Assembly (NCBI GenBank): GCA_027023405.1
Contig: JALVVN010000004.1
Span: forward strand, 1-53,800
Origin: Campylobacterales bacterium
GTDB lineage: Bacteria > Campylobacterota > Campylobacteria > Campylobacterales > QNZT01
Direction: 5' to 3'
DNA: 53,800 nucleotides
Below, in pieces: positions 1 through 53,800 of this stretch. The first letter of the stretch is position 1. The number at the start of each line of letters is the position of its first letter. Made by a program: the position numbers and the translations under genes. The notes under the pieces were generated by a model that was not told the origin of the DNA, ran no database searches, and worked only from the letters and a program-made list of their open reading frames with translations.

Positions 1-1512
1 CGCTACGGACTCGAAGCAGGTAGCAAAGCGGAGCTCCTACTTGCCATCTATCTCACGACGCAAGATCGTCCGATTCTTGTGAACGGTTTTAAGGATCGGG
101 AGCTCATTGAGATGGCATTTCTCTCAGCTAAAATGGGACAAGATATCACCTTGACGATTGAAGGTATTCACGAACTCGAATCGATCATTGAAGTAGCAAA
201 AGCACACCCTCACATCCGACCCAAGATCGGCATCCGTATCAAGCTTCACTCTCAAGGGATCGGCATTTGGGCAAAGAGTGTCGGCGCCAACTCCAAATTT
301 GGTCTCACCTCTACCGAACTTCTTGAGGCGATCGACTTGATGAAAGCACACAATCTCATCGATCACTTTACGATGATCCACTTTCATATCGGATCACAAA
401 TCACACAGATCGCTCCGCTCAAAAAGGCACTCAAAGAGGCGGGGCACATCTATAGTGATCTCATCACGCTGGGTGCGAGATCTCTCACGACGATCAACCT
501 CGGTGGCGGTTTGGCGATCGAATACTCCCAAACCAAACCGAGCATCAACTACTCCCTCCAAGAGTATGCCAACGATGTCGTCTTTATGCTCCAGAGTATC
601 GCCCAAACCAAAGGGGTAAAGCAACCTCATATCATCCTCGAATCGGGTCGTTTTGTGAGCGCTCCCCATGCAATGCTCGTTGCACCGGTCTTTGAGCTCT
701 TTTCCCAAGAGTACTCCCAAAACGCACTCAAACTCAAAGAGAAAAATCCACCTCTTATCGATGAACTCTACGCCCTCTATCGAGATATCACACCGACCAA
801 TGCAAGAGAGTTTCTGCATGACAGCTTCGATCATCTCAACTCCATCTTTACCCTCTTTGATCTCGGATATGTCGATCTCATCGATCGATCCAATGCGGAG
901 ATTTTGACCCATCTCATTATGAAAAAATCGATCATGCTACTTCGTGATACCCATCTTGAAGATCTGCTCAAGATGCGTGATCAGATTCAAGAGAAGTATT
1001 TGATGAACTTCTCCCTCTTTCAGAGTATGGCTGATTTTTGGGGACTCAAACAGCACTTCCCGATTATGCCCCTCTCCAAGCTCAATGAGAAACCGACCCA
1101 CTCTGCCAACCTGTGGGATATCACTTGCGACAGTGACGGAGAGATCGCCTTTGCAGAGGATGAACCACTCTATCTGCATGAGGTCGATCTGGAGAAAGAG
1201 GAGTATTTTATCGGCTTTTTTCTCCTCGGAGCCTATCAGGAGGTGTTGGGAATGCGCCACAACCTCTTTGCCCACCCTAGCGAAGCAACCATCACTATCG
1301 ATGAATCGGGCTATGAAATTAGAAATTTAACCCAAAGCGCTTCAATCATTGCAATTTTAGACGATTTGGAATATGATACAAAAGATATCCGAAACTCCCT
1401 TGAAGAGAGAATTAAGCAGAGTCCGCACATCCCAGTGGAAGAAAAAGTCGAAACTTTGGCACATCTACAGCGACTCTTGGATGAGAACGGTTATCTCAAA
1501 ACTATTGATTAG
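1..1512 (+). CDS. speA: Biosynthetic arginine decarboxylase, C-terminal part (cut by window start)
   Basis: This is a PLP-dependent fold-III decarboxylase that converts arginine to agmatine, the first step of one route to putrescine. The reading frame is open from base 1, so about 503 residues of a protein that is usually 610-660 long are present. The N-terminus with the PLP lysine lies outside the window. Visible family motifs are FHIGSQI, the glycine-rich GGGLAIEY phosphate-binding loop, ESGRFVSAPHA, the active-site cysteine motif TCDSDGEI and the C-terminal GAYQEVLGMRHNLF. The stop lies 11 bases before cysE, so the two are probably co-transcribed. Identification is secure from the motifs. 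Confidence 0.95.
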   Translation, partial: RYGLEAGSKAELLLAIYLTTQDRPILVNGFKDRELIEMAFLSAKMGQDITLTIEGIHELESIIEVAKAHPHIRPKIGIRIKLHSQGIGIWAKSVGANSKFGLTSTELLEAIDLMKAHNLIDHFTMIHFHIGSQITQIAPLKKALKEAGHIYSDLITLGARSLTTINLGGGLAIEYSQTKPSINYSLQEYANDVVFMLQSIAQTKGVKQPHIILESGRFVSAPHAMLVAPVFELFSQEYSQNALKLKEKNPPLIDELYALYRDITPTNAREFLHDSFDHLNSIFTLFDLGYVDLIDRSNAEILTHLIMKKSIMLLRDTHLEDLLKMRDQIQEKYLMNFSLFQSMADFWGLKQHFPIMPLSKLNEKPTHSANLWDITCDSDGEIAFAEDEPLYLHEVDLEKEEYFIGFFLLGAYQEVLGMRHNLFAHPSEATITIDESGYEIRNLTQSASIIAILDDLEYDTKDIRNSLEERIKQSPHIPVEEKVETLAHLQRLLDENGYLKTID

Positions 1513-1523
1513 AAGGATTTGCA

Positions 1524-2237
1524 ATGGGGAAATGCTCCCTTTTTAAGATCATCAAAGAGGATCTCTCTGTACCATGGAAAAATGATCCCGCCATCACCTC
1601 ACGATTAGAACTTTTGACAAACTATCCGGGTGTCTGGGCACTGATCAACTATCGTATCGCCAATCGCCTCTACAAGAGAGGATGGAAGATACCCGCACGG
1701 ATTATTATGGGACTCACACAAGTCGTCACCAATGTCGATATCCATCCGGCTTGTACTATCGGGAAACGGGTCTTTATTGATCACGCTTTTGGTGTAGTAA
1801 TCGGTGAGACGGCGGTCATTGAGGATGATGTCTTGATCTATCAAGGTGTCACGCTTGGAGGGGTGAGTCTTGAAAAGGGAACCAAAAGACACCCAACGAT
1901 TCGACGAGGTGCCGTCATAGGTGGCGGTGCAAAAGTATTGGGAAATATTGAGATCGGAGAGTTTGCACGCGTCGGAGCCAACTCCGTCGTCATCAAATCC
2001 GTTCCTCCCGAATGCACTGCCGTCGGCATTCCTGCACGCGTCATCAACAAAGGAAAAGACAAATCCAAACTCTCACACAATAAAATCCCCGATATCAATA
2101 AGCAACTCTTCATCTACCTGACCAAGCGGATAGAAAACCTCGAAGATGCACTGCTACACCATCACGAAAAAGAGTTACCAAAACGCGATCAAGAGCTCGA
2201 AAAAATCTATAAAGATTTTATCGACTCTATCGATTGA
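1524..2237 (+). CDS. cysE: Serine O-acetyltransferase
   Basis: The enzyme makes O-acetylserine from serine and acetyl-CoA, the committed step of cysteine synthesis, in the cytoplasm. The 237-residue protein has an alpha-helical N-terminal part, then the left-handed hexapeptide-repeat helix from about residue 70. The catalytic stretch DHAFGVVIGETAVIED and the acetyl-CoA-binding GVTLGGV and VGIPARVI segments are typical of SATs. A short charged C-terminal tail (about 176-237) goes beyond the core. AAGGA lies just before the ATG. It follows speA by 11 bases and ends 6 bases from the convergent lipoprotein gene. Confidence 0.95.
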   Translation: MGKCSLFKIIKEDLSVPWKNDPAITSRLELLTNYPGVWALINYRIANRLYKRGWKIPARIIMGLTQVVTNVDIHPACTIGKRVFIDHAFGVVIGETAVIEDDVLIYQGVTLGGVSLEKGTKRHPTIRRGAVIGGGAKVLGNIEIGEFARVGANSVVIKSVPPECTAVGIPARVINKGKDKSKLSHNKIPDINKQLFIYLTKRIENLEDALLHHHEKELPKRDQELEKIYKDFIDSID

Positions 2238-2240
2238 CCT

Positions 2241-2268
2241 CCGCTATTGAAGTGTAAACTCATAGCGG
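2241..2268. terminator. Hairpin between convergent cysE and lipoprotein gene
   Basis: A perfect 7-base inverted repeat (CCGCTAT / ATAGCGG) with a 14-base loop overlaps the stop of the minus-strand lipoprotein gene, just beyond the cysE stop. Neither strand has a real T-tract after the stem, so termination function is only a guess from its position between convergent genes. Confidence 0.3.
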
Positions 2269-4493
2269 TTCGTCCAATAGAAGTGGCGCCCCTCACTATT
2301 GTTGAGTGTACTGGCTATAGTGAAATGATCCCCTAGTTGCATCGCAGCTCGCGGGATAAATACTTCAACCAAACCGTTTTGTACCTCTAGGTGGGTATCA
2401 CCACCCTCTACAACATCCCATCGGTCTATCCAACTATCTGCTCCCTCCAAACCTCGAAAGTGGTAGGTATGTTGTAATGTTGGCAGCGAATGTGTAAAAT
2501 AGTCAGCACCGACGGCATTCATTTGATTACCGGTAAAGTGATTATTGTCTGCATCAATCGCCACATGCAAACTCCATACATTTCCATCTTGCGGATCTTG
2601 ACCGAAGTGGGCAGGATCGATCATTGGATTATGAATCTGAACGATATAGAAAGCGGGGTCACGATAGGAGAGTGTGATTTCATCATTGTCAGCTCTCACC
2701 TCATAATGCACCGGATCAACTCTGAAGATCTCCTCGTTGTTAGCATCTAGCACCCGTGCTGAGACTGCAATATGACGATGTGTATAACTCATCTGTGCTC
2801 GCGTCGGTCTCACGGTAATTTGATGATCTTGTACGGTTCGAACCAATTGTGACGGTTGATCGTTAAACGGTTCACCCCACTCTCCATCTCCTCGAAGTGC
2901 AAAAGCTTGATTATCTACAATCCGATACTCCGCACCGATGCCGTTAAACGGCACACCTGTATTGGGGTTGTCATCCTCGTCGATATAAAACTCTGTATGC
3001 GTATTTGCATTGAATTGTCTATTTTGATCTGCGATCGTAAACCAAAAAAATGCAAGATCGTGACTCACTGTCAAGTGAGCATTATCCGGAGTCACAAGTG
3101 TAATATCCTGCACTTGAGCCGGTGCATACGGATGCCATTCTTGATTGATGAGTGATCCCATCACACGAATTGTCGCAGAGAGATGCAACATATCCTTTGG
3201 AATGGTAATTGTAATATCACTATCACTCTCTTGAGGATCAACATGTCCGACAAGTGTCCAGCTCCATCCACCACCGTTGTGCTCATAAACATCATGTTCG
3301 GTAATCAAATACTCTGCTCCCATAGTCCCTAGCGAATAATCAGGATTGGTGTAACCGCTTTGTGGGTTATGATCCGCGTCGATAAAGATCGCATCTGTAC
3401 GATAGGGGGCTGTATGAAGTTGATCATTGTGGAGAGTTAGAGTCAGTGTATCACCATGATCTGTCACATTTAATCTGGAATCCGGTGTTTGACCGCCACC
3501 CTCTCCACCTGCGCCATCTTCTCCATGATCTTCAAGTGTATAAGGTGCGACATCATATCGCTCAATGACTTGCCAATCATTATTTAAAATTCCTGCTACT
3601 GTTTGGATACGATTTGCCAAATGCAAAAGATCTTGATTTACGCGAACTTGCACACTATCTCCCTCGACCCTGCGCTCAACTTGTGCGAGAAATCGCCAAT
3701 GCCATCCTGCATCACCGATATGCTCATAGAGTCTATCATCTTCGATCAAATATTCTGCACCAATATTCCCCCAATTAGGATCATGATATCCAGTCTGAGC
3801 ACTATTATCAGAATCAATAAATATTGAATTTGTATGCATCAATCCTTGAGCAATACTTGAACTTTGTATCTGAAAGATCAACTGCGTTGCATCATCACTG
3901 ACACTATAACCGTTTGGTGTAGGATTAGCTACTTCCTCTCTTAACCGATACGAAACCGCATCCGTCACACGAATCGGATCCCAATTTTGACCATTCAATA
4001 TACCGACTGCACGAATTGTATCTCCGGTATGAATCATGTTTTGAGCAAACTCAAGCTCTCTTTCATCATCGGCTGTATCTCTTTGTGAAACTTCACCGAT
4101 AAATGTCCAGTGCCATCCATTCCCCTCATAGCGATAGAGTTGATTGTTTTGAACCATATATTCTGCACCGATGTGATGAAAAGCACCATGTCCGTGGATA
4201 TAGCCGGTATTGGGATTATTATCTGCATCAATCAACACTGTCATTGCGCGTGCGTCATGACTGGCAATCGATGCATCTTGAAGCTTAAATGACAAAAGAT
4301 TATCATCATTTGTGATAAAAAACCCTTCACTCACCGGTGCCACCCCTGTCCAATTGGCACGCGTCATCTTCTGTGCTGTTGGGATGATCGGTTCCTGAAG
4401 ATTGCTTCTCCCCTGACTGACTGAACTACTCCCACATCCACTCATCATACCGATAAGTGAAATAGAGATCAGTGCATAGAGACTTTTTTTCAT
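2244..4493 (-). CDS. Putative surface or periplasmic lipoprotein with five ~140-residue repeats
   Basis: I do not recognise a named family. The start is placed at the ATG at 4493 (749 aa), which has AGGAGA upstream and begins directly with a signal peptide. An in-frame upstream ATG would put ten charged residues before it. The signal ends at MMSGC, a slightly unusual lipobox with Cys20. The mature protein holds five repeats of about 140 residues. Each contains an acidic loop such as IDADNNPNTGY (about residues 88, 226, 371, 504 and 646), followed 10-17 residues later by IGAEY or a variant. Three repeats also share a W-x-W segment. The DxDxN spacing resembles calcium-binding loops, but that is inference. 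A Gly-rich linker (about 323-337) separates repeats two and three. No catalytic motif is seen; a structural or adhesive role is possible. Confidence 0.85.
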   Translation of the reverse strand: MKKSLYALISISLIGMMSGCGSSSVSQGRSNLQEPIIPTAQKMTRANWTGVAPVSEGFFITNDDNLLSFKLQDASIASHDARAMTVLIDADNNPNTGYIHGHGAFHHIGAEYMVQNNQLYRYEGNGWHWTFIGEVSQRDTADDERELEFAQNMIHTGDTIRAVGILNGQNWDPIRVTDAVSYRLREEVANPTPNGYSVSDDATQLIFQIQSSSIAQGLMHTNSIFIDSDNSAQTGYHDPNWGNIGAEYLIEDDRLYEHIGDAGWHWRFLAQVERRVEGDSVQVRVNQDLLHLANRIQTVAGILNNDWQVIERYDVAPYTLEDHGEDGAGGEGGGQTPDSRLNVTDHGDTLTLTLHNDQLHTAPYRTDAIFIDADHNPQSGYTNPDYSLGTMGAEYLITEHDVYEHNGGGWSWTLVGHVDPQESDSDITITIPKDMLHLSATIRVMGSLINQEWHPYAPAQVQDITLVTPDNAHLTVSHDLAFFWFTIADQNRQFNANTHTEFYIDEDDNPNTGVPFNGIGAEYRIVDNQAFALRGDGEWGEPFNDQPSQLVRTVQDHQITVRPTRAQMSYTHRHIAVSARVLDANNEEIFRVDPVHYEVRADNDEITLSYRDPAFYIVQIHNPMIDPAHFGQDPQDGNVWSLHVAIDADNNHFTGNQMNAVGADYFTHSLPTLQHTYHFRGLEGADSWIDRWDVVEGGDTHLEVQNGLVEVFIPRAAMQLGDHFTIASTLNNSEGRHFYWTNRYEFTLQ

Positions 4494-4752
4494 TAATTTT
4501 TCTCCTTTTTTTGAAAAGTCCATCTATCCTAGTCAAAAAAAAGAGTCAAAGCAAGCAGTTGTAAAAATTATTTAACTAAATAGTCAATATTCCATGTATG
4601 AATTACATAAGGTAGCACAATTCACTTATTGCTTGGCAATAGAAGCACAACCTTAAGTCGGCATATGGAAATTTGTGTCATAACACTAACATCTTTCTCA
4701 TCCACTTTTAAGATACAATTCTACATAGAACACCATAGACAAAGGAAAAATT

Positions 4753-5451
4753 TTGCTGAAACAAAAAGCGTTTGGATTGTGGAGTGCCGTATTTTTAGGT
4801 ATCGGTTCTATGGTAGAGCAATTGCCGGTAATCTAGTATGAATATCTTTTATTTATCGTTATCATTAAATTAACAATTATTATCATTTTTGCAATCATCG
4901 CTTTTTTCTATATCCAACCGCAACTTTTATCTCTCAAAGACAGCCCACCGGTTTTAAATATCTTTTCATCTATTGCACTCACCTTCTTTGCCTATGAAGG
5001 ATTTCGTGTCATTACCAATACGGCAGAAGATATGGAAAATCCCGGTCAATTAATGCTTCGTTCTATGATTATTGCAATACTCTTTGTGATGCTCCTCTAT
5101 ATTACGGTTACTTTCAGCGTTTTCGGCAATCTTCCGCTTCATGAGATCATCAAAGCGAAAGATTACGCACTTGCTGAAGATGCTAAACCTGCTTTTGGTG
5201 AAAACGGCTTTATCATCATGTCTATTGCTGCACTCATCTCTACCGCCTCTTCAATCAACGCAAACCTCTATGCCGTTACCAATGTCACCTATCAAATGGC
5301 AGTCAACGGAGAGCTCCCTAAAGTCTATGAGCGCAATGTTTGGCATAGTACACAAGGTCTTGTCATCAGCACTGCTATACTCATCGCATTTGTGCTCTTT
5401 TTTGACCTTACCCAAATCGCCACCATCGGCTCTATAAAGAGGAACACTTGA
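4753..5451 (+). pseudogene. Decayed APC-family amino-acid permease
   Basis: Three permease pieces remain. The first starts at a TTG after AAAGGA and reads LWSAVFLGIGSMV, the first membrane helix of many APC permeases. It then jumps to GAIAGNLV in another frame, so the GAGIF-like segment is deleted with a frameshift. The third piece resumes in the first frame near 4840 and covers the middle of the transporter, including FFAYEGFR, the ITNTAEDMENP motif and several helices. It ends after LTQIATIGSI with four foreign residues and a stop. The C-terminal helices are missing; intact relatives have about 430-450 residues. It differs from the intact permease at 7967-9301, so it is not a recent copy of it. 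Confidence 0.85.
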
Positions 5452-5473
5452 TATCCGCATTAAGTGCTCCTCT
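5438..5473 (-). terminator. Terminator of the YfdX-family gene
   Basis: Arms of 12 bases (AGAGGAGCACTT and AAGTGTTCCTCT on the minus strand) enclose a 12-base loop and are followed by TTTATAG. The single non-Watson-Crick position is a G-U pair in minus-strand RNA but an A-C clash in plus-strand RNA. The hairpin therefore serves the minus-strand gene ending at 5489, not the permease remnant. Confidence 0.65.
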
Positions 5474-5488
5474 CTAAAACATCTTTAA

Positions 5489-6475
5489 CTATTTTACCGT
5501 TTTCTTCGCATCACTATCTGCCTCTTGTTTGAAGATCTTTGTCTCCTCTTTTGCTTTTATCGTTTCATCCTTTTCATACACTTTTACTTTTTGTTCCGCT
5601 TGATTATGCACTTGATGCTTCTCATGATGCAATTTACCGATCAGATCTCCAAAACTCTTTTTGAGTTTGTCATACAGTTTTTCAACGGCATTTTTACCTT
5701 TAATCTCCTTTTCGATCTCATTAATACTTTGTGTCAAAGCACGATATTCCGATGCGTGCCTATGGGTATAGCCTAGTAGCTCTCCCCTTTTTAGCTCCTC
5801 TTTGGCAGCTTCGAGTAATTTTTTTGCCTCCTCTTTTTTGTTTTTATCGAGCTCTGAAGCCGCAATAACCAAAGATTGTGCACTTAAGATCGGTGTGGGG
5901 ATCACACTCATTGTGGTAACAATCGTACTAAAACCCTCCTCTAATGCCGATAGTGCTCCTTTGCTATCCCCTTTCTTCAACAGCGCCAATGCTTTTTTCG
6001 TTGAAATAGGATAGAGCTTCATCGGAATGGAAACAATAACAATATCCAACTCATCTTTGAGCGGTGACAACAGTGCTCTCGCTTCTTGCGTATCGTGATC
6101 CTTAAGTAACTTTTGTGCATCTTTTAAAATCTTTTCAATCGCCTTTGAATCAGCACCAAATTCAAACGCTTCAACATTCTCTTCCACAGGAATCAAGTCT
6201 AAATTTGGATTTGCTTTAAGTGCTTTTTCAAAATTACTAGAGGCTTTCTCTAAAAGTTTTTGCGCCTCTTTCTCTTGATGCTTCGTTATCTTTTGAACCG
6301 CTTGTATTGTTAGCTCTAAGCCCTCCCCGATCTCTTTGGGTGTTTTTTTCAAATCATTCTGATGCACTTTCGCTGCCTTTTGCATCAAAACCTGCTTAGA
6401 CTCCTTTGCCTCCACGCTTTGTGCACCCAACAACAGTGCAACCGCTACCCATGACAATAAAACTCCTCTTTTCAT
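5489..6475 (-). CDS. YfdX-family periplasmic protein
   Basis: The 328-residue product starts with a clear signal peptide (cleavage near VEAKES) and is then almost wholly helical and rich in Lys, Glu and Ala. It contains segments typical of the YfdX family: a duplicated helical domain at about residues 45-250 with IPMKLYPISTKKALALL, GALSALEEGF and the closing ELLGYTHRHASEY. The C-terminal 60 residues are a charged Lys/Glu/His tail. In enterobacteria YfdX proteins are periplasmic and linked to acid or stress survival; the role here is not known. It is a single gene with its own terminator, next to the broken permease. Confidence 0.75.
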   Translation of the reverse strand: MKRGVLLSWVAVALLLGAQSVEAKESKQVLMQKAAKVHQNDLKKTPKEIGEGLELTIQAVQKITKHQEKEAQKLLEKASSNFEKALKANPNLDLIPVEENVEAFEFGADSKAIEKILKDAQKLLKDHDTQEARALLSPLKDELDIVIVSIPMKLYPISTKKALALLKKGDSKGALSALEEGFSTIVTTMSVIPTPILSAQSLVIAASELDKNKKEEAKKLLEAAKEELKRGELLGYTHRHASEYRALTQSINEIEKEIKGKNAVEKLYDKLKKSFGDLIGKLHHEKHQVHNQAEQKVKVYEKDETIKAKEETKIFKQEADSDAKKTVK

Positions 6476-6645
6476 CTTTTCTCCTTCATTTAAGATATTT
6501 TACGATCGAAAGTATAACCGATTGAGAGATTCTTGTCTGCCACCTAGGTAACAGTCAATAATATTTGGACACCTCTAAAAACCCTAGATACTCATAAGAT
6601 AAAATAAGATAGAATTATTTTCAAAAATCTTTTTGAGGAGAGGCA

Positions 6646-7380
6646 TTGATAGTTCCTGAAGATCCCTACTACAATACGATTTCTCAAGTCTTACAAGACT
6701 CTCCTCTGTTTGGGAAGCTCTCGCCTGAAGTACGACAAAGCGTCATAGAGCAATCATTGCTTCAGGAGTGGAAAAAGGGAGCGGATATCAATCCTGAACT
6801 CTGCAATCAATATGCATTTATCATTATCGAAGGCAAAGTCAAACTGACACATATCGATCCAAACACAGGCAGAAGTGTTGTGCTTTTTCTACTTAAACCG
6901 GGAGATATTTTTGATGTTTTACCCCTACTTGATGGGAAAGAACATATTGTCTTTCCCTCTCCGGTAGAGAACACAAAACTCCTCTATGCTCCCCTTCAGC
7001 AAGCACGGGAATGGATTAACACACATCCAGAATTTAATGCCACATTTCTACCCTATCTTGGACAGCAGATGAGAGAGATTGAACACTTTAACAAATCACT
7101 GGTCTTTTATGATATCTCAACACGATTAGCTCATCTAATCCTGCACCATACACACCAATGCAAAGATGAAGATCAAAAACACTATCCGGTTCACCTCATC
7201 AACAATCTCTCCCACGAATCTCTAGCGCAAATGATAGGTTCCGTTCGTTCTGTCATTACAAGTCAAATCAAAAAATTTAAAGAGGAGGATATCATCGTCT
7301 CCGAGCGTGGAAAACTCGCCGTCAAAAATCTGGAAAAATTGATACAAAAGTGCGATCCTTTTCTAGATCACAATCAATAA
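6646..7380 (+). CDS. Crp/Fnr-family transcriptional regulator
   Basis: The 244-residue protein has a cyclic-nucleotide-binding-like beta-roll (about residues 20-125, with IEGKVKLTHIDPNTGRS and FLLKPGDIFDVLPLLDG), a long dimer helix and a Crp-type winged helix (about 150-225). The recognition region is HESLAQMIGSVRSVITSQI. The start is a TTG at 6646 behind GAGGAGAGG. No Fnr-type N-terminal cysteine cluster is present, so it is not an oxygen-sensing iron-sulphur Fnr; the effector is unknown. Its TAA overlaps the ATG of the DedA gene by one base, implying translational coupling. Confidence 0.9.
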   Translation: MIVPEDPYYNTISQVLQDSPLFGKLSPEVRQSVIEQSLLQEWKKGADINPELCNQYAFIIIEGKVKLTHIDPNTGRSVVLFLLKPGDIFDVLPLLDGKEHIVFPSPVENTKLLYAPLQQAREWINTHPEFNATFLPYLGQQMREIEHFNKSLVFYDISTRLAHLILHHTHQCKDEDQKHYPVHLINNLSHESLAQMIGSVRSVITSQIKKFKEEDIIVSERGKLAVKNLEKLIQKCDPFLDHNQ

Positions 7381-7946
7381 TGCAACATCTTCTGCAAGAG
7401 CTCACACCTCTTATCTCAGACTACGGTCTTTTGATTGTTTTTATCGGTATGATTTTAGAGGGTACGACGATGATCTTAGCCACAGGTATTTTGGTACATT
7501 TAGGTTATCTCTCCTTCTCCGGTGCTTTGGGTGTAGCAATTTTAGGGGCAATTTTAGGCGATCAGCTTTGGTATACGCTAGGAAAATATGCCATCTCAAA
7601 AGTCCTCTCTTTTCTCCCCTCCTTTGCACAACATATGCAAAAACTCAAAGAGAGGATAGATCACAATGGACATTGGCTTGCACTGACTAGTCGTTTTATC
7701 TACGGCGGAGCGATTCTCTTTCCACTCAGTTTGGGAAATTATAGATATCCGTACACAAAATTTGCACTGTTTGATGCTTTCGGAGCAACACTCTGGGCAT
7801 TGAGCGGTATTACGATCGGCTACTACCTCTCCAATACGCTTCAACACTTGGGATACGAAATTCATACTGCTGAACACCTTTTCCTCTATGCATTGGTTGC
7901 AGGCATTGCGATTTGGTGGCTACGAAAACGATTTTTCGCGCATTAA
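7380..7946 (+). CDS. DedA-family membrane protein
   Basis: The 188-residue protein belongs to the DedA/VTT family of inner-membrane proteins, members of which act as undecaprenyl-phosphate or phospholipid flippases. It shows the family's LxxxGMxxEG-like start (IVFIGMILEGTTMI), the GAILGDQLWYTLGK segment, the arginine-containing SRFIYGGAILFPLSLG reentrant motif and four to five hydrophobic stretches. I place the start at 7380, where the regulator's stop and this ATG form TAATG. A longer frame from 7350 would overlap the regulator. Control by the upstream Crp/Fnr protein is plausible from the coupling. Confidence 0.88.
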   Translation: MQHLLQELTPLISDYGLLIVFIGMILEGTTMILATGILVHLGYLSFSGALGVAILGAILGDQLWYTLGKYAISKVLSFLPSFAQHMQKLKERIDHNGHWLALTSRFIYGGAILFPLSLGNYRYPYTKFALFDAFGATLWALSGITIGYYLSNTLQHLGYEIHTAEHLFLYALVAGIAIWWLRKRFFAH

Positions 7947-7966
7947 TAATCTTCTTACCAAAAGCA

Positions 7967-9301
7967 TCAACTGCCATTAGAGGTACCCAAAAAATTTTCC
8001 AATCTCTTGGCAAAACGCGCATAAATATAAGCACCTAGAGTTAAAAGCACATATAGAGCGACAATAAAGAGAAGTTGCATAGGTTTTGTCTGATACTCAT
8101 ACCACAAGATTAGCACCGATCCTATCATCAAGCCGATCATCGCAACGACAGTAAAAAAATCGGATGATTGGGTCTCTTTGCGTATCTTAAAATTGGCGAT
8201 CGCCATCAATAGCGATACAAGCAAAAATGTAATACTCCCAAACTCCAAAATCAACCGCAACCCACCTACCAATATAAGTAGCGATGCACTCAATGCCATT
8301 GCCAAAATCGCATAAGAGGGAATCGTCCCTTTGATGCGTCGAGTCAAGGCGTGTGGCAGATAGCCGTCATCAGCGATACGCGCCATCTGTCGAGAACTCC
8401 CAAACATTGTCCCGCTGATCGCCGAGGAGGTTGCAAGAACCGCACCGGCGATGACAAGGTTTCGCCCTATACTCCCCATGACATCTTCCGCCCCTGCAGC
8501 TAAAGCATACTCCTTATTTTTGATCAAATCCTCGGCAGGTATGGCAATCACCGCTGAAAGTGCAATGATAAAATAGATCGACGCCACCAAAATCACCGCG
8601 CCATAGATAGCTCTAGGGATATTTTGATCCGGGTTCTCCATCTCCTTGACCGCATTGATGACAAGCTGAAACCCTTCATACGCAACAAAGGTAACCGATG
8701 CCACCGTAATAATACTCATCACCCTGCTTGAATGCAAATCATTTGTAAGTGTCTGCACAAATGTATGAAAATCAATTTTTCCAAAATAGATCAGCAGTAG
8801 TGAAATAACAAAGAGAATCGCGAGCTTCACATAAACCATGACATCTTCGATGCGCCCCATTCCTTTCACACTCCAAAGGTTGATCATCGCAAAGATCCAA
8901 ATGATAGCGATCGCCACTATCTTGCGTATCCATAGATTGTGCGCCCACTCTGTTCCACTGATACCGTAGGATGAAAAAGTGTAGGCATAGAGTGCCAAGG
9001 TTGAAATATATCCGAAGATTGTGTACCATCCTATAAAGGATGCCGCTAAATGAGAGCCGGGGTAAGTACGCTTGAAAAAGGCGTAAGTCGCACCCTCATC
9101 TTTATAGTAAACACCCAGTTTTACATAGGAGTATGCCGCAAAGAGCGCGACAACACCTCCCAAAGCGATTGCAAACGGCGCCAAAAATCCCACCATGGAG
9201 ACAGAGATCCCCAAAATGGTAAAGATTCCTCCCCCCACCATACCGCCTACAGCAATAGCAATGAGCTCTTTGAGCCCTAAGCTCTTCCTATTTTGCAACA
9301 T
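7967..9301 (-). CDS. APC-family amino-acid permease
   Basis: This is an intact 444-residue inner-membrane transporter with about 12 hydrophobic helices. The first helix has IAVGGMVGGGIFTILGI, the substrate-binding GG-GIF signature of APC transporters. Others are VAYEGFQLVINAVKEMENP and SSAISGTMFGSSRQMARIADDG. The start is taken at the ATG at 9301 because AAGGAAG lies about seven bases upstream; an ATG two codons earlier (9307) is nearly on top of that site. The substrate cannot be named. It converges on the DedA gene, 20 bases away. Confidence 0.92.
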   Translation of the reverse strand: MLQNRKSLGLKELIAIAVGGMVGGGIFTILGISVSMVGFLAPFAIALGGVVALFAAYSYVKLGVYYKDEGATYAFFKRTYPGSHLAASFIGWYTIFGYISTLALYAYTFSSYGISGTEWAHNLWIRKIVAIAIIWIFAMINLWSVKGMGRIEDVMVYVKLAILFVISLLLIYFGKIDFHTFVQTLTNDLHSSRVMSIITVASVTFVAYEGFQLVINAVKEMENPDQNIPRAIYGAVILVASIYFIIALSAVIAIPAEDLIKNKEYALAAGAEDVMGSIGRNLVIAGAVLATSSAISGTMFGSSRQMARIADDGYLPHALTRRIKGTIPSYAILAMALSASLLILVGGLRLILEFGSITFLLVSLLMAIANFKIRKETQSSDFFTVVAMIGLMIGSVLILWYEYQTKPMQLLFIVALYVLLTLGAYIYARFAKRLENFLGTSNGS

Positions 9302-9312
9302 AAACATCTTCC

Positions 9313-9339
9313 TTTGATAATAATGAGAACTATTATAGC
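9313..9339 (-). promoter_or_regulatory. Possible Fur-like A/T operator upstream of the permease
   Basis: The stretch GATAATAATGAGAACTATTA just upstream of the permease start resembles the hexamer array of Fur boxes, with an imperfect GATAAT/ATTAT symmetry. The match is partial and the region is A/T-rich, so this is a weak call. Confidence 0.25.
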
Positions 9340-9391
9340 AAAAAGTATGGGAGGGAAGTGCTACTGTTGTAACAAAAATAGGGAGTAATGC

Positions 9392-9411
9392 GTGTGGCAA
9401 TTACGCCACAC
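9392..9411. other. Inverted repeat after the outer-membrane protein gene
   Basis: A perfect 7-base inverted repeat (GTGTGGC / GCCACAC) with a 6-base loop lies 9 bases beyond the stop of the minus-strand gene ending at 9420. There is no T-tract on the minus strand, so any termination would be weak or Rho-assisted. Confidence 0.35.
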
Positions 9412-9419
9412 AAAAAGCG

Positions 9420-10085
9420 TTATCGAACTGCTTTCTCTTTCGGATCATAGACCGGTTCAGCACACTCTTGTTTCGGACAAGGAAGTTGTACAGTCTTCTC
9501 TTTGACTACAACTTTCTCCACGACTCTTGTACCGCCACCGAAAAGGTAGCTCAAACCAAGTGTAGGTACAACATCAACCGTCTCGCACTTCTCTTTGTAA
9601 AGTACTCTGACTTCCGGATTAAGCGCCCACTGATCACCAAGGCTAATTCCTGCACCGATACCGGCATCGTAGAACCATTGACCGCTACATGCAGAGTTTC
9701 CGCGAACGATACCGTCTTCATAGTTTTCATATCCACCACCCACAAGAAGGTAAGGTGTCATCTTTTTCCAAGGCTGTGCTTTTTTAAATACTGCATTCAA
9801 TGAAAATCTATTTACGCTTGTAGAGTCTCCTCCCTCAAGTGTTCTTGCTGCTTTATCTGTATTAAGATCAGCATCAATCACTCTCTCATAGCCTGCTCTG
9901 AAACCAAAATTGTCAGTCAAAAATGTATGTACATTGACACCAGCTACGGGTGCGTCGTCAACCACACAATCACTATCAGCAAAGTTATACCCGCCATAGA
10001 TGTTGATTCCTGAATTATAATTTCCTGCAAACGAAGAACTTGCCAACACTGCCAATGCGGCACAAGCAAATAAACTCTTTTTCAT
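9420..10085 (-). CDS. Small OmpA-type outer-membrane beta-barrel protein
   Basis: The 221-residue precursor has a standard signal peptide (cleavage after SSSFA) and an eight-strand barrel pattern: NIYGGYNFADSDC, FGFRAGYERVIDADLNTD, YLLVGGGYENYEDGI, YDAGIGAGISLGDQWALN and PTLGLSYLFGGG. After the barrel comes a valine/lysine-rich segment, VVEKVVVKEKTV, which in related proteins leads into a peptidoglycan-binding OmpA domain. Here the protein ends 24 residues later with two cysteines and no such domain. AGGAGT precedes the ATG. It is a distant paralogue of the SPOR-containing barrel protein at 34120-35382. Confidence 0.85.
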   Translation of the reverse strand: MKKSLFACAALAVLASSSFAGNYNSGINIYGGYNFADSDCVVDDAPVAGVNVHTFLTDNFGFRAGYERVIDADLNTDKAARTLEGGDSTSVNRFSLNAVFKKAQPWKKMTPYLLVGGGYENYEDGIVRGNSACSGQWFYDAGIGAGISLGDQWALNPEVRVLYKEKCETVDVVPTLGLSYLFGGGTRVVEKVVVKEKTVQLPCPKQECAEPVYDPKEKAVR

Positions 10086-10106
10086 TAAGACTCCTTTTAA
10101 AGTTAT

Positions 10107-10112
10107 ATTGTA
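10107..10112 (-). promoter_or_regulatory. -10 element for the outer-membrane protein gene
   Basis: On the minus strand GGTACAAT gives a TACAAT -10 box about 22 bases upstream of the start codon. The upstream DNA is A/T-rich, as is usual in this phylum, and there is no clear -35. Confidence 0.5.
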
Positions 10113-10133
10113 CCTACTTAGTCGAAATTATTC

Positions 10134-10190
10134 AAACTAAATTCAGTTAATATTAAACCATTTTAAACTAATTTGGCTTAATCTTAACTT
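10134..10190. repeat. Two imperfect 31-base direct repeats upstream of the outer-membrane protein gene
   Basis: Two tandem units start with AAACTAA (10134 and 10165) and share the pattern AAACTAA-WTT-three bases-TTAAT-nTTAA. The 31-base period equals about three helical turns, so a protein could bind both on one face. They lie just upstream of the -10 box at 10107. Confidence 0.5.
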
Positions 10191-10196
10191 TATTAT

Positions 10197-12011
10197 CTAT
10201 CCGGTTATGTAAAATTTTTTGATAAAATCACTATCAATGTCAATCAAATTTCGCTCCAATAACGCCTCTATGACCGATGCATCACAATCGGTATCGCCTG
10301 GCCATCGTCTTGTAAAACCGTCGATTTTACTTTTATTGGTTCCATCGATCCCGATAAACTCTTTTTCCAAAAAGATATCGCGCTTTGCATCCATATTGTT
10401 CACGACTCGCCAAACAAGCATATAGGGATTTTCAATATCATTTTTCTCTACATCTACAAACACTAATAACTTTGTGTAAGGTTTCAATGGTTTTAATTTT
10501 TCATACAACGCCGACATAGGCGCCTTTTTCTCTACGGAAATCACGCAGATCGGGGTTTTCGTATAGGTTTTATACTGCTTGATATCCCGAATCGTTTTAT
10601 CGATTGCTTGCATCTTTTCTAAAAGCAGGTCATCTTCAATAATCTCCTTTTTGGGAAAATTGACATTATCCGCAGTGCAATCAACCCCCAATTTTCCCCC
10701 ATAAGCGAAACTGTCGGAACTGTGATCCAGTGCATCGCAGACACCTTCGCTGATGAGTAGATTATCTACCATGATCCGATCGAGTATATAGTCACTTAAC
10801 GCATCATAATCCTCCAATTCGGGGGCATCTTCCCCAACAAAAATAGCATGCTTGACAAAACTCATCTGCCCTACTCCCCAAAAAGCGTGCATAAACTGCT
10901 TTGCATGTCCGGGATAGCGTTGTTGCATTTTCGCAATAATGAGATTATGAAACACACCGTTTTCAGGCATCACATAATCAACCAATTCAGGAGCCGTTGT
11001 TTTGAGTAAAGGCAAAAAGATACGCTCTGTCGCCCATCCCATATATTTATCCTCAAGTGGCGGTTTGCCGACAACCGTCGCAAGATAAACCGGATCTTTT
11101 TTATGTGTGATGGTTTTGACCTCCATCACCGGATACTCCTCTTCGAGTGTATAGTATCCCGTATGATCACCAAAAGGTCCCTCTATTCGCATCTGACTGG
11201 GATCTACCTCACCCTCGATGATAATATCCGCATCTTCGGGCACATAGAGTTCATTGCTAAGTGACTTGACCAATCTTGCTCCCTCTCCTTTGATAAACCC
11301 ATAGAGAAGCATCTCAAAAACACCGTGTGGAAGCGGCGCTGTCGCAACCCAGGTATAGAGCGGGTCACCCCCAATCGCAATCGAAACAGGCATCTTCACA
11401 CCCGCCTCTTGATACTCATGAAAAAAATGTGCACTATCTTTATGTATCTGCCAGTGCATGCCAAGATGCGTTTTGTCGTAAACTTGGAGTCGATACATTC
11501 CTAAATTTTTTCGCTTTCCATCCAACGATTGGGTATAGACTTGTCCCATCGTGATAAAAGCACCACCATCCTCAGGCCATGTCTTCAAGATAGGTAACGC
11601 CTCTAAATTGGGTACTTCCATCACTACCTCTTGAGAGACACCACGACTTTTCAGACGCTTTGGAAAGATATTTTTCATCTGAAAAAGCTTTGAAAGCATT
11701 CCGAACTTTTGTCCCAAGCTTTGGGGTGGTTGAAACTTTAAAAGTGCATCAATCTCTTCTGCAATCTCATCCGCATCTTTTCCCAAGAAGAGTTCTGTTG
11801 CGCGAAACGATCCAAAGAGATTTATCAATACAGGGGTATCGTAACTTTTATTGAGCCTTTTTGAAACAGGTTTGTGAAAAAAAAGTGCCTTGGAATCCTC
11901 TTTTTTGACTTCAATATAGGCGATATGCGGTATCTCTAGATCGATATCTACCTCTTCATATATCTCTCTCAATAACCCATGACTGCGTAATATCTCTATC
12001 GCTTCACGCAT
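10197..12011 (-). CDS. mqnL: UbiD-family menaquinone biosynthesis decarboxylase (futalosine pathway)
   Basis: This 604-residue protein is a prenylated-FMN-dependent decarboxylase of the UbiD superfamily. It matches the branch assigned to the late decarboxylation step of the futalosine (mqn) menaquinone route, consistent with the mtnN-type nucleosidase elsewhere in the window. Visible features are MYRLQVYDKTHLGMHWQIHK, the prFMN/metal region EGPFGDHTGYYT, ATERIFLPLLK and GKLGVDCTADN. The ATG at 12011 has AGGAG six bases upstream; a TTG one codon earlier is less likely. It is divergent from the lipoprotein gene at 12224. The assignment to MqnL rather than another UbiD paralogue is by overall resemblance. 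Confidence 0.85.
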   Translation of the reverse strand: MREAIEILRSHGLLREIYEEVDIDLEIPHIAYIEVKKEDSKALFFHKPVSKRLNKSYDTPVLINLFGSFRATELFLGKDADEIAEEIDALLKFQPPQSLGQKFGMLSKLFQMKNIFPKRLKSRGVSQEVVMEVPNLEALPILKTWPEDGGAFITMGQVYTQSLDGKRKNLGMYRLQVYDKTHLGMHWQIHKDSAHFFHEYQEAGVKMPVSIAIGGDPLYTWVATAPLPHGVFEMLLYGFIKGEGARLVKSLSNELYVPEDADIIIEGEVDPSQMRIEGPFGDHTGYYTLEEEYPVMEVKTITHKKDPVYLATVVGKPPLEDKYMGWATERIFLPLLKTTAPELVDYVMPENGVFHNLIIAKMQQRYPGHAKQFMHAFWGVGQMSFVKHAIFVGEDAPELEDYDALSDYILDRIMVDNLLISEGVCDALDHSSDSFAYGGKLGVDCTADNVNFPKKEIIEDDLLLEKMQAIDKTIRDIKQYKTYTKTPICVISVEKKAPMSALYEKLKPLKPYTKLLVFVDVEKNDIENPYMLVWRVVNNMDAKRDIFLEKEFIGIDGTNKSKIDGFTRRWPGDTDCDASVIEALLERNLIDIDSDFIKKFYITG

Positions 12012-12124
12012 CAACTGCTCCTTTGATGGTCTTTACCCTAAGTTTGATTCTAAAAGCATATTATAATCTTCGTTAAGGGCACCTCTAAAATCCATAACAG
12101 CAGCACATGGTAAAGTTTTTATAA

Positions 12125-12162
12125 CAATTATTCTTAATTTAATTTTAATTTAAGAATAATTG
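12125..12162. promoter_or_regulatory. Perfect 13-base inverted repeat upstream of the beta-propeller lipoprotein gene
   Basis: CAATTATTCTTAA and TTAAGAATAATTG flank a 12-base A/T spacer in the divergent region, about 60 bases before the lipoprotein ATG. The length and perfection suggest a dimeric repressor operator, but an A/T-rich hairpin cannot be excluded. I cannot name the regulator. Confidence 0.5.
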
Positions 12163-12223
12163 AATATTATCTTAATATATGCCTTGTTTTTACGCAAGGA
12201 GCAATTATCAAAAGGATATCTCT

Positions 12224-13870
12224 ATGTTCACCTTTCAACAAAAAGCAAAGTACACCTTGGCAATGAGTCTTGTCATTTTTCTGACAGCCTGCGGTGATAG
12301 TAAAAACAGTGCCAACAAGGATACAAATGATAGTTTACGCCTCACACTCTCATCTTCCGATAAGACCAATCAAACAACACTACATCCTCCTAAACTTACA
12401 CTACTAGGAGATCAAAATATCACCCTTACATTGGGTGATAAGTTTCAAGATCCCGGAGCCGTTGCAGAGGATCAGGAGGATGGTAATCTCACTGACCAAA
12501 TCACCGTCACTTCTGATCTCAATCTCTCCAAAATTGGCGAATATACTATTCAATACAGCGTTATCGATAGTGATAAGCAGAAAGCTCATGCAGAACGAAT
12601 TGTGAACATTCAAAAAGTACACAACCCCAAAGATCAGATACCCATCGACTCAAATATCGAATTAGGCTTGGAACCGGGTGTACTCTACTATGCCGATCCA
12701 AGACCGCAAGAGCATGGTCTCAATCGTGTACTTCGCATCGATTACAATACTATGACCTATCGTGCGATACCGGTACCCGGCAATAATCCACACTCCATCG
12801 ATCGTGCCGGTGAGAGTGATAAGTTTTATGTCAGAACGCAAAATTCTTACTCATTTGATGTGGTGAATTTTAAAGATGATTCCGTCAAGACAGTCGATCT
12901 TGGTGATCACAAACCAAGAGCTATCGGTGCCTACAATAAAAAATACAATATCCAACTCCTCTCAGGCAAAGATATGCCGATCGTCGATGTGATTGATGTC
13001 ACAAATGATAAGGTCATAGCTACCTTAGGAGAGCGACGCCACTATAACAAATCTGAAATCACATCCAATGCCGGCGCAGGATCGGCAACCGGACACGCCT
13101 TATGGTTTGATGAAGATCATTTGGGGATCATCGACCGTGTTAATCGTGTCGTACGCGTCTATCGCGTCAGAAAAGACAAAGATGGGTCACTACACTTTGA
13201 TCTGACTTCAGAGCTGAGTGCAGGAACGGCTTTTCATGCACTTGAACGAGATAGATTTCCCAAAACAAAAGAGGACACCCAAATCTTCTACGCAATGGGC
13301 GAAGGTGATCTTACGCAAAATATCAATCCCTATGTACTAGAGCTTCGTTTTGATCCTGCTACCGGACACTTAACCCGAACAGGTCGTACGGTTTGGTGCT
13401 CTGAAAGTAATCAAAAGATTGACAATATTACACCCACTACACACCATGCCGGTGTCAGTCCGGATGGCAAATATTTGGTCGTGCCTGTCACTGATGGAAA
13501 AGTCTATATCATCGATAGAGCAAGCATGAAAACACTTAAAGTGCTCCCCGCACATTTAGGTGCAGCCCATATCGAATTTTCAGCCGCCAAACATTTGGCA
13601 ATCGTGACAAATCACTTTTCAAATATTCTCACCATTATCGATATGGATACGCTTGCCGTGAAAAAGGAGATTCAGATCGGCTTCAACCATGAGTTTGATC
13701 CCAATGATAAACACCTCTTCCAACCGCACTTCTCTTATGTCTCACCGGATGGAAAATATTACTATACTTTTGCTACCCAAGATGGTAACTTCCTCAAAAT
13801 CGATTTAGATAGTTTTGAAATTGTAGATAAAATTCATGTAGGCGGTGCACCTGAGCAGGCTCACTCTTAA
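12224..13870 (+). CDS. Lipoprotein with DUF5011 Ig-like domain and seven-bladed-type beta-propeller
   Basis: The start is set at the ATG at 12224 (AAAGGATA upstream), giving 548 residues that begin with a lipoprotein signal ending LTAC (Cys23). An in-frame upstream ATG would add 15 residues that do not fit a signal. Residues about 57-130 form a DUF5011-type Ig-like domain (DKFQDPGAVAEDQEDG, YTIQYSVIDSD). The remainder is a YVTN/NosZ-like propeller with SPDGKYLVVP and SPDGKYYYTFATQDGN blades. Histidines recur at blade tips (TTHHAGVSP, LGAAHIEF, VTNHFSN, FQPHFSYVSP), and the chain ends GGAPEQAHS. This arrangement recalls periplasmic metal-handling propellers such as AztD; metal binding is inference. 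The operator-like palindrome upstream suggests regulation. Confidence 0.82.
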   Translation: MFTFQQKAKYTLAMSLVIFLTACGDSKNSANKDTNDSLRLTLSSSDKTNQTTLHPPKLTLLGDQNITLTLGDKFQDPGAVAEDQEDGNLTDQITVTSDLNLSKIGEYTIQYSVIDSDKQKAHAERIVNIQKVHNPKDQIPIDSNIELGLEPGVLYYADPRPQEHGLNRVLRIDYNTMTYRAIPVPGNNPHSIDRAGESDKFYVRTQNSYSFDVVNFKDDSVKTVDLGDHKPRAIGAYNKKYNIQLLSGKDMPIVDVIDVTNDKVIATLGERRHYNKSEITSNAGAGSATGHALWFDEDHLGIIDRVNRVVRVYRVRKDKDGSLHFDLTSELSAGTAFHALERDRFPKTKEDTQIFYAMGEGDLTQNINPYVLELRFDPATGHLTRTGRTVWCSESNQKIDNITPTTHHAGVSPDGKYLVVPVTDGKVYIIDRASMKTLKVLPAHLGAAHIEFSAAKHLAIVTNHFSNILTIIDMDTLAVKKEIQIGFNHEFDPNDKHLFQPHFSYVSPDGKYYYTFATQDGNFLKIDLDSFEIVDKIHVGGAPEQAHS

Positions 13871-13877
13871 CAATAAA

Positions 13878-13907
13878 AATGGCGCTTATAAAATCTCTTG
13901 CGCCATT
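13878..13907 (-). terminator. hemC terminator
   Basis: An 8-base perfect stem (AATGGCGC / GCGCCATT) with a 14-base loop is followed on the minus strand by TTTATTG. The first arm lies inside the last hemC codons, so the terminator overlaps the gene's 3' end. In the other direction it closes the convergent lipoprotein gene less efficiently. Confidence 0.7.
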
Positions 13908-14827
13908 ACTTCCGCATCACGAAGCAGTTTAATCACTCCGTTTTCTATCATCACATCTGCAAGTTCTTTTCCCATCTGCGTATAAGCAGATTTCATACAG
14001 ATGCGTTTCTCTTTAAGCATTTTGGTACCGTCAGGCATTCCAACGATTGCGCGCGCGATAATCTTTTCATCTTCGAGTTTCGCATGCACACCTATGGGAA
14101 CCTGACATCCCCCCTGCAAGATAGTAACAAAGTCTCGCTCCACTTTTGTTTCGATGAACGCTTGCTCATCATTCAAGAAGGAGATCAACTCCAGCACATC
14201 CGGATCATCAATCGCCTCAATACCCAAGGCTGCCTGCCCCATCGCCGGTACCATTTGGGTAATCTCAATCGGTGTCGCATACCGCACAAGATCTAATAAG
14301 CCTAATCGCTTAATTCCGGCAGTGGCTAAAATGATCGCATCAAAATCGCCTCGCTTAAGTTTTTCAATACGGGTATTGACATTGCCTCGCAACGACTCAA
14401 TTTGTAGATCGGGACGATAGGCTAAAAGTTGCATGCGCCGACGCAAGCTTGTTGTACCGACAACTGCACCTTGAGGAAGTTCATCGATAGAACAATATTT
14501 TTCACTCAACAGTGCATCTCTCGGATCTTCCCGCTTGGTAATCGCCGCAAGCTTTAAACCTCCGGGAAACTCCATCGGCACATCTTTGAGAGAGTGTACC
14601 GCCAGTTGTGCATCTCCTCGAAGCATCGCCTCTTCAAGCTCTTTGGTGAAAAGTCCCTTACCGCCGATCTTAGCTAAGGGCGTATCGAGAATTTTATCTC
14701 CCTTTGTACTCATCTCCAAAAGCTCTACCTCTAGATCAGGATAGCGATCTTCAAGGAGTGACTTAATATGCTCCGATTGCCATAACGCCAATTTACTCTT
14801 GCGTGTTGCGATGACGATCTTTTTCAC
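13886..14827 (-). CDS. hemC: Hydroxymethylbilane synthase (porphobilinogen deaminase)
   Basis: The enzyme polymerises four porphobilinogens to hydroxymethylbilane for haem and other tetrapyrroles. The 313-residue length and motifs are standard: ATRKSKLALWQSEHIK, AVHSLKDVP, GTTSLRRRMQL, ESLRGNVNTRIEKL and the dipyrromethane-cofactor cysteine in LQGGCQVPIGV (Cys241). The start is GTG at 14827 and shares its G with the TAG of the upstream thioredoxin-fold gene, so translation is coupled. It is the last gene of the minus-strand cluster that starts near 20.68 kb. Confidence 0.96.
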   Translation of the reverse strand: MKKIVIATRKSKLALWQSEHIKSLLEDRYPDLEVELLEMSTKGDKILDTPLAKIGGKGLFTKELEEAMLRGDAQLAVHSLKDVPMEFPGGLKLAAITKREDPRDALLSEKYCSIDELPQGAVVGTTSLRRRMQLLAYRPDLQIESLRGNVNTRIEKLKRGDFDAIILATAGIKRLGLLDLVRYATPIEITQMVPAMGQAALGIEAIDDPDVLELISFLNDEQAFIETKVERDFVTILQGGCQVPIGVHAKLEDEKIIARAIVGMPDGTKMLKEKRICMKSAYTQMGKELADVMIENGVIKLLRDAEVMAQEIL

Positions 14828-15690
14828 TATTTAATAAAACTCTTATATTTTTGGCGAGAAAAATCTTTCTTCCCATCGACATAAATAGTTGGTGTTCCGC
14901 TGATCATCAACTTTCCACCTGCTTCTATATCATCGCTATAGCGCTGTAAAATATCCTGCGCTTTTATATCTTGTTGTGTAACCTTTGTACCCATTGCTTT
15001 ATTGAAAGCATCCAAAATTTTCTTCTCATCAGTCGTATCAAGATTAAACTTATGTGCATAGACTTTCTCGACGACATCTTTTTTCCCCTGCTTCTCGGCT
15101 ACCAAAATTGCCTTGATCAATGTCGGTGAAGCTTTATGCAACATTTGAAGAGGAAAGTGATAGTAGTAGAGTGCGATCTTGTCCGGGTGTTCTTTGGCTG
15201 CTTTGATTAACTTTGGCATAAACTCTTTACAAAATGGGCAAAGTGGATCAGAAAAAGCAACAAATTTATGTGCCGCATTTGCATTACCGTAAAGAAGGTG
15301 ATCTTTTCGATAAAAACTATTATCCGTAATATCCGGCACAATTTTATCTTTGAGAGACGATTTATTTGCTAATTTAATAAAATCACGCGCAAGATATTCA
15401 CCGTTAGAGAAGATCTTATCATGCACGGTCGTGACTGTATGTTTTTTATCTTTCATCTCCAGGTCAATGTCTAAAAAGTAAACACTCCATCCCGGTATCT
15501 GAGAGATAGGTTTTGCCTTGTTGACTCGCACATCTTTGAGCTTAAAGCGTGGATTTACATTGATAGCCCGTTTTACAAAATCTACTACATCTTTTTTCAC
15601 ACTATCCGATGCAGGAGCACTCTCTTTGGCATACGCTAAACCACTACTCAATAACATCAACATCAATGATTTCAGCATCAATCGCTTCAT
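14827..15690 (-). CDS. Periplasmic thiol:disulfide interchange protein, DsbC/DsbG-like
   Basis: The 287-residue precursor has a signal peptide (to about residue 22) and a DsbC-like N-terminal region with a conserved disulfide-isomerase dimerisation layout. The thioredoxin-fold domain has the redox site CPFC (151-154) and the cis-proline SGTPTIYVDG. It is likely to act on disulfides in the periplasm, perhaps for c-type cytochromes, which are common in this phylum. Its 5' end overlaps fxsA by 47 bases. It is inserted between hemC and proS, which I recall as adjacent in Helicobacter pylori. Confidence 0.88.
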   Translation of the reverse strand: MKRLMLKSLMLMLLSSGLAYAKESAPASDSVKKDVVDFVKRAINVNPRFKLKDVRVNKAKPISQIPGWSVYFLDIDLEMKDKKHTVTTVHDKIFSNGEYLARDFIKLANKSSLKDKIVPDITDNSFYRKDHLLYGNANAAHKFVAFSDPLCPFCKEFMPKLIKAAKEHPDKIALYYYHFPLQMLHKASPTLIKAILVAEKQGKKDVVEKVYAHKFNLDTTDEKKILDAFNKAMGTKVTQQDIKAQDILQRYSDDIEAGGKLMISGTPTIYVDGKKDFSRQKYKSFIK

Positions 15691-16054
15691 TCTCGTCTTC
15701 CATCCTTCTATTTTTTTTCTTTTTTAAATGTAATATGCGCTTAGCAAAAAAAGTACCGATTGCACTAAATTGCAAAAGCACGCCTAGTATATCACTAAAA
15801 AAACCAGGAATGATTAACAATATTGCACCAATGAGTGTAAAAAGACTCATCTTTTGAAACTCATCGATGCCAATCTCACCACGCATCAGCAGTGTCATAC
15901 CGTCTGCCAAACGATATTTGAGACTTGAAATGAGAAAAACACCCACTCCCGCACTCAGGATAATCTCTACAAATGTCCACCAACCACCAATCGCCGCAGA
16001 GATCCGGGTTGAGAACATCACTTCAATAAAGAGATATAATACCAAATAGATCAA
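15644..16054 (-). CDS. fxsA: FxsA-family inner-membrane protein
   Basis: The 136-residue protein matches FxsA, a small membrane protein of unclear function whose overexpression relieves phage F exclusion in E. coli. It has hydrophobic stretches at about 1-20, 24-45, 68-95 and 97-112. The core LADGMTLLMRGEIGIDEFQK and the LLLIPGFFSDILG segment are diagnostic. The start is TTG at 16054, next to the proS TGA and served by AAGGAAC inside proS. The charged tail (KKKKNRRMEDENEAIDAEI) is encoded over the start of the Dsb gene. Confidence 0.82.
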   Translation of the reverse strand: MIYLVLYLFIEVMFSTRISAAIGGWWTFVEIILSAGVGVFLISSLKYRLADGMTLLMRGEIGIDEFQKMSLFTLIGAILLIIPGFFSDILGVLLQFSAIGTFFAKRILHLKKKKNRRMEDENEAIDAEIIDVDVIE

Positions 16055-17752
16055 TCAAAGTTCCTTAAGTTGTTGAAATATTTCATCTTTTGGCACACTT
16101 CGTTTTTGAAGCGTTGCGCGATCGACAAGCTCTACTGTACCCTCTTTCAACCCTTTGCCGACGATCACTGCATAAGGAAAACCGATTAACTCAAAATCTC
16201 CCATCTTAAATCCAAACCGCTCACTGCGATCATCGAGGATCACGCGCATCCCCGCCTCACTCATCTGCTGATAAAGCGCTTCACCAAACGCCGATTGTTC
16301 CTCATCTTTGATATTGGAGATGATGATATCAAAGTGATAGGGTGCACTCTCCCAAGTCCATTTGCACCCCTTCTCGTCGTGATGCTGTTCAATGACGACT
16401 GCCACCAAACGACTCACACCGATCCCGTAAGTCCCCATGATAAAGGGTTGCGCTTTTCCGTTTTGATCCAAAAATGTTGCATTGAGCGCTTTTGAATAAC
16501 CATCTCCAAGTTGAAAAATATGCCCGACTTCAATCCCTTTGGTAATCTCTAGTTCACACCCACACTTAACACACTGATCTCCCGCCTTCGCACTCGCAAG
16601 ATCAGCATATTCAAACGCTTTATCTTTAAAGCTAAAACCGACAAAATGATAATCTTTTTGATTGCCTCCGCAGATCATCGGCTCTCGATCGCGCAATCGT
16701 TCATCGACATAAAAAGGCACTTTGATCTCCATCGGACCGATAAAGCCCGCTATCAATCCTACCGCTTCCAACTCCGACTCATCTGTATCGACAAGCTCCA
16801 GTGCACCGCAGGCATTTTGCGCTTTGACCTCTTGTAGTTCATCATCGCCACGCACAAAAAAGAGAACCACTTCCTCTCTGTCATCATAGATCGCCTTTTT
16901 TGCTACTGCTTTGACCAGATAAGAGGCAGGAATTTTAAAGAAGTCCGCTAGGTCTTCAATCGTTTTAATATCGGGTGTGGCGAAAAGTCCCGGCGTCATC
17001 TCTACCTCATCATCTACTATCCCCTCATTCAGGCTCTTTGCCGCTTCAATATTGGCCGCATATCCGCACGATTCATTGGAGCAGATCACAATGTCATCTT
17101 CTCCATTATCTGCCAATACCATCAACTCGCGCGATCCGCTGCCTCCTATCGCACCGCTATCCGCTTCAACTACACGAAAATCGAGCCCCAAACGATCCAA
17201 GATTTTGCTATAAGTCTGCTCCATCAATGCAAACTCTCGCTTCATATCCTCCTCATCCGCATGGAAACTATAACCATCTTTCATCAAAAATTCGCGTCCG
17301 CGAAGCAATCCATATCTCGGTCTTGCCTCATCCCGAAACTTTGTATTAATTTGGTAGAGGTTGAGTGGCAATGCTTTATAACTCTTGACACGATTACGCA
17401 CCAGATCGACCATCGCCTCCTCATGTGTGGGACCAAGTACAAACTCATTGTTTTTACGATCCTTAAAGCGCAATAGCTCTTTACCAAACTTCTGATAGCG
17501 TCCACTCTCCTCCCACAAAGAAGCAGGTGTGACGAAACCGAGTTGCACCTCCTGTGCTCCTGCGCGATCCAACTCCTCTTTGACAATGGAGCGAATCCGA
17601 TCCAAAACCAGCTTACCTAATGGCAAAAAGTTGTAAATTCCACTTCCGATCTGTGAAATAAAACCACCCCTGACCAAATAGATATGACTTGGTAAAACCG
17701 CGTCTTTTGGCGCCTCTTTGGTAGTCGGTACAAATAGTTTGGAAAATCTCAA
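16055..17752 (-). CDS. proS: Prolyl-tRNA synthetase
   Basis: This class II synthetase charges tRNA-Pro. The 565-residue bacterial-type form includes the editing insertion between motifs 2 and 3 (about residues 225-400). Motifs seen are [18 protein letters not shown], the motif-2 region [20 protein letters not shown] and motif 3 [13 protein letters not shown]. The C-terminal anticodon-binding domain is intact. It sits 2 bases after hemA and is directly followed by fxsA. Confidence 0.97.
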
Positions 17753-17754
17753 CG

Positions 17755-19077
17755 CTACTCCTTTTTGGTTAAATCTCTCTCAATCTGTAGATCACATTTG
17801 TAAGTGTCTAGTGCTTTTCGTTGTTGGGCATTGAGCCCGAAGAAGAGCTGCACGGACTGTACCACCGTATCTGCCTGAGGTTTATCCGCAACTTGCTTTA
17901 GCGTCATCGTCGGCGTATGCAAAAAGTCATTAAAAGCTTGATGGAGAATTTTCTCAACCGACTTCTCTAACTCAGCTGGTATATACCCTTTTTTCAGTGC
18001 TCTTTCTAACTCTTTTTGTGAACACGCTTTGGCACGATCACGAATCTCTTTAATCAGCGGATCAACCGAGAGTGTCTGTAACCACCGAAAAAACTCCTCT
18101 GTAAATTCACCGACGATCTTGTAAGCAAGCCGACTATTTTTCTCCCGCTCTTGAAGATTGCGATTGAGTATCTCCTGGAGATCATCCACTGCATAGATCG
18201 AGACATCTTCTCGTTCGCACTCCACAATATCGCGTGGTACCGCCAGATCAAACCAATAGCGATGAAAGGAGGTCTCTTTAAGCATCTCTTTGGTAATGAT
18301 CACTTCCGGTGCGGCAGTCGCACTAAAGAGCAGTCGAAAATGGTTGACAAGATTAGACAATTCACTAAACGGTTCCACTCTCACAGTCACTTCACTAATC
18401 TCTTTTGCCAATTTATACGCTTTTTCCATATCGCGATTACAGATGATGAGATTGACACCGGCATTTGCCAAATGCTTTGCCGCTAAGCTACTCATCTCCC
18501 CTGCGCCGACAATCACTGCCGAATATCCGCCCAGATCACCGCCAAATAGCTCTTTGGCTTGTGCCACAGCGACTGAAGCAACGGAGATAGGATTTTTGGA
18601 GATCGATGTTTGGTTGCGTACTTGTGCGGCACATCGAAAAGTGTGATGCATCACTCTTGCCAACTTTTGCGCACTAAATCCATGATCATAAGAGAATTTA
18701 AAGGCATCCTTCACTTGACCCACAATCTGCGTTTCACCCAAAACCAAACTATCCAAAGATGACGCAACCGAAAAGATATGAAACACGGCATCAGCATCCT
18801 GATAAACTTTCGCACTCTCTTTTAAGCGATCAGCGGAGATATCGGAGTATCCCTCCAAATAACCGAAAATCGTTTCACTAATATTGGAGTCATCTTTACG
18901 ACTGAGGAGTATCTCCACACGATTACAGGTAGAAAGAATGATCGATTCATTAACCCCATCTAGTGAATCTAAAAACTTATAAAACTCTAAAAGCTTCTCT
19001 TCATCCGCAAATGAGAGCCTCTCCCGGATCTCTAGCGGTGTCGATTTATGTGAAAAACTAACGACAGTATAGTGCAT
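17755..19077 (-). CDS. hemA: Glutamyl-tRNA reductase
   Basis: The enzyme reduces glutamyl-tRNA to glutamate-1-semialdehyde, the entry to C5 tetrapyrrole synthesis. The 440-residue protein has the catalytic-cysteine motif STCNRVEIL (Cys51), the [16 protein letters not shown]-terminus, [14 protein letters not shown] and the NADPH-binding [18 protein letters not shown]-terminal dimerisation helix region follows. The start ATG directly follows the TAG of the polyprenyl synthase gene. As in H. pylori, it lies between proS and the isoprenoid gene. Confidence 0.97.
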
Positions 19078-19971
19078 CTAAAAACTTCTCTCAATCATAC
19101 TACGCATAATTCCTTCCAAATCGCTGTCACTATCAGATGCGATGGCATCTAATGCCTCCTCACCTAACTGCTTTGCTAATCTTCCTGCCTTCTCAATGGC
19201 GCCGGTCTCTCGCATTTTAGCCAAAATCCACGCTTGCTCCTGTGCGGTCAACTCTTTTTGATAGAGTTGCAAAAGCTTCTGTTTCTCTACCTCATCAAGC
19301 GCTTCATAGAGATAGATATAGGGCAGTGTGGTTTTACCTTCACGAAAATCACTCATGGCAGGTTTTCCAAGCGTCTCACTATCTTGGGTAATATCCAAAA
19401 TATCATCGACGATTTGAAAAGCAAGCCCAAGATTTTTACCGTAGAGTGCATAAACCGACTCATCTTTATGTGCCAAGTAGGCGGCTCCTTTGGCTGAAGC
19501 CTCGATCAAAACAGCCGTTTTTTTATAGATCATATCGAAATAGAGATCAGAATCCGGCTGAAAGGTTGTAGCATATTTCACATCCAGCAACTCTCCGACT
19601 GAAAGCATCGTAACCGCTTTTGAGACAATTTGCGCCAGCGTCGTATCAAATCCGCTTAATTCCCAGTAACCTTTGGAATAGAGAATATCACCAAGCATAA
19701 TGGCACTTTTATTGCCAAAAATCGCATTGATAGAATTCACACCCCGTCTGGTTAAGGCATCATCAAGCACATCATCATGTAGAAGACTTGCTGCATGTAT
19801 CAGCTCTACAATTGCAGCAAATTTCTGCGCATGAGGTGTATCGGAAGCGATCTTCAAGATCAATTTTGCTCTTAATCGTTTTCCATGAGGTAACTTATCG
19901 TAAAGCGCTAACGCATCCTCTCCCAACTCCTCTATCATACCACGCGCAATGCGCCCCACCTCTTCTATCAT
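19078..19971 (-). CDS. ispB: Polyprenyl diphosphate synthase (octaprenyl/heptaprenyl type)
   Basis: This trans-isoprenyl diphosphate synthase makes the side chain of menaquinone. The 297-residue chain carries both aspartate-rich motifs: DDVLDD (66-71) with the following TRRG, and the second at FQIVDDILD (189-193). KLPHGKRLRAKLIL is the substrate-binding segment near the N-terminus. The chain length of the product cannot be read from sequence by eye. It is part of the hemA/proS/hemC operon. Confidence 0.9.
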   Translation of the reverse strand: MIEEVGRIARGMIEELGEDALALYDKLPHGKRLRAKLILKIASDTPHAQKFAAIVELIHAASLLHDDVLDDALTRRGVNSINAIFGNKSAIMLGDILYSKGYWELSGFDTTLAQIVSKAVTMLSVGELLDVKYATTFQPDSDLYFDMIYKKTAVLIEASAKGAAYLAHKDESVYALYGKNLGLAFQIVDDILDITQDSETLGKPAMSDFREGKTTLPYIYLYEALDEVEKQKLLQLYQKELTAQEQAWILAKMRETGAIEKAGRLAKQLGEEALDAIASDSDSDLEGIMRSMIERSF

Positions 19972-19992
19972 CTCTCTCCCAAAATAGTTTCT

Positions 19993-20400
19993 CTAGCGCG
20001 GATCAATATATTTGATACCAAAGCGTTTTTTGGGGTCATACAACGAAACTTTTAATTTCGCCTTACGACCTTTGAAGTCTAAAAATTGCACACGCAAAAA
20101 GGATCGTGCATATCGCTCTTCGTAGTCATCCCTTAACTCTATTTTAATACTATTTCGCTTATATCTTTGTTGGAGGATATACTGAGAAGGATAAGAGGCA
20201 TTGTTGACCAATAAGACCAAACGATCATTGGTATAGAGCGTCCATCGAAGGGACACTCTCTCTATCAAACCATCTTCACGCTCTTTGAGCTCAATCCCAG
20301 CCACTTGATCTTTTGCAAGTAAAAAAAAATGCTCTGATACTGCCCACCCCTGAGAGAGCAAAAGCAGTAAGACAAAAAGCGCTCTCAACACACTACTCAT
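19993..20400 (-). CDS. Conserved secreted protein of unknown function (HP0241 position)
   Basis: The 135-residue protein has a hydrophobic signal peptide (about 1-20, LFVLLLLLSQGWA) followed by a beta-rich, strongly charged domain with no cysteine and no recognisable motif. It overlaps the DUF2018 gene upstream by 8 bases and precedes the polyprenyl synthase by 21. The same slot in Helicobacter pylori holds the hypothetical gene HP0241, so it is probably a lineage-specific conserved protein. Confidence 0.72.
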   Translation of the reverse strand: MSSVLRALFVLLLLLSQGWAVSEHFFLLAKDQVAGIELKEREDGLIERVSLRWTLYTNDRLVLLVNNASYPSQYILQQRYKRNSIKIELRDDYEERYARSFLRVQFLDFKGRKAKLKVSLYDPKKRFGIKYIDPR

Positions 20401-20680
20401 TCTGCGTTAAAATATCTCCCATCCCGGCGATATAGGCATTATTGAGAGCACTCTCTACCTCATCCATATGCTCAACGGCATAGTTTTGAATCAGACGATC
20501 AATCTCCTCACCCTCTTCAAGACGATCTTCGAGTAATCGCTCCAAAATCTCAATACGGCGCAAATTGTCACTGAGTGCCTGCTCGACCAAATTTCGATTG
20601 GCATTGAAGATAATATCAAAATATTTATCTCTCGGGCTCCCTCCAAAAAGCGCACTCTCCTCTTCATCAAAATCAAACAT
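20393..20680 (-). CDS. DUF2018 family protein (HP0242-like)
   Basis: This 95-residue, acidic, all-helical cytoplasmic protein fits DUF2018. The N-terminal G-SPRDKYFDIIFNAN and the closing AYIAGMGDILTQNE match my memory of H. pylori HP0242, whose homodimer crystal structure is knotted. The gene context (first gene before HP0241, ispB, hemA, proS and hemC equivalents) agrees. Function is unknown. It is the promoter-proximal gene of this operon. Confidence 0.8.
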   Translation of the reverse strand: MFDFDEEESALFGGSPRDKYFDIIFNANRNLVEQALSDNLRRIEILERLLEDRLEEGEEIDRLIQNYAVEHMDEVESALNNAYIAGMGDILTQNE

Positions 20681-20759
20681 TCTGAAATCTCCCCTCTAAA
20701 TTTTTGGTATTATAGCATAGTGCTTCGGACTTTAGTCAATTTTTTGATAAAATTGTTTT

Positions 20760-21530
20760 ATGGATAAACAGAAAAAACAACTCTACCCTGACTCACACGA
20801 CTTTTCGATGCTCGATTACGAGTGCGCCTACTTACCGGACAAAATGGTGCGTATGCGGTACAAATATGTACTCTCGCCTACCAAGGCTTTTTGTTCTGCC
20901 GTCATTAAACGGGGATGGCGCCGTTTTGGAAAGTACTACTTTTACCCGACTTGCAACGGCTGTAACGCCTGCAAAAGTCTCCGCATCGATGTCAAAAACT
21001 TCAAACCGAGTCGCTCTCAAAAACGCGTCCAAAAACGCAATAAAGAGACGCAAATTATAATTCAAAAACCCTCTCTATCAACCATGCACATTCAGCTTTA
21101 CAATAAATTTCATGCCTATAAAAGTCAAAAGGATGGTTGGAAACAGAAGAGTATCTCCTACAATGAGTATCACGAAAATTTTGTAGACGGTGCGGGAAAT
21201 TTTGGGAAAGAGGTACTCTATATCGTTGATGACAAACTGGTAGGTGTCGATCTGATCGATATTCTCGATGACGGCATTAGCGCGATCTACTTCTTTTACG
21301 ATCCCGACTATCCCAAACTATCACTCGGTACCTATTCTCTGCTCTATCAAATAGAACTCGCACGCATTTTGGGATTGGATTGGATCTATTTAGGCTATTG
21401 GGTGGATGGATGCAAAGCATTTTCCTACAAACCGAACTTTCAACCCGAAGAGATTTTGGATGGATTTCCGGAAATTACCCAAGAGCCCCAATGGGAGCCC
21501 TTTACACTCTCTTCAAAAGGTCTTCAATGA
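20760..21530 (+). CDS. bpt: Aspartate/glutamate leucyltransferase (Bpt; arginyltransferase family)
   Basis: Members add leucine from Leu-tRNA to N-terminal Asp or Glu, marking proteins for ClpS/ClpAP turnover. The 256-residue sequence shows the family cysteine cluster in YPTCNGCNACKSLRIDV, then the conserved FKPSRSQKR and the GNAT-like C-terminal half with LGTYSLLYQIELARILGLDWIYLGYWV split over the fold. The gene stands alone on the plus strand, diverging from the DUF2018 operon and overlapping the end of the convergent ATP-grasp gene by 29 bases. Confidence 0.9.
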   Translation: MDKQKKQLYPDSHDFSMLDYECAYLPDKMVRMRYKYVLSPTKAFCSAVIKRGWRRFGKYYFYPTCNGCNACKSLRIDVKNFKPSRSQKRVQKRNKETQIIIQKPSLSTMHIQLYNKFHAYKSQKDGWKQKSISYNEYHENFVDGAGNFGKEVLYIVDDKLVGVDLIDILDDGISAIYFFYDPDYPKLSLGTYSLLYQIELARILGLDWIYLGYWVDGCKAFSYKPNFQPEEILDGFPEITQEPQWEPFTLSSKGLQ

Positions 21531-22524
21531 TAAAAAACTCTGCTCGCACCGGTGCTTCAACCCATTGAAGCTCTCTATTCCAATAACCCGGTGCATCCGG
21601 AAATCCTCTCACCGATGCCACATAGCTGATCTCAACGATCTTATATCCATCTTTGTCTTTCACAAAATCAAACGCCAAAGATTGTGCTTCAAGCTTCTCT
21701 GTCACCTCAAACGCCTTTTGGATACACTCCTGTGGTATCTCATCCCATGTCATCACACCACTACCGGACGCTCGAAAATCACCATCTCTTGTAAAACGCT
21801 TCTTGGTTAATGCACGATCTCCAATGACAAAAACTCGAATATCGTGATCACATCCTTGGATAAAATCTTGTGCATAGAGATAGTTTCTCTCTCTTGGAAG
21901 ATTCAAATAGATCTTATTTGGAAAGATATACCGATAGATCCCATAAGATATTTTAAAGAGTGATTTCAGATCTCTACTCTTCTTATAGTGCCAAATGCGC
22001 TCTTTTAGTACAGCACTTTTGCTATGAGGGAAAAAACCTCGCCCAAAAGCTTTATGTAAAAAAGAAAGCGCTTGGGAACGATTTTTTATCAACATCACAT
22101 TATAGGAGCCTGCACCGCTTCGGAGTTTAAACACTTTGGGAAAGGTTGTCTGCTCGATCCACTCTCTTGCGCGCTCTTTCTCATAAAAGACATAACTCTG
22201 CACCATCGGTGCATCAATTGCCTCTAGCAAATATTTTTGCCCCACTTTATCATCATAATGCCATGAAGTCGCAACATTAGGATAGACAAGCAATCCCATG
22301 CGTTCAAGTGATTGTGTCAAGCCTCTCGAAAAGAGCAATGCTTTAGCATCGAGCTGATCCCAATGCCAAAGCAACACATCAAAATCTTTGAGTTGTTGAA
22401 CGATATCACTATCATAGCAATTGACGACTTGATAGTCCAATCCATGATTTTGACAATACTCTATCCATTTAGGGGCATAGGAGTCTTCGACTCTCTCGTT
22501 GGTGAAATGTATCGCTATTTTCAT
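21502..22524 (-). CDS. ATP-grasp domain protein (RimK-like ligase fold)
   Basis: The 340-residue protein has an N-terminal alpha/beta pre-ATP-grasp region (about 1-110) and an ATP-grasp core. The core shows TTFPKVFKLRSGAGSYNVML, a glycine loop that contacts ATP phosphates, and YAQDFIQGCDHDIRVFVIG. The metal-binding DFVKDKDGYKIVEISYVAS has Asp and Glu in the usual places. ATP-grasp enzymes join a carboxylate to an amine or thiol through an acyl phosphate; the substrates here are unknown. It lies 4 bases after the ThiF-like gene, so the two are a transcription unit and probably share a pathway. Confidence 0.85.
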   Translation of the reverse strand: MKIAIHFTNERVEDSYAPKWIEYCQNHGLDYQVVNCYDSDIVQQLKDFDVLLWHWDQLDAKALLFSRGLTQSLERMGLLVYPNVATSWHYDDKVGQKYLLEAIDAPMVQSYVFYEKERAREWIEQTTFPKVFKLRSGAGSYNVMLIKNRSQALSFLHKAFGRGFFPHSKSAVLKERIWHYKKSRDLKSLFKISYGIYRYIFPNKIYLNLPRERNYLYAQDFIQGCDHDIRVFVIGDRALTKKRFTRDGDFRASGSGVMTWDEIPQECIQKAFEVTEKLEAQSLAFDFVKDKDGYKIVEISYVASVRGFPDAPGYWNRELQWVEAPVRAEFFIIEDLLKRV

Positions 22525-22528
22525 CCTA

Positions 22529-23440
22529 CTACTTTATCTCTCTTTGTTCAATTACGGCTGGAAATTTCGCATTTCCTTTGACTGAAATAGGACCTAAAAA
22601 GATATCTTTTGCTCCAATTGCAAGCTCAATCGCCTTGATCGCAAAGAAAGTACCGGTAATTGTTACTGCCGGTCCCCAGTTGGTACCCTGTACTAAATAT
22701 TCTCGCCCATCCGCATATGCATCAAAAAAGCCTGCCGGCGGTTCATTTTCACTGAGCAAAAGTTTATGGGCATATTTCGACTTAAAGAGTTTGCTATAAA
22801 TCTCATTGAACTCTTCATGCACCTTACGATCTTTTGCTTTAAAATCCTCTTCCGTAATATCTTCGAGTGCCATTGAAGCGGTCGGAGAGTTTTCATCTTC
22901 CTCTCTTGTACTCACATTTTCATCTCGATAATCCCAAAGATTTGCTTTGGCACCAAAAGTAAACTCTGGAATCGTATGCGCCCTTGAAATCACAGGAACT
23001 TTATATTGTTTCGCAAAGCGATGAAGCGGATAATGCGCAGATTTATTATCTGATGCATCAATAATAATATCTACCCCTTTGACAATCTCTTCCGCATTCT
23101 CTTTGTTGATCCCTTCAGGATATGTTTCTATCTGCGCAAAAGGATTGACATCTAAGAGTTGCTTCTTGCCCGCTTCTACCTTTTTTTCTCCGATGGTAGA
23201 AATAGTACAAAAATGCTGTCTATTAATGTTGGTCAATTCAAACACATCCGGATCAACCAATGTCAAATGTTTTACACCACCTCGCACGAGTTGTTCAGAC
23301 GCGATCCCGCCCGTGCCACCGACACCTATGACACCTATCTTAACATTTTGGATCTTCTGTTTCTCCTCATCGGTAAAGATCATCGACGATCGAAACCATA
23401 GCTTTTCGTAAAACTCCTCTTCAGTAAAGTTTAAAGACAT
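22529..23440 (-). CDS. ThiF/MoeB-type E1-like adenylyltransferase
   Basis: The 303-residue protein has an E1-like Rossmann fold. It shows the nucleotide loop GVIGVGGTGGIA (36-47), the acidic VDPDVFELTNINRQ with the finger arginine Arg74, and the metal/adenylate aspartate in DASDN (Asp131). These residues predict activation of a carboxylate by AMP. It lacks the CxxC zinc pairs of MoeB/ThiF. Its only cysteine is Cys78, so the usual catalytic cysteine is absent. A charged insertion (about 175-235) replaces that region. GGAG lies upstream of the ATG. It is the first gene of a pair with the ATP-grasp protein. The substrate is unknown. Confidence 0.85.
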   Translation of the reverse strand: MSLNFTEEEFYEKLWFRSSMIFTDEEKQKIQNVKIGVIGVGGTGGIASEQLVRGGVKHLTLVDPDVFELTNINRQHFCTISTIGEKKVEAGKKQLLDVNPFAQIETYPEGINKENAEEIVKGVDIIIDASDNKSAHYPLHRFAKQYKVPVISRAHTIPEFTFGAKANLWDYRDENVSTREEDENSPTASMALEDITEEDFKAKDRKVHEEFNEIYSKLFKSKYAHKLLLSENEPPAGFFDAYADGREYLVQGTNWGPAVTITGTFFAIKAIELAIGAKDIFLGPISVKGNAKFPAVIEQREIK

Positions 23441-23475
23441 ACCTCTGCTCCTTGTGATTTTTAGAATTTAGTGTA

Positions 23476-23481
23476 TAATAC
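23476..23481 (-). promoter_or_regulatory. -10-like box for the ThiF/ATP-grasp unit
   Basis: On the minus strand the hexamer TATTAT lies about 35 bases upstream of the ThiF-like start, which would give a short leader. The same DNA reads TATAAT on the plus strand (23474-23479), so its direction is not certain. Confidence 0.35.
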
Positions 23482-23528
23482 TCCAAATTTATTAGAAAAG
23501 CTACAAGAGAGGATAAATTTGCATTAAA

Positions 23529-23561
23529 TTTTGTTATAGCTTGACACATTCTGTAACAAAA
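23529..23561. promoter_or_regulatory. Operator-like inverted repeat in the divergent thiF / MBL intergenic region
   Basis: TTTTGTTA and TAACAAAA are perfect 8-base arms with a 17-base spacer that contains a TTGACA. The location between two divergent genes suits a regulator that controls one or both. The arms are A/T-rich and could occur by chance. Confidence 0.35.
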
Positions 23562-23600
23562 GTAGCTAAACAAATTCAAAAAATAAAGATATTGTAAACC

Positions 23601-24353
23601 ATGAAAGCTTCTTCCATACACATTGACACAATTTTCAATAATATTGTCTCGACAACGGAGACATGTTGTACAACTTTATGGGGATTTTCGTCCTATATTC
23701 AGACACCCGAACATACCATTCTCTTTGATACCGGTAGTAACGGTCGCATTTTGCTCAAAAACATGCTATCCAAAGGGATTGACATCCAAAAGATAGATAC
23801 GATTTTTCTCTCGCATGGGCATTGGGATCATATCGGTGGAATTGATTCTATTATCGAATTGAACCCATATGTGACACTTTATGTCACGCCACATCTCTCA
23901 AAGAATTTTATCAGAGACTACCGACAACAGAGTCGAGGCGTTGAGGTAATCGGCGAAAAACTTACCCAAATCGCACCTCATATCTACTCATCCGGCGCAA
24001 GAGGAAGCAGTTTAGAGCAATCAATGATCATAGAGTGCGATGAAGGATTAATACTCATCTTTGGATGTGCCCACAGCGGTGTTGGTGAGATTGCGAAACT
24101 CGCTGCCAAAACATTCAAAAAAGAGATCCTTCTCTTGCTTGGAGGATTTCATCTTGAAAATCGTAGCGATGAAGAGATACGCAAGCTCATGCAAATTTTT
24201 CAAGAGACCCACACAAAAACGATTATTCCGTCACATTGCACCGGTGAACGGGCTATGAAGCTTTTTCATGAAGAGTTTCAAGGAGCCTATATCCAAGGAG
24301 GAGTCGGACAGAGTCTTACTTTTGATAGTGACGGTTCAGTCGTCCTCTTATAA
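23601..24353 (+). CDS. Metallo-beta-lactamase-fold hydrolase
   Basis: The 250-residue cytoplasmic protein has the metal-binding motif FLSHGHWDHIGG (HxHxDH), the second ligand region IFGCAHSGVGEI and PSHCTGERA near the end. This pattern is typical of MBL proteins annotated as 7,8-dihydropterin-6-yl-methyl-aminobenzene phosphate synthase-like; the biochemical substrate cannot be inferred. It diverges from the ThiF/ATP-grasp pair and overlaps the convergent flippase gene by 38 bases. Confidence 0.85.
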   Translation: MKASSIHIDTIFNNIVSTTETCCTTLWGFSSYIQTPEHTILFDTGSNGRILLKNMLSKGIDIQKIDTIFLSHGHWDHIGGIDSIIELNPYVTLYVTPHLSKNFIRDYRQQSRGVEVIGEKLTQIAPHIYSSGARGSSLEQSMIIECDEGLILIFGCAHSGVGEIAKLAAKTFKKEILLLLGGFHLENRSDEEIRKLMQIFQETHTKTIIPSHCTGERAMKLFHEEFQGAYIQGGVGQSLTFDSDGSVVLL

Positions 24354-25578
24354 AAAGGATATTAAAAAGATTCACGCACACGGCAACCGTGACATACATC
24401 GCAATCGAGGCAATAGGAGTGTGGAAAAGATAGTATCCTAATAATAGAGCAAAAAGACGAAGAAAAATTTGTATAGATTGAACAATCAACTGTGTCTTTT
24501 GCAAAGAGAGCAGATTAAATGTCATGGTTGATGGAGGATTGATAAAAGAAAAAAATGCCATACAGACAATGAATTTGGCAATCAACCCCGCTTCACTCCA
24601 CTCTTGACCAAATAAAAAAGAGAAGATCTCTTCGCCCCACATTACAATAATAAAAAGAGGGGCAATATAGATCTTTAAAAGCCCTAGTGTCGTTTTCATA
24701 TAGAGTTGACGAATATCCTCATGATTTGCAAACATCTTTGCCGCTTTTTGATAATAGACATTTTGTACCGACACCGTCATGAGCGTTGTGGGTGTCATCA
24801 AAACCCGAAATGCCAATGCATAATACCCAACAACATCCGTAGAGAAAAGAAAGGGCAATAGATAGATCGGTAAATTTTGTGCGACATAGTTAATGAGCGT
24901 ACTTGCGGTTTGAAACTTTGGAAAGTGACTATAGTGTTTTGCATTGGCATAAACTCTTGTGCGAGAGATCTTTTGTAGCTGTAAGCTGTTGCGTTTGACA
25001 ATCTGTTTTAACAAAAACGCGACCGCAACCATATCTGAGAGAATTTTACCGACAATCAATCCATTTGCCTGAAACAGATAGCGACTTGAGATTTGTGTCG
25101 TCACTGTACCGATAGCACTCATAATCTTAGAGAGAGACATCACTTTATAATACTCTTGTCGATTGGCAAAGCTCTCAAAGATAAGCTGCCCACCTAAAAC
25201 CAATACTGAAACGGGTAAAAACCAGACAAGATAATCCTCTCCACCAAAGAGTTGTACAAACCAATCATAAAATATCCAAACAACTAAGAGACAAAGTAGC
25301 ACTATGGCAAAGAGGATCATCAGTGACAAAAAGAGTATTGCTTTGGCATCCTGCTCATTTTTCGGAAGAACGATCGCTTGATCATACTTGAAGCTTGAAA
25401 TGAGACCAATCGCCATTGTCATAGAAAAGAAGAGAGAGTAGATACCAAATTCACTCGGCGTATAGAGTCTTGTCACAATGGGAATAAAGGCAAAAAGTAG
25501 CGCTTGCGCCATGATGGAGCCCGATAAAAGGGTAACAATCTGCATCACATAACGACTCTCTTTTAACTTTTTAAGCAC
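24316..25578 (-). CDS. Wzx-type polysaccharide flippase (MOP superfamily)
   Basis: This 420-residue integral membrane protein has about 12 hydrophobic segments. The opening QIVTLLSGSIMAQALLFAFI and ITRLYTPSEFGIYSLFFS are characteristic of oligosaccharide-repeat flippases. The second half has LPIYLLPFLFSTDVVGYYAL. It would move lipid-linked sugar repeats across the inner membrane. No glycosyltransferase cluster surrounds it, so its glycan is unknown. The 66 bases upstream before mlaE hold no clear terminator. Confidence 0.88.
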   Translation of the reverse strand: MLKKLKESRYVMQIVTLLSGSIMAQALLFAFIPIVTRLYTPSEFGIYSLFFSMTMAIGLISSFKYDQAIVLPKNEQDAKAILFLSLMILFAIVLLCLLVVWIFYDWFVQLFGGEDYLVWFLPVSVLVLGGQLIFESFANRQEYYKVMSLSKIMSAIGTVTTQISSRYLFQANGLIVGKILSDMVAVAFLLKQIVKRNSLQLQKISRTRVYANAKHYSHFPKFQTASTLINYVAQNLPIYLLPFLFSTDVVGYYALAFRVLMTPTTLMTVSVQNVYYQKAAKMFANHEDIRQLYMKTTLGLLKIYIAPLFIIVMWGEEIFSFLFGQEWSEAGLIAKFIVCMAFFSFINPPSTMTFNLLSLQKTQLIVQSIQIFLRLFALLLGYYLFHTPIASIAMYVTVAVCVNLFNILFIRGRLNRHYQK

Positions 25579-25644
25579 TTAATACCTCTATCTTATTCTG
25601 CATTTACAATTCGATTAGCACATTTCACGCCAATCTCAGGCGCT

Positions 25645-26445
25645 CTACCATCCAATAATCAAAAAGAGTGCTGCAATAAAATAATCCAGCACAAATACCA
25701 AGACGGCTGAATAGACCACCGCTTGTGTCGTCGATCGTCCTACACCCCTTGCACCACCTTTGGTATGATAGCCGATATAGGTTCCCACTGTTCCGACATA
25801 AAAACCAAAGATCAGCGCTTTTAGCAATCCTGTAAAAATATCACTGAGTGAAATATACATATTGATTGTGTTCAGATAGGCACTCTGATTCACACCCAGC
25901 ATATAGACAGAAGTCAGATAGGCACTAATATTTCCTAAAAAGTCAAATAAAATCACTAAAATCGGTAACGCAATCGTTGTCGCAATAATCCGAGGTACAA
26001 GGAGGTATTTTCTCGAATCGACCGCTAAGGTATCTAATGCATCAATCTGTTCTGTGACCCGCATACTTCCCAACTCTGCCGCCATGGCTGAAATCGCACG
26101 GGAAGTGAGCATCAAACCGGCAAAAACCGGTCCAAGTTCTCTTGTTATTGAGATAAAGATAGGGAACCCCATCAGATTTTGCGCACCAAACTGATGAAAA
26201 CCTTGGTAGAGTTGCACCGCCGATACCATGCCGGTAAAGATACCTGTCAATGCAATAACCCCCACTGACCCTACACCTACAACAACCAATTGTTCTATCA
26301 TCTCTTTGATGCGAAAAGGAGGCACAACTGCAAGTTGTAGCATTTTAATCTGATAGAGGGTAAAACGACCAAGGGCTTCAAGCATGGAGATAAACGAAAA
26401 AAATATTTTACCCAAATAGATAAAAAATTGTTCTACAATTGCCAT
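25645..26445 (-). CDS. mlaE: MlaE-family ABC transporter permease
   Basis: The 266-residue inner-membrane permease belongs to the MlaE (Ttg2B) family that, with an MlaF ATPase and MlaD-type MCE protein, moves phospholipids between membranes. It shows the GVIALTGIFTGMVSAVQLYQ helix, TRELGPVFAGLMLTSRAISA, the conserved AAELGSMRVTEQIDALDTLA cytoplasmic loop and GYHTKGGARGVGRSTTQAVV. The partner ATPase and MCE genes are not in this window. It is divergent from fliL, separated by 141 bases that hold the AAACTAA cluster. Confidence 0.93.
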   Translation of the reverse strand: MAIVEQFFIYLGKIFFSFISMLEALGRFTLYQIKMLQLAVVPPFRIKEMIEQLVVVGVGSVGVIALTGIFTGMVSAVQLYQGFHQFGAQNLMGFPIFISITRELGPVFAGLMLTSRAISAMAAELGSMRVTEQIDALDTLAVDSRKYLLVPRIIATTIALPILVILFDFLGNISAYLTSVYMLGVNQSAYLNTINMYISLSDIFTGLLKALIFGFYVGTVGTYIGYHTKGGARGVGRSTTQAVVYSAVLVFVLDYFIAALFLIIGW

Positions 26446-26479
26446 ATACCACCCTAATTTCTGCGATTTTTTGAAAAAA

Positions 26480-26560
26480 AAACTAACTTTATGAAAAAAA
26501 ACTAAACTTTTTTGATCTTAAACCGATTTAGTTTGTAACATACCTCACTTAGTTTGAGGT
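26480..26560. promoter_or_regulatory. Cluster of four AAACTAA motifs and a hairpin upstream of fliL
   Basis: AAACTAA occurs at 26480 and 26499 on the plus strand and, inverted (TTAGTTT), at 26528 and 26549. The spacing is 19-29 bases. ACCTCA/TGAGGT (26542-26560) forms a 6-base hairpin around the last copy. The same heptamer begins both 31-base repeats upstream of the barrel gene at 10134. The arrangement suggests binding sites of one regulator, but none is identified. Confidence 0.45.
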
Positions 26561-26586
26561 AAATCATATCACAAGGAAGGGAAATC

Positions 26587-27126
26587 ATGGCTGAAGCTGT
26601 TGAAAACCAAGAGGTCGTAACAGAAAAAAAAGGCGGAGGAAACATTCTTCTCATTGTCATTGTCGCATTACTCGCTACACTTGTCATCGGTGGAGCAGCT
26701 GCAGCATACTTTATGCTCAATGATGACAAAGAGCTCATCGATGATGCCAACAAAGTTGCCAAAACCGCACCGGTTACCAAAAGCAGTACCAAAACAACAA
26801 GTCGTGTAACCGACTATTCAAAAATCGGTCCGATGTATCCTATGGATCAATTTATCGTCAATCTCTATAATGAGGGGAGTAGTCGATATCTCAAAACAAC
26901 CATCAACTTCGAGCTCTCAAGTGAAGAGTTATCCGCGGAGATGGATAAGAAAAAACCACTCATCCGAGATATTGTCATCAAGACACTCTCAGCCAAAACT
27001 TATGAAGAGATTAGTACAATCAAAGGCAAAGAAAATCTCAAAGATGAGATAGTTTCAAAGGTCAATCAAGTGCTCACTGACGGTCAAGTCAACAACCTCT
27101 TTTTTACAGATTTCGTCATCCAATGA
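26587..27126 (+). CDS. fliL: Flagellar basal-body protein FliL
   Basis: FliL is a single-pass inner-membrane protein that surrounds the flagellar stator. The 179-residue product has an N-terminal cytoplasmic segment, a membrane helix (about residues 18-43), a linker rich in Thr/Lys and the periplasmic FliL domain with YPMDQFIVNLYN, YLKTTINFELS, IRDIVIKTLSAKTYEEI and VNNLFFTDFVIQ. AAGGAAGG lies before the ATG. The stop overlaps acpS as ATGA; fliL-acpS is also a pair in Campylobacter and Helicobacter. Confidence 0.95.
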   Translation: MAEAVENQEVVTEKKGGGNILLIVIVALLATLVIGGAAAAYFMLNDDKELIDDANKVAKTAPVTKSSTKTTSRVTDYSKIGPMYPMDQFIVNLYNEGSSRYLKTTINFELSSEELSAEMDKKKPLIRDIVIKTLSAKTYEEISTIKGKENLKDEIVSKVNQVLTDGQVNNLFFTDFVIQ

Positions 27127-27500
27127 TAGGTATCGATATCGTACCTATCAAACGGTTTGAAAAATTTTTAGAAAAACCCACCGCGCTTCAAAAATATCTC
27201 TGCAAAGATGAGATCGTCCTCCTCTCCTCTTCGCAGAGTGCCGCCGGCTTTTTTGCCGCTAAAGAGGCAATCTCCAAAGCACTTCAAACAGGCATCGGTA
27301 AAGAGTGTAGCTTCAAAGATATCAAAATTCATAAAGAGCCAAATGGCGCTCCCTACTTTACTCTCTCAAAACATTTGATCGAGCGATATCAGATTCGAGA
27401 AACTTCTCTCAGTATTACCCACGATGGTGAGTATGCATTAGCAGTAGCAATCATCGTCTCGGACTTAGAGAACCCATCTCAAAAACCTCTATTTCACTAA
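27123..27500 (+). CDS. acpS: Holo-[acyl-carrier-protein] synthase
   Basis: AcpS transfers 4'-phosphopantetheine from CoA to acyl carrier protein. The 125-residue protein has the canonical N-terminal GIDIVPIKRF with the Mg-binding Asp, and the second signature GFFAAKEAISKAL with the catalytic Glu and Lys. Length is normal. It overlaps fliL by 4 bases. Confidence 0.96.
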   Translation: MIGIDIVPIKRFEKFLEKPTALQKYLCKDEIVLLSSSQSAAGFFAAKEAISKALQTGIGKECSFKDIKIHKEPNGAPYFTLSKHLIERYQIRETSLSITHDGEYALAVAIIVSDLENPSQKPLFH

Positions 27501-27680
27501 AAATCCTAAAAAATTTATTCAATTATTTTTACTTTCTTTATCAGTTTTTTAATTTTTTAAAAATACTTCAAAAGCCCTATATTTTCACCTTTATTCTACT
27601 TCAGAACCAAATATAGATGTCGATATATAAATGATAGTTTAAAAGCTCATTGAGGCTTTACAACCAAAGGAAAGAAAATT

Positions 27681-27857
27681 ATGAAAAAACAAAACGCATC
27701 AATTTTGCCTATTTTTGTTGCCGTTGTGTCACTACTTGCAATTGGGGCAATCGGAGAGTCAATTGTCTCACTCTTTGAAAAAGCACGCAACTTCTCATTT
27801 GCACAAACGCCTGAAGAGGAGAGAGAGCAAACGCTCGAATATAGTACACTCTCATAA
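27681..27857 (+). CDS. Small single-pass membrane protein (58 aa)
   Basis: The frame starts at an ATG with AAAGGAAAG upstream and encodes MKKQNAS, a hydrophobic helix (about residues 8-30, PIFVAVVSLLAIGAIG), then a charged tail with PEEEREQ. The strong ribosome site, helix and tail support a real gene. It resembles no family I know. It stands alone after a 180-base A/T-rich gap that holds no other gene. Confidence 0.6.
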   Translation: MKKQNASILPIFVAVVSLLAIGAIGESIVSLFEKARNFSFAQTPEEEREQTLEYSTLS

Positions 27858-27870
27858 CAAGCGCATACTA

Positions 27871-28104
27871 TTATTCAGGTGCAATTGGTACTAACCATCT
27901 GTCTCTAAAATGCGTTTCATCGGATTTGGTCACATAAATGAGCTTGTCATCTCGAAAGATTTTAAAGCCGGTTTCACCGTCGGAGTTGTCCTGCCAATAG
28001 CTGTCAACGGTTGTAACACCCGGCACTAACTTTAGATCGCTCGGGGCTTTCGGAGTGGCGAGCAATACTATCGGCAAAAACGGTACAAATAATCTTCTTA
28101 ACAT
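27871..28104 (-). CDS. Short secreted fibronectin-III-like protein, probably truncated
   Basis: The 77-residue product has a signal peptide (MLRRLFVPFLPIVLLA) and the first two-thirds of an Fn3-type domain: PKAPSDLKLVPG, SYWQDNSDGETGFKIFRD and DKLIYVTKSDETHFRD. The frame stops before the domain is complete. In related genomes such starts lead into long Fn3-containing proteins next to DUF1501/DUF1800 genes, so this is likely a remnant. Its own RBS (AGAGGAG) is intact. The signal peptide closely resembles that of the next entry. Confidence 0.6.
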   Translation of the reverse strand: MLRRLFVPFLPIVLLATPKAPSDLKLVPGVTTVDSYWQDNSDGETGFKIFRDDKLIYVTKSDETHFRDRWLVPIAPE

Positions 28105-28529
28105 TTTATAACTCCTCTTTCTCCCATATATCCCAAATCTCTAATCGGAAAACTTTTTAGATTTGGAAAAATCTCATCAAGCTCTTGATCGGAAGCACCG
28201 AACCATTTGACCATCGTAGCAAGGTAACTCTCCATCGAGATAGTCGGTACTAACCTATCGTACCAAGCATCCGGAGAGTTGACCTCTATGCGGGGCATCC
28301 GCCCGTAAATCTTACCGTCTTTGACAGATCCTCCCATCACAAAGGCATGTGAACCCCATCCGTGATCCGTACCGGCACCGTTTGGAGATAGTGAACGCCC
28401 AAAGTCAGAGATGGTAAATGTGGTTACATTCTCACCAATCCCCATCTCGTCAACTTTGGGTGTCGGTGCTTTAGGTACTGCGAACAACCAAACAGGTAAA
28501 AGTAGCGGTAATAAAAATCTCCTGAACAT
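28098..28529 (-). pseudogene. Chimeric remnant: Fn3-type signal peptide joined to the C-terminal end of a DUF1501 protein
   Basis: Residues 1-25 (signal MFRRFLLPLLLPVWLFA then VPKAPT) match the start of the neighbouring Fn3 protein. From about residue 28 the sequence is the C-terminal part of a DUF1501 protein: VTTFTISDFGRSLSPNGAGT, DHGWGSHAFVMGG, GKIYGRMP, a WFG segment and IFPNLKSFPIRDLGYM. DUF1501 proteins are normally 400 or more residues with a Tat signal, so most of the protein is missing. The usual end after LGYM is lost and the frame runs on eight residues to stop inside the next gene's start codon. Confidence 0.7.
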
Positions 28530-28767
28530 TACTAAGCCTTTTCATTAAGCAAACCAAACTATACAGACATTCGCGCTACTCGATAAACTGATGTAGAATT
28601 ATAGCATATTTGGACCAACTAAGGAGGTAACTTTTCACAATAAATTACTATATAACTCTTAATTTTATTTTTATCATTCAAATAAATAAATTTAAATAAT
28701 TTACTTTTTATTAAAATTTATTTAATATACTTACATAAGTTGAAATAATAAATGTAAAGGAAAGCTT
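28530..28767. other. A/T-rich intergenic region
   Basis: No gene is supported. It contains an orphan AAGGAGGT at about 28620 with no start codon at a proper distance, possibly a trace of deletion, and the -10 box for the small membrane protein downstream. Confidence 0.4.
28726..28731 (+). promoter_or_regulatory. -10 element for the 62-residue membrane protein
   Basis: TATACT lies 37 bases upstream of the ATG at 28768 inside long A/T tracts, typical of promoters in this phylum. Confidence 0.45.
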
Positions 28768-28956
28768 ATGTTTCACTATCTTAAACAAACAATGAACTTT
28801 GTCTATATAGGGGGTTTAATGCTGATTGTTATTCTCCTTTTGGCACTACTGAGTATCAAAGATCTGCTCATGCGCATGCGAAAAGAGTCCAATATCTCAA
28901 AAAAGCCACCAACAAAGCCAAACAGAAGAGAACTTGCTCACAACAATAGCCTATAG
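28768..28956 (+). CDS. Small membrane protein (62 aa)
   Basis: The frame has GTAAAGGAAAG upstream and encodes a protein with one strong membrane helix (about residues 12-30, YIGGLMLIVILLLALLSI). A basic cytoplasmic tail follows. Promoter and ribosome-site signals make it more than a chance frame. No family is recognised. It ends 53 bases before metG and could be the leader gene of that unit. Confidence 0.6.
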   Translation: MFHYLKQTMNFVYIGGLMLIVILLLALLSIKDLLMRMRKESNISKKPPTKPNRRELAHNNSL

Positions 28957-29009
28957 GCATCCCTAAGCAATTTTTGACTAAAATCTATCCAAAAAGAGGA
29001 TAGATTTTT

Positions 29010-30944
29010 ATGACGAAATCTTGCAATAAAGTCTTTATCACTACTCCCATCTACTATGTCAATGATGTTCCCCATATCGGACACGCTTACACAACCATCA
29101 TCGCAGATACACTAGCTCGATACTCGAGACTTAAAGGGTATGAAACCTTTTTTCTTACCGGTACGGACGAACATGGGCAAAAGATCCAAGAGGCAGCAAA
29201 AGCGAGAGGCAAATCTCCCAAAGAGTATGCCGATGAGATCAGTCAATCTTTTCGAACACTATGGAATGAGTTTGATATTTCATATGACAAGTTTATCAAA
29301 ACTACCGATCCAGAGCATATTCAAGGGGTACAAAAAGCCTTTGAGGTAATGGTTGAAAAGGGTGATATCTACAAAGATCACTATGAAGGCTTCTATTGTG
29401 TCAGTTGCGAAACATTTTTCACACAGACCCAACTCATCGAGGGAGGTTTTTGCCCCGATTGCGGTAAAGAGACACATATTGTCAAAGAAGAGAGCTACTT
29501 TTTTCGACTCTCCAAATATGAACAACAGCTCTTGGAATGGTATCAAAATGATGAAAATTGTATCCTCCCAAAAGCGAAAAAAAATGAGGTAATCAATTTT
29601 GTTGAGCAAGGTTTAAAAGATCTCTCAATTACAAGAACCAGTTTTGATTGGGGGATTAAGCTACCTGAGAGTATGAACGATCCCAAGCATGTCATGTATG
29701 TATGGCTCGATGCCCTTTTGAACTATATCACTGCGCTCGGCTATGGGTCAGATGAAAAACGCATGGATTTTTGGCATAACACAACACATCTTGTCGGCAA
29801 AGATATATTACGCTTTCATGCTATCTACTGGCCGGCATTTTTAATGAGTCTAGGGCTGGATCTACCTAAACATATCGGTGCGCATGGTTGGTGGACAAGA
29901 AATGGGGAAAAGATGAGCAAATCCAAAGGCAATGTCGTCAATCCCAAAGAGGTTGCTGATGCGTATGGGTTGGAAAACTTTCGCTACTTTCTTTTAAGAG
30001 AAGTTCCCTTTGGGCAGGATGGTGACTTCTCACAAAAAGCCTTGATTGACCGGATCAATTCTGATCTCGGAAACGATCTAGGCAATCTTTTAAATCGTAT
30101 CATAGGAATGAGTGCCAAATATAGTGATTATCGTATCGATAGCAAAGATGTCGCCAAATATCACAAAAAAGAGCTCGATCAAGCATGGGCTATTTTAGAA
30201 GGGATTGAACACTATATTTATGAGCTCCAACTCAATCGCTACCTTGAAGATCTCTGGAAGGTTCTCACCCTTGCAAACCAAACGATCGCTACTTATGAGC
30301 CTTGGAATCTCATGAAAGAGGGGAAAATAGAAGAAGCTTTTGCACTGGTTGCTCTCATCGCAAACCTTTTGGCAAAGGTCACTATTCTCCTCTCACCGGT
30401 AATGCCCCAAACCACACAAACCATTGCAAAGGCGTTGGGATTTGAGATCAACACGCAAGCTTATCTGACACTATATAAGGGAAATGAATTATTGGCACCT
30501 TTTGAGATCGAAAAAGTACCGGCACTCTTCCCTAAGATTGAAGAGGAGCTTCTTAAAAAAGCTGATCCAAAACCGCAGATGAAAGCAGACAAAAAAGGAA
30601 AAGATCAGGCAGAAGCATCGATTATTACTATCGATCAATTTTTCCAAACAAAATTGAAAATCGGCACGATTATAGAGGCGCAAGAGGTTCCAAAAAGCGA
30701 TCGGCTACTCAAACTCAAAGTTGATCTCGGAGAGGAGAAGCCACGGCAAATTATCGCCGGCATCAAAGAGTATTATCAACCCTCTGATTTGATTGATACC
30801 CAGGTTTGCGTCGTTGCAAATCTCAAGCCTGCCAAAATTATGGGGCTCCTGAGTGAAGGAATGCTTTTGGCGGCAAAAGATAAAAACGGGCTCTCGCTCA
30901 TGCGACCTGAACAACCCAAAAAAGCGGGAACGGCAGTTGGGTGA
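29010..30944 (+). CDS. metG: Methionyl-tRNA synthetase
   Basis: The class I synthetase charges tRNA-Met, including the initiator. The 644-residue chain has the HIGH motif (22-25), a zinc-binding insertion with CVSCETFF and CPDCGKET, the KMSKSKGNVV motif at about 301 and a helical anticodon-binding domain. The C-terminal EMAP-II-like tRNA-binding domain (about 540-644) has TKLKIGTIIEAQEVPKSDRL. Its TGA overlaps the GTG start of the next gene. Confidence 0.97.
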   Translation: MTKSCNKVFITTPIYYVNDVPHIGHAYTTIIADTLARYSRLKGYETFFLTGTDEHGQKIQEAAKARGKSPKEYADEISQSFRTLWNEFDISYDKFIKTTDPEHIQGVQKAFEVMVEKGDIYKDHYEGFYCVSCETFFTQTQLIEGGFCPDCGKETHIVKEESYFFRLSKYEQQLLEWYQNDENCILPKAKKNEVINFVEQGLKDLSITRTSFDWGIKLPESMNDPKHVMYVWLDALLNYITALGYGSDEKRMDFWHNTTHLVGKDILRFHAIYWPAFLMSLGLDLPKHIGAHGWWTRNGEKMSKSKGNVVNPKEVADAYGLENFRYFLLREVPFGQDGDFSQKALIDRINSDLGNDLGNLLNRIIGMSAKYSDYRIDSKDVAKYHKKELDQAWAILEGIEHYIYELQLNRYLEDLWKVLTLANQTIATYEPWNLMKEGKIEEAFALVALIANLLAKVTILLSPVMPQTTQTIAKALGFEINTQAYLTLYKGNELLAPFEIEKVPALFPKIEEELLKKADPKPQMKADKKGKDQAEASIITIDQFFQTKLKIGTIIEAQEVPKSDRLLKLKVDLGEEKPRQIIAGIKEYYQPSDLIDTQVCVVANLKPAKIMGLLSEGMLLAAKDKNGLSLMRPEQPKKAGTAVG

Positions 30945-31909
30945 CATTTGAACAGTTTGAGAAAATAACCGGTAGTACGCTATACAATACCCCTGCCGTT
31001 ACGGGTTTTGAGAAGATAGCATCCGAACTACACAAACTTCAACACGGCGATCTCTATATCACCGATGAGCCTGCTACCATACCCGAGGCACTCACAAAAG
31101 GTGTCTATGGGGTTCTCACTCCACGCCAAATGGATATTCTCGATCCTGAAATTGCATGGTTCTCTCACCCAAATCTTCACACCGTGATGCAGAGGTTGAT
31201 GCGCTTTTGGCTCAAATCATATCATGCAAAAGCCATCTATCTCGATCCCGTAAGCTACGAAATCCTGCAAACCGTTGCCTGTGACAATCGACTCCTCTTT
31301 TTAGGAGAAGATCCCTTTCAAAATTATCAAAAAATATTGCAATATATCCATGATGATTCACTCATCCTCTCCTCTGATCTGTCACTCCTAAAACAGATTC
31401 ATCATGATCCGATCCTTGATATTACACCATCTATCGAACCTCTCTTGCTTTCAAAAACACTCTTTACGATGCGCCTCATCTATCAAGAGAACTACTATGA
31501 AACTTTGCATCTTTCACCCCTCTTTTTACCACAGCTCAAGAGTGTACTTACACTCATAGAGGAACATCAAATCGCATTTGATCTCTTATTAGTCAAACCC
31601 CTTAAACATTTCCATCCTCTCTTTGTCTCAAATCAGCTCAAACCCAAACATTTTGGAGAGAGTGAACGGGTTTTGATTTGTGAAAGTGATAAACATCTAC
31701 TAACCCAAGAGCTCTCCTTTCTCCGTCATGAAGCGCCTTGGGCAAAAATTTTGCAAATTGGGAAACTCACAGAGAAAAACTTTGCACAATTAAAAGAGAT
31801 TAAAATCGAAGATTTTAATTTTATTTTAATAAATGCCAACTATAATGAATTATTAGAGTATTTAAAAAATATATCTCAAGCGAAGATCCCTTCGCTTTTT
31901 TCGGAGTAA
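30941..31909 (+). CDS. Conserved protein of unknown function downstream of metG
   Basis: The 322-residue cytoplasmic protein starts with a GTG that overlaps the metG stop (GTGA). Its N-terminal part (DLYITDEPATIPEALTKGVYGVLT) has the look of a Mur-ligase first domain, in which substrate substitutes the phrase 'A-x-x-x-GA'. No ATP-binding P-loop of a true Mur ligase is present, so it is not MurE or MurF. In H. pylori the hypothetical HP0418 follows metG (HP0417), suggesting an orthologue. The final codons contain a terminator hairpin. Confidence 0.7.
   Translation: MTFEQFEKITGSTLYNTPAVTGFEKIASELHKLQHGDLYITDEPATIPEALTKGVYGVLTPRQMDILDPEIAWFSHPNLHTVMQRLMRFWLKSYHAKAIYLDPVSYEILQTVACDNRLLFLGEDPFQNYQKILQYIHDDSLILSSDLSLLKQIHHDPILDITPSIEPLLLSKTLFTMRLIYQENYYETLHLSPLFLPQLKSVLTLIEEHQIAFDLLLVKPLKHFHPLFVSNQLKPKHFGESERVLICESDKHLLTQELSFLRHEAPWAKILQIGKLTEKNFAQLKEIKIEDFNFILINANYNELLEYLKNISQAKIPSLFSE
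31878..31901 (+). terminator. Rho-independent terminator inside the 3' end of the gene after metG
   Basis: Eight-base arms AAGCGAAG and CTTCGCTT with a 4-base loop run straight into six T residues. The whole hairpin lies in the last codons (AKIPSLFSE) before the TAA at 31909. This fits a terminator better than any other site in the window. Confidence 0.85.
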
Positions 31910-31920
31910 CATAGAATATA

Positions 31921-33084
31921 ATGTCCAGCGATTCGAACCACACGCATCTTTCACAAAAGTCACGATTTATCAAAAACTATTGGGATATTTTCGGCGGTCT
32001 CTTCTTTTTAGGATTGACCTATCTGCTTCATCTTAACGGAGCTATCACACTTGCAACGCTTTTTGCCGCCGTTGCAATTATTTTACTCTCTATTACCGTC
32101 TCGGAAATAGCGGAGATACTCGCTGAGCGACTGGGTGAGCCCTATGGAAGCTTTGTCTTAACCTTTAGTGCCGTTGCGGTAGAAATTCTGCTACTCTTTA
32201 ATATCATGCTACAAAGTTCCGCCACTCCCGAAGCGATGGAAACGGTCAAGGGTGGCATCATTTCAGCCGTAATCGTCGATATGAATGTACTCCTCGGGCT
32301 TGCTGTCTTTATCGGTGGGCTCTCCTTTACAGAACAGCAACACAATGAAGATACTTCTAGCTCCTACACCACCATTTTATATGTCTCATCATTGGCGCTA
32401 TTGGTTCCAAGTATTTTGGGACATAGCGAGCATGACCTAAAAACGGTTCAGCATGCAAGCTACCTCATTGGAGCTCTACTTTTTCTTTTTTATCTCACCA
32501 TCTTAATCTTTCAAACAAAAACACATATCCACTTCTTTAAACAGACAGCTCGAAGCCGTATGTTTCGTTACAAACAACATCAAGATCATGATAAAGAGGC
32601 TAATGAAGAGGAGAATTATCTTTTCGATAAGATTTCGACGATCTACAATTTTATTGCAATGTTTATCTTTATTGCACTCATCGGTATTTTAGCTGAAATC
32701 TTTGCACATGACGGTATCAAGCTCTTTCAGGATTTAGGTATCTCAGCCGGTCTTGCCGGTCTCTCGATCGCCGTCATTTCCGTATCGCCGGAGATCTTTA
32801 CCGCTATCAAAGCTGCCAAAAATGATCAAATCCAACGCGTCGTAAATATTGCAATGGGCGCTTCAACCGTCTCAATCCTCATTACCGTTCCAGCTCTCTT
32901 GGTTTTAGGATACTATTCCCACACTGTTTTGACGCTGAGCTTTAATCCTTTGGAGATTGGTGCACTTCTCTTTACTATTATATTGGCATGGAAGACAACC
33001 GATGATGGAGAGACTAACTATTTTGAAGGGGTATCGCACTTGATGCTCTTTTTATGTTATGCAATTATTGCGGGACTTTATTGA
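31921..33084 (+). CDS. Ca2+/H+ antiporter (CaxA/ChaA family)
   Basis: The 387-residue inner-membrane protein shows the two alpha-repeat motifs of the Ca2+/cation antiporter superfamily. They are GEPYGSFVLTFSAVAVEILL in the first half and LSIAVISVSPEIFTAIKAAK in the second, each with its ion-binding glutamate, followed by RVVNIAMGASTVSILITVP. A hydrophilic His/Glu-rich loop (about 215-240) separates the halves. It lies 11 bases after the preceding gene but downstream of its terminator, so it probably has its own promoter. The 3' end overlaps queC by 7 bases. Confidence 0.88.
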   Translation: MSSDSNHTHLSQKSRFIKNYWDIFGGLFFLGLTYLLHLNGAITLATLFAAVAIILLSITVSEIAEILAERLGEPYGSFVLTFSAVAVEILLLFNIMLQSSATPEAMETVKGGIISAVIVDMNVLLGLAVFIGGLSFTEQQHNEDTSSSYTTILYVSSLALLVPSILGHSEHDLKTVQHASYLIGALLFLFYLTILIFQTKTHIHFFKQTARSRMFRYKQHQDHDKEANEEENYLFDKISTIYNFIAMFIFIALIGILAEIFAHDGIKLFQDLGISAGLAGLSIAVISVSPEIFTAIKAAKNDQIQRVVNIAMGASTVSILITVPALLVLGYYSHTVLTLSFNPLEIGALLFTIILAWKTTDDGETNYFEGVSHLMLFLCYAIIAGLY

Positions 33085-33740
33085 TAGGGTATCGGATCTT
33101 CTAGCCCTGCTAGTGCAAACCCTTTGAGTCGTAACCGACAACTATCACACACACCACACGCAAGATCTTGGGATTGGTAGCAGGACCATGTCCACTCAAG
33201 CGGTACACCTAGTTCCGATGCTTTTTGAACAATTTGCTCCTTTTTTAGATGCAGCAACGGCGTTTTGAGTTGAATCTTTGTCTGTGGCTTTGTTCCCCTA
33301 TCGATCGCAGCTTCCATCATCTTTATAAACCCTTCACTACAGTCAGGATAACCGCTACTATCCTCCTCAACTACACCGATATAGATCGCTTCTGCTCCCT
33401 CTCGTTCTGCAATTGCAGCGGCAATCGACAAGAAAATACCATTTCGAAATGGTACATAAGTCACCGGTATCCCCTCTTCCAACCCACCGGTAGGAACGAC
33501 TTTATCTTCATCGGTTAAAGCGGATCCACCAATCTGAGCGATAAATCCGAGATCAAGGACAAAACGCTTTAAGCTTTGAAGTTCATCGGCAATCTTATGA
33601 AAAGATTCTAACTCCTTTTGCTCTGTTTTCTGCCCATAGTTAAAATGTACAGCAATCACCTCGTAACCGTCAACTTCCTTGGCAATATAGGAACTTAGGG
33701 CACTATCCATGCCACCACTTATGATACAAACTGCTTTCAT
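33078..33740 (-). CDS. queC: 7-cyano-7-deazaguanine synthase
   Basis: QueC converts 7-carboxy-7-deazaguanine to preQ0 in queuosine synthesis. The 220-residue protein has the PP-loop ATP site ISGGMDSAL, the adenylation-site residues HFNYGQKTEQKE and the zinc-binding C-terminal cysteines (WSCYQSQDLACGVCDSCRLR). No preQ1 riboswitch is visible in the 380 bases upstream. Confidence 0.95.
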   Translation of the reverse strand: MKAVCIISGGMDSALSSYIAKEVDGYEVIAVHFNYGQKTEQKELESFHKIADELQSLKRFVLDLGFIAQIGGSALTDEDKVVPTGGLEEGIPVTYVPFRNGIFLSIAAAIAEREGAEAIYIGVVEEDSSGYPDCSEGFIKMMEAAIDRGTKPQTKIQLKTPLLHLKKEQIVQKASELGVPLEWTWSCYQSQDLACGVCDSCRLRLKGFALAGLEDPIPYQ

Positions 33741-33824
33741 AAATTTTATAACCTTATTGTTTCTTGATTATTACTAACTAATTTAAAATTAATAGGATAA
33801 TTTTACTCTTAATAATGTACACTT

Positions 33825-33930
33825 GCGCCGTCATTCAAAAAATGACAGCTAATTTATGTGAATAACATAGCCACTTAACGAGCAGGAAGATATCTTTGCC
33901 TCCTTTATATATCTTCCTGCTTTACTTAAC
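33825..33930 (+). ncRNA. Candidate small RNA with two hairpins
   Basis: In the 379-base gap between queC and the SPOR-barrel gene, a TAATGT box (33813-33818) could start a transcript near 33825. The RNA would have a small hairpin (GTCATT-5 nt-AATGAC, 33830-33846), an unpaired A/U-rich stretch, then a perfect 12-base stem (33882-33893 with 33909-33920). The pyrimidine-rich loop is CTTTGCCTCCTTT and the stem is followed by TTTACTT. C/U-rich terminator loops are used by the H. pylori RNA RepG. The loop complements Shine-Dalgarno sequence (AAGGAGG). No protein frame covers it. Confidence 0.4.
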
Positions 33931-34054
33931 TTCAATATTTTGAATTATGCCTATTTTCTTGTTAATAAGTGTTTAAAATTGTAACAAATATGCTCTAAAA
34001 TCGCTTAATAAGTAAATTTTTTGTGGTTTGTTATCAATTTTAGGAAACTTTTTA

Positions 34055-34060
34055 TATACT
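34055..34060 (+). promoter_or_regulatory. -10 element for the SPOR-barrel gene
   Basis: TATACT lies 60 bases before the ATG at 34120, in an A/T-rich context. A transcript would carry a leader of about 53 bases with AGGAGAAAAGAA before the ATG. Confidence 0.5.
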
Positions 34061-34119
34061 AAGTGCAAATTTATTCATAACTGATAAATTGATTTTTACA
34101 TTAACACAGGAGAAAAGAA

Positions 34120-35382
34120 ATGAATAGCAAAACTTTACTAGCAGGAATTGCTCTATTTGGATCACTTGGTCTCAGTGCATATACCTATGAAGTACAACCA
34201 CTTATCGGTCAAAATTTTACAGAGGATGGTGCTGCAGTCGATGACTCAACAGCATTTGGACTCAGACTCAACAAATATATCTCCAAAGATAATGCGATTA
34301 TGTTTGGATACACGCACATCAATGATGCGGATTACAATAAGCAAATCACAACAAAAGGGCTCAAAAGTTTGAGATGCAATACAGGATGTGAACAAAAACC
34401 TAATCCTAGTGAATCATCATCAGACTATAATGAAAACTATAATGATGATAATAGTGATTATAGCAACGATAATCATGATAACAGTGCATCTTCAGAATCC
34501 AATGATGCTTCTCAAAATACCAATTCGGCAAACAATGCACCAACAATGCAAACACCACAAACAACATCCGGCTCTAACGATCAAAACGATATGCAACCTC
34601 ATGCACCGGTCGGTGATGACAATCAAGTGATAGCTCAACCAACGCAACCAAAAAAGAAACTCAAGCCAAACGGGCAGTCACTTGGAAACTTGTATAAGAA
34701 AGCCTCTACTGATATTGATCGCTTTTACATTAATGGCTTACACAACATTACAACAAACTATAACAGACTCACTCCTTATGTTTATGCCGGGTTTGGTTAT
34801 GAGCGAGTAGATAAAGAGTATAACGATTACCGTTCTCAAGGCTTTTTTGATGCCGGTATGGGTCTTAAATTTGGGATCAATGATAGAGTAAGTCTTTTGG
34901 CTGATCTCCAAGGTATTAAGAAATTCAGAGACAATGATCTCGATATTTTGGCAAGCATTGGTCTTGGTTTCTTTTTTGGCGCCGATCATCAAGCTATACC
35001 TGAGAAAATTGTAGAACCAGCAACACCTGTTGTAGCACCAAAACGAGAGGTAACGATTATAAAAGTACATCACAATAATATCACCGTTGCTCCAAAAGAG
35101 GTAAAAGAAGAGCCTATGACTATTAAAGAGAAGGCAACCGGAAAAGGAAGCTACTATATTCAACTAGAAACAGCATTTAAAACAGATATAGAAAAAGATT
35201 CACCCTATGTTAAAAAATTGAAAAAAGAGGGTATTGATTACGATATCAAATATGTAACAGTCAAAGGTAAAAATGCTGCAAGATTAGTAACTGGACCATA
35301 CAGCTCTAAAGCGGAAGCAAGAGAGGAGTTGGCAAAGATGAGAGAAATCTCAAAAGGTGCTTTTATCGTTAAAATAAAATAA
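34120..35382 (+). CDS. Outer-membrane beta-barrel protein with a long Asn/Asp/Ser loop and C-terminal SPOR domain
   Basis: The 420-residue precursor has a signal peptide (cleavage near LSAYT). Barrel strands like those of the protein at 9420 follow (MFGYTHINDADYN; YVYAGFGYERVDKEY; FDAGMGLKFGINDRVSLLAD; ASIGLGFFFG). Between strands two and three, residues about 86-186 form a low-complexity insertion rich in Asn, Asp, Ser and later Gln/Pro, starting with a CNTGC pair; this is where an extracellular loop would be. A Val/Lys linker leads to a SPOR-type domain (about 343-420: SYYIQLETAF, VTGPYSSKAEAREEL) that in other proteins binds denuded peptidoglycan. It could anchor the outer membrane to the wall in place of an OmpA domain. 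Confidence 0.82.
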   Translation: MNSKTLLAGIALFGSLGLSAYTYEVQPLIGQNFTEDGAAVDDSTAFGLRLNKYISKDNAIMFGYTHINDADYNKQITTKGLKSLRCNTGCEQKPNPSESSSDYNENYNDDNSDYSNDNHDNSASSESNDASQNTNSANNAPTMQTPQTTSGSNDQNDMQPHAPVGDDNQVIAQPTQPKKKLKPNGQSLGNLYKKASTDIDRFYINGLHNITTNYNRLTPYVYAGFGYERVDKEYNDYRSQGFFDAGMGLKFGINDRVSLLADLQGIKKFRDNDLDILASIGLGFFFGADHQAIPEKIVEPATPVVAPKREVTIIKVHHNNITVAPKEVKEEPMTIKEKATGKGSYYIQLETAFKTDIEKDSPYVKKLKKEGIDYDIKYVTVKGKNAARLVTGPYSSKAEAREELAKMREISKGAFIVKIK

Positions 35383-35398
35383 CATATACAACTCTACT

Positions 35399-35420
35399 GA
35401 TAGTGCGACCATGCACTATC
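35399..35420. terminator. Hairpin between the convergent SPOR-barrel and TtcA-like genes
   Basis: Perfect 8-base arms (GATAGTGC / GCACTATC) with a 6-base loop span the TtcA-like stop. It may act on both converging transcripts, although neither side has a strong T-tract. Confidence 0.45.
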
Positions 35421-36171
35421 GATTTAACTTACTACTATCAAAAAAACTACTCTCATGAATATGTTCAAATGCTGCTTTAAGTGATACAAAAAGTTGAGGA
35501 TTTTTCTCTTCTAACTCATACAAAAGCTGCTTTGTCTCCATTCTTGCATGGGGTGTCTTTGTCTTAAAGGCAAACCCGGGACATGCCTCATCACCAATTG
35601 TTGGCAATGTATTTAATCGCGCCGCATCAATCAATTGCCGTTCACGCACATGAATCAAAGGGCGGATCACCAGAAGTTCATTTTGAGCACGATAGATTGG
35701 AGGCATCGATCGCAACGCTCCATTATAGAGAAAATTCATAAAAAAACTCTCTACCGCATCATCAAGATGGTGTCCTAGTGCAAGCTTTTTAAAACCTCTC
35801 TCTAGTGCAACTTGATAGAGTGCCCCTCTTCGCATTCGTGAAAAGTAGCTACAATAGGAGGAGTTTTCACGAATGGTATCTTGTGCAACTTCAAAGATAT
35901 TGGTTCGATGCACAATATGAGGAATCTCATGCTCCCTACAATGAGCTATCAAACGACTAAAATCCGTTCCGTCTCCATAATCAATAGTCACAGCTAAAAA
36001 ATCAAATCGAAAAGGGACAACCCTCTTGCGATGTGCAAGTGCATGTGCCAACACAAGCGAATCTTTTCCCCCACTCAATCCCAAAAGAACGCGATCCCCC
36101 TCCTCCATTAAACCATATTTTGCATTGGTTCTTCCAATTGTTTTGAGAAGCTTTTTAGAAAGCGTTATCAT
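35416..36171 (-). CDS. TtcA-like tRNA thiolation PP-loop ATPase
   Basis: The 251-residue protein has the PP-loop GLSGGKDSLVLAHAL (33-38 core), the conserved YCSYFSRMRRGALY, GHHLDDAVESFFMN and a C-terminal DEACPG. This is the TtcA architecture for 2-thiocytidine at tRNA position 32. TtcA normally uses three cysteines for its 4Fe-4S cluster. Here the CxxC pair reads C-S-Y-F (Cys107, Phe110), leaving Cys107 and Cys197. Either the cluster is held differently or the family branch differs. The gene directly follows mtnN, as I recall for C. jejuni Cj0117-Cj0118. Confidence 0.82.
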   Translation of the reverse strand: MITLSKKLLKTIGRTNAKYGLMEEGDRVLLGLSGGKDSLVLAHALAHRKRVVPFRFDFLAVTIDYGDGTDFSRLIAHCREHEIPHIVHRTNIFEVAQDTIRENSSYCSYFSRMRRGALYQVALERGFKKLALGHHLDDAVESFFMNFLYNGALRSMPPIYRAQNELLVIRPLIHVRERQLIDAARLNTLPTIGDEACPGFAFKTKTPHARMETKQLLYELEEKNPQLFVSLKAAFEHIHESSFFDSSKLNR

Positions 36172-36864
36172 CTACGAAGCAAGCCTATCCAACATCTTTA
36201 AGATAAAATCGGCACTCTCTTTAGCTGAACTCTTCAAAAAAGTATCAAAATCAAAGCCCGCATCCATATCCGCTGCATCACTAATGGAGCGTAAAATACA
36301 AAAAGGAACATCGAGTGCATCACATACTAATGCTACACTTGCACCCTCCATTTCCAGTGCATCTGCTTCAAAAGTTTGTGCAATCCACTCTTTTCGTTGT
36401 GGATCAGCAATGAACTGATCTCCCGTCGCGATGATTCCTTCGTAGAGTGGCTTTTTCAACTCCTGAGCAACCTCTTTCGCCACTGCCAATAATCGTGCAT
36501 CACTCTCTATAAAAACCTTACCCTCCGGTACAAATCCATAGGGATGCCCAAATGCCGTAATATCAAGATCATGTTGCACCAATTTTGTCGCCACAATCAA
36601 ATCCCCGATTTTTAATCGATCATTGATAGCTCCGGCAACACCGCTAAAGAGAAGCGTATCCGTACCAAATTTTTCGATCAGTGTTGTGGCAGTGAGCGTT
36701 GAAAACACTTTCCCAATCTTTGAATAGGCAATCACAAGCTCCAACCCCTGATAATTTGCAAGATAGTAGCGATTATCCGCATAAGTTACAGACTCATACT
36801 CTCCTACTGCGTCAAGCAACGGCTCAATCTCCTCCGGCATCGCACCCATCACAGCAACTCTCAT
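36172..36864 (-). CDS. mtnN: MTA/SAH nucleosidase, probable aminodeoxyfutalosine nucleosidase
   Basis: The 230-residue enzyme cleaves the glycosidic bond of methylthioadenosine and S-adenosylhomocysteine. In Campylobacterota the same protein also acts on 6-amino-6-deoxyfutalosine for menaquinone. Key segments are GAMPEEIEPLL, SGVAGAINDRLKIGD, the specificity motif ALEMEGASVA and the catalytic Asp in RSISDAAD. It is a member of the fabD cluster and abuts the TtcA-like gene. Confidence 0.94.
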   Translation of the reverse strand: MRVAVMGAMPEEIEPLLDAVGEYESVTYADNRYYLANYQGLELVIAYSKIGKVFSTLTATTLIEKFGTDTLLFSGVAGAINDRLKIGDLIVATKLVQHDLDITAFGHPYGFVPEGKVFIESDARLLAVAKEVAQELKKPLYEGIIATGDQFIADPQRKEWIAQTFEADALEMEGASVALVCDALDVPFCILRSISDAADMDAGFDFDTFLKSSAKESADFILKMLDRLAS

Positions 36865-37632
36865 TTACTCTCCTCTTAACTGATATTTGCGAATGGTTGC
36901 TTGCTTCAAATCGATTTCACTTGTCATGAGCTCCCGCTCAAATAAGGAAGCCTCTTTGACCACTTTCCCGCTTGGATCAAGCACCATACTGCCACCCCAA
37001 AATCCCATACCATCTTCAAATCCTACACGATTCACAAACAGTAGGTGCGTGCCGGATAAAATTGCTGTTGTCGAGAGAATACGCGTCCACTGCTTTTGAA
37101 TGCCTAGCATTCCATTCCTCGAAAAATCTCGAGAGGGTGAGTTGGCTATGACAATGACCATATCAGGCTTCTCTCTCGATATCACCTCTATGGTTTCACC
37201 ATGCCACAAATCCTCACACACCACCATCATCACGCGTCCGAATCCAGTATCAAAATGGCTAAAGTCCTCACCCTTGAAGAAAAAACGCGCCTCTTGAAAC
37301 ATACCGTAGTTGGGCAAATGTTTTTTATGATGCGTCGCAAGCAATTTTCCCTGAGAAAAGTAGAGTGCTGAATTATAGATGCGATGCACCTCTTTGGTCG
37401 CAGCACCTATCACAATATCGATCTCATGACTCCACTGCGCAAAGCGATCCAATGCATCAAGAAAAAAAGCATCCTCAAAGACTGAATCCATCAACATATA
37501 CCCATTCATTGAAAGCTCAGGAAAGACAATCAACTCTGCTCCGGCTAAAATCGCCCGCTTTATCTCTGCATGGTGCAACTCAAAGTTTTCCGGTGAAAGC
37601 TTTGGAGAGATTTGTGCCAGTGCTACGGTCAT
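36865..37632 (-). CDS. Nitrilase-superfamily amidase resembling the glutaminase domain of NAD synthetase
   Basis: The 255-residue protein carries the Glu-Lys-Cys triad of carbon-nitrogen hydrolases: FPELS (Glu39), the KKHLPN lysine (Lys104) and VVCEDLW (Cys139). The wording around these sites (PELSMNGYML, YNSALYFSQGKLL, KHLPNYGMFQEARFF, CEDLW) is that of the glutamine-amidase half of two-domain NAD synthetases, but no synthetase half follows. Substrate unknown. It overlaps fabD by 4 bases (ATGA) and abuts mtnN, so it is an extra member of a conserved operon. Confidence 0.85.
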   Translation of the reverse strand: MTVALAQISPKLSPENFELHHAEIKRAILAGAELIVFPELSMNGYMLMDSVFEDAFFLDALDRFAQWSHEIDIVIGAATKEVHRIYNSALYFSQGKLLATHHKKHLPNYGMFQEARFFFKGEDFSHFDTGFGRVMMVVCEDLWHGETIEVISREKPDMVIVIANSPSRDFSRNGMLGIQKQWTRILSTTAILSGTHLLFVNRVGFEDGMGFWGGSMVLDPSGKVVKEASLFERELMTSEIDLKQATIRKYQLRGE

Positions 37633-38555
37633 GACAACTCTTTATAAAGTGTTTCAAGACTCTCCATATCTATGACGCTAATCGTCGGCTTTTCAACTCC
37701 TCGACGATTGAGTCCCTTCAAGACACCACCGCCAAACTCCACAAAGAGATCAATCTCGTTTTGATAGGCTTTAACCGATTGTTTATAGAGAACAGGCATT
37801 GTTAGCTGTTTTCCCAATAGGTCAATCGCTTCTTCTCTACTTTGATACTTTTTCGCCGTCACATTCGACACGACCGGTGCAACAAAATCATCCTTCACAT
37901 CTCGCTCCAATAAAGTTCGTAAAGGAGCCGTAGCGCTCTCAAGTAGTGGACAGTGACTTGCAATAGACATATTCAAAAGGAGTGCCCTTCTTGCACCTTT
38001 TTCTTTGAGAATCGTCTCCATAGCCTTAAGATCCTCTTTACTACCCGCCAAGACAATTTGACCGTCACTATTGTAGTTTGCCGCCCAAACCTTCTTACCT
38101 TCCGATCTCGCCTCCTCACAAATCGCTTCAACACTCTCATCATCCAATCCAATAACAGCCATCATCCCGACATCTACATTTTCACAAGCCTCTTTCATCA
38201 GCATACCCCGTTCATGAACCAGTGCAACACCATCCAAATAGTCCAATGCACCGACACACTCCAACGCACTAAATTCCCCCAAAGAGTGACCCAAAGCAAA
38301 AATTGGTCTTATATTCATCTCATTTTCAAAAATCTTATGTGCAATAGCACTTACCAAAAAGATAGCCGGTTGTGTAAACTCAGTCTTCTCAAGCCTATCG
38401 TTCTCCTCAAACATCAACGCTTTCATGTCAAAGCCTAACCGATCACTTGCAGCTTCGATCATCTCTTTAGCAAGTGCATTGTGATTGTAAAAATCCTCTC
38501 CCATTCCAAACGATTGAGACCCTTGTCCCGGGAAAATGGCCGCTATTTTTTTCAT
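37629..38555 (-). CDS. fabD: Malonyl-CoA:ACP transacylase
   Basis: FabD loads malonyl groups onto acyl carrier protein for fatty-acid synthesis. The 308-residue protein has FPGQGSQSFGMG at the start, the nucleophile motif GHSLGEFSALE (Ser91) and the catalytic histidine in SIASHCPLLE. I use the ATG at 38555 because AGGAG is five bases upstream; a GTG two codons earlier is less likely. Confidence 0.95.
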   Translation of the reverse strand: MKKIAAIFPGQGSQSFGMGEDFYNHNALAKEMIEAASDRLGFDMKALMFEENDRLEKTEFTQPAIFLVSAIAHKIFENEMNIRPIFALGHSLGEFSALECVGALDYLDGVALVHERGMLMKEACENVDVGMMAVIGLDDESVEAICEEARSEGKKVWAANYNSDGQIVLAGSKEDLKAMETILKEKGARRALLLNMSIASHCPLLESATAPLRTLLERDVKDDFVAPVVSNVTAKKYQSREEAIDLLGKQLTMPVLYKQSVKAYQNEIDLFVEFGGGVLKGLNRRGVEKPTISVIDMESLETLYKELS

Positions 38556-38639
38556 GAACACTCCTTTGTTGTATCTATAAGTTGATATTAATATGATGTA
38601 GGATTGTAACTTCTTTTTGGTAAAAAAGAGTAGAGAGTT

Positions 38640-38657
38640 TGCTCCCTTAAGGGAGCA
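38640..38657. other. Perfect palindrome between slyD and fabD
   Basis: TGCTCCCTTAAGGGAGCA is an 18-base perfect palindrome 23 bases beyond the slyD stop. It may be a weak terminator for slyD or an operator ahead of fabD. No T-tract follows on the minus strand. Confidence 0.4.
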
Positions 38658-38679
38658 GAAATTTTAATGTCTTGAGAGC

Positions 38680-39180
38680 TTAAGCACCACACCCACAGCT
38701 ACCATCTTGGCAACCGCCACCGACTTGACCGCTAATGAGTTCATCATCTGTCGCATCTCTGACGCCCAATACATTGACCGAAAAGACCAAATCTTTACCG
38801 GCTAAAGGATGATTGTAATCAATCGTAACCACATCATCCTTGATCTCTTTTACAGTGACTTGAATGGTTTCACCGTTTTCACCCTGACCATAGAGTGGTA
38901 AACCGGGTTGAAGATCGATACCTGCAAACTGCTCTTTTGGAACATCATCAAATGCATCCGGATTAAATTCACCGTATGCTTCAGCAGCAGGCACTTCAAT
39001 ATCTGCTTGTTCTCCCACTGAAAGCTCTTTTAGCTTTCTCTCTAATCCGGGAATAATTTGTGATTTTCCGGTAATGAAATCGAGTGGTGCTTGACCTTTG
39101 TTCGAATCAAGAACCTGATCCCCACCCTTCTCTTTGAGTTCATATTCTAAACTTACTACTTTATTATCTTCAATAGACAT
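38680..39180 (-). CDS. slyD: FKBP-type peptidyl-prolyl isomerase, SlyD
   Basis: SlyD is a cytoplasmic prolyl isomerase and chaperone that also supplies nickel for hydrogenase maturation. The 166-residue protein has the split FKBP domain with the insert-in-flap (PAAEAYGEFNPDAFDDVP) and FITGKSQIIPGLERKL. The short metal-binding tail GGGCQDGSCGCGA has three cysteines. The tail is much shorter than that of E. coli. Position between cpoB and fabD matches C. jejuni. Confidence 0.94.
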   Translation of the reverse strand: MSIEDNKVVSLEYELKEKGGDQVLDSNKGQAPLDFITGKSQIIPGLERKLKELSVGEQADIEVPAAEAYGEFNPDAFDDVPKEQFAGIDLQPGLPLYGQGENGETIQVTVKEIKDDVVTIDYNHPLAGKDLVFSVNVLGVRDATDDELISGQVGGGCQDGSCGCGA

Positions 39181-39241
39181 AATATTTCCTTTACTTATTT
39201 ATATCAAGGGCATTCTACTTAAAAAAAGTTTACAACTTCCC

Positions 39242-40099
39242 CTAATTACTATATTTTTGCGCAATCTTTGCTTCGGGTGAATCGGGATAACTCATCATCA
39301 ATGATTCAAAAAATTGCTTGGCATTTTCTTGCTCACCCAAGTTTTTAAAACTCATCGCTGTATGAAGCAGAAGCGTGGGCATATAAGAAGCTTTATCATA
39401 AAAACCGACACTCTGTTTATAAAAACTAATTGCATCTTCATACTTCTTTTGATGATAGGCAATCTCACCAAGATAAAAATTGGTTTTTGCCGGCATATAG
39501 TTTTTGGTTGCCAATTTGGTCCAATACTCCTGAGACTCATCATATTTTTTGTTTCGATAGAGTTTCAACGCCTTATTTAAGATCTGCTTGTTTGTCATCT
39601 TCTTTTTTTGAGGCTTTGGAGGAGATTTTTTCGGTTGATGTGTAAGTGTTGCTGAAGAGAGTTCATTGCTACTTCCGGCAATAAGCTTTGTCAATTTTTT
39701 GAGTGTAGCATTAATCTTTTGATATTGAGACTCTGTTGTACGCTTAATCTCATCGATCTGTCCCTGAAGCTTTTGAATCTCATCACTTCCCGCTTTTTGA
39801 CTCTCTTCTCCCATTTCACTAAGTTTCTGACCCGTTTGCCCCATCTTATCACTCAATGAATCAACTACACTCGAAAGCCCTTCGACACGCTCTTGAAGCT
39901 GTTCAATGATCAATGCCTGCTTACGAATAAGCTTTTGGTTGGCAAGCGATCGTTTGCGATTATTCAATATCGACTGTTCACTCTCACTCAAGCCGTAGGG
40001 ATTGTCACTATCGATAACCCCTGCATCAAAAGCAGAAGGTTCAGCATACACTACCCCTACACTCAAAACAAGTAAAAAAGAGAAAGCTTTTTTAATCAT
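39242..40099 (-). CDS. cpoB: CpoB/YbgF-like Tol-Pal accessory protein
   Basis: The 285-residue periplasmic protein has a signal peptide (FLLVLSVGVVYA), then an Asp/Asn-rich segment. A coiled coil at about 45-135 is followed by a Lys/Pro linker and C-terminal tetratricopeptide repeats (about 170-285). The last part has YPDSPEAKIAQ. CpoB coordinates peptidoglycan synthesis and Tol-Pal during constriction. The start is the ATG at 40099, two bases after the pal stop; an upstream in-frame start would lie inside pal. Confidence 0.86.
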   Translation of the reverse strand: MIKKAFSFLLVLSVGVVYAEPSAFDAGVIDSDNPYGLSESEQSILNNRKRSLANQKLIRKQALIIEQLQERVEGLSSVVDSLSDKMGQTGQKLSEMGEESQKAGSDEIQKLQGQIDEIKRTTESQYQKINATLKKLTKLIAGSSNELSSATLTHQPKKSPPKPQKKKMTNKQILNKALKLYRNKKYDESQEYWTKLATKNYMPAKTNFYLGEIAYHQKKYEDAISFYKQSVGFYDKASYMPTLLLHTAMSFKNLGEQENAKQFFESLMMSYPDSPEAKIAQKYSN

Positions 40100-40101
40100 C
40101 A

Positions 40102-40656
40102 CTAAGGTCGAACCTTTACATCTGCACGGCGATTCTCTTGCCAGCACTCTGCATTATGCTCACTACATTTAGGCTTGCTTTCACCAAAACTGACAATTGA
40201 AAGCCTTCCTTCATCTACGCCCGCCGTTGCCAAAGCATCCTTGACTGTTTTCGCACGCTTAAGCCCGAGTGCGTAATTATATTCATCGGTTCCCCACTCA
40301 TCACAATTTCCTTCAATGACCACATTCAGATTTTGAGCGATAGAGGAGTTAAGAACATTGGAATCCGTATCAATCTTCTCACTCTCAGTTACGGAAATAT
40401 CATAACGATCGGTACCAAAATAGATTGGCTGAAGACGATTATTGAGCGTGGTTATTTTCTCATCTTCACTACCAAATGTTTCGCTACTGCTATCATATCC
40501 CTGCATTGAGTCGATACCGGCATCGATTGTATCATTTCCTAACCCTTCAGCCAACCCTGTATCAACCGTTGCATTGCTATTTGCAAGCTCCGGCGTCTTT
40601 TGCGAACAGCCGCTAAAGAGTGCCAAAAGTAACGCAAAACTTAAATTTTTTACCAT
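40102..40656 (-). CDS. pal: Peptidoglycan-associated lipoprotein
   Basis: Pal is an outer-membrane lipoprotein that binds peptidoglycan and TolB. The 184-residue precursor has lipobox LFSGC (Cys17). An acidic linker is followed by an OmpA-like domain (about 80-184) with VIEGNCDEWGTDEYNYALG, KRAKTVKDALATAG and the end ENRRADVKVRP. Length and motifs are regular. Confidence 0.96.
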   Translation of the reverse strand: MVKNLSFALLLALFSGCSQKTPELANSNATVDTGLAEGLGNDTIDAGIDSMQGYDSSSETFGSEDEKITTLNNRLQPIYFGTDRYDISVTESEKIDTDSNVLNSSIAQNLNVVIEGNCDEWGTDEYNYALGLKRAKTVKDALATAGVDEGRLSIVSFGESKPKCSEHNAECWQENRRADVKVRP

Positions 40657-40699
40657 CGTTCTCTCCTTATGAAATTATTTCATTATACATTAAATTGCT

Positions 40700-41968
40700 T
40701 TACCAATCAATAGACTGAATCTTGCCACTATGAAGGGGAAAGAGAAAGCTCTTGTTGGCATTGAGTCTCAAGATTCCGAGATTACTCCTACCTCCACTAT
40801 TTTTGATAAAAAGAACGGTTTCTCCATCCGATGCAAATCTAGGAAACATATTCTTGCCACCCTGTGTCAAACGACGGATATAGTCTGTTTGTGTAGAGAT
40901 GAGATAGAGATTGAAGCTCCCAAGTCCTCTTCTATCCATACTTTCGCGTGACGAATAGACAATATACTTTCCATGCGTTGAGCATGAGCTGTTGTTTTTG
41001 CCGTGAAAAACCATCTGTTTTACTTTTCCGCCACTCAAACTCTTATAAAAGATATTGGGATACCCTAACCGATCTGACACAAAAACCACGCCACTCTCAT
41101 CATCCACAAAGCTACCACTTACATCGATACCGCGAAACGAAGTGATCCGTTTTTTTGCACCGCTACGCAAATCATAGAGATAGATATCGGGTTGATCTTT
41201 AGGTGCAATCGTCACCAACAGTCGATTGCCGTCACGACTGACATCCGAGCAGACTGCCATACCGTTACTAGAGAGGATTTTTCGTTTTTGTCCACTGTAA
41301 ATATCGAGCCGATAGAGTGTTGGCTTACCACTATTATAGGATGTGTAGTAAAATGCATCCTGTTGTGCATTTGCCCACTTTGGAAAAATATTTAAACCGC
41401 CTTTTACAATTGTCTTTTTAAAAGTCAATGTATAATCCGACACAACAATATTACTCTTTCCACTTCCTACCGACTCAGCAAAAATAATATAACGATTCAT
41501 CCACGCAATCGACGGTGCACCAAAATGGTCATTGAGATCTATCGCGATATTATGCGCCAAAAAGGGATATCGATTGGATTTTGATATCGCATAGGATTTT
41601 TCAAAAATCTTATTGCCGTTTTGTGCATTGACAAGCTTCACTTTTGCAGCGATGCGTCCACCGGCAGCTTGCGAGAACTTTGTCTTTAGTAAAAGGTCCG
41701 TGCCACTTTTTACCAAACTTGCAACGACATCTGAACCATTGTAGGCAGCAGAGATAAAATCCGACTTCACATCAAAATGTCCGCTTACTTTAATATCACC
41801 GATCAACAACTTTAAAAGTTTTCGATTCAGAGTCGGATCCATTGTCTGTTCAGAGGAGTTGGCAACTACCAACCGAGGTGTCTTATCAATCTTTTTGACA
41901 ATTTCAATAGTCGCATCACTTGCAAAAAGTGAGATCACAAAAAGAAAGAGTATAAAGATAGTTTTCAT
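40700..41968 (-). CDS. tolB: Tol-Pal system beta-propeller protein TolB
   Basis: TolB is periplasmic and links Pal with the Tol inner-membrane complex. The 422-residue precursor has a signal peptide (LFLFVISLFA), the N-terminal alpha/beta domain (about 20-150) and a six-bladed propeller with blades such as ISRDGNRLLVTI-like CSDVSRDGNRLL, FVSDRLGYPNIFYKSL and FPRFASDGETVLFI. It is separated from tolA by an unusual 258-base gap. Confidence 0.94.
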   Translation of the reverse strand: MKTIFILFLFVISLFASDATIEIVKKIDKTPRLVVANSSEQTMDPTLNRKLLKLLIGDIKVSGHFDVKSDFISAAYNGSDVVASLVKSGTDLLLKTKFSQAAGGRIAAKVKLVNAQNGNKIFEKSYAISKSNRYPFLAHNIAIDLNDHFGAPSIAWMNRYIIFAESVGSGKSNIVVSDYTLTFKKTIVKGGLNIFPKWANAQQDAFYYTSYNSGKPTLYRLDIYSGQKRKILSSNGMAVCSDVSRDGNRLLVTIAPKDQPDIYLYDLRSGAKKRITSFRGIDVSGSFVDDESGVVFVSDRLGYPNIFYKSLSGGKVKQMVFHGKNNSSCSTHGKYIVYSSRESMDRRGLGSFNLYLISTQTDYIRRLTQGGKNMFPRFASDGETVLFIKNSGGRSNLGILRLNANKSFLFPLHSGKIQSIDW

Positions 41969-42039
41969 TTACTCTCCTAAGTCAAATAATTTTAAGGGTG
42001 TTTTATGATGCCATTAAAAAGATAATAAAGAGATAACTC

Positions 42040-42193
42040 AAATCTCGAAATAGAATTCTTTGAATTTGTATTATGCTCGTATTCGTGGGGTTTGCATCAA
42101 ATTTGAGTCGCACCCGTAGGTTCGGCGATAATTTTATGTAAAGCCCAAGGATGCAATGATGATGCAAAGTCATGAATTTCTATTTCGAGATTT
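42040..42193. repeat. 154-base element bounded by imperfect inverted repeats, in the tolA-tolB gap
   Basis: The left end AAATCTCGAAATAGAATTC (42040-42058) matches the right end (42174-42193) in inverted orientation with one extra T. An inner pair TTTGCATC/GATGCAAA (42091-42098, 42161-42168) gives a second stem. The segment has no supported gene. The shape suggests a miniature inverted-repeat element or a long structured intercistronic RNA. Confidence 0.55.
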
Positions 42194-42226
42194 GGGGATA
42201 ATATTAGAGCTCCGCTTAAGTTCTGA

Positions 42227-43099
42227 CTATTTTGCTTGATCTTTAAAGATAAAATCCGCTTCGATATAAGGTCCACCATGATAACTCGGAAATCTATCAT
42301 ACTCTAAATTTTCCAGAAAGATTTTGAGCTTTGAATCAAACAGTGTATTATTCGAAAGGCGCTTTATCTTGTAACTCAAATGACCTGAATTGTCAATACG
42401 AATTTTGACAACGGCACTCAGCCCATCCTGTGTTGAAATAGTACGATTCCACTTTGCCATAATTTTACTCGAAACGGGCGACCAAAAATCATCCTTTTCA
42501 CCTCGTTTTTTGTGCGTTCCTGCTGATGAGGAGAGATCTTGAAGTAGTGCCTTTGCAGCAGCAAGTGCTTTTTGGCGCTTTTTTCGCTCCGCTTTTTTCC
42601 GCTCTCTTGCCGCTTTCTGTTTTGCAAGACGACTTGCCCTTGCCTCCTCTTGCTTCTGCCGTTCTTCGATCACTTTATTGTAATCTTTGGCACGCATGGT
42701 AGAGAAGAGATCTTTGGCACTTTTGGCTTCTATATCACGACTCTCTTGCTTTTTCGGTTTTACCTCTTCGGCTTTTAGAACCTCCTCTTGCGGTTTCTGC
42801 TCCTCTTCTTTTTGAACAGGCTCCTGAACTTCATGTGGAGGCGTTGGTTCTACGATAGGTTGAGGTGCTACCGGTTTAGGAGTCGGCGCCTTTTGGGGTG
42901 TCGGTTTTTTTTCAATAATAGGTGTTTTGCTCGGTTTTGTGTCGAGATCTACAACAATTGCATCCTCAACATTATAACCGAAATCTTTGACATCTTTATG
43001 ATGACTCTTTACAAAAGCGATTAAGGTAGAAAGCGTCAGAAGATAAATCAAAATCGCACCGATTAGTGCAATAATTTTATAGATCTTTTTTTCAGCCAT
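42227..43099 (-). CDS. tolA: TolA-like protein (TonB/TolA C-terminal domain)
   Basis: The 290-residue protein has an N-terminal membrane anchor (IIALIGAILIYLLTLSTLIAF, about 8-28, split for length). A Pro/Lys/Glu-rich spacer (60-120) and an Ala/Lys/Arg helix (130-190) lead to a C-terminal domain with WSPVSSKIMAKWN and VVKIRIDNSGHLSYKIKRLS. It transmits TolQR energy to the outer membrane. Its ATG overlaps the tolR stop by 8 bases. Confidence 0.88.
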   Translation of the reverse strand: MAEKKIYKIIALIGAILIYLLTLSTLIAFVKSHHKDVKDFGYNVEDAIVVDLDTKPSKTPIIEKKPTPQKAPTPKPVAPQPIVEPTPPHEVQEPVQKEEEQKPQEEVLKAEEVKPKKQESRDIEAKSAKDLFSTMRAKDYNKVIEERQKQEEARASRLAKQKAARERKKAERKKRQKALAAAKALLQDLSSSAGTHKKRGEKDDFWSPVSSKIMAKWNRTISTQDGLSAVVKIRIDNSGHLSYKIKRLSNNTLFDSKLKIFLENLEYDRFPSYHGGPYIEADFIFKDQAK

Positions 43100-43484
43100 T
43101 CGTCACAAGAGAGACTTTACTAAAGCCAGAATCTTTAATAATTTTGAGAATACGCATCACCGTCTCATAGGAGAGTGATTTGTCTGCCTTAATATATACG
43201 ACACTTTTTTTTGGAATATCTTTACTCAGTAGATGAAAATCATCGGCAAATGTTTTAAGTGCATAATGTCTATTTTTGACAAAAATACGCTTACTCTTAT
43301 CAATTCGTACTGTCAGATCGGGAATCTTTTGCATGGTCTTGGCTTTGGAACCTTTCGGAAGAGAGATATCATCCTGATACTCCATCACCGGTGCTGTTAC
43401 CATCAAAATAGCCATTAAAACCAGCATAATATCCACAAGGGGTGTAATATTAAGATCGGGTGACTCATTCCAATCAAAATTCAT
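43092..43484 (-). CDS. tolR: TolR/ExbD-type biopolymer transport protein
   Basis: TolR is a bitopic partner of TolQ in the proton-driven motor. The start at 43484 gives 130 residues beginning MNFDWNESPDLN, followed by the membrane helix ITPLVDIMLVLMAILMVTAP with the proton-pathway Asp. A longer frame would overlap tolQ needlessly. The gene overlaps the end of tolQ by 11 bases. Confidence 0.93.
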   Translation of the reverse strand: MNFDWNESPDLNITPLVDIMLVLMAILMVTAPVMEYQDDISLPKGSKAKTMQKIPDLTVRIDKSKRIFVKNRHYALKTFADDFHLLSKDIPKKSVVYIKADKSLSYETVMRILKIIKDSGFSKVSLVTNG

Positions 43485-44073
43485 ATTTTTTACGACCCTC
43501 AACACTCTCATGACTACTTGCAATCTGCAACAACTCAATCTCTTGATCTATCACACTCATCAACTCATACGCTTTTCGTTTTAAGAAGATATGCGCACTA
43601 TACGCCGGAATCGCCACAAAAATACCGGTCGCCGTTGCGACAAGCGCTTCACTGATTGCCGGTGCAATGACCGTTAGAGATGCGGTTTGTGATCCACCTA
43701 ATTGTGAAAAGGTATCCAAAATCGACACAATCGTTCCAAAAAGCCCAATAAAGGGTGAAGTAGAGGAGATTACAGAGAGCATTGAAAGGTAAGCGGTAGA
43801 TTTCTTCTCGGCAACTCGTTTACAAACATTGAGTGTCACAATACTTTGATGATCACTTCCTACGCATTTACTCAAAATAGAGCTTCGTTTGATCTTTGCA
43901 ACACCTCTCAAGAGCGATTGTAAAGAGGCTTTCTCCGTTCTTTCCCAACTTGCAAGACTCAAGGATCGAGAGATATAGATCCATACAGTAATGATAAAAT
44001 AGACAGAAAGCCAAACCAACACAATAGTAGAGATAAATCCACCTTGCGTTAGATAGGTCAAAAAGATATCCAT
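43474..44073 (-). CDS. tolQ: TolQ/ExbB-type proton channel protein
   Basis: The 199-residue inner-membrane protein has three helices and the MotA/TolQ/ExbB signature: SSTSPFIGLFGTIVSILDTF and AISEALVATATGIFVAIPAY. It begins 9 bases after atpC, so the tol genes continue the atp transcript. In Campylobacter the same locus is often labelled exbB. Confidence 0.93.
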   Translation of the reverse strand: MDIFLTYLTQGGFISTIVLVWLSVYFIITVWIYISRSLSLASWERTEKASLQSLLRGVAKIKRSSILSKCVGSDHQSIVTLNVCKRVAEKKSTAYLSMLSVISSTSPFIGLFGTIVSILDTFSQLGGSQTASLTVIAPAISEALVATATGIFVAIPAYSAHIFLKRKAYELMSVIDQEIELLQIASSHESVEGRKKYEF

Positions 44074-44082
44074 GGGAACTAC

Positions 44083-44460
44083 CTACAGTGCTTTAGCAGC
44101 TGTTTCAAGTTTTGCAGTTGCACTCGCTATCGCAATATCTGAATCACCCATACTTTTGATGAGCTCTTTTGCCTCTTCTAAAGATTTTGCAATCTCTCCA
44201 TCTTTACCGGAAATTGCAACAGCACCATCTGCTAAAATCGTTATTTTATGCTCTTCTATTTTAGCAGTACCCCAATTGATAGCTACCAACTCTTTTGAGC
44301 CATCCTCTTTTTCAATCTCCACCACACCGGCATTTAAAATTGTTACAGTACCGGCATGCTCATCAAGTACACCAAATTCGCCCTCTGAACCGGGAAGTGT
44401 TGCACTCTTTATTTCACCCTCAAAAATCACACCATGGGGTGTCACTAATTCTAATTTCAT
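44083..44460 (-). CDS. atpC: F1 ATP synthase epsilon subunit
   Basis: Epsilon is the rotary-shaft subunit that can inhibit ATP hydrolysis. The 125-residue protein has the N-terminal beta-sandwich (MKLELVTPHGVIFEGE, ATLPGSEGEFGVLDEHAG) and a short C-terminal helical region of about 40 residues. Ribosome-site sequence GGAGAATGAG precedes the ATG and is duplicated inside the hairpin upstream. Confidence 0.94.
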   Translation of the reverse strand: MKLELVTPHGVIFEGEIKSATLPGSEGEFGVLDEHAGTVTILNAGVVEIEKEDGSKELVAINWGTAKIEEHKITILADGAVAISGKDGEIAKSLEEAKELIKSMGDSDIAIASATAKLETAAKAL

Positions 44461-44478
44461 CTCATTCTCCTAAGGGTT

Positions 44479-44504
44479 GTCTCATTCTCCTTTCGGAGTG
44501 AGAC
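44479..44504 (-). other. Intercistronic hairpin with GAAA tetraloop between atpD and atpC
   Basis: On the minus strand GTCTCA-CTCC-GAAA-GGAG-AA-TGAGAC folds with ten pairs, a two-base bulge and a GNRA tetraloop, immediately after the atpD stop. It lacks a T-tract, so processing, stability or translational tuning of atpC is more likely than termination. GGAGAATGAGA within it repeats the real atpC ribosome-binding segment. Confidence 0.55.
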
Positions 44505-45914
<1,410 letters not shown>

Positions 45915-45940
45915 CTACCCTTACTCCTTCTTAATTTATA

Positions 45941-46831
45941 TTATTTTAAAGACTCAACACCAGATATAATTTCGATAAGTTCTGTTGTAATCGCCTCTTG
46001 TCTTGCTTTATTATACGCAATCGTCAATTTTCCTACTCGCTCTTTAGCATTGTTCGTTGCAGCATCCATCGCTTGCATTCTTGCACTGTGTTCAGCCGCT
46101 AATGAGTCAATCAACGCATAAAACATACTATACTCAAAATATTTTCGAACTAGTGAATCGAGCATTTTTTCTTCATCTTCTGCTTCGATTTCCATCATCG
46201 ATTCAGGCTTATTCTCACTAGCAGTCTCCTCCTTAATCGCCACCGGCATCAAATTGGATTCTCTAAGCTCTTGTGTGAGCATATTCAGATAGCCGTTATG
46301 AACCAAGATCACTTTATCGGTTTCACCGTCCATAAAATCATCGATTGCTTTTTGTATCACCTCTTGCGCTTTTTCATAACTAGGTGCCGCACTAATACCG
46401 ACATACTTTTCTAAAATATCAATGCCTTTGAAGGTAAAGTACTCAATTCCCTTGCGTCCAACGGCACGAAGTCGTACTTTAGCACCCTGTTGCTGATAAG
46501 TATTAATCAGCTGACTTACGCGTTTAATGGTTTGAATATTAAATCCTCCACACAAGCCCTTGTCTGCTGTTACAAAAATAATATCAACAACCTTTGGCTG
46601 ACTCACTTCATTGAAGAATTTTGAGCTGCTTCCACCAATCTTATAGTGATTGATTTTAGCAGACATCTCTTCCATCATCTCTTCAAGCTTTTGTGCATAG
46701 GCACGAGACTGCTTTGCGGCAGCTTCAGCTCTCCGGAGTTTGGCGGTTGAAACAAGCTTCATCGCACGCGTTGTTTTTTGCGTGTTTTTGACGCTCTGTA
46801 TATTCCTTTTAATCTCTTTTAGACTTGCCAT
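45941..46831 (-). CDS. atpG: F1 ATP synthase gamma subunit
   Basis: The central rotor subunit. The 296-residue protein has the N-terminal helix ASLKEIKRNIQSVKNTQKTT, the TADKGLCGGFN motif and the C-terminal coiled helix AMDAATNNAKERVGKLTIAY and RQEAITTELIEIISG. A Glu-rich loop (about 205-220) is a little longer than in E. coli. Confidence 0.97.
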   Translation of the reverse strand: MASLKEIKRNIQSVKNTQKTTRAMKLVSTAKLRRAEAAAKQSRAYAQKLEEMMEEMSAKINHYKIGGSSSKFFNEVSQPKVVDIIFVTADKGLCGGFNIQTIKRVSQLINTYQQQGAKVRLRAVGRKGIEYFTFKGIDILEKYVGISAAPSYEKAQEVIQKAIDDFMDGETDKVILVHNGYLNMLTQELRESNLMPVAIKEETASENKPESMMEIEAEDEEKMLDSLVRKYFEYSMFYALIDSLAAEHSARMQAMDAATNNAKERVGKLTIAYNKARQEAITTELIEIISGVESLK

Positions 46832-46841
46832 TTTTTAAGTC

Positions 46842-48359
46842 CTATTTTACAACAAATGTTGATTTAAATTCTTCCAGTGCTTTCTCTAATGTCTCTTTTG
46901 TTTCATCAGAAATCTTTTTCTCATTTCGAATTGCATCATAGATGTTTGCATATTTTGCATCCATAAATGATGTCAACTCTTTCTCAAATCGTACTACATC
47001 CTCAGTTGGAATATCATCTAAATACCCGTTAGCACCTGCAAAGATGATGACTACTTGCTTTTCGATTGGAATTGGAGAGTAGGGTCCTTGTTTGAGAACC
47101 TCTACCATTCTTGCACCCCGTTCAAGTTGATTTCGACTTGTCTCATCCAAATCAGAGGCAAATTGCGCAAAGGCTTGAAGCTCACGATATTGTGCCAAGT
47201 CAAGTCTGAGTGTTCCCGCTACCTGCTTCGTTGCCTTAATCTGCGCCGCACCACCGACTCGTGATACAGATAGACCGACATTGATCGCAGGTCTGATACC
47301 TGAGTTAAAGAGGTCAGTCTCAAGGAAAATTTGACCGTCTGTAATTGAAATAACATTGGTAGGGATATAAGCCGCAACATCTCCCGCTTGAGTCTCAATT
47401 ATAGGCAATGCTGTCATTGATCCGGCACCCAACTCATCAGAAAGTTTTGCCGCTCTTTCAAGTAGTCTGGAGTGTAGGTAGAAAACATCTCCAGGGAATG
47501 CTTCACGACCTGGAGGTCTTCTTAAGATCAATGACATCTCACGATAGGCTACAGCATGCTTACTCAAATCATCATAGACGATCAATGCGTGTTTACCGTT
47601 GTCACGGAAATACTCGCCCATGGTTACACCGGTATATGGCGCAAGGAATTGAAGTGCAGCTGATTCACTCGCAGAGGCATTGACCACAATCGTATAATCC
47701 ATCGCACCACTCTCTTGAAGTTTTTTTACGACATGTGCAACACTCGATTGTTTTTGACCGATAGCGACATAGATACAGATAACATCTTGACCTTTTTGGT
47801 TGATGATGGCATCCAATGCAACAGTTGTTTTTCCTGTTTGACGGTCACCAATGATCAACTCTCTCTGCCCCCGTCCAATCGGCACCAATGCATCAATCGC
47901 TTTAATTCCTGTTTGAAGTGGCTCATGAACCGATTTTCTTGCCATGATACCGGGTGCTTTCTCTTCGACAAACCGATACTCTGCATCTTTAATCTCACCT
48001 TTTCCGTCAATAGGCTCACCGATTGCATTTACCACGCGACCGACCAAAGACTCACCGGTAGGTACTTTGAGCAACTGCCCTAGTCTCTTTACAACCGTTC
48101 CCTCTTTGACATCAGCACCTTGACCTAGCAAAACAACACCCGCATTGCTCTCTTCAAGGTTGAGGATCATTCCCTTGTCACCGGTTTCAAACTCAACCAT
48201 TTCACCTGCCATCGCGTTATTGAGTCCATAGACTCTTGCAATACCGTCTGAAAATTGGATCACCTTACCTATCTCTTCAACATCTACACTTAGATCAAAA
48301 TTTTCAATCCGCTCCTGTATGAGAGAACTAATCTCATCAGCTCTTACTTTTGCACTCAA
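46842..48359 (-). CDS. atpA: F1 ATP synthase alpha subunit
   Basis: Non-catalytic nucleotide-binding subunit. The 505-residue protein shows [20 protein letters not shown] (P-loop), [16 protein letters not shown] and [18 protein letters not shown]. It starts at an ATG 21 bases after atpH. All motifs and length are regular. Confidence 0.98.
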
Positions 48360-48380
48360 TACAAACTCCTTTAATAAATT

Positions 48381-48911
48381 TTATAATGCTTTTAATATAT
48401 GTTCAGCAAGTTGCTCTTGGACACGCTTGGTTGAAAGCCCCAACTCAACGCCTAGATCATCTACCTCTATCTTCAACCCGGGATAGTCACTCTTTTTCGG
48501 TTGCAATTTTATCTTTTTTCCCAACTTTTTGCTAATCTGTTTTTCGAGTTGCTTGACCTCTTTATTATCAATATCAAAATTACTGATAATCTCTCCCTCA
48601 AACTCACCCTTCTCTAAGGCAATCGCTTTTTGAAGCTCTTTTGAGATTGCCGGAATCTCCAATACACGATTATGTGATACAAGCAGTTTCAAAAAGTTTT
48701 GAAATTTAGGAGAACTCTCCTTTGTCAATGAGAGTAGAAATTTCTCTTTCTCATTCACACTTAGATCGATAGAGTTCACAATATCATAAAACTTTCTTAC
48801 GCCAAATGCCGATGCGATTTGACGCAAATCTTGACTAATATTCTCAAGCTCTTTACTGTCAAAACTCTTGACCAATGCTTTGACATATCGTTTTGCTATC
48901 GCTTCTTGCAT
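48381..48911 (-). CDS. atpH: F1 ATP synthase delta subunit
   Basis: Peripheral-stalk cap on F1. The 176-residue protein begins MQEAIAKRYVKALVKS and has the typical helical N-domain and closing LGVELGLSTKRVQEQLAEHI (a shortened VGLSVKGRL-like end). Its ATG shares the A of the atpF TAA (TAATG). Confidence 0.92.
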   Translation of the reverse strand: MQEAIAKRYVKALVKSFDSKELENISQDLRQIASAFGVRKFYDIVNSIDLSVNEKEKFLLSLTKESSPKFQNFLKLLVSHNRVLEIPAISKELQKAIALEKGEFEGEIISNFDIDNKEVKQLEKQISKKLGKKIKLQPKKSDYPGLKIEVDDLGVELGLSTKRVQEQLAEHILKAL

Positions 48912-49429
48912 TATGCTACCCTCTTTTTGATGATATTGAGTAGATCTTCATTACTCATCTGTACCCCTTTGGAGCCAAACAACTCCTCGATCACTTCAGA
49001 TACGACCTCTTGCTTCATCTTTTTCGTCTCAATCTCTACTCGTTCATGATGTGAACGCTCTAACTGCTCTTTTTCAAGTGCAAGATTTTGTGCAATTTTC
49101 TCTTCGAGAAGCTTTGCCTCTTCTTGGGCTATCACTTTTAATTCTTCCGCTTTTTGTGTTGACTTCTCAGCCTCCTCGAGTGCCTCTTGCTTCTGTACTT
49201 TCGCCTCTTTGAGACGCTTCTCAAGGGCAGTCAGCTCATCTGCAATACCTTGCTCTCTTGCCTTAAAAAAGGCTACAATCTTGTCTGCAACTAACTTATA
49301 GATAATCACCGCAAAGATGATAAAGTTAACCAGTCTCCACCAAAAATCCGTGCCACCCTCTTGCGCAGCATGCTCTGATGCCAAAAGCGTCATAGAGACG
49401 GCGCTTAACAGTAGTAATACTTTTTTCAT
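48911..49429 (-). CDS. atpF: Fo ATP synthase subunit b
   Basis: Peripheral-stalk subunit. The 172-residue protein begins with a signal-like stretch (KKVLLLLSAVSMTLLAS) ahead of the true membrane helix WWRLVNFIIFAVIIYKLVA, then a long charged coiled coil. The extra hydrophobic N-terminus is also seen in other Campylobacterota b subunits as I recall. It could be cleaved, leaving a standard b topology. Confidence 0.93.
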   Translation of the reverse strand: MKKVLLLLSAVSMTLLASEHAAQEGGTDFWWRLVNFIIFAVIIYKLVADKIVAFFKAREQGIADELTALEKRLKEAKVQKQEALEEAEKSTQKAEELKVIAQEEAKLLEEKIAQNLALEKEQLERSHHERVEIETKKMKQEVVSEVIEELFGSKGVQMSNEDLLNIIKKRVA

Positions 49430-49442
49430 CTACATTGTCTCC

Positions 49443-49865
49443 CTATAAACTTTTTAACTTAGCTGACAATGCACTCTGATAGGTAGAGAGATTTGCTGTA
49501 AGCTCTTTTTTGAGTGCCTCTTTTTGTGCACCTAACTCCGCGGTAAACGCTTCATACTGCTTCTCTAGCTCTGCTCTCACTGTTGCAAGCTCTTTCTCAG
49601 TCGCCTCTTTTGCGCTTGTGACTCGCTCCTCTTTCAGCTTCGCCGCTTCGCTTTTTGCCTGAGCGATTGCTTCCTGTGCACCTTTTAATGCCTCTTGTAC
49701 CTCTTTTTCACTCTCGTTCAAGGCTGCCTGATCTTCTGCAATTAAACTATTTCGTTTTTGCATAAAACCTAGCAACGGCTTGTATAGAATTTTATTGAGA
49801 ACAAAAATGAGAACAAAAAGCGTTAATGCAGTTAGGAGTAGCAATCCAAAACTAATATCTAACAT
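49443..49865 (-). CDS. atpF': Fo ATP synthase subunit b' (atpF')
   Basis: Second peripheral-stalk subunit. The 140-residue protein has one N-terminal helix (FGLLLLTALTLFVLIFVLNK), the PLLGFMQKRNSLI motif and a long Ala/Glu/Lys coiled coil to the end. It opens the atp operon 142 bases downstream of parB and is followed by atpF after 13 bases. Confidence 0.92.
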   Translation of the reverse strand: MLDISFGLLLLTALTLFVLIFVLNKILYKPLLGFMQKRNSLIAEDQAALNESEKEVQEALKGAQEAIAQAKSEAAKLKEERVTSAKEATEKELATVRAELEKQYEAFTAELGAQKEALKKELTANLSTYQSALSAKLKSL

Positions 49866-49918
49866 CTTCCGCCTTGTGTAGTAAATTTATAACTTTTATT
49901 GTCTCCAAAATATGGATA

Positions 49919-49936
49919 GCCCACATAAAAGTGGGC
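49919..49936. terminator. Hairpin between parB and the atp operon
   Basis: GCCCAC and GTGGGC form a 6-base G/C-rich stem with a 6-base loop. On the minus strand it lies 72 bases after parB and upstream of atpF', with only a weak TATCCATATTTT tail. It may reduce read-through from parB into atp. Confidence 0.4.
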
Positions 49937-50007
49937 AGATTCTATCACATGTACTCTAAAATCTTACTTTAAAGGAAACGCTAATAGAGATAAAATAGAG
50001 AATAATA

Positions 50008-50874
50008 CTAATCTTTCAGAAGATTCAAAAATTTTGTCAGTTCATTCTCGTCGGAAAGATTTATTATTAAATTATTTGAATTTTTTTTCGCTTTTAGACC
50101 CTTTTCTCTTAAAATGTCCACTGCTTTGTCAAGATAACTATAGCGATTTTTGGGCGTACTTTTTACTCCCTTGTCGGGTTCGGCAACACAAGCGTGCTTC
50201 AGATGCTTCACTAACTCTTCGCAATCCCTTACACTCAATTTCTGTCCGATAACGGTATCAACAATCATCCGCTCATTTTCAGGATCAAGTCCTACAAGTA
50301 CTTTGGCATGTCCTTGCGAAATCTTCCCCTCTTCAATGAGGTGTTGCGTATAGGGTGTTAACTTCAAAAGTCGCATCGTATTGGCAATCTGCGTGCGACT
50401 CTTATGAATAATCTCACTCAACTCCTCTTGAGTAATCCCATACTCCTCTATCAATTTTGCATAGGAGTTTGCCAACTCAATCGGATTAAGATCCTCTCTT
50501 TGAATATTTTCAATCAGTGCTAACTCACGAAACTTTTCTGATTGAAAATCGGCAACAAACGCTTTGATAACAGGCAGTCCTGCCAACTTCGTTGCCCGAA
50601 GTCTTCGCTCACCGGCAATAAGCATATACCCGTCATCTTTTTCGACGACGACTACCGGTTGCAACAAACCGTGCTCTTTAATCGATTGAGAGAGATTTTC
50701 AAGAGCCTGTTGATCAAAACTTTTTCTTGGTTGATAGGGATTTGGCGTAATCTCCTCGACCGGAATCTCCTTCACAAGTTCACTATCGGTGTGTGCATCA
50801 ATACCTTGACGATAACCCTCTTCCACATCTTCAAAGATTGCCGACAGCCCCTTTCCCAAACGCTTTTTTGCCAC
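50008..50874 (-). CDS. parB: Chromosome-partitioning protein ParB
   Basis: ParB binds parS sites, uses CTP and with ParA segregates the origin. The start is taken as GTG at 50874 (MAKKRLGKGLSAIFEDV, 288 aa) because GGAGGG lies five bases upstream. Another GTG at 50886 coincides with the parA stop. Motifs are NPYQPRKSF, LIAGERRLRATKLAG (CTP-binding), IENIQREDLNPIELA and the HTH YGITQEELSEIIHKSRTQIA. Confidence 0.95.
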   Translation of the reverse strand: MAKKRLGKGLSAIFEDVEEGYRQGIDAHTDSELVKEIPVEEITPNPYQPRKSFDQQALENLSQSIKEHGLLQPVVVVEKDDGYMLIAGERRLRATKLAGLPVIKAFVADFQSEKFRELALIENIQREDLNPIELANSYAKLIEEYGITQEELSEIIHKSRTQIANTMRLLKLTPYTQHLIEEGKISQGHAKVLVGLDPENERMIVDTVIGQKLSVRDCEELVKHLKHACVAEPDKGVKSTPKNRYSYLDKAVDILREKGLKAKKNSNNLIINLSDENELTKFLNLLKD

Positions 50875-50885
50875 ACTACCCTCCA

Positions 50886-51671
50886 CTACGCAGAAGCCAA
50901 AATAGACTCTGCCAAATTTTGATACGCGACAGAACCTTTTGCTTTGATATCGTAAAGTAGTATCGGCTTTCCAAAACTTGGAGACTCAGCAAGTCGAATG
51001 TTACGAGGAATGATGACATAGCTCTTATCTTTATTTTCAAAGAGTTTATTTTTAAAGTGGTGCTCAAGATCAAGCAACACTTGCCTGGAGAGGTTATTCT
51101 GTTCACTATACATTGTCGGTAAGAAACCTTTGATTTTAAGCTTTGGATTGATGCTCTTTTTGATCAACTTTACCGTATTAAGCAACTGCGCAAGCCCCTC
51201 TAATGCATAAAATTCACACTGGATTGGAATAATGATCGAATCCGCAGCTGAAAGGGCATTGACCGTAATAGGTCCGAGTGCCGGAGGGGAATCGATAATA
51301 ATATAGTCATACTCACTTTTGAGATCTCGAAGTTTGCGTTTGAGGATCAACTCTTTCCCCTCAGTATCGCTATCATAAAACTCTTTTTCAATGCCGACCA
51401 AACCGATATTTGAAGGAACCAGATCAAGTTGCGGAAGCTCTGTCTTGAGAATGGTCTCTTCCAACTTCTTACGACCACTCAACACATGATAAATATTGTA
51501 TTCATAATCGCTTCGGGAAAACCCCAAACCGATTGTTGCATTGGCTTGCGGATCGGTGTCGATTAACAATACCCGTTTCTCAGCAGCCGCCAAGGATGCT
51601 GAAAGATTGACAGCGGTCGTCGTCTTGCCGACTCCGCCCTTTTGGTTAGCAATTACTATCGTCTCTCTCAT
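50886..51671 (-). CDS. parA: Chromosome-partitioning ATPase ParA (Soj)
   Basis: ParA forms a DNA-bound gradient that pulls ParB-parS complexes. The 261-residue protein has the deviant Walker A ANQKGGVGKTTTAVNLSASL, the switch DTDPQANATIGLGF and DYIIIDSPPALGPITVNA. There is no long N-terminal HTH, so it is the chromosomal type. Its ATG overlaps the birA stop (ATGA). Confidence 0.97.
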   Translation of the reverse strand: MRETIVIANQKGGVGKTTTAVNLSASLAAAEKRVLLIDTDPQANATIGLGFSRSDYEYNIYHVLSGRKKLEETILKTELPQLDLVPSNIGLVGIEKEFYDSDTEGKELILKRKLRDLKSEYDYIIIDSPPALGPITVNALSAADSIIIPIQCEFYALEGLAQLLNTVKLIKKSINPKLKIKGFLPTMYSEQNNLSRQVLLDLEHHFKNKLFENKDKSYVIIPRNIRLAESPSFGKPILLYDIKAKGSVAYQNLAESILASA

Positions 51672-52312
51672 CTGAAACTATACACCTTTCTATTGTTTAA
51701 TGTGATGGAACCGTCATCATTTAAGATTGCGGAGGCAAGAGAACAATGCTCTCTACTCTCCTTATCAAAATACCTATATCGCCTTGATTGGGCAAATTCT
51801 ATCTTATAAAGGCTAAAGATTCTCTTCCATAAAAACTCTTCTTTTACATTTAAGAAATAGGCTTTAAGTAGTTGTTTTTTTTCTATTTCGACATCAATTT
51901 TTTGAAAATATTTGGGTGCTTTTTGGAGATTGAGTCCCATAGAACAGAGTAGATAGCGATTAGCTATCCATTTGGTAATCACACCACCCACTTTCTTCTC
52001 TCCCAAATAGAGATCATTGGGCCACTTGATCCAGACTTTGGAGCCAAACTCTGAGAGTGTCATCTTCATCAGATAGGCATAGTAGATCGAAGCGGATGCC
52101 AACGGCAGATCGGAGGGAAGTGACTGCCTCTCCAAAACAAAAGATAAAAAGAGATTCCCTTCAAGTGACTCCCAGCGATTTTCACCTGTTCCCACACCTG
52201 CCTCCTGCCGATGTGCTACAACGGCGATCGGCGGTCGCAAACTTCCCTCTCTGATCTTGCGCTCACAAAAGAGATGGGTCGAATCTAGTCTATCAAAGTA
52301 GCAAATCTCCAC
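51668..52312 (-). CDS. birA: Biotin-[acetyl-CoA carboxylase] ligase
   Basis: BirA attaches biotin to the carboxyl carrier protein. The 214-residue protein starts at GTG and has the catalytic core only, with no N-terminal repressor HTH. Visible motifs are FDRLDSTHLFCERK, AHRQEAGVGTGENRWES (biotin-loop variant of GRGRxGRxW), WIKWPNDLYLGEKKVGG and SMGLNLQK. It overlaps fmt by 20 bases. The biotin loop differs from the usual G-R-G-R, which may be a lineage trait. Confidence 0.88.
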   Translation of the reverse strand: MEICYFDRLDSTHLFCERKIREGSLRPPIAVVAHRQEAGVGTGENRWESLEGNLFLSFVLERQSLPSDLPLASASIYYAYLMKMTLSEFGSKVWIKWPNDLYLGEKKVGGVITKWIANRYLLCSMGLNLQKAPKYFQKIDVEIEKKQLLKAYFLNVKEEFLWKRIFSLYKIEFAQSRRYRYFDKESREHCSLASAILNDDGSITLNNRKVYSFR

Positions 52313-53207
52313 ACGCCAACCTTTTGCCTCTCAAATAGGAAAGAATATCAACCTCTTTTTTCGAAGGGGCTTGCACACGAGAGACTGCCACACTTCCTCT
52401 CGTGCATCCAATGATCGCTCGCTCCTCCTCCAGTGCCAAAATCTCACCCGCACGATAACTCCCTTCACAAGCGTGCAGTGACAACACTTTGAGCTTCAAA
52501 CCGCTTTTCAAAAATATCCCCGGCCAGGCAATAAAAGCACGATACTTCGCCTCCAATTCTCCGGCATCTTCAAAATGCACCAAACCATCCTCTTTTTTGA
52601 TTTTGGGACTATAGGAACTCAAGGCATTGATCTGCTTGATTGCTTCAATCTGCTCATACTCTCGAATAATTTTGGGTGTGAGTTTTGCCGCAAGATTAGA
52701 GAGCTTCTCAAAAAGCTCTAAGGCATGCATCTTCCCAATCTCCACCACACTATATCCTAGGATATCCCCCGTATCCAACCCCTCATCCATCTTCATCGCT
52801 GTCACACCACTCACCTCTTGACGATCGGCAATCGCGCTTTGAATCGGACTGGCACCGCGATACTTTGGTAAAATCGAAGCATGAAGATTGATACACGGAG
52901 CGATCTCCAAAACCGCCTTAGGCAAAATCTGCCCATACGCCGCTACGACGATAAAGTCCGGTCTCTGATCTTGGATAAATTGCACCGCTTCCTCTGAACG
53001 CAGAGTTGCAGGTTGGTAGATCGGTATATCAATCTTTTCCGAAGTCACAAACTGTTTGATATGTGGAGGTGTCATAATTTGCTTTCGCCCCACCGGTTTA
53101 TCCGCTTGGGTAATTAGCGCCACCACCTCCATATCTGTTTGTGCAAGTAGAGTTTTGAGGATCGCCGTCGCATAATCAGGCGTCCCCATAAAGAGAACTC
53201 GCTTCAT
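52293..53207 (-). CDS. fmt: Methionyl-tRNA formyltransferase
   Basis: Formylates initiator Met-tRNA with 10-formyl-tetrahydrofolate. The 304-residue protein has MGTPDYATAILKTLL, the active-site NLHASILPKYRGASPIQ, MDEGLDTGDIL and the C-terminal OB-like domain. Its ATG overlaps the proB stop by 4 bases. Confidence 0.96.
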   Translation of the reverse strand: MKRVLFMGTPDYATAILKTLLAQTDMEVVALITQADKPVGRKQIMTPPHIKQFVTSEKIDIPIYQPATLRSEEAVQFIQDQRPDFIVVAAYGQILPKAVLEIAPCINLHASILPKYRGASPIQSAIADRQEVSGVTAMKMDEGLDTGDILGYSVVEIGKMHALELFEKLSNLAAKLTPKIIREYEQIEAIKQINALSSYSPKIKKEDGLVHFEDAGELEAKYRAFIAWPGIFLKSGLKLKVLSLHACEGSYRAGEILALEEERAIIGCTRGSVAVSRVQAPSKKEVDILSYLRGKRLACGDLLL

Positions 53208-53800
53208 CCTTCAAGTCCTACAAAATGGGTTCCACCTCGATGGTGGTGATCGAGCAAAAAGGATTGGGCATCAGAGAGATCATAACCGCTTGCCATAAAC
53301 ATTTCTCTCCCTCTCTCCAACAAAAATGCCGCCGCTTTGAGTTTGGTTACAATCCCGCCGGTTGCAAACTCACCGTTGGGCGTGTGCATCACCTTGAGAT
53401 CGTCGCTATCGATATGATGCACCTTTTGAAGCATTTGTGCATCCGGATTTTCTCGCGGATCATCATCATAATATCCATCAATATCAGAAAGAATCACCAA
53501 GAGTTGCGCATCAAAAAAGTAGGCAACATGTGCCGAAAGTTGATCATTGTCTCCAAACACAAGCTCTTGGGTTGTTGTAACATCATTTTCATTGATGATC
53601 GGAATCACTCTATTTTCAAGCAACACCTCCACCGCCTCTTTGGCATGCTTCGTGCGACGAAGCGAATCAAAATCATCCGCCCCCAAAAGCATTTGTGCGA
53701 CGGTAATCCCGTATCTGTCAAACACCTTTTGATACACACTCATCAAGTAGGGCTGACCCACGGCGGCGATCGCCTGTTTGTTGCCGATCTGACTGCGATC
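53204..53800 (-). CDS. proB: Glutamate 5-kinase, C-terminal part (cut by window end)
   Basis: Phosphorylates glutamate in proline synthesis. The frame is open to the end of the window, giving 199 residues from an in-frame start beyond it. Seen are IPIINENDVTTTQE, FGDNDQLSAHVA, ILSDIDGYYDDDPR and the substrate loop TGGIVTKLKAA. The chain ends after the kinase domain, so there is no C-terminal PUA domain. Confidence 0.94.
   Translation of the reverse strand, partial: DRSQIGNKQAIAAVGQPYLMSVYQKVFDRYGITVAQMLLGADDFDSLRRTKHAKEAVEVLLENRVIPIINENDVTTTQELVFGDNDQLSAHVAYFFDAQLLVILSDIDGYYDDDPRENPDAQMLQKVHHIDSDDLKVMHTPNGEFATGGIVTKLKAAAFLLERGREMFMASGYDLSDAQSFLLDHHHRGGTHFVGLEG

Follow-up and report, generated by a model that had tools for sequence, protein, structure and literature searches.

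Background

The substrates that E1-like enzymes are known to activate are ubiquitin-like carriers, t6A on tRNA and certain peptides. ATP-grasp ligases are already known from loci for cell-surface polymers, where they are represented by TupA and ATPgrasp_ST. Amide-linked amino acids are common on bacterial polysaccharides, and the ligases that attach them are poorly known. A limited search of the literature found no polysaccharide system that combines a ThiF protein with an ATP-grasp, nor an E1-like partner in a locus of this kind. The ThiF-like enzymes of RiPP type, such as MccB, PaaA and GrcB, can be recognized by an RRE, about 90 residues long, at their N-terminus (PMC12250964).

Organization of the locus

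The window (the whole stretch of 53,800 nucleotides that was analysed) contains an E1-like gene next to an ATP-grasp gene. The pair and its immediate neighbours are as follows.

20760-21530, plus strand: homologue of arginyl-tRNA-protein transferase (ATE), downstream of the pair
21502-22524, minus strand: ATP-grasp ligase with a RimK/LysX/ArgX-like fold, 340 aa (Pfam RimK PF08443, E=4.4e-10)
22529-23440, minus strand: ThiF/E1-like adenylyltransferase, 303 aa (Pfam ThiF PF00899, E=1.7e-38)
23601-24353, plus strand: MBL-fold hydrolase, divergent to the E1 gene and upstream of the pair; relatives PDB 7dck, TM1679 (3h3e) and 2p4z
24316-25578, minus strand: Wzx-type polysaccharide flippase, upstream of the pair (PF13440)

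Both reading frames of the pair lie where the first-pass annotation had placed them, on the minus strand and separated by 4 bp (22525-22528). The same annotation had given them a shared promoter. When the gap upstream of the E1 gene was scanned for consensus promoters, the minus strand gave no sigma-70-like site. The two genes are divergent in five of the seven resolvable loci defined below, so that it is their adjacency, and not one common transcript, which is the conserved feature. The MBL-fold protein is clearly related to 7dck (E=1e-63). Recent transfer of the pair was considered and rejected: its base composition is not foreign, and its GC content, being the same as that of the window, gives no signal of such an event.

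The E1-like protein

Nine orthologues of the E1-like protein align end to end and are 65-88% identical to the protein of the window. The ATP loop, the Arg finger and the Asp that had been recognized in the first reading are all present, as the loop GVGGTGG (38-44) and residues R16, D62, R73, K86 and D130 are invariant in the nine. The window protein has the GxGGxG loop, the Arg finger, the NxxR motif and the adenylation-site Lys and Asp of the ThiF/E1 superfamily, and the profile of the orthologues gives an ungapped alignment with E. coli MoeB from residue 22 to 154.

Cys77 is the sole cysteine of the window protein, and it is invariant in the nine aligned orthologues and present in two later ones. 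A CxxC motif is absent. The single cysteine and the missing CxxC had thus been noted correctly. The conclusion drawn from them, namely that the protein cannot use the chemistry of MoeB or ThiF, fails because the ordinary, short MoeB/ThiF-type protein of the same genome lacks CxxC too and because the one cysteine does not vary; the zinc motif, which the E1-like protein does not have, is therefore not diagnostic of the MoeB/ThiF class. MoeB, moreover, merely adenylates MoaD.

The best NCBIfam models for the protein are ThiF, PRK08223 and MoeB, and all equivalog cut-offs are missed widely (ThiF 109 of 159 bits, MoeB 88 of 377 bits). The structure predicted for it (pLDDT 67, a medium confidence) most resembles MoeB, PaaA (5ff5), AclA (9egb) and ThiF; the best PDB match is MoeB (1jw9), and TcdA and MccB also match. 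The C-terminal half has no annotated function, and an extended region (about residues 155-255) separates the Rossmann core from the GPAVTITG helix. The Pfam ThiF match begins at about residue 21 of 303, and an RRE is missing for this reason.

The ATP-grasp protein

The model of the ATP-grasp protein (pLDDT 81) has the fold of the RimK/LysX type of amino-acid ligase, and its closest folds are ArgX, LysX and RimK. The families of TupA, ATPgrasp_ST and YheCD type, which comprise polysaccharide or coat ATP-grasps (PF14305, PF14397 and PF14398), matched none of the ten ATP-grasp members at E<=1. The protein had no match on plasmids. The E1-like protein and the ATP-grasp both look like intact carboxylate-activating enzymes.

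Distribution of the E1 subfamily

The carriers of the E1-like gene are few and are mostly uncultured relatives of Campylobacter. Full-length orthologues were found in 2 of 200 genomes of the order, in 2 of 397 genomes of the phylum, and in eight genomes of one genus of a second family. A contig scan gave eight loci, all from Campylobacterota MAGs; L012, one of the eight, lies on the contig already matched in the order sample as G069:C68. With the window included, the total is about 11 distinct Campylobacterota genomes. The next best E1 proteins of the 397-genome sample score at most 100 bits, against about 600 for the orthologues, which makes the latter a subfamily of their own; the nine orthologues also group together in a small tree (support 94/98). 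The search beyond Campylobacterota covered plasmids, phages and viral contigs as well as one pattern-based contig scan, and no orthologue was found on phages, plasmids or viral contigs.

The best full-length plasmid relative of the E1-like protein is a rhizobial ThiF (29%). It is part of a conserved five-gene unit of rhizobial plasmids, consisting of a hypothetical protein (315 aa), the ThiF family protein, a second hypothetical protein (~350-400 aa), a GNAT protein and a third hypothetical protein (~330 aa); Pfam gives no match for two of the three hypothetical proteins. The unit was found on a Shinella plasmid (L111/L127), in Ensifer (L128) and in Rhizobium (L129). It looked linked to polysaccharide genes in Shinella, and was rejected as support for a polysaccharide role since no such genes accompany it in Ensifer and Rhizobium, where it stands as a unit apart. 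On plasmids of Staphylococcus epidermidis (L113) and Limosilactobacillus gastricus (L132), a ThiF-family gene lies near genes for an MFS transporter and a regulator of ArsR type, in L132 additionally with a formyltransferase. These small plasmids recall microcin C-like clusters.

Conservation of the pair

A locus was taken as resolvable when its contig continues past the E1 gene on the relevant side, the window being counted. The ATP-grasp gene directly adjoins the E1 gene in all seven such loci (the window, L011, L014, L015, L016, L018 and L125). The two genes are on the same strand and a few bases apart in the window and in L011, and divergent across about 270-290 bp in the other five. The E1 genes of L012, L013, L017 and L126 are no more than some 300 bp away from the end of their contigs, and in genomes G201 and G206 a contig end likewise cuts off the ATP-grasp gene, which is the picture expected of a divergent pair that has been broken. 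The ATP-grasp is held by seven of the eight genomes of the contig scan. It occurs in four genomes of the 397-genome phylum sample, and both carriers of the E1 gene in that sample are among the four, for which simple counting, with relatedness ignored, gives a chance of about 8e-5 (6/78,606). The agreement between the distance matrices of the two proteins (r=0.57, p=0.006, 7 genomes) includes species relatedness and counts little. The first-pass annotation had proposed co-occurrence across genomes as a check on the pair, with homologues that always lie apart as the contrary outcome; the genes proved to be adjacent wherever the locus could be resolved, although their orientation varies. These observations support the view that the E1 and ATP-grasp genes are a conserved unit.

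Apart from one incomplete MAG (G202), the E1 gene occurs only where the ATP-grasp occurs. The converse is not true, as the ATP-grasp also stands without the E1 gene (L008, L009 and L010), in polysaccharide loci of three other genomes. This asymmetry suggests that the E1-like enzyme depends on the product of the ATP-grasp, and the presence of the ATP-grasp alone in polysaccharide loci fits an E1 that acts on, or beside, that product.

The lineage of the window and L011 differs from its genus neighbour L012 by an inversion of the E1 gene (22529-23440 in the window, 231-1163 in L012) within a shared synteny block that runs from the ATE gene to an MlaE-like permease. Through the inversion, what was probably a divergent pair has come to lie on one strand, and the neighbours are kept.

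Carrier proteins and other partners

The genome of the window encodes three E1-type proteins above the Pfam cut-off: the one described here, a MoeB/ThiF-type protein (C35) and a TcdA-type protein (C9). It has two proteins of the ThiS family, namely ThiS in the thi operon and MoaD beside moeA, and no spare ThiS/MoaD carrier beyond this house-keeping pair. Relatives that do not have the E1-like gene carry matching standard E1s. The E1-like protein is an accessory third E1. With standard E1s already present in the genome, and ThiS and MoaD both being house-keeping proteins, there is no further carrier that could serve as its partner.

The search for a nearby small peptide or carrier, which had been suggested in the first reading, gave nothing in this genome beyond these two proteins, and inspection of seven stretches, intergenic or at contig edges, showed no conserved small ORF. 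Neither an E2, a JAB protein, a cyclase nor a sulfurtransferase was seen near the pair in the inspected loci. A defence system of the CBASS, Bil or 6A-MBL type was also considered and was rejected, because the PADLOC matches are limited to the shared E1 core and E2, JAB and cyclase neighbours are lacking. In other Campylobacterota (L004, L034 and L036), E1-like genes lie beside one or two ThiS/MoaD-like genes and an aldehyde ferredoxin oxidoreductase-like gene; named by eye, this is an apparent tungsten-cofactor E1 set.

The polysaccharide neighbourhood

In L014-L018 and L126, a Wzz/BY-kinase gene comes next after the E1 gene, directly or beyond the MBL gene, and in L014-L016 and L018 two GT4 glycosyltransferases follow the ATP-grasp. 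A compact arrangement, as in L016, consists of two GT4s, ATP-grasp, E1 and Wzz. The genes after the ATP-grasp in L125 encode, in order, a GT4, a 448-aa protein, a second GT4, a protein weakly similar to pectate lyases and an initiating sugar transferase (PF02397, Bac_transf); the 448-aa protein has no Pfam match and is a Wzy candidate by position alone. L013 has a CapA/PGA_cap gene and a flippase close to E1 and MBL. L009 and L010, where E1 is absent, contain a flippase, CapA, the ATP-grasp, a Wzy_C-type protein and a glycosyltransferase. A flippase is linked to the ATP-grasp or the E1 gene in L009-L013, besides the window. The MBL gene is next to E1 in the window, L011-L015 and L125, and is missing in L016-L018 and L126.

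With Wzz/BY-kinase, GT4s, Wzx-type flippase, CapA and the initiating sugar transferase as its neighbours, the pair sits in an exopolysaccharide locus, not in a RiPP or protein-modification cluster. Several observations count against a polysaccharide reading. The module of the window, made up of flippase, MBL, E1 and ATP-grasp, forms a small island amid house-keeping genes; the Wzz genes of this genome are on a different contig; and no uronic-acid-forming gene is constant across the loci. The medium confidence of the E1 model and the unannotated C-terminal half of the protein are further points on this side.

Elsewhere in the genome of the window (L059, G000:C28:28000-46000, at 3116-6409), look-alikes of a UbiA-type prenyltransferase, GtrA, an FAD oxidoreductase and an SDR lie beside glycosyltransferases. 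By eye only, this set resembles decaprenylphosphoryl-arabinose synthesis.

Proposed function and alternatives

By combining the computed features (intact active-site residues, conserved adjacency, polysaccharide neighbourhood and no spare carrier), it is possible to propose a function for the pair, for which we infer a common substrate, the order of the enzymes, and the bond or product. In the best explanation, to which we give a little less than an even chance, the E1-like protein and the ATP-grasp form a two-enzyme tailoring module of a Wzx/Wzy-type exopolysaccharide locus in which both enzymes activate carboxylates. The ATP-grasp would convert a carboxylate to an acyl phosphate and couple this to an amine; the partners in the bond are most plausibly an amino acid and, within the repeat unit, a sugar acid or an amino sugar. 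A homodimer of the E1-like protein would next adenylate a carboxylate of the same building block with no ubiquitin-like carrier. The acyl-AMP might be resolved by an amine or a hydroxyl, leading to a second amide, an ester, or a ring closure as in TcdA or PaaA. The MBL-fold hydrolase, where present, may trim or recycle an intermediate, and the Wzx flippase would export the product.

The pair may instead make a free small metabolite, such as an amino-acid or sugar derivative, and its location among polysaccharide genes would then be chance hitchhiking. The house-keeping surroundings of the window module, and the several loci where the MBL or flippase gene is not beside the pair, agree with this. 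We regard it as unlikely, because Wzz is directly linked in L014-L018 and L126, a GT/Bac_transf set in L125, and a flippase in the window, L011, L012 and L013. Rather improbable, in our estimate, is activation by the E1-like enzyme of an unrecognised ubiquitin-like or other small carrier encoded elsewhere, either for sulfur delivery to a thiosugar or for conjugation to an envelope protein, with the ATP-grasp modifying the same carrier as ArgX and LysX do with LysW. The house-keeping ThiS and MoaD are the only such proteins in the genome of the window, no conserved small ORF lies near the pair, and sulfurtransferase, E2 and JAB were not seen nearby; these findings speak against it. In its favour are the E1 homology, the presence of MoeB and ThiF among the best structural matches, and the resemblance of the ATP-grasp model to LysX and ArgX, which act on a carrier protein.

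The first-pass annotation had favoured a peptide- or protein-modification pathway. In its MccB/PaaA-type form, the E1-like enzyme would modify a ribosomal peptide and the ATP-grasp would form a macrocycle or an amide. RiPP pathways do contain E1-like enzymes without a transfer cysteine, and PaaA (5ff5) and AclA (9egb) rank with the best matches by structure, yet the ThiF domain starts at about residue 21 of 303 where an N-terminal RRE of ~90 residues would be expected (PMC12250964). There is also no conserved precursor ORF in the intergenic regions, no spare carrier, and the neighbours are exopolysaccharide genes, so that the proposal is not upheld and a RiPP pathway appears very unlikely. That the protein is an ordinary MoeB/ThiF duplicate serving MoaD or ThiS is hardly to be expected. 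Its sequence is of the ThiF class, and the ThiF, PRK08223 and MoeB models score best; the protein, however, falls far short of every NCBIfam equivalog cut-off, genomes without this E1 have matching standard E1s, and the nine aligned orthologues group apart in the tree (94/98).

A more specific version of the polysaccharide-tailoring module is put forward tentatively, as a possible but doubtful claim: the E1-like enzyme, working without a carrier, may adenylate a carboxylate of a building block that its partner ATP-grasp has made for the surface polysaccharide, which would be an undescribed glycan-tailoring chemistry. If so, the ubiquitin-activating fold would extend to polysaccharide biosynthesis, and a new substrate class would be added to those of the E1-like enzymes. 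The conserved pair, in compact loci of five to six genes, is a tractable starting point.

Comparison with known systems

The window E1 resembles MoeB, ThiF and TcdA in its Rossmann ATP loop, Arg finger, and catalytic Asp and Lys at equivalent positions. It differs from them in having neither a spare ThiS/MoaD partner nor CxxC, in its longer C-terminal half (155-303), in forming a clade of its own and in its polysaccharide context. With PaaA, MccB and GrcB it shares an E1 fold that activates a carboxylate without need of a transfer cysteine, and PaaA and MccB are among its matches; unlike these enzymes, it has no N-terminal RRE and no precursor peptide.

The ATP-grasp of the window is similar to the RimK/LysX/ArgX ligases in its matches to PF08443 and TIGR00768 and in its fold, whereas it stays under the NCBIfam cut-offs, has about 15% identity and lies in a polysaccharide neighbourhood. 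In this last respect it is like TupA and ATPgrasp_ST, being an ATP-grasp within a cell-surface polymer locus with a probable role in amide ligation.
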